Source: Herbaspirillum chlorophenolicum (GTDB lineage: Bacteria > Pseudomonadota > Gammaproteobacteria > Burkholderiales > Burkholderiaceae_D). Taken from it: a DNA stretch of 64,000 bases. Positions 1-64,000 of the stretch are shown here, one piece after another. The DNA is taken from NCBI RefSeq assembly GCF_001189955.1, contig NZ_LFLT01000003.1, forward strand, positions 1-64,000, in the 5' to 3' direction. The position numbers were made by a program, and so were the translations under genes. The notes under the pieces are model-generated. The model ran no database searches and was not told the origin of the DNA. It was given only the letters and a program-made list of their open reading frames with translations. How positions within the stretch are numbered: the first letter of the stretch is position 1; every line of letters begins with the position of its first letter.

Positions 1-60
1 TACTCCCGCCAAACCCGCACCAATAAAGGCGTTGCGACTACTCCCTCCGCTGCAGAATAA
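1..60 (+). CDS. C-terminal end of an unidentified protein (5' truncated)
   Basis: Frame 1 is open from the window edge to a TAA at 58-60 and encodes 19 residues ending in ATTPSAAE. A strong terminator follows within 10 bp, which supports this as a real gene end. The fragment is too short and low in complexity to assign a family. The next gene lies on the other strand. Confidence 0.45.
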   Translation, partial: YSRQTRTNKGVATTPSAAE

Positions 61-67
61 TTCAAAT

Positions 68-102
68 AAAAATGCCCGCCCCTAACAGGGCGGGCATTTT
101 TA
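68..102. terminator. Bidirectional intrinsic terminator
   Basis: A perfect 11-bp stem (AATGCCCGCCC / GGGCGGGCATT) with a 6-nt loop is flanked by A-rich and T-rich tracts. It sits between the partial gene on the plus strand and the enoyl-CoA hydratase gene on the minus strand, so it can end both transcripts. Confidence 0.85.
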
Positions 103-141
103 TTATCTGCGCCTTGTATTAAGGCCGAAGAATAATCTCAA

Positions 142-918
142 TCAGGAGTTCTTGAAGACCGGCGGACGCTTCTCAATAAAAGCCTTCATCCCTTCTTTCT
201 GGTCCTCGGTGGCAAAGCAGCTATAGAACAACGCCCTTTCGTATTTCATGCCGTCGGACAGCGTTGATTCATAAGCGCGGTTGATCGAGTCCTTGACCAT
301 CATCGCCACCGGCTGGGACATCTCCGTAATCGTCCTGGCAGCCGCCAGTGCCTCGTCCATCAGCCGATCCGCGGCGACGACACGCGAGACCAGTCCGGCG
401 CGTTCGGCCTCTTCCGCATCCATCATGCGGCCGGTCAAGGCCATCTCCATCGCCTTGGCCTTGGATACCGCCCGCGGCAGGCGCTGCGTACCACCGGCGC
501 CGGGGACGATGCCCAGCTTGATTTCCGGCTGGCCGAACCTGGCGGTATCGGCGGCAATAATGAAATCGCACATCATCGCCAGTTCGCAGCCGCCGCCCAG
601 TGCAAAGCCGGCAACGGCCGCAATCACCGGCTTGCGTACACGGCGGATGGTTTCCCAGTTGCGGGTAATGAACTCCCCCTTGAATACATCCATATAACTG
701 TAGCCGGCCATGCCGACGATGTCGGCGCCGGCGGCAAAGGCCTTTTCGCTGCCGGTAATGATGATGCAACCAATATCGGGGTCACCGTCGAAGACCAGCA
801 GGGCCTCGCCCAGCTCACTCATGAGCGCATCGCTCAGGGCATTGAGCGCCTTGGGGCGATTCAGGCGGATCAGGCCGACCTTATCCTGCGTTTCCACCAG
901 GATGTTTTCGTAGCTCAT
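142..918 (-). CDS. Enoyl-CoA hydratase (crotonase family)
   Basis: This 258-residue protein has the normal length for a short-chain enoyl-CoA hydratase, which adds water to trans-2-enoyl-CoA in fatty-acid or phenylacetate-type beta-oxidation. It has the crotonase oxyanion-hole segment AAGADI near residue 63. The two catalytic glutamates are present: E112 in GGGCE and E132 in QPEI, 20 residues apart as in rat crotonase. The start is the ATG at 918, preceded by AAGGAG; a longer reading frame upstream has no such site. It stands alone, divergent from the stress-protein gene. The specific pathway (paaF, fadB-like or other) cannot be told from sequence alone. Confidence 0.9.
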
Positions 919-1102
919 GCAAGTCTCCTTCTTATTGATGAATGGGATGCGCCAGTCCGTGGCGTGGACCGGCATGGCAGTGCGCCAGAATAATCAACAA
1001 ATCCCGCTTAACGCAATCACCCACCGGAATTTCATGCGGGCAAGGACATCAAAGACTATAGTGGAAGTACCTCTTCAACACACATCATATAAGGAGGCTC
1101 TC

Positions 1103-1540
1103 ATGTTCAAGACCATACTTGTCCCTACCGACGGTTCCGAACGGTCCGACAAGGCAATCGTCAATGCCATCGATTACGCCAAGCATTGCGGCTCCAGGAT
1201 CATCGGCATCTCGGTCGCCGAGCCTTATCCTTTCTCCCCCCTGGCTGAAAGCTCCATGGCAATCGACCCAGGCATCTATGAGGACAACGTCCGCTCACTG
1301 GCTGAGCAGCACGTCAAAAAGATCGCTGACGCCGCCCAGGCTGCCGGCGTACCCTGCCAGACAGCCACAATGATGTCGTTCGCACCGGACGAGGAAATCG
1401 TCAATGCCGCCAAAACATACCAGTGCGATGTCATCTTCATGGCTTCGCATGGCCGCAGCGGCCTCTCACGAATATTTCTCGGAAGCAAGACCCAAAAGGT
1501 ACTGGCACATTCGAGCATTCCGGTTCTGGTCCTGCGCTAG
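1103..1540 (+). CDS. Universal stress protein, UspA family
   Basis: This 145-residue single-domain cytoplasmic protein has the typical Usp length. It opens with the family's first strand, FKTILVPTDGS, and ends with ASHG-9X-GS followed by the strand SIPVLVLR. That C-terminal motif is the ATP-binding signature, with alanine in place of the first glycine. This suggests the nucleotide-binding subgroup. The start is the ATG at 1103, preceded by AAGGAGG; upstream in-frame codons lack a site. The gene is monocistronic and ends at a strong hairpin. Such proteins support survival under stress, but the partner here is unknown. Confidence 0.9.
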   Translation: MFKTILVPTDGSERSDKAIVNAIDYAKHCGSRIIGISVAEPYPFSPLAESSMAIDPGIYEDNVRSLAEQHVKKIADAAQAAGVPCQTATMMSFAPDEEIVNAAKTYQCDVIFMASHGRSGLSRIFLGSKTQKVLAHSSIPVLVLR

Positions 1541-1580
1541 CCTCCCTCTTATATATAAGAAGCAGCACTCTCTAAAGGTC

Positions 1581-1623
1581 AAAAAGCCTGCCCCTATATA
1601 TATATTTATAAGGGCAGGCTTTT
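1581..1623. terminator. Terminator between usp and mltA
   Basis: A long stem pairs AAAAGCCTGCCC with GGGCAGGCTTTT around an AT-only loop. It carries A and T tracts on both sides, so it can stop the converging usp and mltA transcripts. Confidence 0.85.
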
Positions 1624-1640
1624 AATTGCCAAAAGGAAAT

Positions 1641-2873
1641 TTAGTTGCCGCTCGGTGGATTCATTCCCTTGGGCAGCAGCACCCACATCATCCCTCGCTG
1701 CTTCATCGAACCCGCCTTATCCTCCGCTTCATCGCCAAAGCCCCAGAAGTAATCCGCCCTCACCACACCGCGGATGGCACCGCCGGTGTCCTGCGCCACT
1801 ACCAGGCGCTGCAACGGCCGGTCGCTGTTAGGCTGGGTCGTCGACAAAAATACCGGTGCGCCCAGCGGCACATGCTGCGGATCGATGGCAATCGAGCGCT
1901 GCGACGTCAGCGGAATGCCTTGCGCCCCCTTCGGCCCCTTGGATGGATCCGGCAGTTTTTCCTCCCGGAAGAAGACATAGCTGGGGTTGGCGTTCAGCAG
2001 TTCCTCCTTGCGTGCAGGATTGGCCTGCACCCAAGCCTTGATATTCTGGGCAGAAGCTTGTGACAACGTCATCTCGCCCTTGTCGACCAGGTAACGGCCG
2101 ATTGATTTATAGGGCCTGCCGTTCTGGTCGCCATAGGCCAGGCGGATGGTTTCCCTGGATTCCGGCAGATAGACCCGGCCCGAGCCCTGAACCTGCAGGA
2201 AGAAGGCTTCAATCGGGTCATCCACCCACACCAGCTCCTTGCCGTCCAGCGCATTGGACTGCATCAACTCGGCGCGGCTGGGATACGGCACCACCTTGCG
2301 GCCGACCACCTTGCCGCGCAGGCGCAGGTTCTTCAGCTCCGGATAGACACTGGCCATGTCAATCGTCAGCAAATCGTCGGGCACCTGATACAGCGGCGTT
2401 TGATACGGGCCGGTGCGGCGGCGCGAACCACGCAGCAAGGGCTCGTAATAGCCAGTGACCAGTCCGGAATCGGTGCCGTCCGGATTGAACAACTGGTAAG
2501 GCGTGAAATAGGTTTCAAAATAAGCGCGCAGGAAACCCAGGTCTGAAGCATTGACCTGCTGCGCCGCGCCGCAAGCCGCGCGCCATTCAGGCTTGCGGAT
2601 CAGCACGGAGCAGGACGACTGCAGCGCCGGCCAGGCCTCGCGCAAGTCGTCATTGTTCCAGCCCGGCAGTTGTGAGAAGCTGGTCGCGCGCATGGCCGGC
2701 CCAGGCTGGACGGACGGCTTGACTGGCGGCTGCGTGGTGGCGGTAGTCACCGGCGGCGTGGTCTGGCAGGCCGCCAGCAGCACGGCAGCCGAAACCGCCA
2801 ATGCAGGTACACTGAGACGCTTCAACACGGGAAAAGTAGCAAGACGGTTCAATAACATCGGAGACGAATTCAT
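1641..2873 (-). CDS. mltA: Membrane-bound lytic murein transglycosylase A (lipoprotein)
   Basis: MltA cleaves the MurNAc-GlcNAc bond of peptidoglycan, forming 1,6-anhydro ends, while anchored to the outer membrane. The 410-residue product starts with a lipoprotein signal whose lipobox LLAAC puts the lipidated cysteine at residue 36. It continues with the MltA barrel (GYYEPLLRGS region) and a C-terminal 3D domain. That domain holds the AQDTGGAIRG segment with the catalytic aspartate and the DYFWGFGDEA signature. The chosen ATG at 2873 has no strong ribosome site; the ATG at 2858 is an alternative that keeps the whole lipobox. The start overlaps that of the divergent small membrane gene within one CATG. 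Confidence 0.93.
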   Translation of the reverse strand: MNSSPMLLNRLATFPVLKRLSVPALAVSAAVLLAACQTTPPVTTATTQPPVKPSVQPGPAMRATSFSQLPGWNNDDLREAWPALQSSCSVLIRKPEWRAACGAAQQVNASDLGFLRAYFETYFTPYQLFNPDGTDSGLVTGYYEPLLRGSRRRTGPYQTPLYQVPDDLLTIDMASVYPELKNLRLRGKVVGRKVVPYPSRAELMQSNALDGKELVWVDDPIEAFFLQVQGSGRVYLPESRETIRLAYGDQNGRPYKSIGRYLVDKGEMTLSQASAQNIKAWVQANPARKEELLNANPSYVFFREEKLPDPSKGPKGAQGIPLTSQRSIAIDPQHVPLGAPVFLSTTQPNSDRPLQRLVVAQDTGGAIRGVVRADYFWGFGDEAEDKAGSMKQRGMMWVLLPKGMNPPSGN

Positions 2874-3021
2874 GTTGTGGTTGATTCTGGAGGCCTGCGC
2901 CGCCTTTTTTGTCCTGGTCTTTATAGTCTGGTGGACCATGTTTTCAGGCCGCAAGGAGAAATCCGGCCCGCCGGCAGCCAGGCCGAATGCGCGAGAGATG
3001 AAAGACAGCGGCAAGGAATAA
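2872..3021 (+). CDS. Small single-span membrane protein (49 aa)
   Basis: I do not recognise a family. The 49-residue product has one hydrophobic segment (about residues 2-23, including FFVLVFIVWW) followed by a basic, proline-rich cytoplasmic-type tail ending in DSGKE. GGAGA lies 8 bp before the ATG, a good ribosome site. The composition is protein-like rather than a shadow of mltA, because most of the frame lies upstream of mltA. A perfect hairpin follows its stop. It could be a small regulator or assembly factor, but nothing in the sequence gives a function. Confidence 0.65.
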   Translation: MLWLILEACAAFFVLVFIVWWTMFSGRKEKSGPPAARPNAREMKDSGKE

Positions 3022-3047
3022 AAAATCCGCATGCCCCGCATGCGGAT
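3020..3047 (-). terminator. Terminator of apaG
   Basis: A perfect 10-bp stem, ATCCGCATGC / GCATGCGGAT with a 3-nt loop, is followed by a T run when read on the minus strand downstream of apaG. It may also slow the converging small-protein transcript. Confidence 0.8.
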
Positions 3048-3082
3048 GGCCGGAAAGTCCTGAACGGGCAATAGCGGCCCCG

Positions 3083-3457
3083 TCAATGCAGCGTGCGCGG
3101 CAGCGACAGCACGAATTCAGGGATGCGCACATCGAATTGCTCGCCATCCTCCGCGACGCAAAAATATTCCCCATGCATGGTGCCCTGCGGCGTCTTCATT
3201 GCGGTGCCGCTGGTGTACTCGAACTGCTCTCCCGGTTGCAGGAAGGGCTGGTGGCCGACCACACCCAGGCCGCGCACCTCCTCCACGTGATTATTCGCAT
3301 CGGTGATCACCCAGTGGCGCGAGATCAATTGCGCCGGCACGGTGCCTGTATTGACGATGGTGATCGCATAAGCGAACACATAGTGCGAGCGCGAGGGATC
3401 GGATTGCTCCTCAAGATACTGCGTCTTGACCGTCACCGTAAACTCATACGCTGCCAT
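3083..3457 (-). CDS. apaG: ApaG protein (Co2+/Mg2+ efflux-associated, DUF525)
   Basis: The 124-residue product is a full-length ApaG, a fibronectin-III-like beta sandwich. Typical segments are FAYAITIVNTG near residue 28, ISRHWVITDANN near 45, the GVVGHQPFL loop near 65 and YTSGTAMKTPQGTMHGEY. The family is linked genetically to Co2+ resistance and Ap4A metabolism in enterobacteria, but its biochemical role is not settled. The ATG at 3457 begins the conserved domain and has a weak AGGA upstream. It is divergent from rpe, so the two genes probably have separate promoters in 3458-3699. Confidence 0.92.
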   Translation of the reverse strand: MAAYEFTVTVKTQYLEEQSDPSRSHYVFAYAITIVNTGTVPAQLISRHWVITDANNHVEEVRGLGVVGHQPFLQPGEQFEYTSGTAMKTPQGTMHGEYFCVAEDGEQFDVRIPEFVLSLPRTLH

Positions 3458-3699
3458 GTGGGTGTCCTGTTTTGTTGTGATGATGTGCGCCGCGCGAAAG
3501 TGTGCGCCTTGGCGCAAACACCCCAGATTGCACACGAATTCAGCATGCAGCGCAAGCTGCAAGGTTCCGCCAGCTCATCAAAGGATGGGCCATAGGAGTA
3601 AAATAACGCCTTTTGCGGCCCCGCGTCCGCCAGCCCGCCAGCGCAAGGGCCGGCCACGCCGGAAGCCGCCGTCGATCAAGCCATCACCTCATTTCAGCC

Positions 3700-4365
3700 A
3701 TGCCGACCTACCGTATCGCCCCCAGCATCCTGTCCGCCGATTTCGCCCGCCTGGGCGAGGAAGTGCGCAATGTCGTCGCCGCCGGCGCCGACTTCATCCA
3801 CTTCGACGTGATGGACAACCATTATGTGCCCAACCTGACCATCGGCCCCCTGGTGTGCGAAGCGATCCGCCCGCACGTGCAGGTGCCCATCGACGTGCAC
3901 CTGATGGTCAAGCCGGTGGACCGCATCATCCCCGACTTCGCCAAGGCCGGCGCCAACCTGATCACCTTCCACCCGGAAGCCTCGGAACACATCGACCGTT
4001 CGCTGCAACTGATCCGCGACAACGGCTGCAAGTCCGGCCTGGTGTTCAACCCCGGCACGCCGCTGCATTACCTCGACCACGTGATGGACAAGATCGACAT
4101 GGTACTGATCATGTCGGTCAACCCCGGTTTCGGCGGCCAGTCCTTCATCCCTGAAGCCTTGAAAAAGATCGCCGAAGTACGCCGCCGCATCGATGAATCC
4201 GGCCGCGACATCCTGCTGGAAGTGGACGGCGGCATCAAGATCGACAACATCGCCGCAGCCGCCAAGGCCGGCGCCGATACCTTCGTGGCCGGCTCGGCCA
4301 TTTTCGGCAAGCCGGATTACAAGGCCGTGATCGACGCCATGCGCGCCGAACTGGCCCAGGTCTGA
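3700..4365 (+). CDS. rpe: Ribulose-phosphate 3-epimerase
   Basis: Rpe interconverts ribulose 5-phosphate and xylulose 5-phosphate in the pentose phosphate or Calvin cycle. The 221-residue TIM barrel has the usual length. It begins [13 protein letters not shown] and contains [14 protein letters not shown] (metal-binding D with H), VHLMVKP and the phosphate loop region VDGGIK...[12 protein letters not shown]. The ATG at 3700 begins the conserved domain although no strong ribosome site precedes it. gph follows after 31 bp, the classic rpe-gph-trpE order, in which Gph clears 2-phosphoglycolate. Confidence 0.95.
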
Positions 4366-4396
4366 TCCTTCCGTATTTGATTTCCTGCCCCGCGAT

Positions 4397-5077
4397 ATGA
4401 CCAAGCTGAACAACATCAAAGCCGCCATCATCGACCTTGATGGCACCATGCTCGATACCGCCGGCGACTTCCACGTCGCCGTCAACCGCATGCGCGCCGA
4501 GCTGGGCCTGGAACCGCTGGCGCAGAAAACCATCGTCAACTTCGTCGGCAAGGGCACTGAAAACCTGATGCGCCGCGTGCTGGCGGTGGACTACGCCGAA
4601 GACGAGGCCGAACAGTACTTCAAGCAGGCGCTGGATTCCTACACCGAGCACTACCTCGCCATCAACGGCGACTTCTCGGCGCTCTACCCAGGCGTCAAAG
4701 AAGGCTTGCAGGCGATGAAGGACAAGGGCCTGCGGCTGGCCTGCGTGACCAACAAGCCGGTCTCGTTCACGCTGCCGCTGCTGGACAAAAAAGGCCTGCG
4801 CGGCTTTTTCGACGTAGTCTACGGCGGCGACTCCTTTCCCAAGAAGAAGCCTGACCCGATGCCGCTGCTGCAAGTGTGCAAGGATTTCGGCCTGGCGCCG
4901 GCGCAGGTGGTGGCCATCGGCGACTCCTCCAACGATGCCCAGGCCGCACGTGCAGCCGGTTGCCGCGTGCTCAACGTGCCGTATGGCTACAACCACGGCG
5001 AATCTATACACGATGTCGATTCCGATGGTATAGTTCAAACGCTTTTCGAAGCAGCGCAGCAAATCTCGGTGGATTGA
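4397..5077 (+). CDS. gph: Phosphoglycolate phosphatase (HAD superfamily)
   Basis: The 226-residue HAD hydrolase dephosphorylates 2-phosphoglycolate. Motif I is IDLDGTMLD (nucleophile D13, acid D15), motif II VTNKP, motif III the lysine in KKKPDPMPLL, and motif IV GDSSNDAQAARAAG. A helical C1 cap sits between motifs I and II, as in Gph. It is in an apparent unit with rpe and precedes the trp operon leader, a common betaproteobacterial arrangement. Length and all four motifs are complete. Confidence 0.94.
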   Translation: MTKLNNIKAAIIDLDGTMLDTAGDFHVAVNRMRAELGLEPLAQKTIVNFVGKGTENLMRRVLAVDYAEDEAEQYFKQALDSYTEHYLAINGDFSALYPGVKEGLQAMKDKGLRLACVTNKPVSFTLPLLDKKGLRGFFDVVYGGDSFPKKKPDPMPLLQVCKDFGLAPAQVVAIGDSSNDAQAARAAGCRVLNVPYGYNHGESIHDVDSDGIVQTLFEAAQQISVD

Positions 5078-5125
5078 CGCCCTGTCAATCTCCGGTCAAC
5101 ACACCAAACCGCGACCAACACATCC

Positions 5126-5212
5126 ATGTTTCGCAACAACAAACGTACCGCCCAACATACAGCCGCCCCTGAGGCCTGGCTGTGGCGACGCTGGCAATTC
5201 CAGGCGCATTGA
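5126..5212 (+). CDS. trpL: Candidate trp operon leader peptide
   Basis: A 28-codon ORF between gph and trpE encodes three tryptophans in six residues (EAWLWRRWQF; Trp codons at 5177, 5183 and 5192). It ends 14 bp before a GC-rich hairpin. Clustered Trp codons followed by a hairpin and then trpE is the layout of a transcription attenuator. The ATG lacks a strong ribosome site, which weakens the call. Possible promoter elements (TTGACG at 5074) overlap the end of gph. Identification is inference from position and composition. Confidence 0.55.
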   Translation: MFRNNKRTAQHTAAPEAWLWRRWQFQAH

Positions 5213-5225
5213 CTGACGCCTTGCC

Positions 5226-5255
5226 CTTGGCCGCACCTGCGGCCAGGATCTTGTT
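5226..5255 (+). promoter_or_regulatory. Candidate trp attenuator hairpin
   Basis: CTTGGCCGC pairs with GCGGCCAGG (one G-U) around a 4-nt loop and is followed by the moderately T-rich ATCTTGTT. Upstream, GGCA plus AGGCG in the leader ORF can pair with CGCCTTGCC at 5217-5225. That helix would be blocked by a ribosome stalled on the Trp codons. The T tract is weak for a terminator. The rest of 5256-5396 shows only a second small hairpin near 5323-5343 and no gene. Confidence 0.45.
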
Positions 5256-5396
5256 GCAATACCGCATTTCCCGAATTTCTTTAACGAAACCGCTGACGAG
5301 AGTCCGCTTCCGGCCCCGCTGTATGCGCGCATGCCCTGCGCGCAACCTGCGTCGAGGCCCAAGCTGCGTGTTCTACAATAGCGGTCTGGAGTGAAA

Positions 5397-6893
5397 ATGA
5401 CCGAACTCGAATTCAAATCGCTGGCCACCGAAGGCTACAACCGCATCCCCCTCATCACCGAGGCCTTTGCCGACCTGGAGACGCCGCTCACGCTGTATCT
5501 CAAGCTGGCACAGAGCCAGAACACCGGCAAGAACACTTTCCTGCTGGAATCGGTGGTCGGCGGCGAGCGCTTCGGGCGCTACTCCTTCATCGGCCTGCCG
5601 GCATCGACCAAGATCCGCTGCAGCGGCAGCAAGATCGAAGTCTTGAAGAACGAAGCCGTGGTCGAAACCGCCGAAGGCAATGCGCTGGAATTCATCGCGC
5701 AATACCAGGCGCGCTTCAAGGTGGCGATCCGCCCCGGCATGCCGCGCTTCTGCGGCGGCCTGGCCGGCTACTTCGGCTACGACGCAGTGCGCTACATCGA
5801 AAAGCGCCTTGAAGGCACCGCACCGAAAGACACCCTCGGCCTGCCCGACATCCAGTTGCTGCTGACCGAAGAACTGGCGGTCATCGACAACCTCTCCGGC
5901 AAGCTCTACCTGATCGTCTACGCCGACCCGACCCAGCCGGAAGCCTATTCAAAAGCACGCCAGCGCCTGAAAGACCTGCGCGCCATGCTGCGTCGCCCGG
6001 CCGACGCGCCGGTGACCACCGGCTCGGTACGCACCGAAACCATCCGCGAATTCCCCAAGGACGAATACCTGAAAGCTGTGGCCCGGGCCAAGGAATACGT
6101 GATGGCCGGCGACCTGATGCAGGTGCAGATCGGCCAGCGCCTGAAGAAGTCCTATGTGGATTCGCCGCTGATGCTGTACCGCGCACTGCGTTCGCTGAAC
6201 CCGTCGCCCTATATGTACTTCTACAACTTCGGCGACATGCAGATCGTCGGCGCTTCGCCCGAGATCCTGGTGCGCAACGAATCCATCGGCGACGGCCAGA
6301 AAAAGATCACCATCCGCCCGCTGGCCGGCACCCGTCCGCGCGGCTCCACCATCGAGCGCGATGAGCAATTGGCCAAGGAACTGCTGTCCGACCCCAAGGA
6401 AATTGCCGAGCACGTGATGCTGATCGACCTGGCGCGCAACGACATCGGCCGCATCGCCGCCACCGGCAGCGTCAAGGTCACCGACCAGATGGTGATCGAG
6501 AAATACTCCCACGTGCAGCACATCGTCTCCAACGTCGAAGGCATCCTGAAACCCGGCATGTCCAACCTCGACGTGCTCAAAGCCACCTTCCCGGCCGGCA
6601 CGCTGTCGGGCGCACCCAAGGTGCGCGCGATGGAAATCATCGACGAGCTGGAGCCGACCAAGCGCGGCATCTACGGCGGCGCCTGCGGCTACCTCTCCTT
6701 CGGCGGCGAGATGGACGTGGCCATTGCGATTCGCACCGGCGTCATCAAGGACGGCACGCTCTACGTGCAGGCCGCGGCCGGCATCGTCGCCGACTCGGTG
6801 CCGGAAATGGAATGGGAAGAAACCGAAAACAAGGCGCGCGCCGTGCTGCGTGCCGCGGAACAAGTGCAAGACGGCCTGGACGGAGAAATCTAA
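5397..6893 (+). CDS. trpE: Anthranilate synthase component I
   Basis: TrpE converts chorismate and ammonia (from TrpG) to anthranilate, the first committed step of tryptophan synthesis. The 498-residue product has the N-terminal allosteric domain with the tryptophan-binding LLES motif at residues 49-52, so feedback inhibition is expected. The C-terminal chorismate-binding domain includes [29 protein letters not shown] and [12 protein letters not shown]. The ATG at 5397 is preceded by GGAG; a GTG six bases earlier lacks proper spacing. The stop TAA touches the ATG of trpG, so translation is probably coupled. Confidence 0.97.
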
Positions 6894-7469
6894 ATGCTGC
6901 TGATGATCGACAACTACGACTCCTTCACCTACAATCTGGTGCAATACTTCGGCGAACTGGGCGAGGAAGTACTGACCATCCGCAACGACGAAATCACGCT
7001 GGATGACATCAGGAAGCTGAACCCGGCACGCATCTGCCTCTCCCCCGGCCCCTGCAGCCCGAAGGAAGCAGGCATCTGCGTCGACCTGCTCAAGGAGTTT
7101 TCGGGCAAGCTGCCCATCCTCGGCGTGTGCCTGGGCCACCAGGCTATCGGTGAAGCCTTCGGCGGCAACATCATCCGCGCCAAGCAGGTCATGCACGGCA
7201 AGACCTCCAGGATCGCGCACACCGGCGTGGGCGTGTTCAAGGATTTGCCGAGCCCTTACACGGTCATCCGCTACCACTCGCTGGCTATCGAGCGCGCCAC
7301 GCTGCCCGAGTGCCTGGAAGTGACCGCCTGGACCGACGATGGCGAAATCATGGGCGTGCGCCACAAGGAATTCGATTTGCAGGGTGTGCAGTTCCACCCC
7401 GAATCGATCCTGTCCGAACACGGACACGCACTGCTGAAGAATTTCCTGACCGGCAGCGCGCACGCGTAA
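6894..7469 (+). CDS. trpG: Anthranilate synthase component II (glutamine amidotransferase)
   Basis: TrpG hydrolyses glutamine and passes ammonia to TrpE. The 191-residue class I amidotransferase has the complete triad: C79 in GVCLGHQ, H168 and E170 in VQFHPES. The start ATG follows the trpE stop with no gap, and its ribosome site lies inside trpE (GGAG in the last codons). In many bacteria this subunit also serves p-aminobenzoate synthase; whether it does so here cannot be seen. Confidence 0.96.
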
Positions 7470-7500
7470 GCCGTCACACCGCATCCGAGGACAAACACAG

Positions 7501-8538
7501 ATGGCCATTACCCCACAAGAAGCACTGCTGCGCTGTATCGAACACCGCGAAATCTTCCACGACGAGATGCTGACGCTGTTCCGCCAAATCATGGGCGGCG
7601 AGATGTCGCCGGTCTTGATCGCCGCCCTCACCATGGGCTTGCGCGTGAAGAAGGAAAGCATCGGCGAGATCGCCGCCGCTGCGCAAGTCATGCGCGAATT
7701 CGCCACCAAGGTGCCGATGGCCGATACCACCGGCCTGCTCGACATCGTCGGCACCGGCGGCGACGGCGCGCACACCTTCAACATTTCCACCGCCTCGATG
7801 TTCGTAGCCGCCGCCGCCGGCGCGCGCGTGGCCAAGCACGGCGGGCGCAGCGTGTCCTCCTCTTCCGGCAGCGCCGACGTGCTGGAGGCGCTGGGCGCCG
7901 ACATCAACCTGCAGCCCGAACAGGTAGCGCAATCGATCGCCCAGACCGGCATCGGCTTCATGTTCGCCCCCAACCACCACGCCGCCATGAAGCACGCGGC
8001 GCCGGTGCGCAAGGAACTGGGCGTGCGCACCATTTTCAACATCCTGGGCCCGCTGACCAATCCGGCCGGCGCACCCAATATCCTGATGGGCGTGTTCCAC
8101 GCCGACCTGGTCGGCATCCAGGTGCGCGTGCTGCAGCGCCTGGGCGCGCAGCACGCGATCGTGGTCTGGGGCCGCGACAACCTCGACGAAGTCACGCTGG
8201 GCGGCGCCACCATGGTGGGCGAGCTGGTCAACGGCGAGATCCGCGAATACGAGATTCATCCGGAAGATTTCGGCCTGTCGATGTTCGCCAGCCGCAACCT
8301 GCAGGTTGCCAATGCCAATGAATCGAAGGAAAAAATCTTCGAAGCGCTGCAAGGCAAACCCGGCCCGGTGCACGACATCGTGCTGCTCAACTCGGCCACC
8401 GCCCTGTACGCGGCGGGCGCCGTGCCATCCATCGCCGCAGGCCTGGACAAGGCACGCGCCACCATCGCCTCCGGTGCTGCGCGCGCCAAGCTCGACCAGT
8501 TCGTACAGGTGACGCGCCAGTTGGGCGGGAAGTCCTGA
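7501..8538 (+). CDS. trpD: Anthranilate phosphoribosyltransferase
   Basis: TrpD joins anthranilate to PRPP. The 345-residue protein has the family's glycine-rich PRPP loop [14 protein letters not shown] near residue 83, the [21 protein letters not shown] segment near 110, and the NPAGAPN region. It lies 31 bp after trpG with GAGGA upstream. Its length is normal. It is followed by an exporter gene rather than directly by trpC. Confidence 0.96.
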
Positions 8539-8570
8539 ACTACCCATTGACGACATAAAGGAAGCCGACC

Positions 8571-9203
8571 ATGATCGCCCCCCACGACTTGCTGATCTTC
8601 GCCCTTGCCTCACTGGTGATGGTGCTCACGCCCGGCCCCAACATGGTCTATTGCGTATCGCGCTCGATCTGTCAGGGGCGCGTGGCCGGCATCATCTCGC
8701 TGTGCGGGGTGGCGGTCGGTTTCCTGGTGCACATGGCGGCCGCCGCCTTCGGCCTGACCGCGCTGTTTCTGGCCATTCCGATGGCCTACGACATCGTCAA
8801 GCTGGCCGGCGCCGCCTACCTCCTGTGGCTGGCGTGGAACGCCGTCAAGCCGGGCGGCAGTTCGCCGTTCCAGACCCGCGAACTGCCGCCGGATTCGCCG
8901 GCCACGCTGTTTCGCATGGGCTTCCTGACCAATGTCCTGAATCCCAAGGTTGCGGTGTTCTACATGTCGCTGTTCCCGCAATTCATCCATCCCGAACACG
9001 GCAGCGTGCTGCTGCAAAGCGTGATGCTGGGCCTGGTGCAGATCGCCATCAGCTTCTCGGTCAACTCCATGATCGTATTCTCGGCCGCCGGCATCTCCGG
9101 CTTCTTCGCCCACAACCAGGGCTGGCTGCGCGCGCAGCGCTACATCATGGGTTCCATGCTGGGCGCGCTGGCGGTGCGCCTGGCCCTGGACGAACGTAAA
9201 TAA
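8571..9203 (+). CDS. LysE/RhtB-family amino-acid exporter within the trp operon
   Basis: The 210-residue inner-membrane protein has about six hydrophobic segments and the family's N-terminal signature [17 protein letters not shown] near residues 21-37, followed by GVAVGF. The family exports amino acids and related compounds. AAGGAAG precedes the ATG. It lies 32 bp after trpD and 14 bp before trpC on the same strand, so it is almost certainly cotranscribed with them. Placement suggests export of tryptophan or an intermediate such as anthranilate, but the substrate is inference. Confidence 0.9.
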
Positions 9204-9217
9204 CTTCTAGGAACATC

Positions 9218-10018
9218 ATGTCCGACATCCTCAACAAGATCCTCGACGTCAAGGCCGAGGAGATCCGTGCGGCCAAGAAACAGCGCGACTTCGCCAGCCT
9301 GCGCCGCGACGTCGAAAGCGATAGCGAACTGCGTTCTGAGTTGCGCAGCTTCGAAGGCAGCCTGCGCGACAAGATCGCCGCCGGCCATGCCGGCGTGATC
9401 GCTGAAGTGAAGAAGGCTTCGCCGTCCAAGGGAGTGATCCGGCCCGATTTTCGCCCGGCCGATATCGCCGTCAGCTACGCGCAGCATGGCGCCGCCTGCC
9501 TGTCGGTGCTGACCGACGAGCAGTTCTTCCAAGGTGCGCCGGAATACCTCAGGCAGGCGCGCGCCGCCTGCGCGCTGCCGGTGATCCGCAAGGATTTCAT
9601 GGTGGACCTCTATCAGGTGTACCAGGCCCGCTCCTGGGGTGCAGATGCCATCCTGCTGATCGTGGCCGCGCTGGACCATGGCCTGATGGCCGAGCTGGAA
9701 GCCTGCGCCCATGAGCTGGGGATGAGCGTGCTGGTGGAAGTGCACGACGCCGCCGAACTGGACGCCGCGCTGAAGCTGAAGACCCGCCTGCTGGGCATCA
9801 ACAACCGCAACCTGCGCACCTTCGAGACCACGCTGGACACCACGCTGGGCCTGCTGCCGCGCATCCCGCCCGAGAAACTGGTGGTGACCGAGTCGGCCAT
9901 CGCCACACCGGACGACGTCAAGCGCATGCGCGATGCCGATGTGCATGCCTTCCTGGTGGGCGAGGCCTTCATGCGCGCGCCGGAGCCGGGTGTGGAACTG
10001 GCGCGGCTGTTCGCTTAA
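9218..10018 (+). CDS. trpC: Indole-3-glycerol phosphate synthase
   Basis: TrpC cyclises CdRP to indole-3-glycerol phosphate. The 266-residue barrel shows [13 protein letters not shown] (catalytic lysines) near residue 68, [25 protein letters not shown] and [12 protein letters not shown]. It is a stand-alone TrpC, not fused to TrpF. The trp genes end here at a strong terminator; trpF, trpB and trpA are not in the window, which fits a split trp pathway. Confidence 0.96.
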
Positions 10019-10033
10019 GCCAAGCTGACTGAC

Positions 10034-10075
10034 AAAAGCCGTCGTCTCTGCTTTCGCAGGAACGACGGCTTTTTT
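10034..10075. terminator. Terminator after trpC
   Basis: A perfect 12-bp stem, AAAAGCCGTCGT / ACGACGGCTTTT, is followed by TTTTTT. It lies between trpC and the converging SDR gene and can act in both directions. Confidence 0.9.
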
Positions 10076-10091
10076 GCGGCCTGCGCAATCC

Positions 10092-10850
10092 TCAGGCGGA
10101 GAAGCCACCATCGATCGACAGGCTGGCGCCAGTGATATAACCCGCCTCCGGCCCCGCCAGATACGCCACGAAGCTGGCGATCTCTTCCACCTTGCCGTAA
10201 CGCGGCAACGACATCAGCCCCTTCAGCGTCTCGGCGAAATCGCCGCTGGCCGGATTCATGTCGGTATCGACCGGACCGGGCTGCACGTTGTTGACGGTAA
10301 TGCCGCGCGGCCCCAGGTCGCGTGACAAGCCCTTGGTCAAGCCGACCAGCGCCGACTTGCTCATCGCGTAAACTGCCCCGCCGGCAAACGGCATGCGTTC
10401 GGCATTGGTGCTGCCGATGGTGATCACGCGACCGCCCTCCTTCATGTAGCGCACCGCTTCCTGCGTGGCGACGAACACGCTGCGCACATTCACGGCCAGC
10501 GTACGGTCGAGGTCTTCCAGCTTGAATTCCTCGACCGGGCCCAGTACCAGCACGCCAGCGTTGTTGACCAGGATATCCAGGCGGCCGAAGGTTTCAGCCG
10601 CGATGCTGATGGCTTGCCTGAGCGCCGTGGCGTCCGAGCTGTCGGCCTGGATCGCCAGCGCACGGCCGCCGCCGGCTTCGACTTCGCTGACCAGCGCCTG
10701 CGCCTTGTCCGGCGAAGTGACATAGGTGAAGGCGACGGTGGCGCCTTCCGCCGCCAGTCGTTTGACGATGGCAGCGCCAATGCCGCGCGAGCCGCCTTGC
10801 ACGAAAGCAACCTTGGATACGAGGGATGGATTGGATTGTTGGTTCGACAT
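10092..10850 (-). CDS. Short-chain dehydrogenase/reductase (classical SDR)
   Basis: The 252-residue NAD(P)-dependent oxidoreductase has the cofactor loop GGSRGIG (residues 19-25), NNAG at 97-100, catalytic S147, and Y161-AMS-K165. The C-terminal SIDGGF is typical. F-T-Y-V after strand 2 suggests NADPH use. AAGGAGC precedes the ATG at 10850. It is divergent from a LysR gene and separated by 132 bp that hold two palindromes. The physiological substrate is not apparent; FabG-like reductases of this subgroup often act on carbonyl compounds. Confidence 0.92.
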   Translation of the reverse strand: MSNQQSNPSLVSKVAFVQGGSRGIGAAIVKRLAAEGATVAFTYVTSPDKAQALVSEVEAGGGRALAIQADSSDATALRQAISIAAETFGRLDILVNNAGVLVLGPVEEFKLEDLDRTLAVNVRSVFVATQEAVRYMKEGGRVITIGSTNAERMPFAGGAVYAMSKSALVGLTKGLSRDLGPRGITVNNVQPGPVDTDMNPASGDFAETLKGLMSLPRYGKVEEIASFVAYLAGPEAGYITGASLSIDGGFSA

Positions 10851-10872
10851 GATCTTGCTCCTTGTTCAGTTT

Positions 10873-10889
10873 GGTTTAAGCGTTAAACC
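10873..10889. promoter_or_regulatory. Palindromic operator proximal to the SDR gene
   Basis: GGTTTAA and TTAAACC form a perfect inverted repeat with a 3-nt spacer, 22 bp upstream of the SDR start. The same half-sites recur near the LysR start. It is probably a binding site for the divergent LysR protein. Confidence 0.7.
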
Positions 10890-10954
10890 CGGCTGGGTTG
10901 AAGCAAGTATCGCCGTCGGATTATGGTAAGACTAGCTGGCAATCACTATCTTCT

Positions 10955-10975
10955 TTTTAAACCAAAGGTTTAAAA
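10955..10975. promoter_or_regulatory. Palindromic operator proximal to the LysR gene
   Basis: TTTTAAACC and GGTTTAAAA form a perfect 9-bp inverted repeat around AAA, ending 7 bp before the LysR start. That position suits autorepression. Its centre is 84 bp from the centre of the SDR-side palindrome, eight helical turns. Confidence 0.7.
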
Positions 10976-10982
10976 TCAAGGC

Positions 10983-11909
10983 ATGGAAACCATGAACAGC
11001 ATCGAATGTTTCGTCGCCTCGGCCGACGCCGGCAGCTTCTCGGCGGCTGCCCGCCGTCTTAGCCTGACTTCAGCTGCGGTGGGCAAGAACGTCGCACGGC
11101 TTGAATCCAACCTCGGCGTGCGCCTGTTCCAGCGCAGCACGCGCAAGCTGACGCTGACCGAAGCCGGCGAACGTTTTTTGCAGGAAGTCGGCGGCGGGCT
11201 GGAGACGATACGCAACGCCGTCGCCAACCTGGCCAGCGCCGGCGGACAGCCGGCCGGAACGCTCAAGGTCAGCATGGGAACGGGATTCGGGCGCGAATAC
11301 GTGGTGCCGCTCCTGGGCGATTTCCTGCAGCGCTATCCCGCCATCTCGCCCGACTGGCATTTCGACAACCGCCCGGTGGACCTGATCGCCGAAGGCTTTG
11401 ACGCCGCCATCGGCGGCGGCATCGAGCTATCACCCGGTGTGGTGGCGCGCGAATTGGGGCCGGCGCACCGCGTGTTGCTGGCCTCCCCGGCCTATCTCGC
11501 CAACCATCCGCCACTCTGCTCCCCGCAGGATCTGCCGCAGCACGACGGCATCCTGATCCGTTCCCCGCAAACCGGACGCGTACGCCCATGGACGCTGCGC
11601 GACCGCGAAGGTACGCAAGCGCCAGTGAGCCTGAAGGTAAAAATGACGATGAACGACCCCAACGCCGCTTGCGAAATTGCCGCAATGGGCCTGGGCGTGA
11701 CGCTGGTATCGATGCCGCACGCGGTGGTCTACATGGACAGCGGCGCGCTGGTGCGGGTATTGCCGGATTGGTACGTGGACAGCGGCATACTGTCCCTGTA
11801 CTTCACTGCGGCGCGGCTGCTGCCGGCCAAGACGCGGGTGTTCGTGGACTTCATGGTTGAGCGTTTCCGCGCGCAAAAGCTTGCGGAGCGGTTTTCGGCA
11901 ATACGCTGA
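10983..11909 (+). CDS. LysR-family transcriptional regulator
   Basis: The 308-residue protein has an N-terminal winged helix-turn-helix (about residues 1-60, with SFSAAARRLSLTSAAVGKNVARLE and RLFQRSTRKLTLTEAG) and a C-terminal periplasmic-binding-like effector domain. It resembles the CrgA/DsdC-like subgroup common in proteobacteria. It is divergent from the SDR gene and most likely controls it and itself through the two palindromes. The inducer is unknown. ATG at 10983 is used; MNSIECF at 10992 is an alternative start. Confidence 0.92.
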   Translation: METMNSIECFVASADAGSFSAAARRLSLTSAAVGKNVARLESNLGVRLFQRSTRKLTLTEAGERFLQEVGGGLETIRNAVANLASAGGQPAGTLKVSMGTGFGREYVVPLLGDFLQRYPAISPDWHFDNRPVDLIAEGFDAAIGGGIELSPGVVARELGPAHRVLLASPAYLANHPPLCSPQDLPQHDGILIRSPQTGRVRPWTLRDREGTQAPVSLKVKMTMNDPNAACEIAAMGLGVTLVSMPHAVVYMDSGALVRVLPDWYVDSGILSLYFTAARLLPAKTRVFVDFMVERFRAQKLAERFSAIR

Positions 11910-11912
11910 ACC

Positions 11913-13361
11913 TCAGGCCTTCGGTTGCGTCGCCCGCATGCCGCCGCCGATGTTGTTGCCGGCATCGCGCGCCAGGCCGCGGTAACCCTGCACCGAAATC
12001 AACGTGATCACACCGGCCATGGCAAACGCCCATTGGAAATCGCCCAACGTGAAATGCGCGCCAGCCGCATCGATCGATTCGCCGCGAAAATAGGCGGCGA
12101 TACGCAGCGCCAGCGCGCCGAAGGCGATCCCCATCCCGATGGTCATCTGCTGCGCCACACTCCACAAGGTGCTGGCCGATGACTTGCGCGCATCGCTGAT
12201 GTCGGCGTAGGCCAGCGTAGCCAGTGTCGAGAACTGCATTGACCGCGACAGGCCGTAGCAAAAGATCAGGGCCAAGGTCATCAGCAACGGGGTATCAGGC
12301 GTCAACAGGCCGCATGCGATGATCAGGCAGCCGGCGATGGCGGCATTGCTGACCGCCACCCGGCGAAACCCGAACCGCCGCAGCACGCGCGTGGTAAACG
12401 CTTTCATGCCAAGGTTGCCGAGGGCGGTTGCCAGCAACAGCAAACCCGACTGGAAGGCCGACAGGCCAAAGCCGATCTGGAACATCAGCGGCATCAGGTA
12501 AGGCACGGAATCGATGCCGATGCGGGTCAACGAACCCGTCACGACGGTGACCGAATAGGTCGGGATCTTCAGGTTGGAAAAATCCAGCAGCGGATGTTCG
12601 GCACGCTGGGCGTGGCGATACGCGAACCAGCCCAGCACGATGCCGCCGGCGATGAAACCGAGCGCGACCTTGAGGTTGGACTCCATGTGGCTGGCGATCT
12701 CGGTGCCGTACAGCAGCGAAGTCAGCGCAGCGCCCGAGAGCACGAAGCCGACCAGGTCCAGCGGACGCTTGCTGGTGCCGTGGTCGTTGCGCACGATCAG
12801 CATCACGGCGGCGAAAGCGGCGATCCCGAACGGCACGTTCATCAGGAAGATCCAATGCCACGAGGCATAGGTGACAATGAAGCCGCCGATCGACGGCCCC
12901 ACCACCGGCGCCACGATGGCGGGCCAGGTGATGGTGGCGATGGCCTTCATCAGGTTGGCCTTGCTGGTGCTGCGCACCACGATCATGCGCCCGACCGGCA
13001 CCATCATCGCACCACCCAGGCCTTGCAGCACGCGCGCTGCGGTGAACTCCACGACATTCTGCGAGAAGCCGCACAGGATGGACGCCAACGTGAAGATGAC
13101 GATCGCCGCGCTGAACACGGTACGCGAACCCAGGCGGTCCGCCACCCAGCCGCTGATCGGGATAAACACCGCCAGCGTCAGCATGTAGGCCGTCATGCCC
13201 AGGCTCAGCTCATTGGGGCCGACGCCGAAGGATTGCGCCATCTGCGGCAAGGCAGTGGCGATGATGGTGGTATCGAGGTACTCCATGAAGAAAGTCGCCG
13301 CCACGATATAGGGCAGCATGCGCACCCGCGCATCGGTCAAGGAGTGGTCGTTGCTTCCCAA
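11913..13361 (-). CDS. MFS drug-efflux transporter, DHA2 (EmrB/QacA) family
   Basis: The 482-residue protein has about 14 hydrophobic segments. It carries motif A-like GWVADRLGSRTVF after the second span and the DHA2-type MEYLDTTIIATALPQM in the first. Such proteins expel drugs by proton antiport at the inner membrane. The start is a TTG at 13361 with AAGGA about 8 bp upstream; the first internal ATG would delete part of the first span. No membrane-fusion (EmrA-like) partner is adjacent. It converges on the LysR gene with a 3-bp gap. Confidence 0.9.
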   Translation of the reverse strand: MGSNDHSLTDARVRMLPYIVAATFFMEYLDTTIIATALPQMAQSFGVGPNELSLGMTAYMLTLAVFIPISGWVADRLGSRTVFSAAIVIFTLASILCGFSQNVVEFTAARVLQGLGGAMMVPVGRMIVVRSTSKANLMKAIATITWPAIVAPVVGPSIGGFIVTYASWHWIFLMNVPFGIAAFAAVMLIVRNDHGTSKRPLDLVGFVLSGAALTSLLYGTEIASHMESNLKVALGFIAGGIVLGWFAYRHAQRAEHPLLDFSNLKIPTYSVTVVTGSLTRIGIDSVPYLMPLMFQIGFGLSAFQSGLLLLATALGNLGMKAFTTRVLRRFGFRRVAVSNAAIAGCLIIACGLLTPDTPLLMTLALIFCYGLSRSMQFSTLATLAYADISDARKSSASTLWSVAQQMTIGMGIAFGALALRIAAYFRGESIDAAGAHFTLGDFQWAFAMAGVITLISVQGYRGLARDAGNNIGGGMRATQPKA

Positions 13362-13411
13362 TTGGCGTTCCTTCCGTTTTTCTTTTGGATACTCCGATGC
13401 AAGCTTCCCGC

Positions 13412-13439
13412 AAAAACGCCGGCATGCGCCGGCGTTTTT
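13412..13439. terminator. Terminator of ubiB
   Basis: AAAAACGCCGGC / GCCGGCGTTTTT is a perfect 12-bp stem with a 4-nt loop and T tracts on both strands. It lies downstream of ubiB on the minus strand and upstream of the MFS gene, separating the two units. Confidence 0.9.
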
Positions 13440-13468
13440 GCTGAGAACCCGACTTTACCCGATTGCGC

Positions 13469-15046
13469 TCAGAACCGCAGAAGGTGCATCAGCACCTGGA
13501 CCACGACGATACCTCCGATCAGGCCCCCGCCGAAATACACGATCACGCCCAGGAGCATGTTGGTGCGGCGCTGCTCGGCCAGCAGCTTCTTGAGCAGTTC
13601 GCCGCTCTGCGGCTGGCCATGGCCATCGCCTTCGTTGTATTTGGTCAGCGCTTGCTGCACCAGGCGCGGGATCTGCGGCAACAGGCGGCTGTAGCGCGGC
13701 ACCTCGACCTTCAACTGCTCCACGAAACCGCGCCAGCCGATCTGCTCGCTCATCCAGCGTTCCAGGTACGGTTTGGCGGTCTTCCACAAGTCGAGGTCGG
13801 GATCGAGCTGGCGGCCCAGGCCTTCGACGTTGAGCAGGGTCTTTTGCAGCAGCACCAGTTGCGGCTGCACCTCGACATTGAAGCGGCGCGAAGTCTGGAA
13901 CAGGCGCAGCAACACCTGGCCGAAGGAAATGTCCTTCAGCGGCCGGTCGAAGATCGGTTCGCAACAGGCGCGCACCGCCGCTTCCAGCTCATCGACGCGG
14001 GTCTCCCTGGGCGCCCAGCCGGACTCGATATGCGCCTCGGCCACGCGCTTGTAGTCGCGGCGGAAGAAGGCCAGGAAGTTCTGCGACAGGTAATCCTTGT
14101 CGAAATCGTTCAACGTCCCGACGATGCCGAAATCCAGTGCGATATAGCGGCCGAAGGTTTCCGGCGCCACCGATACCAGGATATTGCCGGGGTGCATGTC
14201 GGCATGGAAGAAGCCGTCACGGAACACCTGGGTGAAGAAGATCTCGACGCCGTCGCGCGACAGCTTGGACAAGTCCACGCCCTCTTCGCGCAGGCGCTCG
14301 GTCTGCGAGATCGGGATGCCGTGCATGCGCTCCATCACGATCACCGACGAGGAGCAATAGTCCCAATACATCTCGGGCACAATCAGCAACGTCGACCCGG
14401 CGAAGTTGCGGCGCAACTGGCTGGCGTTGGCGGCTTCGCGCATCAGATCGAGCTCGTCGTGCAAGTACTTGTCGAACTCGGCCACGACTTCCTTGGCCTT
14501 GAGACGGCGCCCGTCCGCCCACAAACGTTCCAGCCAGTCGGCGGCGACATGCATCAGGCCGATGTCATGGTCGATCACGTCGCGCATGCCGGGGCGCAGC
14601 ACCTTGACCGCCACTTCCTTGCCATCCTTGAGCGTGGCAAAGTGGACTTGCGCGATCGAAGCCGACGCCACAGGCTTGCGCTCGAAGCTCGCAAACAATT
14701 CATCCGGGTGCGCACCCAGCGACTTCTGTATCTGCAACACGGCAAGGTCGGAATCGAACGGCGGCACACGGTCCTGCAGACGCGTCAGCTCATTGGCGAT
14801 GTCCGGCGGCATCAGGTCGCGCCGAGTCGACAGCACTTGGCCGAACTTGACGAAGATGGGGCCGAGATCCTCCAGCGCGCGCCGCAGGCGTTCGCCGCGC
14901 GGCCGCGTCAGGTCACGCCAGAAAAAGATGGCATTGGTGATGCGAGCGATACGCGGCGGCGCGAACTCGGAGGCGACGATCTCATCCAGGCCATAGCGGA
15001 TGGCCACGCGGATGATCTTGAACAGGCGCAGGGAACGCAGGAACAT
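13469..15046 (-). CDS. ubiB: Ubiquinone biosynthesis protein UbiB (atypical kinase/ATPase)
   Basis: The 525-residue ABC1/ADCK-family protein is needed for ubiquinone production in proteobacteria. It has the KxGQ-type motif KFGQVLSTR near residue 72, the family's alanine-rich nucleotide loop in [12 protein letters not shown], the catalytic-loop [11 protein letters not shown] near 290, and DFG. Two hydrophobic helices at the C-terminus ([20 protein letters not shown]) anchor it in the inner membrane. Its ATG overlaps the ubiJ stop (ATGA), indicating coupled translation. Confidence 0.95.
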
Positions 15047-15648
15047 CAGCGGCGCTCCAGTTTCTCGATGCGCTTGGAGAGGCGCTCTAGGTCATCGCGC
15101 AGGCGCACCACGTCAGAAGAAAAGTCCTGCAGCATGCGAGGGCGTATCAGCATCGGTTGTTCTTCCAGAAAATACTCGGCGACGTTCTCGGTGAGCTTTT
15201 TGTGCGTGGTGCGGATGGCGTCAAACAGGCCGCGCGCGCCCGAGACCATGCGGGTGGCGGCGATATCGCCGAACACGCGCGCCAGGTCGTCCTCGGCATC
15301 CCAGCGCAGGTTCTGGCTCAGTTGCGAGATCGCATTGGCGAAATCGGCATCGCCTTCCAGCTTCACATAAGACACTGCGCGCTCGCGGTTGGCGGCAATC
15401 AGGGGCAGGTCGGACAGCTTGACGCGGATGGTGACGTCAGCCGCCGCCTCGGCCGGCGCATCCTGCACATAACCATCGGCCGCCACTTTCAGGCGCAGTT
15501 GCGCGGCGCCGGTGTCGATGCAGGCCACCTTGCCCGCATGCGCCGCCAGCGTCTGGCGCGCCCATGCCTCTTGCGCCAGCAGGTGGTTGACCACGGCAGC
15601 AGCGGGTTTCATCGGGTTGATCGCGGACAGGGACGGCAATTCGGGCAT
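15046..15648 (-). CDS. ubiJ: Ubiquinone biosynthesis accessory factor UbiJ (SCP2 domain)
   Basis: UbiJ binds lipid intermediates for the soluble Ubi complex. The product is about 200 residues, with an SCP2-like domain in the first half ([36 protein letters not shown]) and a C-terminal coiled coil ([19 protein letters not shown]). The ATG at 15648 is chosen; a frame open to 15723 would begin at a TTG inside the terminator stem, so it is unlikely. The ATG at 15612 is also possible. It overlaps ubiB by four bases. Confidence 0.88.
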
Positions 15649-15722
15649 GGATTCGGACAAGGACTGGGTCAGTGTTGTGATAGAAGTGGCAGGGCTCAAT
15701 GAAAATCCGCCGGACAAAAACA

Positions 15723-15749
15723 AAACCGCCCGAAAAGCCGGGCGGTTTC
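15723..15749 (-). terminator. Terminator of the Tim44-like gene
   Basis: AAACCGCCCG and CGGGCGGTTT pair around a short A-rich loop, followed by TTTTGTTTTTG on the minus strand. It separates the Tim44-like gene from ubiJ, implying that ubiJ-ubiB has its own promoter in 15649-15722 or relies on read-through. Confidence 0.8.
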
Positions 15750-15817
15750 AAGTTTAACAGTTTGCCGGCCAAGCTCCGATGGCAACATGTGCGGCGCTTG
15801 ATCCAGCGCCGCCCGGT

Positions 15818-16783
15818 TCAGACCTGCTGGATGCCGGCCAGCACCCAGCCGCCGCCGCTCTGCGGCTTGGACAGGTTCCAGATTTCGGCGAAGGGCTCGG
15901 CGGACAGTTCCGGCGCTTCCTTGATCAATCCCTGGAAACGTACCGTGGCCATGTAGTCGTAGGGCATGGTTTCAATGCCCAGCAGTTCCGCCTCGAGCTG
16001 GACCACATCGGTGGCATTGGGCGAGGCGCCGCGTTCAGTCAGCTGCATGCGCAGCTCGGCGAACATTTCCGGGGTGGTGAATTCGCGGATATCGTTGATG
16101 TCCGCCCGATCCCATGCTGCCTGCAGGCGGATGAAATAGGTCTTGGCATTGCGCACGAAACCGGCCGTGTCGAAACCATCCGGAATACCCCACTTCTCGA
16201 TCTGGGCCGGTGCGGCCGGCTGGCCAGCGGCGCTGCCAAAACCGTTGCCTTGCAATGCTGCAGGCGGTGGATTGATGTCCTTCAGGCCGGAGCCGATCTC
16301 GGGAGTAGCGCCGGCGGCGCTGCCGATGGGGCTTACACCCGGCATCGGGGTGGCGTAGACCGGGTTGTTGCTCTGCTCATAGCGATTGCGCGTGAACATG
16401 CGGATCAGGAAGAAGGCCGCGCCGGCCAGCAGAACGATGGTCAGCAGCGAACCCAGCACGCCGCCGGCCACACCGCCAATGCCGAAGTGCGACATCAGTG
16501 CGCCCAGCCCGAAACCCAGCAAAGCGCCGCCAAGGATATTTCCCCACGGGCTGGCCGGCTTGGCGGGAACGCCTTGCGGAGTCGCCGCCGGCGTCGCCGG
16601 ACGTGCCGGTGCTGCGCTTGGCGACGAGTTATAGGAAGGCGATGATGGCGAGGCCTGGCGCGAATAATTGGACGATTGCTTGCCGAACGAACCACCGCCA
16701 CCCAGGCGCTTGGCATCGGCCGGCGACATCACCAGCGTCAGGGACGTCAATACCAGCATCAATACGAGCAGGAATTTTTTCAT
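15818..16783 (-). CDS. Tim44-like domain protein, membrane-anchored
   Basis: The 321-residue product has an N-terminal signal or anchor (MKKFLLVLMLVLTSLTLVM), the family's KRLGGGGSFGKQS motif just after it, a glycine-rich proline-rich linker with two hydrophobic stretches (GGALLGFGLGALM and VLGSLLTIVLLAGAAFFLI), and a C-terminal Tim44-like domain (about residues 185-320). Mitochondrial Tim44 tethers the import motor; the bacterial function is poorly known. AGAGG precedes the ATG at 16783. It sits between ubiE and ubiJ, all on one strand. Confidence 0.88.
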   Translation of the reverse strand: MKKFLLVLMLVLTSLTLVMSPADAKRLGGGGSFGKQSSNYSRQASPSSPSYNSSPSAAPARPATPAATPQGVPAKPASPWGNILGGALLGFGLGALMSHFGIGGVAGGVLGSLLTIVLLAGAAFFLIRMFTRNRYEQSNNPVYATPMPGVSPIGSAAGATPEIGSGLKDINPPPAALQGNGFGSAAGQPAAPAQIEKWGIPDGFDTAGFVRNAKTYFIRLQAAWDRADINDIREFTTPEMFAELRMQLTERGASPNATDVVQLEAELLGIETMPYDYMATVRFQGLIKEAPELSAEPFAEIWNLSKPQSGGGWVLAGIQQV

Positions 16784-16921
16784 ACGATTACCTCTTGTCG
16801 AAGGTACCTGAACCGGGGGCAAACCTCAGGAAAAGCAAGCCCATCCGTTCCGGCTTGGCGCCATTGTCGCGGGGCAAACTTAAGCCATCCTTAATAGGAC
16901 AGCCCCTACATCGGACAGGCC

Positions 16922-17656
16922 TTACATCTTGATGCCGGTATGCAGCGCGGCCACGCCGGCGGTCAGGTTGAAATACTGGACGCGTTCCAGCCCCGCTTGT
17001 TCCATCATCTGCTTCAGGGTTTCCTGGTCGGGATGCATGCGGATCGATTCGGCCAGGTAGCGATAGCTGTCGGCATCGTTGGCAACCTTCTTGCCCAGCC
17101 ACGGCAGCACCGAGAAAGAGTACACATCGTAAGGCTTCTTCAGCGGCTCCCACACCTTGGAAAACTCCAGCACCAGCAGCTTGCCGCCTGGCTTGAGCAC
17201 GCGGCGCATCTCGCTCAGCGCGACATCCTTGTGGGTCATGTTGCGCAGGCCGAAGGCCACCGACACGCGGTCGAAATAGTTGTCGGGGAACGGCAGCTTC
17301 TCGGCGTCGCACAAGGCGGTCGGCGTGACGATGCCCTTGTTGAGCAAGCGGTCGCGGCCCACGCCCAGCATCGATTCGTTGATGTCGGTCAGCCAGACCT
17401 CGCCGGTCGGCCCGGCCTGCTTGGCGAATGCCTTGGACAAATCGCCCGTGCCGCCGGCAATGTCGAGCACCTTGAAGCCCGGGCGGATGCCGGCCTGGGC
17501 GATGGTGAATGCCTTCCAGACCCGATGCAGGCCAGCCGACATGAAGTCATTCATCACATCGTACTTGGCGGCGACGGAGTGGAACACTTCCGCGACCTTG
17601 TGGACCTTGTCTTCTTCTGCAACGGTTTCGTAACCGAAATGGGTGGTATTGGTCAT
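16922..17656 (-). CDS. ubiE: Ubiquinone/menaquinone C-methyltransferase
   Basis: UbiE methylates the quinone ring carbon using S-adenosylmethionine. The 244-residue protein has [16 protein letters not shown] near residue 22, SAM motif [12 protein letters not shown] at 63-73, and family signatures [15 protein letters not shown] and [13 protein letters not shown]. The C-terminal [14 protein letters not shown] is typical. It leads the minus-strand series ubiE, Tim44-like, ubiJ, ubiB; spacing to the Tim44-like gene is 138 bp. Confidence 0.96.
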
Positions 17657-17701
17657 GGTTCAGCTTGAAAGTTTAGTTCGACATTATAAGCGTCTGGCGC
17701 G

Positions 17702-18220
17702 TCACAAGCCGCGCAGGCGGGCCATGGCCAGCGAGTCGACGTAACGGCCGTCGCGGAAGGAATGCGCGCGGTAGGTGCCTTCGACCTCGAAGCCGAACTT
17801 GCGGTAGACGGCGATCGCGGCGGCGTTGTCGCTAAACACGACCAGCTCCAGCCGGCGGATGTCCAGCCAGTTGTCGGCGGCATCGACCAGTTCCTTCACC
17901 AGCGCGCTGCCTATGCCCTTGCCGCAATAATCGTCGTGCACGCCAAGGCCTATGCCCGCCGCATGCGAACGACGGCCGGCCAAGCGATGCAGTCCGGCCT
18001 GGCCGACGATCCTGCCGTCAAGCTCGGCCACCAGCTGCAAACCGCCGACGCTCGGGGATTCCATCCATTTACGGGTCTGTTCCAGCGTCTGGTAAGGCAT
18101 GCGCAGTGTGCCGAAGCGGAAACCCGGCAAGTTGACCAGCTCGGTGATACTCTCGACGTCGGCCGGCCGCGATGCGCGTATCCTGAATTCAGGTTGCTCA
18201 GTGATGATGTCCACAGCCAT
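17702..18220 (-). CDS. GNAT-family N-acetyltransferase
   Basis: The 172-residue product has the GNAT fold. FRIRASRPADVESI begins strand 1, and GIGLGVHDDYCGKGIGSALV carries the acetyl-CoA pyrophosphate loop (Q/R-x-x-G-x-G position CGKGIG). Strand 5 with VYRKFGFEVEGTYR is of the RimJ/SpeG-like type. Substrate cannot be assigned. Its start lies 23 bp inside the end of the DUF971 gene, so the two are cotranscribed and perhaps coupled. Confidence 0.88.
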   Translation of the reverse strand: MAVDIITEQPEFRIRASRPADVESITELVNLPGFRFGTLRMPYQTLEQTRKWMESPSVGGLQLVAELDGRIVGQAGLHRLAGRRSHAAGIGLGVHDDYCGKGIGSALVKELVDAADNWLDIRRLELVVFSDNAAAIAVYRKFGFEVEGTYRAHSFRDGRYVDSLAMARLRGL

Positions 18221-18623
18221 GACCGCTTCCCTCCTCGCCCGTCACATGATCGCGCCCGCTTTCGCGGGTGAAGCCGGCGGCTTCCAGTTTCTGCAGGTAG
18301 GTTTCCCACATCGCGGCCTGGTCGCGGCCGAGCTGATAGAGATAGTCCCAGGTGTAGATGCCACTGACGTGGCCATCCGAAAACAGCGGCTTGACGCCAT
18401 AGTTGCCGACCGGCTCGATACCGTTGATCTCAACGTTGCGCTTGCCGGTCTGCAGCACTTCCTGCCCAGGGCCGTGGCCGCGCACCTCGGCCGAGGGCGA
18501 ATACACGCGCATCAGTTCGAAGGGCAGCGAAAACATGGCGCCGTCGTCGAATTCGACCTCCACCACGTGCGACAGCTTGCGCACCTTGAACGACACAGGA
18601 ACCGGAGAAGAATTGGCGCTCAT
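18198..18623 (-). CDS. DUF971 protein (gamma-butyrobetaine hydroxylase N-domain-like)
   Basis: The 141-residue product contains a DUF971 fold: LSHVVEVEFDDGAMFSLPFELMRVYSPSAEVRGHG, then VGNYGVKPLFSDGHVSGIYTWDYL. The family includes proteins linked to Fe-S cluster handling, but the role is not proven here. The tail HGCGHHH could bind metal. The ATG at 18623 begins the conserved part; the frame upstream to 18890 runs over the HIT gene and is not credible. The gene overlaps the acetyltransferase start. Confidence 0.88.
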   Translation of the reverse strand: MSANSSPVPVSFKVRKLSHVVEVEFDDGAMFSLPFELMRVYSPSAEVRGHGPGQEVLQTGKRNVEINGIEPVGNYGVKPLFSDGHVSGIYTWDYLYQLGRDQAAMWETYLQKLEAAGFTRESGRDHVTGEEGSGHGCGHHH

Positions 18624-18718
18624 GCAGATACTCGCTTTGAACTTTGAAGAAGGCTGGTGCTGCGTGGTGCTACGAACAGTGACCGGCGGCAGTGCCGCGC
18701 CGTCGATACCTGACAGGT

Positions 18719-19168
18719 TCAGGCGGCGCTGAAGCCGGCTACCGACAGTTGCTTGCGGATAGCCTCGCGCAATTGCGGCAACCTTGCGTGGCGCGCATCC
18801 AGCGACGACGGGTCCGCCTCGCGGCGTGCCGGCGCCCACACCGGGCTGGGGAAATGCAGGTCGTCCAGATAGCGCGGAATCACGTGCCAATGGACATGCG
18901 GCGTCATGTTGCCCAGCGTGGCCAGGTTGACCTTCTCAGGCCGCATGACTTCGCGCAGCGCCGCCTCCACTGCCCACACGGCGTTGGCCAGCAGGGTGCG
19001 GTCGACCGGCGCGAGGTCGGTCATTTCCTTGACGTGGCCGTTCCAGATCACGCGGCAAAAGCCGGGATAACCGGCTTCATCGACCAGCACCACCCGGAAA
19101 TCCGGATGGCGCCAGACCACTTCGCCGCCGTCGCCGGCGCACAGTTCGCATTGACTGGATTGGATCAT
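18719..19168 (-). CDS. HIT-family protein (histidine-triad nucleotide hydrolase-like)
   Basis: The 149-residue product has the histidine triad HVHWHVIPR near residue 91 and an N-terminal CELC pair. It resembles the bacterial diadenosine-tetraphosphate-type or FHIT-like branch. AGG precedes the ATG at 19168. It is the first gene of the set HIT, DUF971, GNAT on the minus strand. Confidence 0.9.
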   Translation of the reverse strand: MIQSSQCELCAGDGGEVVWRHPDFRVVLVDEAGYPGFCRVIWNGHVKEMTDLAPVDRTLLANAVWAVEAALREVMRPEKVNLATLGNMTPHVHWHVIPRYLDDLHFPSPVWAPARREADPSSLDARHARLPQLREAIRKQLSVAGFSAA

Positions 19169-19205
19169 CGCTAGAACCTGCTCAACGTCTCGCTGGGAAT
19201 TGGAT

Positions 19206-19302
19206 AAATGTCATTTCAGGATGGGATGCAAGGCGCAAAACGCAGCCGGGCTGGCGGCCCGGCGAGGCTTTGCAACGCCGCAGACCGCCTGAAAGGGCAT
19301 TT
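19206..19302. repeat. 97-bp imperfect palindromic element
   Basis: The ends AAATGTCATTTCAGG (19206) and CCTGAAAGGGCATTT (19302) are inverted copies matching at 13 of 15 positions. The centre holds a perfect GCCGGGC / GCCCGGC hairpin at 19245-19263. Inner arms TGCAAGGC and GCTTTGCA also pair. It fills the gap between the HIT and FAD/Fe-S genes. It looks like a REP/MITE-type intergenic repeat or a large RNA hairpin. Confidence 0.65.
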
Positions 19303-19333
19303 AGACAATCCCGGCGGGGCGTTGAGCAGGTTC

Positions 19334-22300
19334 TCATACCAGCACGCGTTCGATGCCGCCGTTGTTGGCGCGCTCGACGTATTCCGGCATCCAGTTCTCA
19401 CCCAGCAGGTGCCTGGCCATTTCCACCACGATGTAATCGGCGGTGGTGCCCGAGTCTTCGTTGTAGCGCGACAGGCCCTGGAAGCAGGAAGGGCACGAGG
19501 TCAGGATCTTGACGTCGCCGGTGAAACCGTCGGCGCGCACCTTGTCCGCGCCCTTGCGCATTTCTTCTTCCTTGCGGAAGCGCACCTGGGTCGACACGTC
19601 AGGGCGCGATACGCCGAAGGTGCCCGACTCGCCGCAGCAGCGGTCGTTCTTCTCGATCTTCTGCGCGTCCACCGTGGTGATCAGCGAGTTGACGGTCTTC
19701 AGCGGATCCTGCAGCTTCATCGGGCTATGGCAGGGATCGTGGTACATGTAGCGGGTACCGGTCACGCCTTCCAGCTTGACGTCCTTCTCCAGCAGGTATT
19801 CATGGATGTCGATGATGCGGCAACCGGGGAAGATCTTCTCGAATTCATAGCCCTGCAACTGGTCGTAGCAAGTGCCGCAGGACACCACGACGGTCTTGAT
19901 GTCGAGGTAGTTCAGCGTATTGGCCATGCGATGGAACAGCACGCGGTTGTCGGTGATGATCTTCTCGGCCGCATCGAAGTTGCCGGTGCCGCGCTGGGGA
20001 TAGCCGCAGCAAAGATAACCGGGCGGCAGCACCGTCTGCACGCCGACGTTCCACAGCATCGCCTGAGTCGCCAGGCCGACCTGCGAGAACAGGCGTTCCG
20101 AACCGCAGCCCGGGAAGTAGAACACCGCCTCGGTCTCGGCCGTGGTGGTCTTGGGGTTGCGGATGATCGGCACGATCTTGTCGTCCTCGATATCCAGCAG
20201 CGCGCGTGCGGTCTTCTTGGGCAGGTTGCCCGGCATCTTCTTGTTGATGAAGTGGATCACCTGCTCCTTGACCGGCGGCTTGCCGACCGTGGCCGCAGGT
20301 TTGGCCGTCTGCTTCCTGGCAAACTTCTTCAACAGGTCGTTGCCCAGGCGCTGCGCCTTGAAGCCCCAGTCGGTCATGACCTTGCGGGTGGCGTTGATGG
20401 TGGCCGGGTCCTTCGCGTTGAGGAAGAACATTGCCGCGCTGGTGCCGGCATTGAAGGACTTCTTGCCCATCTTGCGCAACAGGTTGCGCATGTTCATCGA
20501 GACATCGCCGAAGTCGATATCCACCGGGCACGGCGTGACGCACTTGTGGCAGACCGTGCAGTGGTCGGCCACGTCCTCGAATTCTTCCCAATGCTTGATC
20601 GAGACGCCGCGGCGGGTCTGCTCTTCATACAGGAAGGCTTCGACCAGCAACGAGGTCGCCAGGATCTTGTTGCGCGGCGAGTACAGCAGGTTGGCGCGCG
20701 GCACGTGGGTCGAGCAGACCGGCTTGCACTTGCCGCAGCGCAGGCAGTCCTTGACGCTGTTGGCGATGGCGCCGATGTCGCTTTGCTGCATGATCAGCGA
20801 TTCGTGGCCCATCAGGCCGAACGAAGGCGTGTAGGCGTTCGACAGGTCGGCTTCGAAGCCCGGCAGGTTGAGCAGTTTGCCCTTGTTGAAGCGGCCTTCG
20901 GGGTCGACGCGCTTCTTGTATTCGCGGAATTCGCCGATCTCGTCTTCGGTCAGGAACTCCAGCTTCGTGATGCCGATGCCGTGTTCGCCCGAGATCACGC
21001 CGTCCAGCGAACGGGCCAGCTCCATGATGCGCGCCACGGCGACGTGCGCGTCTTGCAGCATCTCGTAATGGTCGGAGTTGACCGGCAGGTTGGTGTGTAC
21101 GTTGCCGTCGCCGGCATGCATGTGCAGCGCCACGAACACGCGGCCGCGCAGCACGCGCTTGTGGATCGCCTGGCATTCTTCCAGGATCAGCTTGAAGGCC
21201 GCCCCGCTGAAGACCTGGCGCAGCTGGGCGCGTACTTCCTGCTTCCAGGAGACGCGCACGGTACGGTCCTGCACCACGTGGAACACGTTGGCCTCAGGCT
21301 GGTCCAGCAGGCGCTGGGCGAACACTGGCATCATCTTGTCCAGGCCCAATGCAGCCAGTTCGTCCTTGGCCACGCGCAGCGGCTTGTCGAGGTTGGCCAG
21401 CAGGTAGGACCAGCGCGCATGCGTCTGTTCCAGCAGCGCTTCGGCCTGATGCACGCGGTCTTCCAGCATTTCCGATGCGGGAATGTCTTCGCCTTCGGCG
21501 TCGTCGCTCTTGCCCAGCGGCAGGTTGCCCTTGACGAAGAAACTGTCCAGTTCGGCCAGCAGTTGCAGCTTGTTCTTGATCGACAGCTCGATGTTGATGC
21601 GCTCGATGCCGTCGGTGTATTCGCCCATGCGGTTCAGCGGAATCACCACGTCTTCGTTGATCTTGAAGGCGTTGGTGTGCTTGGCGATGGCGGCCGTGCG
21701 CGAACGGTCCAGCCAGAATTTCTTGCGGGTTTCCGGGCTGACCGCGACAAAGCCTTCGCCAACACGGTTGTTGGCCATGCGGATCACTTCCGACGCGGCA
21801 GCAGCCACGGCGTTCTCGTCATCGCCGACGATGTCGCCGATCAGCACCATCTTCGGCAGCACGCCGCGCTTGGACTTGGTGGCATAGCCGACCGCGCGCA
21901 GGTAGCGCTCGTCCAGATGTTCTAGGCCGGCCAGGATGGCGCCGCCCTTTTTGGTTTCGGCGTCGAGGAAATCCTTGATCTCGACGATCGACGGAATCGC
22001 ATCGCGCGCCTGGCCGAAGAATTCCAGGCAGACGGTACGGGTCTGCTTGGGCATCTTGTGCAGGATCCAGCGCGCCGAGGTGATCAGGCCGTCGCAACCT
22101 TCTTTTTGAACGCCCGGCAGGCCCGACAGGAACTTGTCGGTCACGTCCTTGCCCAGGCCTTCCTTGCGGAATTTCTTGCCGGAGATTTCCAGGATCTCGG
22201 TCTTGAAGACGTCAGTCTTCTGGCCCTTCTCGCCGGGGTGCGACCACTCCAGCTTGAAGCGTGCGACTTCGACGTCGTGGATCTTGCCCAGGTTGTGATC

Positions 22301-23347
22301 CAGGCGCGTGACTTCTAGCCAGTCGCCTTGCGGATCGACCATGCGCCAGCTGGCCAGGTTGTCCAGCGCGGTACCCCACAGCACGGCTTTCTTGCCGCCC
22401 GCGTTCATGGCGACGTTGCCGCCGATGCACGAGGCCTCGGCCGACGTCGGGTCGACCGCGAACACGAAGCCCGCCTTTTCGGCAGCGTCGGAGACGCGCT
22501 TGGTCACCACGCCTGCGCCCGAGTAGATCGTGGCGTAAGGCTTGTCCAGGCCGGGCAGCACTTCCATCTCGACCGCACCCAGCTGTTCCAGCTTTTCGGT
22601 GTTGATGACGGCCGACAGCGGCGTCAACGGAATGGCGCCGCCGGTGTAGCCGGTGCCGCCGCCGCGCGGGATGATAGTCAGGCCAAGTTCGATACAGGCC
22701 TTGACCAGGCCGGCCATCTCGTCTTCGCTGTCCGGGGTCAGCACCACGAACGGATACTCGACGCGCCAGTCGGTGGCGTCGGTCACGTGCGACACACGCG
22801 ACAGGCCGTCGAACTTGATGTTGTCTTTTGCGGTGTAGCGGCCCAGCACCTTGGTGGCACGACGGCGCAGGTCGTAGGTGTGGCGGAATTCTTCGGCGAA
22901 ATCGGCAACCGCCTTCTTGGCCGCTTTGATCAGCGCTTCCACGCTGGCGCTGCGGCGCGCGGCATCGGGGGCGGTAGTCGCATCACCGGCGTCGGCCTGG
23001 CCGACATCGATGCGGCGCTTGTCGACTTCGTGCAGGCGATGGTTCAGCGCATCGATCAGCGCGGCGCGGCGCTTGGGATTATCCAGCAGGTCGTCCTGCA
23101 GGTAGGGATTGCGGCGCACGACCCAGATATCGCCCAGCACCTCGTACAGCATGCGTGCCGAACGGCCGGTCTGGCGCTTGGCGCGCAGCTCATCCAGCAG
23201 GGACCAAGACTCTTCGCCCAACAACCGGATCACGATCTCGCGATCGGAGAACGAGGTGTAGTTGTAAGGAATTTCGCGCAAGCGCGTGGGCGTGGCGCCA
23301 TGCGGCGCATCTGTGAGCAAGGCTTGGATATGAGCGGGGGCGTTCAT
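19334..23347 (-). CDS. Giant FAD-linked oxidase with Fe-S and CCG domains (DUF3683 type)
   Basis: The 1337-residue protein has an N-terminal DUF3683-like region (about 1-150), then a PCMH-type FAD domain with [20 protein letters not shown] near 228. A GlcD-like C-terminal FAD-oxidase domain follows, with [10 protein letters not shown]. It continues with two 4Fe-4S motifs ([11 protein letters not shown] near 866; [12 protein letters not shown] near 930) and two cysteine-rich CCG repeats (PGCGSERLF...LCCG and CGTC...RCCGESG). The layout equals a GlcD/Dld plus GlpC fusion like YdiJ. Oxidation of a D-2-hydroxyacid such as D-lactate or D-2-hydroxyglutarate is likely but inferred. The ATG at 23347 lacks a clear ribosome site. 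Confidence 0.92.
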
Positions 23348-23436
23348 CAATGTAAAAAAATAAATCTGCTGCCGGATGTGCATTTTAGCCTATTGCCAAA
23401 AGTCGCGACGGGATGCGCCCGGTTTTGCGGCTGCAA

Positions 23437-23451
23437 TGCAAATGATTATTC
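23437..23451. promoter_or_regulatory. Possible Fur-type operator
   Basis: TGCAAATGATTATTC matches the 7-1-7 Fur palindrome TGATAAT-N-ATTATCA at about 10 of 14 positions. It lies 90 bp upstream of the FAD/Fe-S oxidase start. This is a weak match judged by eye. Confidence 0.3.
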
Positions 23452-23570
23452 TTTAGCAATGAAGTGCTGGCTGAAGTTGGCCTGCAAGCAATTTTCGCAG
23501 CGCAGCAAAATCATTGGAATAGCGGTCCAGGACTGGATTGGTTGCTGAACCCGATAACCATAAACGATTG

Positions 23571-23620
23571 AATTTATAAAAACAATCAATTTATTATTAT
23601 TAATTTATAAAAACTATAAT
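23571..23620 (+). promoter_or_regulatory. AT-rich promoter region with direct repeats
   Basis: AATTTATAAAAAC occurs twice, at 23571 and 23602 (31 bp apart, about three helical turns). The second copy runs straight into TATAAT at 23615-23620, a perfect -10 box. The -35 region (TTATTA) is weak, suggesting an activated or repressed promoter for the small ORF and ZIP gene. Confidence 0.55.
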
Positions 23621-23667
23621 CCCTCCATGCGTTGTGGATGTTGTCCCGAAAAAACACGGAGGATGTT

Positions 23668-23745
23668 ATGTTGCAGAACCTGATTACCGAATTCTTGGAA
23701 AATCTAGCCATCACCCTGGCCGACTACGCCCAATGCAAGGCATAG
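23668..23745 (+). CDS. Small ORF (25 aa) upstream of the ZIP transporter
   Basis: GGAGG lies 5-6 bp before the ATG, one of the better ribosome sites in the window. The product, beginning MLQNLITEFLENLAITLADY and ending AQCKA, would form an acidic amphipathic helix with one cysteine. It is followed by an inverted repeat (ACGTCCC / GGGACGT plus inner GCCTG / CAGGC) and then the ZIP gene. It may be a small protein or a regulatory leader ORF. I recognise no family. Confidence 0.5.
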   Translation: MLQNLITEFLENLAITLADYAQCKA

Positions 23746-23833
23746 CTCGAAGGAACGTCCCGCCATTCCGCCTGCGGTCTGTAAAACAGGCCACAGGGAC
23801 GTCCAGCAAACCCCGCCAGCCAGGGAGACTGCC

Positions 23834-24847
23834 ATGATACCGGCACCGTTGAACAAAAATTTTCCTCTCCAGACCAATACTTCCGATGACGCTGCGGCGT
23901 CATTTCCCTCTCCGGACAATGGCGTGCAGCATCCGCCATCCGACGCCAAACCGGATCTCGGCGACAGCCTGACGCTCAACCTCAAGCCGCGCCAGATCGT
24001 CATGCTGCTGGTGGCGCTGGTGTTCCTGGCGATCAAGTCTTATGAAAGCCTGCACGCCTACTTCATAGCGAACCCGCATGTATGGAATGCTCTGCTGGGC
24101 TCCAGCGCCGCCGCCGGCCTGACGGCGCTGGGAGCGCTGGGCGTGCTGTTCACGCGCCGCATCTCGGTCAAGGCGCAAGATGTGATGCTCGGCTATGGCG
24201 GCGGCGTAATGCTGGCGGCGAGTGTTTTTTCACTCATCATTCCGGCCATGGACGCGGCGCAAGCCATCGGTTACGCCAGGAACGCGTCGGTGCTATTGGC
24301 TGCCACCGGCATCATGCTGGGCGGCCTGTTCGTGCTGGCACTGAACCATGTGATCCCGCACCAGCATTTCCTGGCCATGGCCAACGACCAGAGCAACCCG
24401 GCGCGCACCACGCGCATCTGGCTGTTCGTGATGGCAGTCACCATCCACAACTTCCCTGAAGGGCTGGCGATTGGCGTGGGCTTTGGCGGCGAAGACATGG
24501 GCAAGGCCGTGGCGCTGGCTACCGGCATCGGCATCCAGGACATTCCGGAAGGTTTGGTGGTGGCGCTGGCCTTGCGCACGCTGGGTTATTCGCCGATGAA
24601 GGCGGCTGCGGCCGGCATACTCTCGGGCCTGGTCGAACCGATCGGCGGGGTACTCGGCGCGATGGCAACCGGCGTCTCGGCCACCGCCTTGCCCTGGGCG
24701 CTGGCCGGCGCGGGCGGCGCCATGCTGTTCGTGATCAGCCACGAAGTGATTCCCGAGTCGCATCGCCAGGGCCATGAATCCCAGGCGACGCTGGGACTAC
24801 TGGCAGGCTTCGTGACAATGATGCTGCTGGATGTGATGCTGGGCTGA
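23834..24847 (+). CDS. ZIP-family metal transporter (ZupT/GufA-like)
   Basis: The 337-residue inner-membrane protein belongs to the ZIP family, which imports Zn2+, Fe2+ or Mn2+. Metal-site motifs are VTIHNFPEGLAIG (span 4) and GIQDIPEGLVVALAL (span 5). It has an unusual N-terminal extension of about 50 polar residues before the first span. A short histidine-containing loop (NHVIPHQHFL) lies between spans. GGGAG precedes the ATG at 23834. Metal preference cannot be read from the sequence. Confidence 0.9.
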   Translation: MIPAPLNKNFPLQTNTSDDAAASFPSPDNGVQHPPSDAKPDLGDSLTLNLKPRQIVMLLVALVFLAIKSYESLHAYFIANPHVWNALLGSSAAAGLTALGALGVLFTRRISVKAQDVMLGYGGGVMLAASVFSLIIPAMDAAQAIGYARNASVLLAATGIMLGGLFVLALNHVIPHQHFLAMANDQSNPARTTRIWLFVMAVTIHNFPEGLAIGVGFGGEDMGKAVALATGIGIQDIPEGLVVALALRTLGYSPMKAAAAGILSGLVEPIGGVLGAMATGVSATALPWALAGAGGAMLFVISHEVIPESHRQGHESQATLGLLAGFVTMMLLDVMLG

Positions 24848-24855
24848 ACAGGTTC

Positions 24856-25347
24856 TCAGGCCAGCCAATCCGCCACGCTGCGCCAGAAACCATCCGGCAC
24901 ATTGAGCAACAACCAGGTCATCGCAATGTAGCGCAGGAACTTGCCGATCGCCATGTAGGCGACCGACGGCCAGAACGGCAAGCGCAGCCAGCCGGCCAGC
25001 GTGCAGATCGGGTCGCCGATGCCGGGCAACCAGGCCAGCAGCATGGTCTTGGGCCCGAAACGCTCCAGCCAGTGGAACCAGCGCGTCGAACGCTCCTTCG
25101 CGAATGCCTGCTTGGCGCCGTATCCCATCCAGTAGTCCACCACTCCACCCAGCGTATTACCCACAGTCGCCACCAGGATCACCGGCCAATACATCTCGGG
25201 ATTGGCCTTGATCACGGCGAATACGGCCGGCTCGGAGCCAAGCGGCAGCAAGGTCGCGGAGATGAAGCTGATGAGAAAAACCGAGGTCAGCCCAACGGTG
25301 GGAACGGCGAGGACATTCAATAGCCAGAGGACGGCGGATTCGATCAT
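24856..25347 (-). CDS. YqaA/DedA-family small membrane protein
   Basis: The 163-residue protein has about four hydrophobic segments and matches the YqaA branch of the SNARE-associated/DedA family: FISATLLPLGSEPAVFAV, GNTLGGVVDYWMGYG and WLPGIGDPICTLAGWLRLPFW. DedA relatives act in lipid-carrier or membrane-potential homeostasis; YqaA itself is not characterised well. It converges on the ZIP gene with 8 bp between stops. Confidence 0.88.
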   Translation of the reverse strand: MIESAVLWLLNVLAVPTVGLTSVFLISFISATLLPLGSEPAVFAVIKANPEMYWPVILVATVGNTLGGVVDYWMGYGAKQAFAKERSTRWFHWLERFGPKTMLLAWLPGIGDPICTLAGWLRLPFWPSVAYMAIGKFLRYIAMTWLLLNVPDGFWRSVADWLA

Positions 25348-25568
25348 GTTTGGAAACAGGTAATGGGAAGGCTACCGGAAGCAGGAGAAAATCTTGCCGC
25401 CAGGAATACAGCGGCCAGATGGGCAAAGCCAGCATTCTAGTTGATGTTGCGACGCCGGATATCAAGACCAGGACGCCGCCCCCCCGGCGGCGATTGCGCG
25501 GACATATTCCATATGCCTGCGGCATACCCGCTATCGGCCGACAATGCCGGCGCACGGCGCGGCTCCAT

Positions 25569-25574
25569 TATAAT
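25569..25574 (+). promoter_or_regulatory. Candidate -10 box for ilvA
   Basis: A perfect TATAAT stands 125 bp upstream of ilvA without a recognisable -35 box. The 25348-25698 interval holds no other gene except a nine-codon frame (25673-25702) whose stop overlaps the ilvA ATG. Confidence 0.4.
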
Positions 25575-25698
25575 GACCAGTTCCCTCGCATCCGGACGGC
25601 TATCGCCTGCCGGATACGATCGAAATCCGACACCGGCTTACCCAGCCGTTTTTCTCCTCACATTCTCACTATATGACTGCGCTGAAACGCCATTCTTC

Positions 25699-27234
25699 AT
25701 GACCAAAATGAGTAACGATTATCTGCAAAAAATCCTGACCGCCCGCGTCTACGACGTCGCCCAAGAAACGCCACTCGAGCTGGCCAACACGCTGTCGCAA
25801 CGGATTGATAATCGAATTTACTTCAAGCGCGAAGACATGCAGAGCGTGTTCAGCTTCAAGTTGCGCGGCGCCTACAACAAGATGGCGCACCTGACGCCGG
25901 CGCAACTGAAGCGCGGCGTGATCTGTGCTTCGGCCGGCAACCACGCGCAGGGCGTGGCGCTGTCGGCAGCCAAGCTGGGCTGCCGCGCCGTGATCGTGAT
26001 GCCGACCACCACACCGCAGGTGAAGATCGAAGCCGTCAAGGCGCGCGGCGGCGAAGTGGTGCTGTTCGGCGACTCCTTTACCGATGCCTACAACCACGCG
26101 CTGACGCTGGAGAAAAAACAGAAGCTGACCTTCGTCCATCCGTTCGACGACCCTTACGTGATCGCCGGCCAGGGCACCGTCGGCATGGAAATCCTGCGCC
26201 AGCATTCCGACCCGATCCACGCCATCTTCGTCGCCATCGGCGGCGGCGGCCTGATCTCGGGCGTGGCGGCTTACGTGAAGGCGGTGCGCCCCGACATCAA
26301 GATCATCGGCGTACAGACCGCCGACTCCGATGCCATGGCGCGCAGCCTGAAGGCCGGCCGCCGCATCACCTTGCCCGATGTCGGCCTGTTCTCGGACGGC
26401 ACCGCCGTCAAGCTGGTGGGCGAGGAAACCTTCCGCCTGGCCAAGAAGTATGTCGACGACATCATCATCGTCGACACCGACGCCGTGTGCACCGCCATCA
26501 AGGACATCTTCCAGGACACGCGCAGCATCGTCGAACCGGCGGGTGCGCTGGCCGTGGCCGGCGCCAAGGCGTATGTGGAGCGCGCCAAGCACAGCAAGCA
26601 TCCGATCAAGGGCCAGTCGCTGATCACCATCGCCTGCGGCGCCAACATGAACTTCGATCGCCTGCGCTTCGTGGCCGAAATGGCCGACGTCGGCGAAGCG
26701 CGCGAAGCCGTGTTCGCGGTCACGATTCCGGAAGAACGCGGCAGTTTCCGCCGCTTCTGCGAGACCGTCGGCCCGCGCAACGTGACCGAATTCAACTACC
26801 GCATCAGCGATGCGAAGGCGGCGCACGTATTCGTCGGCATCCAGATCGGCAGCGCCGACGAATCCGGCAAGATCGCGCGCAACTTCGAGAAGGCCGGATT
26901 CGGCGTGCTGGACCTGACGCATGATGAATTGGCCAAGGTGCACATCCGCCACCTGGTCGGCGGCAAGAGCGACCTGGCGGGCGACGAACTGCTGTACCGC
27001 TTCGAATTCCCCGAGCGTCCGGGCGCACTGATGAAATTCCTCAGCAGCATGAATCCGAACTGGAACATCAGCCTGTTCCACTACCGCAACCAGGGCGGCG
27101 ACGTCGGCCGCATCCTGGTCGGCGTGCAGGTGCCAAAGAAGGAAATGAAGGAATTCCGCACCTTCCTGGCTCAGCTCGGCTACCGCCACTGGGACGAAAC
27201 CAAGAACCCGCTGTACAAGCTGTTCCTCGGCTAA
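25699..27234 (+). CDS. ilvA: Threonine ammonia-lyase, biosynthetic
   Basis: IlvA deaminates threonine to 2-oxobutyrate, the entry to isoleucine synthesis. The 511-residue protein has the PLP lysine K54 in [26 protein letters not shown], the glycine loop [13 protein letters not shown], and a C-terminal regulatory half with two ACT-like domains (about 330-510, including [12 protein letters not shown]). The long two-ACT form is normally inhibited by isoleucine. Starts at 25699 and 25708 (MSNDYL) are both possible; neither has a clear ribosome site. Confidence 0.95.
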
Positions 27235-27302
27235 GTCCGGACACGCCGCGGCGCCCCGAACGGGAACCGCGGCACAGCACGCAACACCGCAGGAGAAATA
27301 TC

Positions 27303-28169
27303 ATGGACAAGCCAAACCCGTCCTCATCCACCGCCGGCCACTCGCCGGAGACTTCCCCGCTGGGCAAGAGCTCGGCTTATCCGGGCGCCTACGATCCGGG
27401 GCTGCTGTTTCCCATTCCGCGTGCCCCCAAGCGCGCCGAACTGCAGATCGCCGGCACCCTGCCCTTTTTCGGCGTGGACATCTGGACCGCCTACGAAATC
27501 TCGTGGCTGAACCTGCGGGGCAAACCGCAGATCGCCATCGCTACCTTCATCGTACCGGCCGATTCGCCCAATATCATCGAGTCCAAGTCGTTCAAGCTGT
27601 ATTTGAATTCGTTCAACCAGGAACGGCTGGAAAGTTCGGCGCAGTTGCTGGAACAGCTGCGCACCGACCTGTCCGCCGCCGCCGGCGCTTCAGTGCAGGT
27701 GACATTGACTGAACCCGCGCAATTCGGCCAGTTGCAGTTTGGCGAGCTGCGCGGCCTGCCGCTCGACCGGCTGGATGTTGAAATCGAAGCATCCTCCCAT
27801 CCCGATGGCAGCATCCTGCGCGCCAACCAGGAAGAAGCCACGGTGGAAGAAACCTTCGTTTCGCACCTGCTCAAATCGAACTGCCCGGTGACCGGCCAGC
27901 CCGATTGGGGCAGCGTACAGATCCACTACGTGGGCGCGCCGATCGACCAGGAAATGCTGCTGAAATACATCATCGGCTTTCGCGAGCACAACGAATTCCA
28001 CGAGCAGTGCGTGGAGCGCATCTTCGTCGACATCATGCGCCAGTGCAAACCGCAAAAACTGGCGGTCTACGCGCGCTACACGCGACGCGGAGGGCTGGAC
28101 ATCAACCCCTGGCGCAGCAACTTTTCCGGCGGCCACGCTCCTTCGCAATTGCGCAACGCACGCCAGTAA
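27303..28169 (+). CDS. queF: NADPH-dependent 7-cyano-7-deazaguanine reductase
   Basis: QueF reduces preQ0 to preQ1 in queuosine synthesis. The 288-residue length and two-domain tunnel-fold mark the long YqcD-type class. The QueF motif is [14 protein letters not shown] near residue 95, and the nucleophile is C194 in [12 protein letters not shown]. The C-terminal [15 protein letters not shown] is conserved. AGGAG precedes the ATG. It follows ilvA after 68 bp and may share its transcript. Confidence 0.95.
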
Positions 28170-28258
28170 GCGCAACCTGGCGATACACTCCGTCGCATAT
28201 AGAAGATCTATCAATAAATTGTTACAGATTCTTGCTGCCGGTAAGCGATAGACCATCA

Positions 28259-28296
28259 CCGATGTCTGCCGCGAGCCGGCCTGCTGCAGGCATCGG
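28259..28296. other. Hairpin downstream of queF
   Basis: CCGATGTCTGC pairs with GCAGGCATCGG (one G-U) around a 16-nt loop. No T tract follows, so it is not a plain terminator; it may be a processing or stability structure. Confidence 0.5.
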
Positions 28297-28356
28297 ACTC
28301 AAACTGCGAGCGCCGCGACCGGCATTCTCGTAACAAATTGCTCACGGAAAAACAGG

Positions 28357-28383
28357 ATTTTCGGGGAATTTTTCCCTGAAAAT
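28357..28383. promoter_or_regulatory. Inverted repeat upstream of pagP
   Basis: ATTTTCGGGGAA and TTCCCTGAAAAT pair over 12 bp (one G-U) with a TTT loop, 134 bp before pagP. It could be an operator or a hairpin. The rest of 28170-28516 shows no gene. Confidence 0.45.
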
Positions 28384-28516
28384 ACTTGTCACTTGTTTTC
28401 AAGGCATTTGCCGCGTCCCGACAGCCCCTGTCGACGCAAAGCGTTAATCAATTCATCGGAACATGCCGCCAGACTCCGGGCCTCGCCTGCGAACTCCTGG
28501 CGCATCAGAAAACAAT

Positions 28517-29137
28517 ATGACAAACACCATCTCGCGCCTGTGCGCTTCTTCCTCCCATTCCGGCAACCGCAGCAAGGCAGGCCTGCTCGCCGCCATGACC
28601 ACCGTCTGCGCCTTGAGCATGCCCCTGGCCGCACATGCCGACGACGACAAGTACAGCCTGTGGCAAAGCACCAAAGACCACATGTCCAATATCTGGGACA
28701 AGGGCGATGACGCAATCTACCTGTCCGGCGTGGCGCACCACGGGCGCGGCACTTACACCAAGGACAAGCTGGATGAACTCAACGAGCATGCCTGGGGCCT
28801 GGGCTATGGCAAGACCTTGCGCAACGAGAAAGGCAACGACGAATCGCTGTACGGTTTCGTGATCAAGGATTCCCATCGCCATCCGCAATACATGGCCGGC
28901 TATGCCTATGAATGGGTGTTCCCGGTAGCGCATACCGGACTGGAACTCGGCCTGGGCGGCACGGCCATGCTCATGAGCCGCCAGGACTACTTCGGCGGCG
29001 TCCCCTTCCCGGTCCCGCTGCCGCTGGCCTCCATCGGCACCAAGAAAGCCAAGGTGATGTTCGCCTACGTACCACGCTTGAGCAGCAACAAGAACAACGG
29101 CGATGTCTTGCTGATTTTCGGCCGCATCGAAATGTAA
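28517..29137 (+). CDS. pagP: Lipid A palmitoyltransferase PagP
   Basis: PagP is an outer-membrane beta barrel that moves palmitate from phospholipid to lipid A, raising resistance to cationic peptides. The 206-residue precursor has a long signal peptide (cleavage probably after AHA, residues 39-41). Catalytic residues align with E. coli: H75 in GVAHHGRGTY and D118-S119 in IKDSH, with the same 43-residue spacing. The barrel segments PLPLASIG and FAYVPRLSSNKNNG match. The start is ATG 28517; ribosome site is weak. A possible terminator (GGCGGAA / TTCCGCC) lies at 29224-29263. Confidence 0.92.
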   Translation: MTNTISRLCASSSHSGNRSKAGLLAAMTTVCALSMPLAAHADDDKYSLWQSTKDHMSNIWDKGDDAIYLSGVAHHGRGTYTKDKLDELNEHAWGLGYGKTLRNEKGNDESLYGFVIKDSHRHPQYMAGYAYEWVFPVAHTGLELGLGGTAMLMSRQDYFGGVPFPVPLPLASIGTKKAKVMFAYVPRLSSNKNNGDVLLIFGRIEM

Positions 29138-29340
29138 ATACGCGTACTGCCCAAAACATGAGCAAGACGTAAAAGATTGGCATTGCTGCGGAGTTTCCCC
29201 CGTCTGGCGGGCATCTGGACAACGGCGGAAAGGACTTGATTTTCAACAACTTCCGCCAGTTTTCTACCAAGAAACTCCGGCTCTTCCTCAAATCCAATCA
29301 GTCGGGTCAAATTCCCCCCTTGTTTCGCGCTTTCAGGGCG

Positions 29341-29368
29341 TTGCGAGGCGCACAAACAAGCCTATAAT
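29341..29368 (+). promoter_or_regulatory. Sigma-70 promoter of ptsN
   Basis: TTGCGA and a perfect TATAAT are separated by 16 bp and lie 42 bp upstream of ptsN. It implies a separate transcript for ptsN-hprK-rapZ. Confidence 0.65.
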
Positions 29369-29409
29369 CCTGCTCAAAGTACCACCTCTGTAGTAATTCT
29401 TTGAGCGTC

Positions 29410-29883
29410 ATGACTAATCTTGCAAAAATCCTGCCTCCAGAAAATGTCGTTCTGGACCTGGAAGTCTCCAGCAAAAAAAGAGCTTTCGAACAAGCCGGCC
29501 TGACATTCGAAAACAACTGCGGCATCGCCCGCTCTACCGTTTCCGAAAACCTGTTTGCTCGTGAGCGCCTCGGTTCAACCGGGCTTGGCCATGGCGTCGC
29601 CGTCCCGCACGGGCGTGTCAAGGGTCTCAAGGCCCCGTTGGCCTTGTTCATGCGGCTGGCCGATCCGATCCCGTTCGAATCCCCTGACGGCCAGCCGGTC
29701 AAGCTGCTGATCTTCCTTCTGATCCCGGACCACGTTACGCAACAGCATCTGGAAATCCTCTCCGAGATTGCAGAGATGTTTTCCGATGATGCCTTCCGCA
29801 ATGAACTGACGGCCGAACCCGACAGCGCTGCAGTGCATTCGCGCATCGTGACCTGGCAGCCTTCGCTGGAAAAAGCGGGCTGA
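29410..29883 (+). CDS. ptsN: Nitrogen-regulatory PTS enzyme IIA
   Basis: EIIA-Ntr accepts phosphate from NPr and controls potassium, nitrogen and envelope functions by protein contact. The 157-residue single domain has the phosphorylated H67 in [13 protein letters not shown] and typical [24 protein letters not shown]. It leads the ptsN-hprK-rapZ set. The usual upstream neighbours rpoN and hpf are absent here; pagP takes that place. ATG 29410 starts the conserved domain. Confidence 0.94.
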
Positions 29884-30082
29884 CCGCAGCCCTCTTGCCC
29901 CCTATCGCTCTCTGCGCAGCGGCGGTGGAAGCGCCGCCGCCGGGCAAGGAGCGGGCCGCCCCGGTTTCCGTATCCCGACAAATTCGGTACCCTGTATCAG
30001 TTGCCGCATCCGGCCTGCCTCATGGCGCGGACATGGCATTCACGCTTTCCTCGCCCACATTTGCCAGCAGAATCGGATCTAC

Positions 30083-31021
30083 ATGCCCACTTATTCCGCG
30101 TTGTCGATACAGCAGCTCTACGAAGAAAATCGTGAATCCCTGCAATTGGGCTGGTTCGCCGGCTTTCCCGGCGGCGAACGACTGATCTCCGGCGACGCCG
30201 TCTCGGCCGCCGACCAGGTGGGCCACCTGAATTTGATCCACCCCGGCCGCATCCAGGTATTCGGCCACCAGGAAATCGAGTATTACCAGCGCCTGTCCAA
30301 CACCTCGCGCGCCTACCAGACCGCGGAACTGGTGGCCGGCGAACCACCTGCGTTCATCATCGCGCAAGGCTTGTCGACGCCGCCCGACATCCTTGCGGTG
30401 TGTGATGAAAAGAACATCCCGCTGTTTTCCACGCCGTTGCCGGCGGCACAGGTGATCGACTATCTGCGCGTCTACCTGTCCAAGAAACTGGCGCAGCAGA
30501 TCACCATGCATGGCGTGTTCATGGACGTGCTGGGCGTGGGTGTGCTGATCACCGGCGAATCCGGCCTGGGCAAGAGTGAACTGGGTCTGGAACTGATTTC
30601 GCGCAGCCACGGCCTGGTGGCCGACGACGCGGTGGAGTTCGCGCGCATCGCGCCCAACATGATCGAGGGCCGCTGCCCGCCGCTGCTTCAAAACTTGCTG
30701 GAAGTGCGCGGCCTGGGCCTTCTGGACATCAAGGCCATCTTCGGCGAGACCGCAGTACGCCGCAAAATGCGCCTGAAACTGATCGTGCACCTGGTCCGCC
30801 GCAGCACGCTGGAAGAGAATTACGAGCGCCTGCCGCTGGACGCGCAATACGAGGAAGTGCTGGGCTTGCCGATCCGCAAGGTGGTGATCCCTGTTGCGGC
30901 CGGCCGCAACATCGCGGTGCTGCTGGAAGCGGCCGTGCGCAATACCATCCTGCAGTTGCGCGGCATCGATACGCTCAAGGAATTCATCGAGCGCCAGCGA
31001 CGTGCCATGAACGGCGAGTGA
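30083..31021 (+). CDS. hprK: HPr kinase/phosphorylase
   Basis: HprK phosphorylates and dephosphorylates a serine of HPr-like proteins; in proteobacteria it is tied to the PTS-Ntr branch. The 312-residue protein has the N-terminal HprK domain, H143 in [10 protein letters not shown], Walker A GESGLGKS at 158-165, and the signature [15 protein letters not shown]. It is 199 bp after ptsN; that gap contains only a GC-rich repeat and no gene. Confidence 0.95.
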
Positions 31022-31078
31022 TTTTCCTATCGCGCCGGCGGCGCGACTGACCAACCCGCATGCGTTATCATTGACGGC

Positions 31079-31942
31079 ATGAGAATCGTTCTGATCACCG
31101 GCATCTCCGGCTCCGGCAAATCAGTGGCACTGCATGTGCTCGAGGATGCCGGCTATTTCTGCGTCGACAACCTGCCTCCCGCACTGCTGTGCGACCTGGT
31201 CGATACCCGCATCCGGGAGGGCGCCAGCATGCTGGCGGTGGCTACCGACGCCCGCAGCGCCGATTCGCTGGCGACGCTGCGCACCGATATCGACAAACTC
31301 AAGGCTGACGGCCATGACGTCAAGGTCTTCTTCCTGACCGCCTCCAACGAGACGCTGATCACCCGCTTCTCCGAAACCCGCCGCAGCCATCCGCTGTCGC
31401 ATCGCCTGCTGCCCGGCCGCAACCCGGCCGACCGCCTGACGCTGACCGAATGCATCGATATCGAGCGCGAGATGCTGAGCGAGATGCAGGAAATCGCGCA
31501 CGTAATCGATACTTCGCAATTGAGTTCGAACAAGCTGCGCCGCTGGATCAAGGGCCTGGTGGATATCGAACGCTCGCCGCTGACCATCCTGTTCGAATCC
31601 TTCGCCTTCAAGCATGGGTTGCCGCTGGACGCCGACCTGGTGTTCGACGTGCGCATGCTGCCCAATCCGCACTACGATGCGGCGCTGCGTCCGCTGACCG
31701 GGCGCGACGATCCCGTGATCGAGTTCCTCTCGGGGTATCAGGAAGTGAGCGATATGTTCAACGACATCCGCGGTTTCGTGGAGAAATGGCTGCCGTCCTT
31801 CAAAGACGATAACCGGAGCTACCTCACCATCGCCATCGGCTGCACCGGCGGCCAGCACCGTTCGGTCTACATCGCCGAGCAGCTGGCACGGCACTTCCGC
31901 GCGACCGAACAGGTCGTATGCCGGCATCGCCAGCTGGATTGA
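31079..31942 (+). CDS. rapZ: RNase adapter protein RapZ
   Basis: RapZ binds nucleotides and, in enterobacteria, directs RNase E to the GlmZ sRNA. The 287-residue protein carries Walker A GISGSGKS at 8-15 and conserved [13 protein letters not shown]-like [15 protein letters not shown]. It also has [12 protein letters not shown] and the C-terminal [15 protein letters not shown]. It lies 57 bp after hprK. Whether it regulates glmS in this organism is unknown. Confidence 0.95.
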
Positions 31943-31957
31943 TCCGGCCTGCGCGGC

Positions 31958-33094
31958 CTACACGGCAGCCAGCAAATCGTCGCTGCGCAATACCCCCAGC
32001 AGCAACTTCTTCACCGGCGCCGGCAATGGCGCATCGGCCAGCTTTTCCACCGGATACCAGACCAGCGCATGTTGCGCGATGCGCGGCGAACGGCTTTTCA
32101 GCGCGACCTGGAAAGGCGCGATGTGCAGCTTGAAGTGCGTGAAGACGTGCGAGAACGGCTGCAGCTTGCGACAAGCGTCGAGCACGCCATAAGGGGCGAC
32201 CAGCGTCTGCACCGCATGCTCGAACTGCCCGGCATTGCCCACTGCGATTTCCGGCAGCGACAACAGGCCTCCCCAGATGCCGCTGTCGGGGCGCTGTTCC
32301 AGCAGCACATCGCCGCCATGCGCCACCACCAGCATCACGGTTTCCTTTTCCGGCACTGCCTTCTTCGGCTTGCTGACCGGCAGCTCCCCCACGCGATCCT
32401 GTGCCAGCGCAACGCAGCGGCCGGCCAGCGGGCATTTCTTGCACGAAGGCGTTCCGCGCACGCATAGCGTGGCGCCGAGATCCATCAAGCCTTGCGTATA
32501 GGCCTCGATCCCTTCGTCCGGCAGCAGCGCCACCGCGCGCAGCCACAGCCTGTCTTCGATCGGCTTGGCGCCGGGGTAACCATCGATGCCGAACACGCGC
32601 GCAAACACGCGCTTGACGTTGCCGTCCAGGATGGCGGCGCGCCGGCCGTAGGAGAATGCCGCGATGGCTGCCGCGGTGGAACGGCCGATGCCGGGCAGAT
32701 CGGCCAGCAAGTCAGGATCGTCGGGGAAGCGTCCGCCATATTCATTGACCACACGTTGCGCGCATTTGTGCAGGTTACGCGCACGGGTGTAATAACCGAG
32801 GCCGCTCCACAGCGCCATTACGTCTTCGGAGGGCGCGGCGGCCAGGCTGAACACATCCGGGCAGCGCTCCAGAAAACGCTGGTAATAGGGGATGACTGCG
32901 GCCACCTGGGTCTGCTGCAGCATGATCTCCGACAGCCACACGCGATAGGCGTCGCGCGTGTTCTGCCACGGCAGCTTGTGGCGGCCATGCTGCTTTTGCC
33001 AGGCGATCACCGTCGCCGAAAACGACGGGTCCTCATAGCACTCGCCATCGGCCGGCGCACTCTTGCGCCGCGGCTTGTCGACCAGGCCCTTCAT
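31958..33094 (-). CDS. mutY: Adenine DNA glycosylase MutY
   Basis: MutY removes adenine paired with 8-oxoguanine. The 378-residue protein has catalytic E56 ([10 protein letters not shown]) and D157 ([10 protein letters not shown]), 101 residues apart as in E. coli. The helix-hairpin-helix is [12 protein letters not shown], and the 4Fe-4S loop is C211-x6-C218-x2-C221-x5-C227. A C-terminal NUDIX-like domain recognises 8-oxoG ([12 protein letters not shown]). The ATG overlaps the mutM stop as ATGA, so the two repair enzymes are translationally coupled. Confidence 0.96.
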
Positions 33095-33912
33095 TTCTGG
33101 CAGCTCACGCAGTAAAAGGTGGAGCGCTGGCCCTGCTTGATCTGGCGGATCGGCGTGGCGCACACGCGGCACTCCTGGCCCGTACGGTTATAGACGAAGT
33201 AGCTTTGCTGGAAGTAACCGGACTGGCCGTTGACGGCGATGAAGTCGCGCAGCGTGCTGCCGCCTTGTTCGATGGCCGCCGCCAGCGTCTCGCGGATGGC
33301 ATCGACCAGGCGCTCGTAACGCGCCAGGCTGATCTTGTATGCCGGGGTCTTAGGGTTGATGCGTGCCTTGAACAGGCTTTCGGATGCGTAGATATTACCC
33401 ACGCCAACCACGATGTCGCCGGCCAGCAGCACTTGCTTGATCGGCGCAGAACGCGCGCGCGTCTGGCGGAACAGCTCGCGCGCCGAAAACGTGTCTTCCA
33501 GCGGCTCCAGGCCGAGGCTGCGCAGCAGCATGTGTTCTTCAACGGCGCCGTCTGCCTTGTCATGCCAGAGGATCGCACCAAATCGCCGCGGGTCTGTCAT
33601 ACGCATCACCTGGCCGCCGACCAGCAGGTCGAAGTGGTCGTGCTTCTGCGGGGCGATACCGGGCGGCAAAATGCGCAGGTGGCCGGACATCCCCAGATGC
33701 ACGATCAACGTGCCATGCTCGAAGTTGATCAGCAGGTATTTGCCGCGGCGGCCGGTGCCAAGCACCTTGCGCCCGGCCAGCAGCGCGTCCAGCCCGGCCG
33801 GGAAAGGCCAGCGCAACCCGGTATGGCGGGTAACGACGCCGGTAACAGTCTTCCCCTCTAAATAAGGAGCGACCCCGCGTCGGGTGACTTCAACTTCTGG
33901 CAATTCTGGCAT
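33091..33912 (-). CDS. mutM: Formamidopyrimidine-DNA glycosylase MutM (Fpg)
   Basis: MutM excises 8-oxoguanine opposite cytosine and cleaves the strand. The 273-residue protein begins MPELPEVE, giving the N-terminal proline nucleophile and glutamate after Met removal. The conserved lysine is in GRRGKYLLI near residue 58, the helix-two-turn-helix region includes [12 protein letters not shown], and the zinc finger is C-x2-C-x16-C-x2-C at the extreme C-terminus. The ATG at 33912 fits the fixed N-terminus; longer starts are not credible. Confidence 0.97.
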
Positions 33913-34092
33913 CTGGCTACGTCGGTGAGGCTGCGGATAGGAAGCTGCATATGATAATCCAGATGCTGAAAACAAGGCCGCTGCTGCTGCCATACCGGCG
34001 ACGGAGCATGCAAGGATGCATTACACTCTGCTTACAGCAAACCCTTTGCTGTTGGGCGTAAAATCGAAACCTCCCGAATTCAGGATGCAACC

Positions 34093-35901
34093 TTGAAAAA
34101 AACTCTCGCCCTCCTCACCAGTTCCCTGCTGCTGACTGCATGCGCAAGCTTCCAGCAGTCCGGCGACAAGGCGAACGCCGAAGCGGCACAAGACAAAAAA
34201 GCCGTACTCGCGAAATCCGCGGCGGCCAACCGCAAGAAAGCGCCCAAGGCGCGCGCCCAGCAGCAGGAAGACTCGCTGCCGGCGGTCGAACTGAGCGAAG
34301 ACATCCTCTACAAGGTTTTGACGGCCGAGATCGCTTTCCAGCGCGGCCAATGGCAATCGGCCTACGTGACCATCCTGGCCGCTGCCCAGCAGACGCGCGA
34401 TCCGCGCCTGGCCAAGCGCGCGGCCGAGATCGCCGTCGCGGCCCGCCAGCCCAGCGAAGCGCTGGTGGCAGTGCGCCTGTGGACCGAACTGGCGCCGCAT
34501 TCGGATGAAGCGCTGCAAAATTACCTCGGCCTGATCATGCTCTCCGACAGCGTCGACGAGATCGAACCGTTGCTGACCCAGCGCCTGGCCGATGCCGCCC
34601 CGCAGGCACGCGGCCCGATGATCCTGCAAATCCAGCGCCTGCTGGCGCGCGCCAAGGACAAACGGGCCAGCTTCGCCATCCTGCAAAAAGTGACGCAACC
34701 CTATGGCGACCTGCTGGAAACCCATCTGGCACTGGCGCAAGGGGCCTTCAATGTGGGCGACGCCACCTATGCGCAACGCGAAGCGCGCGCGGCGCTGAAG
34801 ATCAAACCCGACTCGGAACTGGCGGTCCTGACCGCGGCGCAAGTAGCTTCCGATACCAACGAGGCCACCAAGCTGGTGTCCGACTTCCTGCGCAAATACC
34901 CGAATTCGCGCGAAGTGCGCGTAGCCTATGCCCGCAGCCTTGTGGAGCAGAAGAACTACAAGGATGCCCGCACGCAATTCGAGGCGCTGCTCAAGGAAGA
35001 CGGCGATGACCCGACCACGCTGTTCGCGCTGGGCGTACTGTCGGCCCAGACCGACCAGTTGAAGGACGCGGAAAATTACCTGAAGCGCTACCTGCAGGTG
35101 CTGGCTGCCCAGCCTGAAGACGACCGCGATCCCAGCCAGGCCATCCTGCTGCTCTCGCGCATCGCCGAAGAACGCAACGACCTCGACGGCGCATTGCGCT
35201 ATCTGGACCAGGCCGAGCCCGGCACCGACGGCTACATCAACATCCAGGTGCGCCGCGCCCAGTTGCTGATGCGCAAGAACGACATCGATGGCGCCCGCAA
35301 GGCGCTGGAAGCGGCACAGTCCGAGTCGACTACCGATGCCGAGCAACTGCAACTGATCCAGGCCGAATCGCTGCTGCTGCGCGATGCCAACCGTAACCAG
35401 GAAGCGGCCGACGTGCTCAAGGGCGGCCTGGAGCACTTCCCCAACAACACCGACCTGCTGTACGACTACGCGATGGTGTGCGAGAAGCTGGGCAACTACA
35501 AGGAAATGGAAAGCTCGCTGCGCCGGGTGATGAAACTGGCGCCCGGCAACCAGCACGCCTACAACGCGCTGGGCTATTCGCTGGCAGACCGCAACATCCG
35601 CCTGCCGGAAGCGCTGGAACTGATCCAGAAGGCTGCCGACATGGCGCCGCAGGATGCCTTCATCGCCGATAGCCTTGGCTGGATCCAGTTCCGCATGGGC
35701 CGCCTGGAGCAAGCCGAAACCCAGATGCGCCTGGCCTATTCGCTGCGCCCCGATCCGGAAATCGGCGTGCACCTGGGTGAAGTGCTGTGGACGCGCGGCA
35801 AGCAGGACGAGGCCAAGCAGGTCTGGCGTGAAGTGCAGGCCAAGGATCCCGACAACGATGTCCTGAAAAGCACGCTGGCGCGGCTGAACGTCAAGCCATG
35901 A
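34093..35901 (+). CDS. Tetratricopeptide-repeat lipoprotein
   Basis: The 602-residue product starts MKKTLALLTSSLLLTAC, a lipoprotein signal with the lipidated cysteine at residue 17. The remainder is a run of TPR-like helices (clear ones near residues 270-330 and 480-590, for example HAYNALGYSLADRNIRLPEALELIQKA-type units). It lies upstream of lolB, a constant betaproteobacterial order. It is probably an outer-membrane scaffold, but its role is not known. The start is a TTG at 34093 with AGGA 7 bp upstream; no ATG fits the signal peptide. Its stop overlaps the lolB ATG. Confidence 0.9.
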   Translation: MKKTLALLTSSLLLTACASFQQSGDKANAEAAQDKKAVLAKSAAANRKKAPKARAQQQEDSLPAVELSEDILYKVLTAEIAFQRGQWQSAYVTILAAAQQTRDPRLAKRAAEIAVAARQPSEALVAVRLWTELAPHSDEALQNYLGLIMLSDSVDEIEPLLTQRLADAAPQARGPMILQIQRLLARAKDKRASFAILQKVTQPYGDLLETHLALAQGAFNVGDATYAQREARAALKIKPDSELAVLTAAQVASDTNEATKLVSDFLRKYPNSREVRVAYARSLVEQKNYKDARTQFEALLKEDGDDPTTLFALGVLSAQTDQLKDAENYLKRYLQVLAAQPEDDRDPSQAILLLSRIAEERNDLDGALRYLDQAEPGTDGYINIQVRRAQLLMRKNDIDGARKALEAAQSESTTDAEQLQLIQAESLLLRDANRNQEAADVLKGGLEHFPNNTDLLYDYAMVCEKLGNYKEMESSLRRVMKLAPGNQHAYNALGYSLADRNIRLPEALELIQKAADMAPQDAFIADSLGWIQFRMGRLEQAETQMRLAYSLRPDPEIGVHLGEVLWTRGKQDEAKQVWREVQAKDPDNDVLKSTLARLNVKP

Positions 35902-36554
35902 TGGCAACTCCGGGCATGTTCGCAGGCCGTTTCGGCCTGTGCCGCGCCGCCGCGCTGGGCGCGGCTTCGGTTGCACTCCTGCTGGGCGGCTGTGCCGGAA
36001 TGTCCGCGCAGCAGGCATCCACCCCCACAGCGGCAGCACCGGCCTATCAGGAAAACATCGATATCAGCGGCCGTATCTCGGTGCAATACGAACAAGGCAA
36101 CAGCCCGCAGTCGCTGCACGGCAGCTTCATCTGGTCGCAAACGGCAACGGAAACCGATCTGGAACTGCTCTCGCCGCTGGGCCAGACCGTGGCTACCATC
36201 AGCGTCAGGCCGGGCATCGCCACGCTGGTGCAGTCGGGCAGGTCGCCGCAAGTGGCGCCCGATGTCGATGAGTTGGCGGCCCAATCGCTGGGCTGGCCTC
36301 TGCCGGTCTCGGGCATGCGCCAGTGGCTGCAGGGCAATGGCACCGACAGCGCCGGAAAGCCGTTCCAGGCCAAACCGGGCCAAGATTACGCCAGCTTTTC
36401 CACCAAAGATGGCTGGCGCGTGGCCTATGCCAACTGGCAAAGCGATCCGGATAGCGGCCAAACCCGGCCCAAGCGCATTGACCTGACCCGGGATACCGAA
36501 CAAGCCGGTAAGGTGTCGATCCGCATTGCTGTTGATAGCTGGAAAAAAACCTGA
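35898..36554 (+). CDS. lolB: Outer-membrane lipoprotein receptor LolB
   Basis: LolB takes lipoproteins from LolA and inserts them in the outer membrane. The 218-residue product has a lipobox LLGGC (C32), then the half-barrel LolB fold: ISGRISVQYEQG, GSFIWSQTATETDLELLSPLGQTVATI and PKRIDLTR. The ATG overlaps the TPR gene stop (ATGA). ispE follows, a conserved order. Confidence 0.93.
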   Translation: MMATPGMFAGRFGLCRAAALGAASVALLLGGCAGMSAQQASTPTAAAPAYQENIDISGRISVQYEQGNSPQSLHGSFIWSQTATETDLELLSPLGQTVATISVRPGIATLVQSGRSPQVAPDVDELAAQSLGWPLPVSGMRQWLQGNGTDSAGKPFQAKPGQDYASFSTKDGWRVAYANWQSDPDSGQTRPKRIDLTRDTEQAGKVSIRIAVDSWKKT

Positions 36555-36584
36555 GGCCTCGTGCCTGATGCATCAAGCCTTACC

Positions 36585-37454
36585 ATGACCGTCACCCTGA
36601 ACGCCTGCCCGGCGCCCGCCAAGCTCAACCTGTTCCTGCATGTCACCGGCCGGCGCGCCGATGGCTATCACCTGTTGCAATCGGCATTCCAATTGATCGA
36701 CCGCTGCGACAGCCTGGATTTCTCCGTGCGCGAAGACGGCCGGATCGTGCGCACCAACGACATTCCCAGGGTACCGCCCGAATCCGATCTTGTGGTGCGC
36801 GCGGCGCACCTGCTGCGCGAAACCGCCGGTCGGCCGGATTTGGGCGCCTCGATTACCGTGGAAAAGCGGCTGCCCATGGGCGGCGGCCTGGGCGGCGGGT
36901 CTTCCGACGCCGCTACGACCCTGCTGGCCCTGAATCATCTGTGGAAAACCGGCTTCAAACGCCAGGAATTGATGGATATCGGCCTGAAACTGGGCGCTGA
37001 CGTCCCGTTTTTCCTGTTTGGCCGCAATGCCTTCGCCGAAGGGGTCGGCGAGACGCTTTCGCCACTGGAAACCGCCAACTGCTGGTATGTGGTGATCGAA
37101 CCGGGCGTTTCAGTGCCAACCGCGATAATTTTTTCGTCTTCGGAATTGACACGGGATACAAAAGTCGTCAGAATAACGGACTTTCCTGATGCGACGAATC
37201 AAATCGCTTCGAACTTCGGGAGAAACGATCTGGAAATAGTGGCAACCCGGCATTTCCCGCAAATTGCAGAAGCCATCGATTGGCTCGGCAAGTTCGGAAA
37301 AGCCAGAATGACCGGATCCGGCGCCTGCGTGTTTTGTGCATTCGATCACGAACAACAGGCAGACGAAGTGCTGAAACAATTGCCTTCGCGCTGGAACGGC
37401 TGGAAAGCCAAAGCGATGCAGGAACATCCTCTCGCCCATTTATTGCCGTCGTAA
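36585..37454 (+). CDS. ispE: 4-diphosphocytidyl-2-C-methyl-D-erythritol kinase
   Basis: IspE phosphorylates CDP-ME in the MEP isoprenoid pathway. The GHMP kinase has PAPAKLNLFLHVTGRRADGYH at the N-terminus (K13), the ATP loop LPMGGGLGGGSSDAA near residue 97-110, GADVPFFLFG, and the C-terminal MTGSGACVFCAF. The ATG at 36585 fits the family; a GTG at 36561 with GAGG upstream would add eight residues and is an equal alternative. Codon use drifts to AT-richer in the last third (37120-37400). Confidence 0.93.
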   Translation: MTVTLNACPAPAKLNLFLHVTGRRADGYHLLQSAFQLIDRCDSLDFSVREDGRIVRTNDIPRVPPESDLVVRAAHLLRETAGRPDLGASITVEKRLPMGGGLGGGSSDAATTLLALNHLWKTGFKRQELMDIGLKLGADVPFFLFGRNAFAEGVGETLSPLETANCWYVVIEPGVSVPTAIIFSSSELTRDTKVVRITDFPDATNQIASNFGRNDLEIVATRHFPQIAEAIDWLGKFGKARMTGSGACVFCAFDHEQQADEVLKQLPSRWNGWKAKAMQEHPLAHLLPS

Positions 37455-37531
37455 AAAGAATTGGTTTGACGAAAAATCCGCGCCGCGTGTATTAAGGCTG
37501 GCGCGATGAAGCGGCAAACAGCAGATTGTGT

Positions 37532-37608
37532 AGGGGAATCGCCAAGCTGGTTAAGGCACCGGATTTTGATTCCGGCATTCCAAGGTTCGAATCCTTGTTC
37601 CCCTGCCA
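37532..37608 (+). tRNA. tRNA-Gln (anticodon TTG)
   Basis: A 77-nt cloverleaf: acceptor AGGGGAA / TTCCCCT, anticodon stem CCGGA / TCCGG with loop TTTTGAT (anticodon TTG), T arm CAAGG-TTCGAAT-CCTTG, and encoded CCA. It lies between ispE and prs, the usual position in this group. Confidence 0.97.
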
Positions 37609-37731
37609 TTTAATTCAGGACCGGTCTTTGACTCAGCGTCCAGTCAGAAAAATAAGCCGTCAATGTGAGACCGACCAGTCAAGCATTGTCGGCTTTTCGA
37701 CTTTTTAACGATTGCATTCAGGGATACCCAT

Positions 37732-38682
37732 ATGGCAATTGAGAACCTGATGGTTTTTACCGGCAACGCCAACCCGGAGCTGGCGCGCGGCGTCGCTGAC
37801 AAACTTGGTATCCCGCTGGGCAAGGCCAACGTCTCCAAGTTCTCGGATGGCGAAGTCATGGTCGAGATCAATGAAAACGTTCGCGGCAAGGACGTTTTCG
37901 TGCTGCAGTCCACCTGCGCGCCGACCAATGACAACCTGATGGAAATCATGATCATGGTCGATGCCTTGAAGCGCGCATCGGCCGGCCGCATTACCGCCGC
38001 CATCCCCTATTTCGGCTATGCCCGCCAGGATCGCCGCCCGCGTTCGGCGCGTGTCGCGATTTCGGCCAAGGTCGTTGCCAACATGCTGCAGGAAGCCGGC
38101 GTCGAGCGCGTCCTGATCATGGATCTGCACGCAGACCAGATCCAGGGCTTCTTCGACATCCCGGTGGACAACATCTACGCTTCGCCGATTCTCCTGAGCG
38201 ACCTGGTCGCCAAGAGCTATGACGACCTGCTGGTGGTCTCGCCCGACGTGGGCGGCGTGGTGCGCGCCCGTGCGCTGGCCAAGCGCCTGGGCTGCGACCT
38301 GGCGATCATCGACAAGCGCCGTCCGAAGGCCAACGTGTCGGAAGTGATGAACATCATCGGTGAAGTCGAAGGCCGCAACTGCGTGATCATGGATGACATG
38401 GTCGACACCGCCGGCACCCTGACCAAGGCTGCCGAAGTGCTCAAGGAACGTGGCGCCAAGAAGGTAGTTGCTTATTGTACGCACCCGGTGCTGTCGGGCC
38501 CTGCCATCGACCGCATCAGCAATTCGCCGCTGGACGAGCTGGTTGTGACCGACACCATTCCGCTGTCGCCCGCTGCCCGCGCCTGCCCGAAGATCCGCCA
38601 ACTGACCTGCGCGGACCTGCTGGCAGAAACCTTCAAGCGTATTACGAAGGGCGACTCGGTGATGTCGCTGTTCGCGGAATAA
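37732..38682 (+). CDS. prs: Ribose-phosphate pyrophosphokinase
   Basis: Prs makes PRPP from ribose 5-phosphate and ATP; PRPP feeds purine, pyrimidine, histidine and tryptophan synthesis. The 316-residue protein has the N-terminal [26 protein letters not shown], the catalytic flexible loop [17 protein letters not shown], and the PRPP-binding [19 protein letters not shown] precedes the ATG. A perfect terminator follows, so rplY has its own promoter or depends on read-through. Confidence 0.97.
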
Positions 38683-38695
38683 GAAACAGGATTCG

Positions 38696-38724
38696 CCTCG
38701 CTGCAGCAATGCAGCGAGGTTTTT
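38696..38724 (+). terminator. Terminator of prs
   Basis: CCTCGCTGCA / TGCAGCGAGG is a perfect 10-bp stem with a GCAA tetraloop and TTTTT tail. Confidence 0.93.
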
Positions 38725-38811
38725 CATATTCCCTGGTCGCGGGGAATATTTTCAACGCAAGGCATCCGTCGTCAATTCAACGACGCGCTTTGCCAACATT
38801 GGAGCTTTATC

Positions 38812-39423
38812 ATGAAAGTAATCGCATTTCCACGCACTCTGCAGGGGACCGGAGCGAGCCGCCGCCTGCGTATTGCTGGCCAAACCCCTGGTATCGTCTA
38901 CGGCGGCACCAGCGCACCGGTCAACATCGCTCTGGACCACAACGCGCTGTACCACGCGCTGAAGAAGGAAACCTTCCACTCGTCGATCCTGGATCTGGAA
39001 CTCGACGGCAAGGTCGAACAAGTCCTGCTGCGCGACTTCCAAGTCCACGCATACAAGCAACTGGTCCTGCACGTCGACTTCCAACGCGTCGATGCATCGC
39101 AAAAGCTGCACACCAAGGTGCCACTGCACTTCGTGAACGCTGAAACCTCGCCGGCCGTGAAGCTGCACGCAGGTATCATCTCCCACGTGCAATCGGAACT
39201 GGACGTTTCCTGCCTGCCGAAGAACCTGCCGGAATTCATCGAAGTTGACCTGTCCAAGCTGGACGTCGGCCAATCGATCCACCTGGCTGACCTGAAGCTG
39301 CCTAACGGTGTGACCGCCGTGACCCAGGAAAACCTGACCATCGCCACCGCTGCTGTGCCGGCTGGCAAGGTCGAAGCTGAAAGCCAGGCTGCCGCTGCTG
39401 GCGGCGCTGAAGAAGCCAAGTAA
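38812..39423 (+). CDS. rplY: 50S ribosomal protein L25 (CTC/TL5 form)
   Basis: L25 binds 5S rRNA in the large subunit. The 203-residue product is the long two-domain CTC/TL5 form. It has an N-terminal L25 fold ([58 protein letters not shown]) and a C-terminal beta domain, ending in an alanine-glutamate-rich tail. GGAG lies 8 bp before the ATG. A hairpin (CGTCGT / ACGACG) occupies the leader at 38767-38785. Confidence 0.96.
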
Positions 39424-39444
39424 TCCGCTCTTCGGATCGCTGAG

Positions 39445-39475
39445 AAAACCCGCCTCACGGCGGGTTTTTCTTTTT
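39445..39475 (+). terminator. First terminator after rplY
   Basis: AAAACCCGCC / GGCGGGTTTT with a 4-nt loop and a long T-rich tail. Confidence 0.92.
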
Positions 39476-39485
39476 GCGGCAATCT

Positions 39486-39514
39486 CGCCCGCTCCTATCC
39501 GAGCGGGCGTTTTC
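39486..39514. terminator. Second terminator after rplY
   Basis: CGCCCGCTC / GAGCGGGCG with a 6-nt loop and TTTTC tail. It is in tandem with the first hairpin and faces the converging M61 peptidase gene. Confidence 0.8.
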
Positions 39515-39529
39515 TTGCCATGAACCGCT

Positions 39530-41326
39530 TCAGCTCCCCCGCTTGAGCCAGGACTCGCGCTGGCGCACCACTGCAGCCGGCTTGCCCAGCGCGGCCAGCT
39601 TTACCTGCGGCGCAACGTCGGCCTTCAAACGCACGGCAAATTCCATCAGCTCATCGCGGCGGAAGGCATGCACGCGCACCGTATCGTTGATGCGATAGCG
39701 CGACAGCAAACCATCCGGACCGGAAGCCGGCACGCGCAACCCGTCCAGCGCCACCAGCTTGTCGCCGACCGAAAGGCCCGCATGCGCGGCCGGACTGCCC
39801 TCATAGACACTGGCCAGCTTGGCGTCGCCGCCATCCTTGGCAATGCGCGCACCCAGCCAGGGCTTGGCATCCTTCGGCGTCGCATCGCCATAGCTGACGC
39901 CAAAACCCGGCAACAGCTCGGCCAGCGGCACGTCTTCCGTCCCCTTGATGCAGCGCTCAAAGAAGCGCCCCAGATCGGCGCCGCTCAACTCTTCCAGCAG
40001 CGCCAGGATTCCCTCCTCGGGGACGCCTTGCCCGCCGCCCTCATAAAAATCGCGTCCGTAGCGGTTCCACAAACCGCGCATGACATCATCCAATGTACGG
40101 CGGCCGCGCGTTTGCGTACGTATCGTCAAATCCAGGCCCAATGCCACCAGCGAGCCCTTGGTGTAATAGCTGACGATGGCGTTGGGGGCATTCTCGTCCT
40201 GGCGGTAGTACTTCACCCAGGCGTCGAAACTGGACTCGGCCACGCTCTGCTTCTTGCGGCCGCTGCCGCGCAGCACGCCGGTGACGGTCTTGGAGAGCAT
40301 GTTGAGATAGGCATCGGTGTCGATCACGCCGGTACGCACCAGGAACAAGTCGTCGTAATAGCTGGTGAAGCCCTCGAACAGCCACAGCAGCGAGGTGTAA
40401 TTCTCCTGGCGCAGGTCGTACGGCGCGAACACCGCCGGCTTGATGCGCTTGACGTTCCACGTATGGAAATATTCATGGCTGCACAGGCCGAGATAGGTGC
40501 GGTAGCCATCCGTCTGTTCAGGCTTTCCCTTGACTGGCAAATCGGCGCGCGCGCAGATCAGCGCCGTCGAGGCGCGATGCTCCAGGCCGCCATAACCGTC
40601 GCCCACCGCCAGCGTCATGAAGACGTAGCGTTGCATCGGCGCGCGCTTGCTCTTGGGTTCGAAGAAAGCGATCTGCGCCTCGCAGATCTTCTTGAGATCG
40701 TCGCACAGGCGGGCCATGTCGAGGTTCGGAACCTGGCCGGTGATCACCACGTCGTGCGGCACGCCATGCGCCTTGAAACTGGCCAGCGCGAAGTCGCCGA
40801 ATTCAACTGGATGGTCAATCAGCTCATCATAGTTCTGTGCCACATAGGTGCCGAAGCCATAACGCCGCGCCTTCAGTTCCGGCATCGCGGTGGCCACGCG
40901 CCAGCGCTTGAAGGCATCGCCTTCCGGGCGAAGGATGTCGACCACATGCCTCCCCTGCTCGAAGCCTTGCGCGGCGAGGAACACGCTGGTGCCGTTGAAG
41001 AAGCCGTGGGTCTGGTCCAGGTGCGCGGTGCGCACCGACAAGTCCCAGGCATAGACCTGGTAGCTCAGCGTCAATGCCGATGTGCAGGCGGCGGCTTTCC
41101 AGGTGTGCTTGTCGAGCTTCTTGACGGCGACCTTCTTGCCGCCGGACTCGGCGTGCAGCCGCACGATGTTCTTGGCAAACTCGCGCACCATGTAGCTGCC
41201 GGGAATCCATGCCGGCAGCGAAAAGACCTGGCCCTCGGCAGCGGGCTTGTCGACCGTGATAGTGACGTCATAGACGTGGGATACCGGATCGTTGGAAGTA
41301 ATGGTGTAGCGGATAGGGGTAGCCAT
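39530..41326 (-). CDS. M61-family aminopeptidase with PDZ domain
   Basis: The 598-residue protein belongs to the M61 glycyl-aminopeptidase family. The zinc site is HEYFH near residue 287, with the downstream ligand E in WLFEGFTSYY. The N-terminal peptidase_M61 domain includes PAWIPGSYMVREFAKNI, and a C-terminal PDZ domain has SPAAHAGLSVGDKLVALDG. No signal peptide is visible, so a cytoplasmic place is likely. AGGA precedes the ATG at 41326. A longer frame to 41383 (MDQFTAQ) is possible but lacks a site. Confidence 0.92.
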   Translation of the reverse strand: MATPIRYTITSNDPVSHVYDVTITVDKPAAEGQVFSLPAWIPGSYMVREFAKNIVRLHAESGGKKVAVKKLDKHTWKAAACTSALTLSYQVYAWDLSVRTAHLDQTHGFFNGTSVFLAAQGFEQGRHVVDILRPEGDAFKRWRVATAMPELKARRYGFGTYVAQNYDELIDHPVEFGDFALASFKAHGVPHDVVITGQVPNLDMARLCDDLKKICEAQIAFFEPKSKRAPMQRYVFMTLAVGDGYGGLEHRASTALICARADLPVKGKPEQTDGYRTYLGLCSHEYFHTWNVKRIKPAVFAPYDLRQENYTSLLWLFEGFTSYYDDLFLVRTGVIDTDAYLNMLSKTVTGVLRGSGRKKQSVAESSFDAWVKYYRQDENAPNAIVSYYTKGSLVALGLDLTIRTQTRGRRTLDDVMRGLWNRYGRDFYEGGGQGVPEEGILALLEELSGADLGRFFERCIKGTEDVPLAELLPGFGVSYGDATPKDAKPWLGARIAKDGGDAKLASVYEGSPAAHAGLSVGDKLVALDGLRVPASGPDGLLSRYRINDTVRVHAFRRDELMEFAVRLKADVAPQVKLAALGKPAAVVRQRESWLKRGS

Positions 41327-41411
41327 ATGGGTCCTGTAAGCCTGCGCCTGGTACGGATGCGCCTGTGCGGTGAATTGGTCCATTTTACTTGAGCGCCTTG
41401 CGCCAGGGCAG

Positions 41412-41446
41412 GCGAAAAAAAACCGGACAGACTTGCGTCTGCCCGG
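41412..41446 (-). terminator. Terminator of gltD
   Basis: CGGGCAGAC and GTCTGTCCG pair around a GCAA loop (one mismatch) and are followed by eight T residues on the minus strand, downstream of gltD. Confidence 0.88.
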
Positions 41447-41495
41447 GTCCAGGGTCAAATGAAACTCAAAAAACTTGTTATCGATTAAGTCCGCA

Positions 41496-42959
<1,464 letters not shown>

Positions 42960-43054
42960 TTTCCTCTCACATTTCTCGCTAAGGATGCGACGGGCGGCGA
43001 TTCAACTCCGCAACGCCCGTCGGCGTACTTGATTGACTTGAAAAGACCGCCGGA

Positions 43055-47731
<4,677 letters not shown>

Positions 47732-47803
47732 AACGGTACTCCACCACATTGACAGTAAGGATTTGAAGAATAGTGCACTGCACCCAATAGTTCAATAAGA
47801 ATA

Positions 47804-48714
47804 AATAGGGTCTGAGTTAAATTAATTTACCCACGATTTTTATGTTTTTTATATTAGGGACATAGTAATTGAATTCGATTTAACTCGTTGATTCGACAAT
47901 CTTATTTTCAACCGCAGTAGTGCGCCGCGCTTACTCTTCCTGCGGCTCTTCGATCTCCGGCTGCGGTCGTGCAATAGCCGGCCGCCCTCGTTTGGCCGGG
48001 CTGACCCGGCGCCGCGTCTGGCGCTCCAGCCCAACTTTGAACTCATCGGAGCCAAGCGCCCACCCCTTGAGCGTGGCGTCCGTAATACGGCCGATCTCTT
48101 CCTGCGCCAAGCCTTCTTCGGTCAACTGCCGATAGGCGATTTCACGGTCAAACGGAGTGTTGCCAATAGACCAATACACCGGGTGATCGGTAATCAAGCC
48201 ATCCTGCTTTGCGCCAATGTGATGCATGTAGCTGGACCACGGGTACTCGCCGGGCGCGCTTGCCAGTCCATTGCGCACCGGATTGAGCTCGATGTAGCGG
48301 CAGATGGCCAGCAGATACAGCTCGGCATCCACGACGGTGGCCCGATAACGCCCCTGCCACAGCGTTCCACTGCGCCCGTGCTTCTGGTTGAAATAAGGGA
48401 CGTAGTGGCGTCCTATCCATTGCATCATTCGTGCCAGCCCCTGCTCATCGGATGGCGTGGCAAGCAAATGCAGGTGATCTGGCATCAGGGCATAGGCATG
48501 GATAGCGACCTTGAACTGCCGCGACGCCTCTTTCAGCCATCCAAGAAAAGCCAGGTGGTCTTCCGTATCGCGAAAGATCACCAAGCCGTCATGGCCTCGC
48601 TGGATGATGTGGTGGGGCTGGTGGGGAACGACGAGACGCGGAAGGCGGGCCATAGGCTACTCGCTCGAAACTGGGTGGCAAAGCCGACATTCTAATGTAC
48701 TCCGTCCCCAATTA
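47804..48714. mobile_element. RAYT element with imperfect terminal inverted repeats
   Basis: AAATAGGGTCTGAGT at the left (from 47803) and, read on the other strand, AATTGGGGACGGAGT at the right (ending 48714) share the core GGG-N-C-N-GAGT and bracket the transposase gene. The left 180 bp (47750-47930) are strikingly AT-rich and include the palindrome TAAATTAATTTA at 47818. Limits are approximate and no target duplication is evident. Confidence 0.55.
47931..48653 (-). CDS. REP-associated tyrosine transposase (IS200-like Y1/HUH)
   Basis: The 240-residue protein belongs to the Y1/HUH transposase superfamily. It begins MARLPRLVVPHQPHHIIQRG and carries the HUH pair in MPDHLHLLATP. The likely tyrosine segment is IGRHYVPYFNQKHGRSGTLWQGRYR, and family-typical ICRYIELNPVRNGL follows. 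Such single-strand DNA enzymes mobilise REP palindromes. A basic Arg/Lys-rich tail follows the catalytic domain. It is intact and sits alone between gltB and the TerC-type gene. Confidence 0.92.
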   Translation of the reverse strand: MARLPRLVVPHQPHHIIQRGHDGLVIFRDTEDHLAFLGWLKEASRQFKVAIHAYALMPDHLHLLATPSDEQGLARMMQWIGRHYVPYFNQKHGRSGTLWQGRYRATVVDAELYLLAICRYIELNPVRNGLASAPGEYPWSSYMHHIGAKQDGLITDHPVYWSIGNTPFDREIAYRQLTEEGLAQEEIGRITDATLKGWALGSDEFKVGLERQTRRRVSPAKRGRPAIARPQPEIEEPQEE

Positions 48715-48757
48715 TCTGAAGGCATTCGTCGCGAGCAGCTTGTTCATGCACGCTCCA

Positions 48758-48789
48758 ATAAAAAACCGGCCGGATTGCTCCGGCCGGTT
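48758..48789 (-). terminator. Terminator of the TerC/Alx gene
   Basis: AACCGGCCGGA / TCCGGCCGGTT is a perfect 11-bp stem with a 4-nt loop and TTTTTTATT tail on the minus strand. Confidence 0.9.
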
Positions 48790-48823
48790 CATTGGCTTGA
48801 TTGGTTTGACGGCAGGTATGGCT

Positions 48824-49789
48824 TCAAGCCTCTTTTTTGTCCCGCGACAGCAGCAGGCTCAGGATGATCGATACCAGCAGGATCGCCCCCACCACCGCCA
48901 GCGACCACACCACAGGAATGTGGAACCAGTAAGCTGCCAGCATCTTCACGCCGACGAACAACAGCACCAGCGCCAGGCCATATTTGAGCAGATGGAACCG
49001 CTCTGCCGAGTCAGCCAGCAAAAAGTACAGTGCGCGCAGGCCCATGATGGCAAACATGTTCGAGGTGAAGACGATGAACGGATCCTTGGTGATCGCAAAG
49101 ATGGCCGGGATGCTGTCTACCGCGAAAATCAGGTCGGAAAGTTCGATCAGCAGCAAGACCAGCATCAGCGGCGTGAAATATTTGACGCCATTTTGCACGG
49201 TGAGAAACTTCTCGCCATCGTAATCCTTGCTGATCTTCAGGTGGCCGCGCAGCCATCGCAGCAGCGGGTTGTCGCCAAGATCGGGTTCCTTGTCGGCGAA
49301 CACCAGCATCTTCACGCCGGTAAATACCAGGAAAGCGCCGAACAGGTACAGAATCCAGCTGAATTGCGCGATCAGCCATGCGCCCAGCAAGATCATCACA
49401 GCCCGCATCACGATCGCGCCGAACACGCCGTACAGCAGCACACGACGCTGCATCTCGGGCGGCACCGCAAAGTAGCTGAAGATCATCAGGAACACGAAGA
49501 TGTTGTCGACCGACAGCGCTTTCTCGATCAGGTAACCCGAGAGGAATTCGGCGCCCTTCTGGTTGGCGAATTCGCGCCCCACGTTCACATCCAGGTACCA
49601 CCACATCAGGCCCGCAAACAGCAACGCCAGCGATACCCATGCCAGCGACCACCCCAGCGCCTCCTTGGGCGAGACGCGGTGCGCGTGGCGTCCGCCCAGC
49701 GCAAACATGTCCAGCGCCAGCATGCCCAGCACAAATACGATGAAGCCCAGCCACATTGGGCCGCTTGCGAAACTCTCTACGCCGCTCAC
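48824..49789 (-). CDS. alx: TerC/Alx-family membrane protein (probable Mn2+ exporter)
   Basis: The 321-residue protein has about nine hydrophobic spans and the TerC signatures EKALSVDNIFVFLMIFSYF (near residue 90) and IELSDLIFAVDSIPAIFAIT (near 215), whose acidic residues in spans bind metal. Its length equals E. coli Alx, which exports Mn2+ at alkaline pH. The start is GTG at 49789 with AGGGG upstream. It lies 43 bp after the zinc-ribbon gene. No yybP-ykoY riboswitch is seen upstream, unlike E. coli alx. Confidence 0.87.
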   Translation of the reverse strand: MSGVESFASGPMWLGFIVFVLGMLALDMFALGGRHAHRVSPKEALGWSLAWVSLALLFAGLMWWYLDVNVGREFANQKGAEFLSGYLIEKALSVDNIFVFLMIFSYFAVPPEMQRRVLLYGVFGAIVMRAVMILLGAWLIAQFSWILYLFGAFLVFTGVKMLVFADKEPDLGDNPLLRWLRGHLKISKDYDGEKFLTVQNGVKYFTPLMLVLLLIELSDLIFAVDSIPAIFAITKDPFIVFTSNMFAIMGLRALYFLLADSAERFHLLKYGLALVLLFVGVKMLAAYWFHIPVVWSLAVVGAILLVSIILSLLLSRDKKEA

Positions 49790-49832
49790 TTTTTACCCCT
49801 TTTCATTTTTGATTGCCGATTCCTGGCGCCGA

Positions 49833-50147
49833 TCAGTCGAAATCGAATATCTCGCCCAGAAAGCCCTTTTTCTTGCGCCGGTGGTCATAGCCTTGCGATC
49901 CGGAACCATAGCCGTCGCGATGATGCTGGCCGCCATGGCCGAAACGCGGGTCATAGGTTTGCTGTTGCGGCGCCTGGCGCTGCGGCGGCGCCGCCGCCGG
50001 CGTCGTGCTGGCCGCGGAGCGCTCGATCAGCTTATCGAGCTCGCCGCGATCCAGCCACACGCCACGGCATTGCGGACAGTAATCGATTTCGATGCCTTGC
50101 CGCTCCGAAATCAGCAGATTAGCCGTTGTACAAACAGGACATTTCAT
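49833..50147 (-). CDS. Small TFIIB-type zinc-ribbon protein
   Basis: The 104-residue product begins with a zf-TFIIB ribbon, CPVC-x16-CPQCRGVWLDRGELDKLIE (cysteines near residues 3, 6, 24 and 27). A Pro/Gln-rich low-complexity linker and a basic tail KKKGFLGEIFDFD follow. AAGGAG stands 6 bp before the ATG. It precedes the TerC/Alx gene in one apparent operon. Members are widespread but uncharacterised. Confidence 0.9.
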   Translation of the reverse strand: MKCPVCTTANLLISERQGIEIDYCPQCRGVWLDRGELDKLIERSAASTTPAAAPPQRQAPQQQTYDPRFGHGGQHHRDGYGSGSQGYDHRRKKKGFLGEIFDFD

Positions 50148-50289
50148 TCGCCACTCCTTCATGACAAGCTTCATATGACCGGCCGCCAACACTGGCACGC
50201 CCGGGAACAGCGCCACTTTAGGAGAAAACGATATGAATGAAAATTCGAATATTCTGAGATAATTAATCGAAAAAACCGATGATATAAAG

Positions 50290-51204
50290 ATGCCCTCGCT
50301 CAACTACAAACATCTTCACTATTTCTGGGCCGTCGCCAAGGCCGGCAGCGTCGCGCGCGCCAGCGAGCGTTTGCATCTGACGGCGCAAACCATCAGCGGC
50401 CAACTTACGCTGTTCGAAGAGAACGTGGGATACAAGCTGTTCAACCGCGTCGGACGCAGGCTGGAATTGAACGATGAGGGAAGGATGGTGTTCGATTACG
50501 CCGACCGCATCTTCACCATCGGCGAAGAGCTGGAAGAAGCCTTGCGCTTCCGTCCCGGCGGCCGCGCACTGCAACTGCGCGTGGGCGTGGCCGATGCGGT
50601 TCCCAAGGCGATCGCCTACCTGCTGCTGGAAACCGCGTTGTCGCTGGAGGAACCGATCCGCATCGTCTGCCGCGAAGGCAAGCTGGACGCGCTGCTGGCA
50701 GAACTGGCCATCCATCGCCTCGACATCATCATCGCCGACAGTCCCATGCCCGCCAATGTCGATGTGCGCGGCTACCATCACCTGCTGGGAGAATGCGATA
50801 CCAGCTTCTTTGCCACACCCGAGCTGGCCAAGCGTTACAAAAAGGGATTCCCGCACAGCCTGGATGGCGCGCCTTTCCTGATGCCCGGTGACGATGCCGC
50901 AGTGCGCCCGCGCCTCTTGCGCTGGTTCGAGAAGGAAAATATCCGCCCTCAAATCGCCGGAGAGTTCGACGATGGCGCCCTGCTGCTGGCCTTTGGCGAC
51001 GCCGGCACCGGCATCTTCGCGGCGCCGACTGCCATTGCTTCGCAAGTCAGGAAGCAATATGGCATCGTCGAAATAGGCAAGACGGATGCCGTCAGGGAAC
51101 AGTTCTACGCGATATCGGTAGAACGCAAACTGACGCATCCGGCAGTGCTCGCGATCCAATCCGCCGCACGCGACAATCTCATCGTCGGCAGTTCACGCGC
51201 ATGA
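50290..51204 (+). CDS. nhaR: LysR-family activator NhaR
   Basis: The 304-residue protein matches NhaR across its length: LNYKHLHYFWAVAKAGSV, LTAQTISGQLTLFEE, YADRIFTIGEEL, VGVADAVPK, LDIIIADSPM and LLGECDTSFF, IAGEFDDGALLLAFG. NhaR senses Na+ and activates nhaA in E. coli. No nhaA is adjacent. It is divergent from the zinc-ribbon-alx pair over 142 bp. The ATG has only a weak ribosome site. Confidence 0.9.
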   Translation: MPSLNYKHLHYFWAVAKAGSVARASERLHLTAQTISGQLTLFEENVGYKLFNRVGRRLELNDEGRMVFDYADRIFTIGEELEEALRFRPGGRALQLRVGVADAVPKAIAYLLLETALSLEEPIRIVCREGKLDALLAELAIHRLDIIIADSPMPANVDVRGYHHLLGECDTSFFATPELAKRYKKGFPHSLDGAPFLMPGDDAAVRPRLLRWFEKENIRPQIAGEFDDGALLLAFGDAGTGIFAAPTAIASQVRKQYGIVEIGKTDAVREQFYAISVERKLTHPAVLAIQSAARDNLIVGSSRA

Positions 51205-51361
51205 GCTTGGCAAATGGACAGGTGAAATGACATGGCAACAATCAATCGGAAAAGGATTCCCACATAACAGGGCATCAACACTTCTGCACCTATTTTGTGC
51301 ATCGACCGCAAAGCCAGTTCTGGCAAAGCTTCCAAAGGAACAGGAAAACAGGAAATGAAAA

Positions 51362-51430
51362 AGAAAAACCCCACGTACTTTGCAGTCCGTGGGGTAAATC
51401 CCATTCTCGGGGGAGAGAATGGAGGGGGAA
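51362..51430 (-). ncRNA. Candidate small RNA or structured 3' UTR with terminator
   Basis: On the minus strand, stem-loop 1 (CCATTCTC / GAGAATGG) exposes a TCCCCC loop. Stem-loop 2 (ACCCCACG / CGTGGGGT) ends in TTTTCTTTTTC, a strong Rho-independent terminator. It lies downstream of the LysR gene, so it may be its 3' UTR or a separate sRNA. The remaining part of 51205-51541 shows no ORF with coding character. Confidence 0.5.
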
Positions 51431-51541
51431 CTTCAATATAAAAAAATCGGTGTTGTAGCGCAGCGTTTTTTACAAATTGTTACGCCGTCTTTAAATGAGG
51501 TAAATGCGAAGCGCCTCATCGTCAAAACTGGATTCAATATA

Positions 51542-52408
51542 TCAAACGCGCGCCATAAGTAAAGAACGCAAGGCCAGAAAAGATGACGAATATTGCTCTC
51601 GCCTGCTGATGAGATAAGTAGTGATGCGTCCATCCTTGCCTAGAGAATAAGTAGCAAAGCCGCGCGGCTCATTTTGCATATCGATCACCGAACGCGGCAC
51701 TACCGCCACACCAGCGCCGGCGGCCACACATGCCAGAATGGCATGATAAGACGCCAACTCCAGCGTACGGCCTGGCCTCCTGCTGCCCTTGCCTGCGGCT
51801 GAAAACCAGCTCTCGGCATGGCGCCGGTAGGCGCAGCCCTGTTCGAAGACGATCAGCGTATCGAGCATGACATCGTCCGACGAACGCACCCGGCGATGGC
51901 TCTTGGGCGTCACCAGCAGCAGTTCTTCCTTGAACAGGGGCGTCGCATCAAAGGCGGGGTCATCGATCGGGCCGGTCACCAGTGCCGCGTCGAGCTTGAA
52001 GTCGCGCACCTGGGCGACCAGCTTTTCCGTCGGGGCAGTGGAGAGTTCCAGCCGTACCTCCGGCCAACGGCTGTGGAATTCGGCCAGCGGCCCCGGCAAC
52101 CTGCTGGCGGCAGCGCTCTCCATCGAGCCGATCCGCAAACGCCCACGCGGACTTTGCGGCGCGACTGCCTGGCGCGCCTCCTGAACCAGATCGAGGATGC
52201 GTTCGGCGTAATCCAGCATCGATTCGCCGGCTGCCGTCAACACCATGCGGCGGCGGTCGCGCACGAACAGCGGCACGCCGATCGATTCCTCCAATTGCTT
52301 GATGCGCGTGGTGACGTTGGATTGCACCCGGTTGAGCCTTTCCGCGGCGCGCGTAATGCCGCCTTCGGTCACCACGGCACGGAAGATTTCCAGTTCGGCC
52401 AGTTCCAT
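51542..52408 (-). CDS. LysR-family transcriptional regulator
   Basis: The 288-residue protein has an N-terminal helix-turn-helix (LEIFRAVVTEGGITRAAERLNRVQSNVTTRIKQLE-type, residues 5-40) and a LysR substrate domain. It resembles the CysL/YbhD-like regulators that flank YbfB-type MFS genes. The ATG at 52408 has GGAG at 7 bp; the ATG four codons upstream (52420) does not. It is divergent from the MFS gene, with an inverted repeat in the shared promoter region, and probably controls it. Confidence 0.9.
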   Translation of the reverse strand: MELAELEIFRAVVTEGGITRAAERLNRVQSNVTTRIKQLEESIGVPLFVRDRRRMVLTAAGESMLDYAERILDLVQEARQAVAPQSPRGRLRIGSMESAAASRLPGPLAEFHSRWPEVRLELSTAPTEKLVAQVRDFKLDAALVTGPIDDPAFDATPLFKEELLLVTPKSHRRVRSSDDVMLDTLIVFEQGCAYRRHAESWFSAAGKGSRRPGRTLELASYHAILACVAAGAGVAVVPRSVIDMQNEPRGFATYSLGKDGRITTYLISRREQYSSSFLALRSLLMARV

Positions 52409-52433
52409 TTCAATCTCCATTTAAGATGAAGTC

Positions 52434-52499
52434 ATTCTTATTATTCATTTTTTCGAATGCATGAAACAAGATAGCATAGGCATCCTCGTCAATAAGAAT
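52434..52499. promoter_or_regulatory. Inverted repeat in the LysR/MFS divergent promoter
   Basis: ATTCTTATT at 52434-52442 and AATAAGAAT at 52491-52499 are a perfect 9-bp inverted pair, 57 bp centre to centre. The stretch is AT-rich in a GC-rich region. It is a likely LysR binding region. Confidence 0.5.
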
Positions 52500-52611
52500 A
52501 TTCATCCGTCATGAATTGCCATTGCAGCCGGAGAGACTTGCGCAAGCATTCCCTCCTCTTATGCGCCGCCCCCGCCGCACGCATCCGTATCGCCGCGCAA
52601 GGAGCGTTCGC

Positions 52612-53835
52612 ATGAACGCCTCCACGCCCCCGCCTGCGCACGCCAGCCGCGCCACGGCCTGGAAAGTCTGCCTGTCCGGCATGCTGGCCTTGTCGGTGGC
52701 GATGGGCATCGGCCGTTTCGCCTTCACGCCGCTGCTGCCGATGATGCTGCACGAAGGCAGCATCAACCTGCAGATGGGCGGCTGGCTGGCCACCGCCAAC
52801 TATCTTGGCTACTTCATCGGCGCCATGCTCTGCGCCTTCCATCGCAGCAACAAGCCGGTGCCGCTGATACGTGGCGGCCTGGCCGCCACCATCCTGCTCA
52901 CGCTGGGCATGGGCTTGCTGCACAACGATGCGATGTGGCTGGGGCTGCGGCTGCTGTCAGGCATTGCCAGCGCCTATGTCTTCGTCTACACCGCCGGCTG
53001 GTGTTTGCACCAGTTGACGCAACTGAAACATCCCGAACTGGGCGGCGTGATTTTCTGCGGTCCCGGCATCGGTATCGCATTGAGCGGCCTGCTCACTGGC
53101 GCCATGGTGACGGCCGGCTGGCTGGCCGCTTCAGGCTGGGTGGTATTCGCGGTCATCTCGCTGGCCTTGACGGCCCTGGTCTGGAAGACTTTCAGCTTCG
53201 ACGCCGGCCCGGCGCAATCCGGCCCCGCCACCGCGCAAACCCAAGACGCCCAACATGAATCGCCTGAGCAAAAGCGCGAAGTGCGCCAGCAGGTGATCGC
53301 CTATGGCATGGCCGGTTTCGGCTACATCATTACCGCCACCTTCCTGCCGGTGATCGCCCGCCAAGCCTTGCCCGGATCGAACTGGGCTGACTTCTTCTGG
53401 CCCATCTTCGGCCTCGGCGTGGCGCTGGGCGCCTTCGGCGCGACACGCCTGCCGGTGCATGGCGACCAGCGCCTGCTGCTGGCCTACAGTTACATCATGC
53501 AGGCCGCAGGCGTGGCGCTCTCGATCTTGCTGCCCAATACCATCGGCTTCGCGCTGAGCTGCCTGCTGCTTGGCCTGCCCTTCACCGCCATCACGCTGTT
53601 TGCGATGCGGGAGGCACGCCGCCTGCGCCAGTCGCATGCCAGCAGCCTGATGGGTTTGATGACAGCCGCCTATGGCATCGGCCAGATCGCTGGCCCGCCG
53701 CTGGCGACGGCGCTGGTGCATCGCAGCGGCTCATTCACGCCATCGCTGTGCGTGGCGGTAGCGGCCCTGTTGGTCGGCGCCTTCCTCTATTACAGGCTGA
53801 CGCTGAGCCACAAGCTGGAACACAAGGCAGCCTGA
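52612..53835 (+). CDS. YbfB/YjiJ-family MFS transporter
   Basis: The 407-residue protein has about 12 hydrophobic spans and the subfamily's first-span signature SVAMGIGRFAFTPLLPMML and WLATANYLGYFIGA. AAGGAG lies 7 bp before the ATG at 52612. Substrate is unknown; members are often paired with LysR regulators as here. It ends before a hairpin shared with amn. Confidence 0.9.
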   Translation: MNASTPPPAHASRATAWKVCLSGMLALSVAMGIGRFAFTPLLPMMLHEGSINLQMGGWLATANYLGYFIGAMLCAFHRSNKPVPLIRGGLAATILLTLGMGLLHNDAMWLGLRLLSGIASAYVFVYTAGWCLHQLTQLKHPELGGVIFCGPGIGIALSGLLTGAMVTAGWLAASGWVVFAVISLALTALVWKTFSFDAGPAQSGPATAQTQDAQHESPEQKREVRQQVIAYGMAGFGYIITATFLPVIARQALPGSNWADFFWPIFGLGVALGAFGATRLPVHGDQRLLLAYSYIMQAAGVALSILLPNTIGFALSCLLLGLPFTAITLFAMREARRLRQSHASSLMGLMTAAYGIGQIAGPPLATALVHRSGSFTPSLCVAVAALLVGAFLYYRLTLSHKLEHKAA

Positions 53836-53855
53836 TCCCGACTCGAAACGCCCAT

Positions 53856-53882
53856 AAAAAAACGCCCGCTGCAGCGGGCGTT
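53856..53882. terminator. Terminator between the MFS gene and amn
   Basis: AACGCCCGCT / AGCGGGCGTT forms a near-perfect palindrome with a T7 run on the minus strand, placed to end amn and, less strongly, the MFS transcript. Confidence 0.85.
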
Positions 53883-53916
53883 CTCGTATCCGGGCACCGG
53901 TCCCGGAAATGACATG

Positions 53917-55422
53917 TCAACGGAACGCCGGCTCGGCGAAGCTGCGCAGTTTGCGGCTATGCAACTGTTCGATCCCGTTGTTGCGCAACAGCTCCAGCGC
54001 ACGGATACCAATCTGCAAGTGCTGCGCCACCCGCTGCTCATAAAAGCTGTTGGCCATGCCGGGCAGCTTGATCTCGCCGTGCAGTGGCTTGTCCGACACG
54101 CACAGCAACGTCCCGTAAGGCACCCGGAAACGGAAACCGTTGGCCGCCACCGTAGCGCTTTCCATATCGAGCGCGATGGCGCGGCTCTGCGAAAAACGCA
54201 GCAACGGCATGCGATGGTCGCGCAGCTCCCAGTTGCGGTCATCCACGGAAGCCACCGTGCCGGTGCGCATGATGCGTTTCAGTTCATACCCCTTGAGCTG
54301 CGTGATGCTGGCCACCGCATCCTGCAACGCCAGCTGCACTTCGGCCAGCGCCGGGATCGGCACCCACAGCGGCAGGTCGTCGTCCAGCACATGGTCGTCG
54401 CGCACATAGGCGTGCGCCAGCACGTAATCCCCCATGCGCTGCGAGGCCGACAAGCCGGCGCAGTGCCCCAGCATCAGCCAGCCGTGCGGGCGCAGCACGG
54501 CGACATGGTCGGTGACGGTCTTGGCATTGGACGGCCCCACGCCGATATTGATCAGCGTAATGCCGCTGCCGTCGGCCCGCTGCAGATGGTAGGCCGGCAT
54601 CTGCGGCTGGCGCGCCGGCGCCACGCCCGAAGCCGGCTGGGCACTACCTCCCTCCTGGTTGGTGCTCCAGGTGGTGACGTTGCCCGGTTCCACGAAAGCC
54701 ACATATTGCTGGCGGTAGGCCCGCTCTTGCGGATCGTCGGTGGGTTCCATCAGCTTGCGGCCCAGGCGTACGAATTCATCCACGTAGAACGCATAGTTGG
54801 TGAACAGCACATAGCGCTGGAACTGGTCCGGCGAAGTGGCCGTGTAATGGCGCAGCCGATGCAGCGAATAATCGATGCGCGGCCCGGTAAACAGCGCCAG
54901 CGGATGCACGCCGTCGCGCCAGGCGCCATTATCGACTTCATAAGTACCGTTGACGATACGGTCGTCCATGGCCGCCAGGTCGGGCAGGTCGAACACGTCC
55001 GGCAGCGAGCGCAAATGCTCCGGATCGAGGCTTCCTTCGACGTGGATACCCTCCGGGAAGGCGAAATGCACCGGGATCGGCAAATCGCTCACGCCGATCT
55101 CCAGCGGCACCTGATGGTTTTGCAGCACCAGCTTGAACTGGCTCAGCAGGTAATTATGGAACAGCGCCGGCCGGGTCAGCGTGGTCTCGTAACAACCGGG
55201 GCCGGCGACGAAGCCGAAGGACTGGCGGGTATCGGTATGGGTCGCCTTCTCGGTGGTGATGCGCACGAAGGGATAGCAGGCGCGCACGCGCTGTTCCAGC
55301 ACTTCTCCGGCAGAAAACTTGCGAAAGGCATCGCGCAGGATGGCGGTGTTGCGCTCATAGATTTCAAGCACGCGCGCATAGGCGGCATCGGGGTCGGTGA
55401 ATTTTTCAGTGGCAAACATCAT
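53917..55422 (-). CDS. amn: AMP nucleosidase
   Basis: Amn hydrolyses AMP to adenine and ribose 5-phosphate, adjusting adenylate pools. The 501-residue product has the long N-terminal Amn regulatory domain (GPGCYETTLTRPALF, HFAFPEGIHVEGS) and a C-terminal nucleoside-phosphorylase-like domain (INIGVGPSNAKTVTDHVAVLRP, DMESATVAANGFRFRVPYGTLLCVSDKPLHGE). GGAGA precedes the ATG at 55422. The 475-bp gap to ansB (55423-55897) holds a hairpin GCCGCAC / GTGCGGC at 55437-55464 and no gene I can support. Confidence 0.93.
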   Translation of the reverse strand: MMFATEKFTDPDAAYARVLEIYERNTAILRDAFRKFSAGEVLEQRVRACYPFVRITTEKATHTDTRQSFGFVAGPGCYETTLTRPALFHNYLLSQFKLVLQNHQVPLEIGVSDLPIPVHFAFPEGIHVEGSLDPEHLRSLPDVFDLPDLAAMDDRIVNGTYEVDNGAWRDGVHPLALFTGPRIDYSLHRLRHYTATSPDQFQRYVLFTNYAFYVDEFVRLGRKLMEPTDDPQERAYRQQYVAFVEPGNVTTWSTNQEGGSAQPASGVAPARQPQMPAYHLQRADGSGITLINIGVGPSNAKTVTDHVAVLRPHGWLMLGHCAGLSASQRMGDYVLAHAYVRDDHVLDDDLPLWVPIPALAEVQLALQDAVASITQLKGYELKRIMRTGTVASVDDRNWELRDHRMPLLRFSQSRAIALDMESATVAANGFRFRVPYGTLLCVSDKPLHGEIKLPGMANSFYEQRVAQHLQIGIRALELLRNNGIEQLHSRKLRSFAEPAFR

Positions 55423-55897
55423 CTTTCTCCATCATTGCCGCACGCAGCACAACCGGTGTGCGGCTTTTACCGGCCATTGCCGGACATTAAAAATCCTTGT
55501 GTGCGCCTTCGATATTACCCGAGTCGCCGCCTCCCCATCATCGTTGAATCAGGTATCGCAATATCCCGCTTCCTTCCCTTTGCGCGATACGGATTCGGTG
55601 CTATCGTGGAATTCTTCTTCGCCGTTTCACAACCAAGTCCCCAATACCGGAACCGGCATCGCGACATCGCGGGCAGGCCATGCATTTTCGCTCCGCAATG
55701 GTGCTCGCCGCAGCTCATCCGGGTGCATCCATTCCCAGTGCCAGTGCATGTTCCCGCGCGTTAAAAAAACCTTTGATCGCGGCACGGACGGGTGCTATCT
55801 TGATCGCACTCCGAAGCCCATCCGGCTCGCCGGCCAACCGATCCACACCGGCTTATCGGAGCCATAAAAACACTCAACCACACATACAGAGGCACAC

Positions 55898-56965
55898 ATG
55901 CTCGCGAGAAAATTCTTCGGCCAGATCCTGGTCCTGTTCTGCCTGGCGGCCACCGTCGCCGCACAGGCGCAAAACCTGCCCAACGTCGTCATTCTGGCGA
56001 CCGGCGGCACCATCGCCGGCACCGGCGCCACCACTACCACCACGGTCGGCTACACCGCCGCCAAGGTCGGCGTGGATGCGCTGATCGCTGCCGTCCCCGA
56101 ACTGCAGAAGGTCGCCAACGTGCGCGGCGAGCAGACCATGCAGATCGCCAGCGAAAACATGAACAACGACGCCTGGCTGAAACTGGCCAAGCGCGTCAAC
56201 ACGCTGCTGGCGCAAAGCGACGTGGACGGCATCGTGATCACCCACGGCACCGACACCATCGAAGAAACCGCCTACTTCCTGGACCTGGTGGTCAAGAGCA
56301 AGAAGCCGGTCGTGATCGTCGGCGCGATGCGCCCGTCGACCGCGATCAGCGCCGATGGCCCGATCAACCTGTACAACGCAGTGCTGCTGGCCGGCTCCAA
56401 GGAAGCCATCGGCAAGGGCGTGCTGGTGACCCTGAACGACCAGATCAACGCCGGCCGCGAAGTGACCAAGACCAACACCTCCACACTGGACACCTTCAAG
56501 ACCCCGGAACTGGGCTTTTTGGGCTACATCCAGGGCAGCAAGCCGTACTTCTACCGCCAGTCGACCCGCAAGAACACGGTTGACACTCCGTTTGACATCA
56601 TGAATCTGGACAAGCTGCCGCAAGTCGACATCGTCTACGGCTACGCCAACATGAACCCGATCGCACTGAACGCCTTCGTGGCCGCCGGCGCACAAGGCAT
56701 CGTCCACGCCGGCGTGGGCGATGGCAGCCTGAACAACACCGTCGTGCCGTCGCTGACCGAAGCCCGCAAGAAGGGCGTCGTCATCGTGCGTGCGAGCCGT
56801 GTCGGCCAGGGCATCGTGGCGCGCAACGGCGAAGCCGACGACGACAAGCTGGACTTCGTCGTCTCCGATACGCTCAACGCGCAAAAGGCCCGCATCCTGC
56901 TAATGCTGGCGCTGACCAAGACCACCGACAGCAAGGAAATCCAGAAGATGTTCTGGGAATACTGA
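55898..56965 (+). CDS. ansB: Type II (periplasmic) L-asparaginase
   Basis: The enzyme hydrolyses asparagine to aspartate and ammonia, and type II forms often act on glutamine too. The 355-residue precursor has a signal peptide ending near AAQAQ (cleavage about residue 25). The nucleophile T38 is in LATGGTIAG, and the second catalytic group T-D is in THGTDTIEET, with a conserved lysine in IVGAMRPSTAISADGP-region downstream. AGAGG precedes the ATG. It supplies nitrogen in the periplasm and ends at a perfect terminator. Confidence 0.94.
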   Translation: MLARKFFGQILVLFCLAATVAAQAQNLPNVVILATGGTIAGTGATTTTTVGYTAAKVGVDALIAAVPELQKVANVRGEQTMQIASENMNNDAWLKLAKRVNTLLAQSDVDGIVITHGTDTIEETAYFLDLVVKSKKPVVIVGAMRPSTAISADGPINLYNAVLLAGSKEAIGKGVLVTLNDQINAGREVTKTNTSTLDTFKTPELGFLGYIQGSKPYFYRQSTRKNTVDTPFDIMNLDKLPQVDIVYGYANMNPIALNAFVAAGAQGIVHAGVGDGSLNNTVVPSLTEARKKGVVIVRASRVGQGIVARNGEADDDKLDFVVSDTLNAQKARILLMLALTKTTDSKEIQKMFWEY

Positions 56966-57012
56966 TCGCCCTTGACGGCGCGCCCGCAAGCGCGCCATCA
57001 ACAATCAGCATG

Positions 57013-57048
57013 AAAAAAGCCCGCTGCATGCAAATGCAGCGGGCTTTT
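57013..57048. terminator. Terminator between ansB and the TMEM165 gene
   Basis: A perfect 15-bp stem, AAAAGCCCGCTGCAT / ATGCAGCGGGCTTTT with a GCAA tetraloop, is bidirectional between converging genes. Confidence 0.95.
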
Positions 57049-57068
57049 CCTTTGCGGCGAGCGCGAAA

Positions 57069-57644
57069 TCAGAACCCCAGCGACTTGCCCGCGCCCAGCA
57101 AGGTGGCCACGCCAAGAATGGCGAAGATAACCGCCGCGATGGCATGCACGACGCGCACCGGAATCCTGCCGGCAATGCGGTCGCCCAGCAGCACGGCCGG
57201 CACGTTGGCGATCATCATGCCCAGCGTGGTACCGGCCACTATTGGCACGAAGGCATGGTACTGCGCGGCCAGCGCCACGGTGGCGACCTGGGTCTTGTCG
57301 CCCATCTCGGCCAGGAAGAAGGTCAGCAAGGTGGTGCCGAACACCCCGAAGCGACCGAACTTGGCTTCGCTCTCATCGAACTTGTCGGGGATCAGCGTCC
57401 ACACCGCCATGGCGATGAAGGAGACGCCCAGCACCCAGCGCAGGATTTCCGGCGACAGCAACGAAGTGATCCACGCGCCCAGCGCGCCGGCAAAAGCATG
57501 GTTGGCGATGGTCGCGACCAGGACGCCGAGGATAATGGGAAGGGGCTTGCGGAACTTGGCTGCCAAGATGAAGGCCAGCAGTTGGGTTTTATCGCCGATT
57601 TCGGCGAGTGCGACGATGCCTGTGGAAACAAGGAATGCATCCAT
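57069..57644 (-). CDS. mneA: TMEM165/GDT1-family Mn2+ exporter (MneA-like)
   Basis: The 191-residue inner-membrane protein has two copies of the family motif E-x-G-D-K-T (ALAEIGDKTQ at 13-21 and FLAEMGDKTQ in the second half) and about six spans. Bacterial relatives (MneA in Vibrio) export manganese. The start is ATG 57644, with GGAGAG 8 bp upstream. The gene has a yybP-ykoY Mn2+ riboswitch in its leader, which strongly supports manganese as substrate. Confidence 0.92.
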   Translation of the reverse strand: MDAFLVSTGIVALAEIGDKTQLLAFILAAKFRKPLPIILGVLVATIANHAFAGALGAWITSLLSPEILRWVLGVSFIAMAVWTLIPDKFDESEAKFGRFGVFGTTLLTFFLAEMGDKTQVATVALAAQYHAFVPIVAGTTLGMMIANVPAVLLGDRIAGRIPVRVVHAIAAVIFAILGVATLLGAGKSLGF

Positions 57645-57710
57645 TGGGTTTTCTCTCCATGGCCGGACAAAAACGCATGACCACGCGCGCTCCCCGGCCA
57701 TTGTCGGAGG

Positions 57711-57855
57711 CTACGTGGTCAAAGGTCTTGTCAAGCGAAGAACGCATCCCGTCAAAGACATGCGTTCTCAGGAACCGCCGGCGCCATGATCTGTGGATCA
57801 AGTATGTTGACGCAAGCCCCTCCTCAGGATGGAAGGCGACTACTCCCCAATGACC
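57711..57855 (-). promoter_or_regulatory. yybP-ykoY manganese riboswitch
   Basis: On the minus strand the leader contains the class hallmarks in order: TTGGGGAGTAG near 57850, CGTCAACATACTTG near 57815-57800, and GACAAGACCTTTGACC near 57735-57717. P1 pairs GGTCA (57855-57851) with TGACC (57721-57717). Downstream, GACCACG (57720-57714) can instead pair CGTGGTC (57685-57679), followed by TTTTT, a terminator that excludes P1. Mn2+ binding should stabilise P1 and permit transcription. The family assignment rests on sequence signatures. Confidence 0.92.
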
Positions 57856-57860
57856 GGCGC

Positions 57861-57889
57861 ATTTTACTGATTTTGAACCGCCGAGTCCA
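57861..57889 (-). promoter_or_regulatory. Promoter of the riboswitch-mneA transcript
   Basis: On the minus strand TGGACT and TAAAAT are separated by exactly 17 bp. The predicted start near 57854 coincides with the first base-paired strand of the riboswitch P1 helix. Confidence 0.7.
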
Positions 57890-58084
57890 TGCGAAGACAG
57901 CACTTTTCGCATTGCAATGATGGCATCGCTTCCCTCTTTCCCACGAGGCGCGTCAGACAATGCCTGAACTTGCCGGCCTGTCCTGCCCATGGCGGAACCA
58001 TCGCCTTCGATGGCAACTCTTTAATGGCATGGCCAAGCCCGGCCGTGCGCTCCCCATACTTCCAGACAACAGACCGTAGAACCC

Positions 58085-59710
58085 ATGCCTATGCTGAACC
58101 GACGCCGCTTCCTGGCCTCCGCCTCTGCCGCCGCCGCACTTGCCGCCCTGGGCATTGCGCCGGAAGCCGTGGCCGCCGGGCGTATCAAAATGGGATCCTC
58201 CGAGAAATTCTCCTTCGACACGCTGATTGCCCGCGCGCGCGACATGGCAAAGACGCCATACAACCCGCACAACAAGGTCCCGCGCGACATACTCGACCAG
58301 ATCGACTACGAAGCGCACGGCAAGATCAGGTTCAACACCGACTATGCGCCATTCGCCGATGGCCCCGGCCAGTTTCCGCTGACCTTCTTCCATCTCGGCA
58401 AATTCTTTCTGGTACCGGTGCACATGTATCTGCTGGACGGCCCCGGCAGCGCCCCCACCCGTGCGCGCGAGATCCTGTATAACGACAACTACTTCGACAT
58501 GCCGGCCGACAGCCCCGCACACAAACTGCCGGCAGGCAGCGGCTTCGCCGGATTCCGCTTCCAGGAAAGCCGCCTGGCCGACCAGCAAAAGAAGGACTGG
58601 CGCAGCAACGACTGGGTGGCCTTCCTCGGCGCCTCCTATTTCCGCGCCATCGGCGACCTGTACCAATATGGACTATCGGCGCGCGGCATCGCTATCGACG
58701 TGGCCGAGGCCGGCAAGAAGGAGGAATTCCCGGACTTCACCCATTTCTTCTTCGAGCCTTCCGCACCGGACAGCGACACCGTGGTGGTCTACGCGTTGCT
58801 GGAAGGCCCCAGCGTCACCGGCGCCTATCGGTTCACGATGCGCCGCGCCGAAGGCGTGACCATGGAGATCGACAAATCGCTGTTCCTGCGCCGCGACGTC
58901 GCCCGCCTGGGACTGGCGCCGGCCACTTCGATGTACTGGTTCTCGGAAACGGTCAAAGGTACCGGCGTCGACTGGCGCCCCGAAGTGCACGACTCGGACG
59001 GCCTGGCAATGTGGAACGGCAACGGCGAGCACATCTGGCGCCCGCTCAACAACCCGCCGCATACCATCGCCTCGGCCTTCGCCGACAGCGGCCTGCGCGG
59101 CTTCGGCCTGTCGCAGCGCGACCGCGACTTCGACCATTACCAGGACGGCGTCATGTATCAGCGCCGGCCCGGCTTGTGGGTGGAACCGCTGGAAAACTGG
59201 GGCGATGGCGCGGTACAACTGATCGAAATCAATACCGACGACGAGATCCATGACAACATCGTCGCCATGTGGGTGCCCAAGGCGGCGGCCACCGCAGGCA
59301 GCAACTACCGCCTGCGCTATCGCCTGTACTGGCAGCAGGACGAACCATTCCCCTCGCCGCTGGCGCGCTGCGTGGCCACGCGCCTTGGCAACGGCGGCCA
59401 GCCGGGCCAGCCGCGCCCGCCCAATATGCGCAAGTTCGTGGTGGAATTCAAAGGCGCGCCGCTGGAAAAACTGCCTTTCGGCACCAAACCGGAGGTGGTA
59501 CTAAACACCTCGCGCGGCAGTTTTTCCTACATCTTCGCCGAACCGGTCCCCAACGGCATAGCCGGCCACTGGCGCGCGCAGTTCGACCTCGCCGTGGATG
59601 GCGAAGAACCGGTCGACATGCGCTTGTTCCTGCGCGACAAAGGCGAGGCGCTCACGGAGACCTGGCTGTTCCAGTACCATCCGTTCAAGACCAGCCCTGT
59701 GTACCGATGA
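58085..59710 (+). CDS. opgD: Glucan biosynthesis protein D (periplasmic)
   Basis: OpgD/MdoD modifies osmoregulated periplasmic glucans. The 541-residue precursor starts with a Tat signal, NRRRFLASASAAAALAA (RR at 6-8), as in OpgD but not OpgG. It then has the MdoG family domain: YNPHNKVPRDI, FLGASYFRAIGDLYQYGLSARG, FGLSQRDRDFDHYQD and GLWVEPLENWGDGAVQLIEI. No opgH or opgG is adjacent. The start (58085 or 58091) has no clear ribosome site. The upstream gap 57890-58084 shows no gene. Confidence 0.92.
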   Translation: MPMLNRRRFLASASAAAALAALGIAPEAVAAGRIKMGSSEKFSFDTLIARARDMAKTPYNPHNKVPRDILDQIDYEAHGKIRFNTDYAPFADGPGQFPLTFFHLGKFFLVPVHMYLLDGPGSAPTRAREILYNDNYFDMPADSPAHKLPAGSGFAGFRFQESRLADQQKKDWRSNDWVAFLGASYFRAIGDLYQYGLSARGIAIDVAEAGKKEEFPDFTHFFFEPSAPDSDTVVVYALLEGPSVTGAYRFTMRRAEGVTMEIDKSLFLRRDVARLGLAPATSMYWFSETVKGTGVDWRPEVHDSDGLAMWNGNGEHIWRPLNNPPHTIASAFADSGLRGFGLSQRDRDFDHYQDGVMYQRRPGLWVEPLENWGDGAVQLIEINTDDEIHDNIVAMWVPKAAATAGSNYRLRYRLYWQQDEPFPSPLARCVATRLGNGGQPGQPRPPNMRKFVVEFKGAPLEKLPFGTKPEVVLNTSRGSFSYIFAEPVPNGIAGHWRAQFDLAVDGEEPVDMRLFLRDKGEALTETWLFQYHPFKTSPVYR

Positions 59711-59730
59711 GTATGCGCAATAAAAAAAGG

Positions 59731-59760
59731 TTGCCCATTCTTTTGAATTGCCTTTATAAT
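59731..59760 (+). promoter_or_regulatory. Promoter of tRNA-Arg
   Basis: TTGCCC and a perfect TATAAT are separated by 18 bp and end 10 bp before the tRNA. Confidence 0.75.
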
Positions 59761-59770
59761 CGCGCCTCTT

Positions 59771-59847
59771 GCGGCTGTAGCTCAGCTGGATAGAGTACTT
59801 GGCTACGAACCAAGGGGTCGTGGGTTCGATTCCTGCCAGCCGCACCA
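59771..59847 (+). tRNA. tRNA-Arg (anticodon ACG)
   Basis: A 77-nt cloverleaf: acceptor GCGGCTG / CAGCCGC, anticodon stem CTTGG / CCAAG with loop CTACGAA (anticodon ACG, read as ICG), T loop TTCGATT, and encoded CCA. The TψC stem has two wobble pairs. Confidence 0.96.
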
Positions 59848-59852
59848 AATGC

Positions 59853-59887
59853 AAAAGGGTCCATCGTCAGATGGGCCCTTTTTCTTT
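59853..59887 (+). terminator. Terminator of tRNA-Arg
   Basis: AAAAGGGTCCATC pairs with GATGGGCCCTTTT (one G-U) around GTCA, with a T-rich tail. Confidence 0.85.
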
Positions 59888-59956
59888 TCCCGGATTGATT
59901 TCATCATGGCATGCACGATGGCTGTCACGCTCGTCCTGTCCGCCAGATAACCGTCA

Positions 59957-59988
59957 ACAAAAAACCCGTGAATGCATCCACGGGTTTT
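59957..59988 (-). terminator. Terminator of ssb
   Basis: AAAACCCGTG / CACGGGTTTT is a perfect 10-bp stem followed by TTTTTTG on the minus strand, 40 bp after ssb. Confidence 0.88.
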
Positions 59989-60027
59989 GCTGGTCTCTTG
60001 CCGGTGCCGGAAACCGGCACAGAACCA

Positions 60028-60528
60028 TCAGAACGGAATATCGTCGTCCATGTCCGAGAAGTTCGACGCCGGACGCGAAGCCGGCTGCTGGCGTGGCGCG
60101 CTGGCACCACCACCGCCTCCTGTATTCTGGCGCGGCGCCGGGCTGCCGCCGCCATAGCCGCCGCCATCGTCCATCGATGCACCGCCGCCGCCCTGGCGGC
60201 TGCCCAGCATCTGCATGGTATCGGCGATGATTTCGGTGGTGTAGCGCTCAACGCCATCCTTGTCTTGCCACTTGCGGGTCTGCAGGCGGCCTTCAACGTA
60301 GATTTGCGAACCCTTCTTCAGGTACTGGCCGGCGATTTCCGCCAGCTTGCGGTAGAAAGTGATGCGGTGCCATTCGGTGAGCTCTTTCTTCTCGCCGGAG
60401 TTCTTGTCCTTCCAGCTTTCGGTCGTAGCGACGGCGATGTTGGTGACGGCTTCACCGTTCGGCATGTAGCGTGTTTCCGGATCGCGTCCGAGGTTGCCGA
60501 CGATGATGACTTTATTGACCGATGCCAT
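60028..60528 (-). CDS. ssb: Single-stranded DNA-binding protein
   Basis: SSB coats ssDNA in replication and repair. The 166-residue protein has the N-terminal OB fold ([60 protein letters not shown]), a Gly/Pro/Gln-rich linker and the acidic tip DMDDDIPF that recruits partners. AGGAG lies 7 bp before the ATG. The MFS gene lies 26 bp upstream on the same strand. Confidence 0.97.
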
Positions 60529-60554
60529 TGTTTCTCCTGGATTACTAATTACAG

Positions 60555-61796
60555 TTAAGCAGTTGCACTTGCCGCATGCGTACCGCGCCGCGGCAGGTTT
60601 TTCATGTTAGCCGCGATTATAAGCCAGGTCAGGGTTACCGCAGCCGACAACAAGAATACTGCCGACGTACTTACATTTTGTTTGAGCCAGCCGCCCAGGG
60701 CGCCGCCGCAAAATAGCCCCAATGCCTGCAAGGTGTTGTAAACACCCAGCGCCGCCCCTTTGGCCGCCGGCGGCGCGATGCGCGAAACCAGCGAAGGCTG
60801 GGATGCCTCCAAAATATTGAACGCGACAAAAAACAGGAACAACAGCGCCACCAGCACCCACCAGTGCGTAACCGGGTGCGACAGCGCTGCCCAGAAGCCA
60901 AGCTGGACCAGCAGCAAAAGCGCGATGGCGGCAACGAAAACCAGCTTCATGCGCCCATGCCTCTCAGCCACGAAGACCGGCGGCAGCATCAGCACGAAGG
61001 AGGCCAGCACTACCGGCAGGTAGATTTTCCAGTGCTCGTCGACCGGGATGCCCGAATACTGCACCAGCGCCCCCGGCAGTACCACAAACATGGCCAGTTG
61101 GGTCATATGCAGCGTGAAGACGCCAAAGTTCAGGCGCATCAACTCCCCATGACGCAGTACCTCCCTGAAAGGCACACGCCTGGCCTTGACCATGGGCGAA
61201 TCCGGCACCACCCACAACACGACGGCAATGGCCAGCAACGACAGCACACCGGTCAGCCCGAAGATGCCGCCCATGCCGATGAGCCGGTAGAGCACCGGCG
61301 AGGCCACCAGCGAGACAGCGAAGGTCAGCCCGATCGAGGCGCCGACCATGGCCATGGCCTTGGTGCGGTGTTCTTCACGGGTGGAATCGGCAATAAAGGC
61401 GGTAATGGCGGCCGAGATCGCGCCGGCGCCCTGGATCGCACGACCGGCGATCACCCAAGCCACGCTATCGGCCGCCGCCGCGATGAAGGAACCCAGTGCG
61501 AACAGCACCAGGCCGATCACGATGATGCGCTTGCGCCCGTATTTATCCGAAGCGATACCGAACGGGATCTGGCCGAACGACTGTGCCAGTCCGTAGATCC
61601 CCATTGCCAGGCCGACCAGGGCCGCATTATCGCCACCGGGCAAGCCATGGGCGTAGACCGCAAACACCGGCAAGATCAGGAACAGGCCCAGCATGCGCAG
61701 GGCGAAGATGGACGCCAGCGATGCGCTGGCGCGCACTTCCGCGCGCGACATGCCGGATTTTTCGGGCAGTGCGGATGAGGTAACGGACTGGGTCAT
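60555..61796 (-). CDS. MFS transporter, YajR/drug-proton antiporter type
   Basis: The 413-residue protein has 12 hydrophobic spans with motif [17 protein letters not shown] after span 2 and motif C-like [20 protein letters not shown] in span 5. The first span [17 protein letters not shown] matches the YajR group, but the C-terminal YAM domain of YajR is absent. It precedes ssb with a 26-bp gap, an order seen in related betaproteobacteria. Its substrate is unknown. Confidence 0.9.
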
Positions 61797-62259
61797 GGCG
61801 AAAATGGCGGCTGCGCGTCGTTCCGGCTGCGCGCTTGCTATGAGACGAAAACGTTATGGTAACAGCATCGGCACACGCCCCCAGCCAACGGGAACCAATA
61901 GCACTTATTCGAACCGGCATTCGTCTATCTGCGGCATTCATCCAACACTTCATTTTGTCTTCATGAAAAATTCATCCCGGCGCACCTGAACTCAGGCTTC
62001 CTCATCAGCTTTTATGCAAGAATGCAGAGTTGCTCATTTTTCTGAATTACTCATAAAAGCCGCCGGCACGCGACATCCACTCGCGTTTCCAAAAAGCAAT
62101 AACCATAGCCAAGAAAAAGAAGCAATCGCTCGGTATTGCAGGGGGAAAGCCCGGATAAATAACGGTGATGATCATTGCTGGTCACCGCCCATTCCTAAGC
62201 TTTGATTTCGATTTTTGTTTTTCTTGTCGGCCAACCAGCCGGCTGGCGCTTATATCAGT

Positions 62260-64000
62260 ATGTTTTTCTTCTCTCCGGCTCCTGACGTCAAGTCGGGCCA
62301 ACCGTATTCTGCAACCTCCGTTGCCGGCTATGGCAACGGTGTATCGCCGCCCCTTTCTGCCTGGGTGTTGCTGGCCCTCATTGCCTGTGCCTGGCTATTG
62401 CCGGGAATCTTCGGCCATGGCCCGTGGAAGCAGGATGAAACCTACTCCTTCGGCATCATCCATCATATGCTGGTCTCGGGAGACTACCTGGTCCCCACCA
62501 ACGCCGGCGAGCCGTTCATGGAAAAGCCGCCCCTGTATTACTGGACGGCGCTGCTGTTTGCCAAGGCCCTTTATCCGCTGCTGGACTACCACGATGGCGC
62601 ACGTGTCGCCAGTGTGTTCTACAACATCGTGACGCTGGTGTTCGTTGCCAAAATTGCGATGATGGTCTGGAACAAACGCACACTCTTCAGCCTGCCGGTG
62701 CTCGGCACGCTAGCATTGTTTGCAGGTTCACCCGGCATGCTCAAGCATGCCCACGACATGTTCACCGACGTCGCCCTGGTATGCGGCAGCGCCATTGCCA
62801 CCTATGGTCTGCTGGCAATCGCCATGAACGCACAAGGCAAGACACCCCGCCTCACGGCTGCAGTGTGGTTCGGCGTGGGCGTGGGTATTGCCGAGATGAG
62901 CAAGGGCTTGTTTGTGCCGCTGATCTTCGCAGCCACTACCGTGTGCATGGGGGTGCTGGTGCGTGAATGCCGTTCACGGTCGTACTGGAAAATGGTCGGC
63001 ATTGCCGTGCTGGTGTCGCTGCCCTTCTTCGTAGTCTGGCCGGCCCTGCTGGCGCAGCATTCGATGCCGCTGTTCATGGAGTGGTTCTGGGATAACAACG
63101 TCGGGCGCTTCTTCGGCTTCTCGGTCGCCAAACTGGGCTCCGACAACGACCATGCCGTGATCCTGCGTGCGCTGTTCGGCTTCGCGCTGCCGGGATCCAT
63201 CCTCGCGGTATTGGCCCTGACAGCCGGTGAATGGCGCCAGATCCCGACACCGCACCTTGCATTGCCGTTATCGTTCTCCATCATCAGCATCATCGTGCTG
63301 GAAAGCTCGGCGACGGCACGTCAGCTTTACTTGCTGCCCGTATTGTTGCCCCTGATCATGATCGGCACCCGCGTGGTACCTCACCTGCCGGGCTGGCTGC
63401 ACACTGCCTGGGACTGGTTCTCTCGTATCAGTTTTGGCCTGATTGCAGCGGTCATCTGGGCGACCTACATCATCTCAAGCATGCCGGTCGAATACCATCA
63501 CTGGATCGCCTATTTCGGCAGATGGCTGCCGCTAGGATTCGTCACTCCATTCCAGCCGCTGGCTGTCGCTGCCGCCTCGGCCATGACCGCCGGCTGGATC
63601 TGGTCGCTCGGCAAGATCCGGCTGACTGGAAAATGGCGCGGGGTCTTCGGCTGGTTCGCAGGGATCACGCTGATGTGGGGACTGGCGTATACCTTGCTGC
63701 TGCCTTGGGGCGACTACGCCAAGAGCTACGAATATGTATACAACGACCTGGACGAGAAAATTTCTTCCACCTGGGCGTCCAGTGACTGCATGGCCAGCCG
63801 GAATCTCGGCGAGTCCGAATCTCCCATGCTGTATTACTACACCGGCATCCTGCATCGGCCAATCGACAACATCAACAAGACCCAATGCAACTGGGTGATT
63901 CTGCAAACCCCAGGTGTGGCGCCGCTGCCTGCAGGCAACTGGACGCTGTTCTGGCAAGGCCGCCGCGATGGCGACGAAGACCAGCTGTTGAAAGTCTACC
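62260..64000 (+). CDS. ArnT-like lipid-linked sugar glycosyltransferase (3' truncated by window)
   Basis: The frame is open from ATG 62260 to the window end (580 codons, no stop). About ten or more hydrophobic spans follow an N-terminal soluble stretch. The first periplasmic loop has GPWKQDETYSFGI, whose D-E pair is the catalytic acid site of the GT39/GT83 (PMT/ArnT) fold, and EPFMEKPPLYYWTALLF is typical of the ArnT branch. These enzymes move sugars from undecaprenyl phosphate to lipid A or glycans at the periplasmic face. The exact sugar and acceptor are unknown. The 61797-62259 gap holds no supported gene. Confidence 0.87.
   Translation, partial: MFFFSPAPDVKSGQPYSATSVAGYGNGVSPPLSAWVLLALIACAWLLPGIFGHGPWKQDETYSFGIIHHMLVSGDYLVPTNAGEPFMEKPPLYYWTALLFAKALYPLLDYHDGARVASVFYNIVTLVFVAKIAMMVWNKRTLFSLPVLGTLALFAGSPGMLKHAHDMFTDVALVCGSAIATYGLLAIAMNAQGKTPRLTAAVWFGVGVGIAEMSKGLFVPLIFAATTVCMGVLVRECRSRSYWKMVGIAVLVSLPFFVVWPALLAQHSMPLFMEWFWDNNVGRFFGFSVAKLGSDNDHAVILRALFGFALPGSILAVLALTAGEWRQIPTPHLALPLSFSIISIIVLESSATARQLYLLPVLLPLIMIGTRVVPHLPGWLHTAWDWFSRISFGLIAAVIWATYIISSMPVEYHHWIAYFGRWLPLGFVTPFQPLAVAAASAMTAGWIWSLGKIRLTGKWRGVFGWFAGITLMWGLAYTLLLPWGDYAKSYEYVYNDLDEKISSTWASSDCMASRNLGESESPMLYYYTGILHRPIDNINKTQCNWVILQTPGVAPLPAGNWTLFWQGRRDGDEDQLLKVY

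Follow-up and report, generated by a model that had tools for sequence, protein, structure and literature searches.

The yybP-ykoY Mn2+ riboswitch has been described as being among the most widespread riboswitch classes, and in the accounts available its expression platforms are either terminators or blocked ribosome sites. Its location ahead of UPF0016/GDT1 genes is established (328/333 strains; PMC7380456), a yybP-ykoY RNA has been reported upstream of mntP in Herbaspirillum seropedicae (PMC7011215), and according to one review variant ligands are suspected inside the class (PMC7266159). For the X. oryzae riboswitch, Mn2+ stabilisation of P1.1 was measured and was read by the authors as antitermination (PMC6754395), and control of both transcription and translation has already been stated for mntP of E. 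coli (PMC7838592; PMC11647493). In V. parahaemolyticus, mneA (TMEM165 family) lies behind a yybP-ykoY element; the RNA-seq signal there was reported not to fall at the riboswitch, and the authors doubted termination (PMC13274385). In B. pertussis, a Mn2+ riboswitch precedes an exporter of the calcium:cation antiporter type, and an RNA of ~200 nt was read there as early termination (PMC8546581).

The DNA analysed here is a 64,000-nt stretch of Herbaspirillum chlorophenolicum, referred to below as the window, and all features discussed are on its minus strand. The leader at 57860-57642 is a yybP-ykoY Mn2+ riboswitch ahead of a GDT1/TMEM165-family exporter. The original prediction had named both the riboswitch class and the exporter, and both were recovered by profile searches: RF00080 matched 57654-57860 with 75.4 bits (gathering cut-off 45, E 7e-18), the hallmark motifs GGGGAGTAG (57848-57840), GTCAACATACT (57811-57801) and AGACCTTTGACC (57728-57717) were in place, and the downstream gene (57069..57644, 191 aa, start codon ATG at 57644-57642) matched PF01169 (GDT1/UPF0016) with E 4e-46. 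The best named relative was L032, a locus of an H. frisingense MAG, at a protein identity of 93%. Two RF00080 riboswitches are present in the genome analysed (5.3 Mb, 192 contigs), each with a Mn2+ homeostasis gene downstream, namely GDT1 here and mntP at the second copy.

Alignment to RF00080 and folding placed the aptamer at 57731..57848, and both metal-site loops, GGGGAGTAG and CAACAUA, were found in the window. The locus is a genuine member of the class, and its Mn2+ binding and switching are predicted from sequence. A scan detected a likely -10 box, TAAAAT, at 57861..57866, with the transcription start expected at the G of GGTCA/GTCA; a -10-like hexamer ended 12-13 nt upstream of GGGGAGTAG in 75 of the 83 related leaders described below. 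Given this position, the RNA probably starts at GGTCA, that is, at the 5′ strand of P1.1. When the whole leader was folded as a single sequence, the result was only modestly better than that of shuffled sequences (z -1.85, 10/200 as good). The aptamer in the window also contains an extra hairpin of 28 nt (57767-57740, GAACGCAT:ATGCGTTC), whose 3′ arm recurs as CATGCGTT right after helix A (57679-57672), so that AACGCATG could also pair there; L014 and L017 share this insert, L015 and L019 have a shorter form of it, and most aligned rows lack it.

Related leaders were collected from 134 loci, of which 120 had a GDT1 hit and 84 carried an exact GGGGAGTAG within reach; removal of L032 as a duplicate of L015 left 83 leaders. 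These were picked by the exact motif and then aligned (alignment A1), and they take in the gammaproteobacteria Thiolinea and Thiothrix (L062, L073). Both GGGGAGTAG, which was the selection motif itself, and CAACA were invariant in 83/83. The energy, L3-length, groove-span and H/L1 swap tests described below used 71 of the 83 rows, the other 12 having been parsed to other helices. When 17 of the 36 GDT1 loci lacking the exact GGGGAGTAG (L033, L034, L036, L037, L039 and others) were scanned with cmscan, L069 alone reached the RF00080 threshold, indicating that close GDT1 relatives can be without the riboswitch. A further 80 riboswitch regions, which are part of the matches listed, were added and the loci were sorted by downstream gene, giving 143 GDT1, 21 MntP, 10 CaCA and 40 unplaced among 214 loci. 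RF00080 matches were present in 34/34 Herbaspirillum genomes at E <= 0.001 (L001-L031, L135-L144), 29 being above the cut-off. Among the 41 Herbaspirillum matches, 18 were before GDT1, 21 before mntP and 2 before a CaCA-type exporter, and six genomes had both the GDT1 and the mntP copies.

The three helices that had been proposed for this leader were all located. P1.1 pairs the 5′ strand GGTCATTGG (57847..57855, the probable RNA 5′ end, with GGTCA at 57855-57851) with CCTTTGACC (57717..57725). The latter strand is in common with helix A (TGACCACG:CGTGGTCA), whose 5′ strand A5, TGACCACGT, lies at 57713..57721 and whose 3′ strand A3, GCGTGGTCA, lies at 57678..57686 and carries the 5′-terminal GGTCA of the RNA a second time; the sharing of bases between P1 and the helix then taken for a terminator was therefore correctly anticipated, the TGACC strand being common to P1.1 and A. 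Folding extended helix A inwards by helix H, made of H5 (GCCTCCG, 57705..57711) and H3 (CGGGGAGC, 57689..57696). Helix B (ATGGCCGG:CCGGCCAT) joins B5, ATGGCCGGG (57693..57701), within the loop region of hairpin A+H, to B3, TCCGGCCAT (57659..57667). The ribosome-binding site GGAGAG (57653..57658) follows B3 directly, 2 nt past the CCGGCC core, as the claim that the third helix abuts this site had it. An in-frame ATG at 57701, within B5 (ATGGCC), would lengthen the GDT1 frame to 210 aa and is probably due to chance.

Helices A and B were strongly conserved as pairings over the 83 leaders. In helix A, 91% of cells were paired and both sides had changed in 7/8 pairs; in helix B the values were 94% and 5/8. 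Jointly, 92.5% of 1322 cells were paired and 12/16 pairs had changed on both sides, and all 500 shuffles stayed below the native leaders on each of five measures; sliding the strands out of register reduced the pairing to 24-45%. Double compensatory changes were also counted by parsimony on a FastTree tree of the proteins, with pairings slid by 1 or 2 columns as the control. Helix A gave 29 such changes (1-3 when slid) and helix B gave 15 (3-5 when slid), and changes by which a pair was lost or regained numbered 46 for A (64-83 slid) and 36 for B (68-102 slid). The covariation of A and B is thus nearly certain. P1.1 kept GTCA:TGAC and GG:CC round two U.U mismatches and showed only 2 double changes (0-3 slid), because its 5′ strand hardly varies. 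Hence, of the expectation that all three helices covary in related leaders, the part concerning A and B was borne out and that concerning P1.1 hardly at all, while the expected preservation of the alternative helices in homologous leaders was found, the P1.1 complementarity being kept as well. Helix H paired more strongly with its native partner than with a swapped one in 73% of the 71 leaders (p 9e-6); in a non-redundant set of 63 leaders the share was 70% (p 8e-5).

The strands of the two conserved helices follow each other as A5-B5-A3-B3, as they would in an H-type pseudoknot, so A and B need not exclude each other. The core spacings were narrow (L1 13 nt in 41/83, L2 9 nt in 59/83, L3 11-12 nt in 58/83). 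We further estimated the stability of A+B in 71 leaders with a rough model that combines stacking energies with a penalty of 9.6 kcal/mol, or alternatively 12. A+B was lower in energy than hairpin A+H alone in 66/71 leaders at the penalty of 9.6 and in 52 at 12, and lower than a lone B hairpin in 71/71 and 69, respectively; the mean nearest-neighbour energy of helix B was -20 kcal/mol. The opposite relation had been predicted for this leader, namely that the third helix must exclude the terminator helix since the two would form a pseudoknot; the H-type order, the long loops and the energies do not bear out such a necessity. A groove-span calculation passed A+B twice in 65/71 leaders, but it did not reproduce a known short deep-groove distance in either orientation and was left unused.

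Exclusion might nevertheless operate as the switch itself, A forming at low Mn2+ and keeping B out, and a B hairpin preventing A from re-forming and locking the ON state once Mn2+ is present. Such an arrangement agrees with the original idea of exclusion and would be in keeping with the local competition between A+H and B, as H takes part of B5 in Herbaspirillum, four bases of it in the window leader, and with the length of L3, which did not correlate with that of helix A (rho 0.10, p 0.43; 71 leaders). However, helix B adjoins the ribosome site, or includes it in some relatives, which would be odd for a helix of the ON state, and the energy model favours A and B together; we therefore regard it as unlikely that the two are truly alternative. 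Although their covariation is directly observed, their simultaneous formation is suggested by strand order and modelled energies, and a plain B hairpin could in principle also form in the Mn2+ state.

The position of helix B relative to the ribosome site would fit a link to translation. Among the 71 leaders having a ribosome-site-like motif, it started 0-2 nt past the B3 core in 67, and the site was unrecognisable in 12/83. At least two ribosome-site bases lay inside the extended helix B in 14/83 leaders, whereas in 50/83, and in the window, no base of the site was inside B, the 12 leaders with no recognised site coming in addition. In some relatives the ribosome site itself is paired in B, as UUCC:GGAG (L130, L149) or CCUCC:GGAGG (L223), which points to B as the blocker. 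Mn2+ would be expected to turn its exporters on, so a blocking helix B should belong to the low-Mn2+ state together with A; we therefore prefer to assign A+B to that state and P1.1 to the high-Mn2+ state.

Putting these observations together, we favour a reading in which the Mn2+ riboswitch acts mainly on translation and does so by exchanging strands with an expression platform of pseudoknot order, and would give this reading a probability of roughly 0.55, with the competing explanations overlapping it in part. At low Mn2+, the 5′-terminal P1.1 (GGTCA:TGACC) would be weak, and A5 would instead pair with A3, the repeat of the 5′-end GGTCA. The resulting hairpin A+H would display B5 in its loop, B5 would pair with B3 immediately upstream of the ribosome site, and the compact A+B fold would bar the 30S subunit from that site. 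At high Mn2+, the aptamer would hold P1.1, so that A5 would be occupied and A could not form; the structure then left, no more than a simple B hairpin, would admit the ribosome and the exporter would be made. The stabilisation of P1.1 by Mn2+ in X. oryzae (PMC6754395) and the steady RNA-seq signal across the V. parahaemolyticus mneA riboswitch (PMC13274385) would fit this reading. We infer both the identity of this ON state and the response of the leader to Mn2+.

Three other pairings near the ribosome site were considered. A candidate helix C, formed by TGGCCG of B5 and TGGTCA of A3, would free the ribosome site in the Mn2+ state, but it failed the covariation test: its core GGCC:GGTC was complementary in 62/83 leaders, B5 stayed GGCC when A3 was GATC or AGTC, and none of its flanking pairs did better than permuted ones, the lowest p being 0.09, while the mean contiguous extension gave p 0.046. 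Helix C was therefore rejected. Pairing of CCTCC in L1 with the ribosome site was likewise rejected as a general feature, native combinations being no better than swapped ones (native better in 56% of 71, p 0.29; 51% of 63 in the non-redundant set, p 0.91). The minimum free energy fold of the window leader paired the aptamer 5′ strand TCATTGGG (57853-57846) with the start-codon region CCCAATGG (57648-57641). Such pairing between the 5′ end and the start codon scored -10.6 in the 18 Herbaspirillum leaders, -6.5 in the 65 other leaders and -6.9 in 37 controls, of which 36 were without the aptamer motif and one was the dropped duplicate L032, which has it. It is possibly a lineage-specific extra lock, the 18 being close relatives.

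Helix A followed by TTTTT had been taken for an intrinsic terminator in the original prediction, and the classic transcriptional arrangement would make A+H the terminator, P1.1 the antiterminator and B a secondary element acting on translation. The window does have TTTTT in L3 (57669..57673), separated from the end of helix A by TGCG, so that the U run begins 4 nt past A; U runs of at least 4 occurred in 11/18 Herbaspirillum GDT1 leaders and none in the other 7/18, and several Herbaspirillum leaders gave positive d-scores (32.0 in L003). The short RNA of ~200 nt seen without Mn from the B. pertussis riboswitch (PMC8546581) would also suit this arrangement, although the exporter there belongs to the calcium:cation antiporter superfamily and the shortening of the RNA, as described there, need not be due to an intrinsic terminator. 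Over the whole set, however, the U runs were not enriched: runs of at least 4 in L3 were found in 22/83 leaders (22.6 +/- 3.2 in shuffled loops), and the d-score was above 0 in 32/83 (38.5 +/- 3.1 with shuffled loops). The window leader itself scored -3.6, as compared with 37.8 on the same formula for the terminator after the gene, and 0/21 mntP leaders scored as terminators. A stem followed directly by a conserved U tract was thus found neither in the window nor over the 83 leaders, and an intrinsic terminator as the general mechanism is improbable. Moreover, the U run has already been transcribed by the time B3 is made, which rules out B as an antiterminator and as the element that decides termination there.

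Some Herbaspirillum leaders, such as L003, may still terminate, and where L3 is U-rich the hairpin A+H may also end some transcripts. The proposal of dual control over transcription and translation thus retains a possible place in U-rich species and loses the terminator as its general component. Caution is needed in that helix A should not be called a terminator from sequence alone. A Rho-dependent route is also conceivable, in which the leader is untranslated without Mn2+ and Rho ends transcription, A and B only blocking translation. It has a precedent in E. coli mntP (PMC11647493) and would account for mRNA changes without a U tract, but the A/B platform was not found in E. coli mntP, and as the principal explanation we hold it to be quite unlikely. 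It is compatible with the translational strand exchange favoured here, under which untranslated leaders may be shortened by Rho.

Leaders of mntP and of CaCA-type exporters showed the order A5-B5-A3-B3 again, formed by different sequences. The mntP leaders (n=21, all Herbaspirillum, 18 distinct) had 96% of helix A and 99% of helix B paired. Their helix A sequence, CCATaGACGT:ACGTCcATGG, is unlike that of GDT1, and their helix B is GGCTGGGC:GCCCGGCC in some and GGTCGGGC:GCCCGACC in others, with switches from C-G to U-A. At most one of 500 shuffles was as high on four of the five measures, while 107/500 were as high for further pair types. Helix H was mis-registered in this alignment (63% paired), because two subgroups use different registers. 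The same platform thus seems to be used in Herbaspirillum with interchangeable exporters.

We also searched each leader automatically for its best A/B pairing, with 60 dinucleotide shuffles as the control. At most 3/60 shuffles were as good in 138/141 GDT1 leaders, 21/21 mntP leaders and 9/9 CaCA leaders; the 143 GDT1 loci include near-duplicates, and no score was given to two GDT1 loci, CaCA L021, L224 and E. coli alx, in which a 3′ core was not recognised. In other families of the class, no shuffle was as good in 10/10 scored leaders from 8 genomes (11 loci, with one not parsed, L217 and L226 being one sequence from one genome, and L225 below the Rfam cut-off). For E. coli mntP, the A/B platform was not found by this search, 44/60 shuffles being as good. 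The 3′ positions of RF00080 carry some platform sequence, so hits chosen with this model are biased towards the platform. In four CaCA leaders (L020, L189, L197, L205), the start codon placed by tblastn was much more than 50 nt downstream of helix B, which suggests another start or a leader peptide.

A broader proposal is that beta- and gammaproteobacterial Mn2+ riboswitches share one modular platform, an H-type pseudoknot between the loop of the P1.1-competing hairpin and a strand before the ribosome site, which would clamp translation at low Mn2+, be undone by the Mn2+-stabilised P1.1, and serve exporters of at least three unrelated families (GDT1, MntP, CaCA). We put this forward tentatively, at slightly less than even odds. 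If true, it would offer a general mechanism that can be tested in many leaders of proteobacteria, with the platform kept across three exporter families. No description of the A/B platform was found in those parts of the literature on Mn2+ riboswitch platforms and pseudoknots that were available, and an earlier drawing in Dambach 2015, Price 2015 or Barrick 2004 is possible. The riboswitch class and the gene are thus ordinary and known, and the platform is unusual, well supported and not found described.

As compared with the RF00080 class in general, the aptamer core and the downstream Mn2+ exporter are alike and the complementarity of the P1.1 switch helix is kept, but the Rfam 15 structure line for this match has neither helix A nor B, unlike the leader here. 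In the yybP-ykoY riboswitches of L. lactis, B. subtilis and X. oryzae, as far as the accounts available describe them, P1.1 competes with a downstream strand, as is proposed here, and that strand is said to form an intrinsic terminator. The leaders analysed here have no conserved U tract, and at the ribosome site they have a second helix that covaries. E. coli mntP is likewise a Mn2+ riboswitch on an exporter, reported as translational with Rho-dependent termination (PMC11647493), and differs in that the A/B architecture was not found there. The comparison with V. parahaemolyticus mneA concerns the exporter family, the riboswitch class and the RNA-seq profile alone. BP3410 (BprK) of Bordetella pertussis is of the same exporter type as that behind the CaCA leaders carrying the platform, those leaders being the ones analysed. 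Finally, for the preQ1, SAM-V and SAM/SAH riboswitches, initiation is described as being controlled by a pseudoknot that lies at the ribosome site or close to it; in these the ligand binds within the pseudoknot, whereas in the Herbaspirillum leader the platform is separate from the aptamer and the ligand would undo the pseudoknot order.
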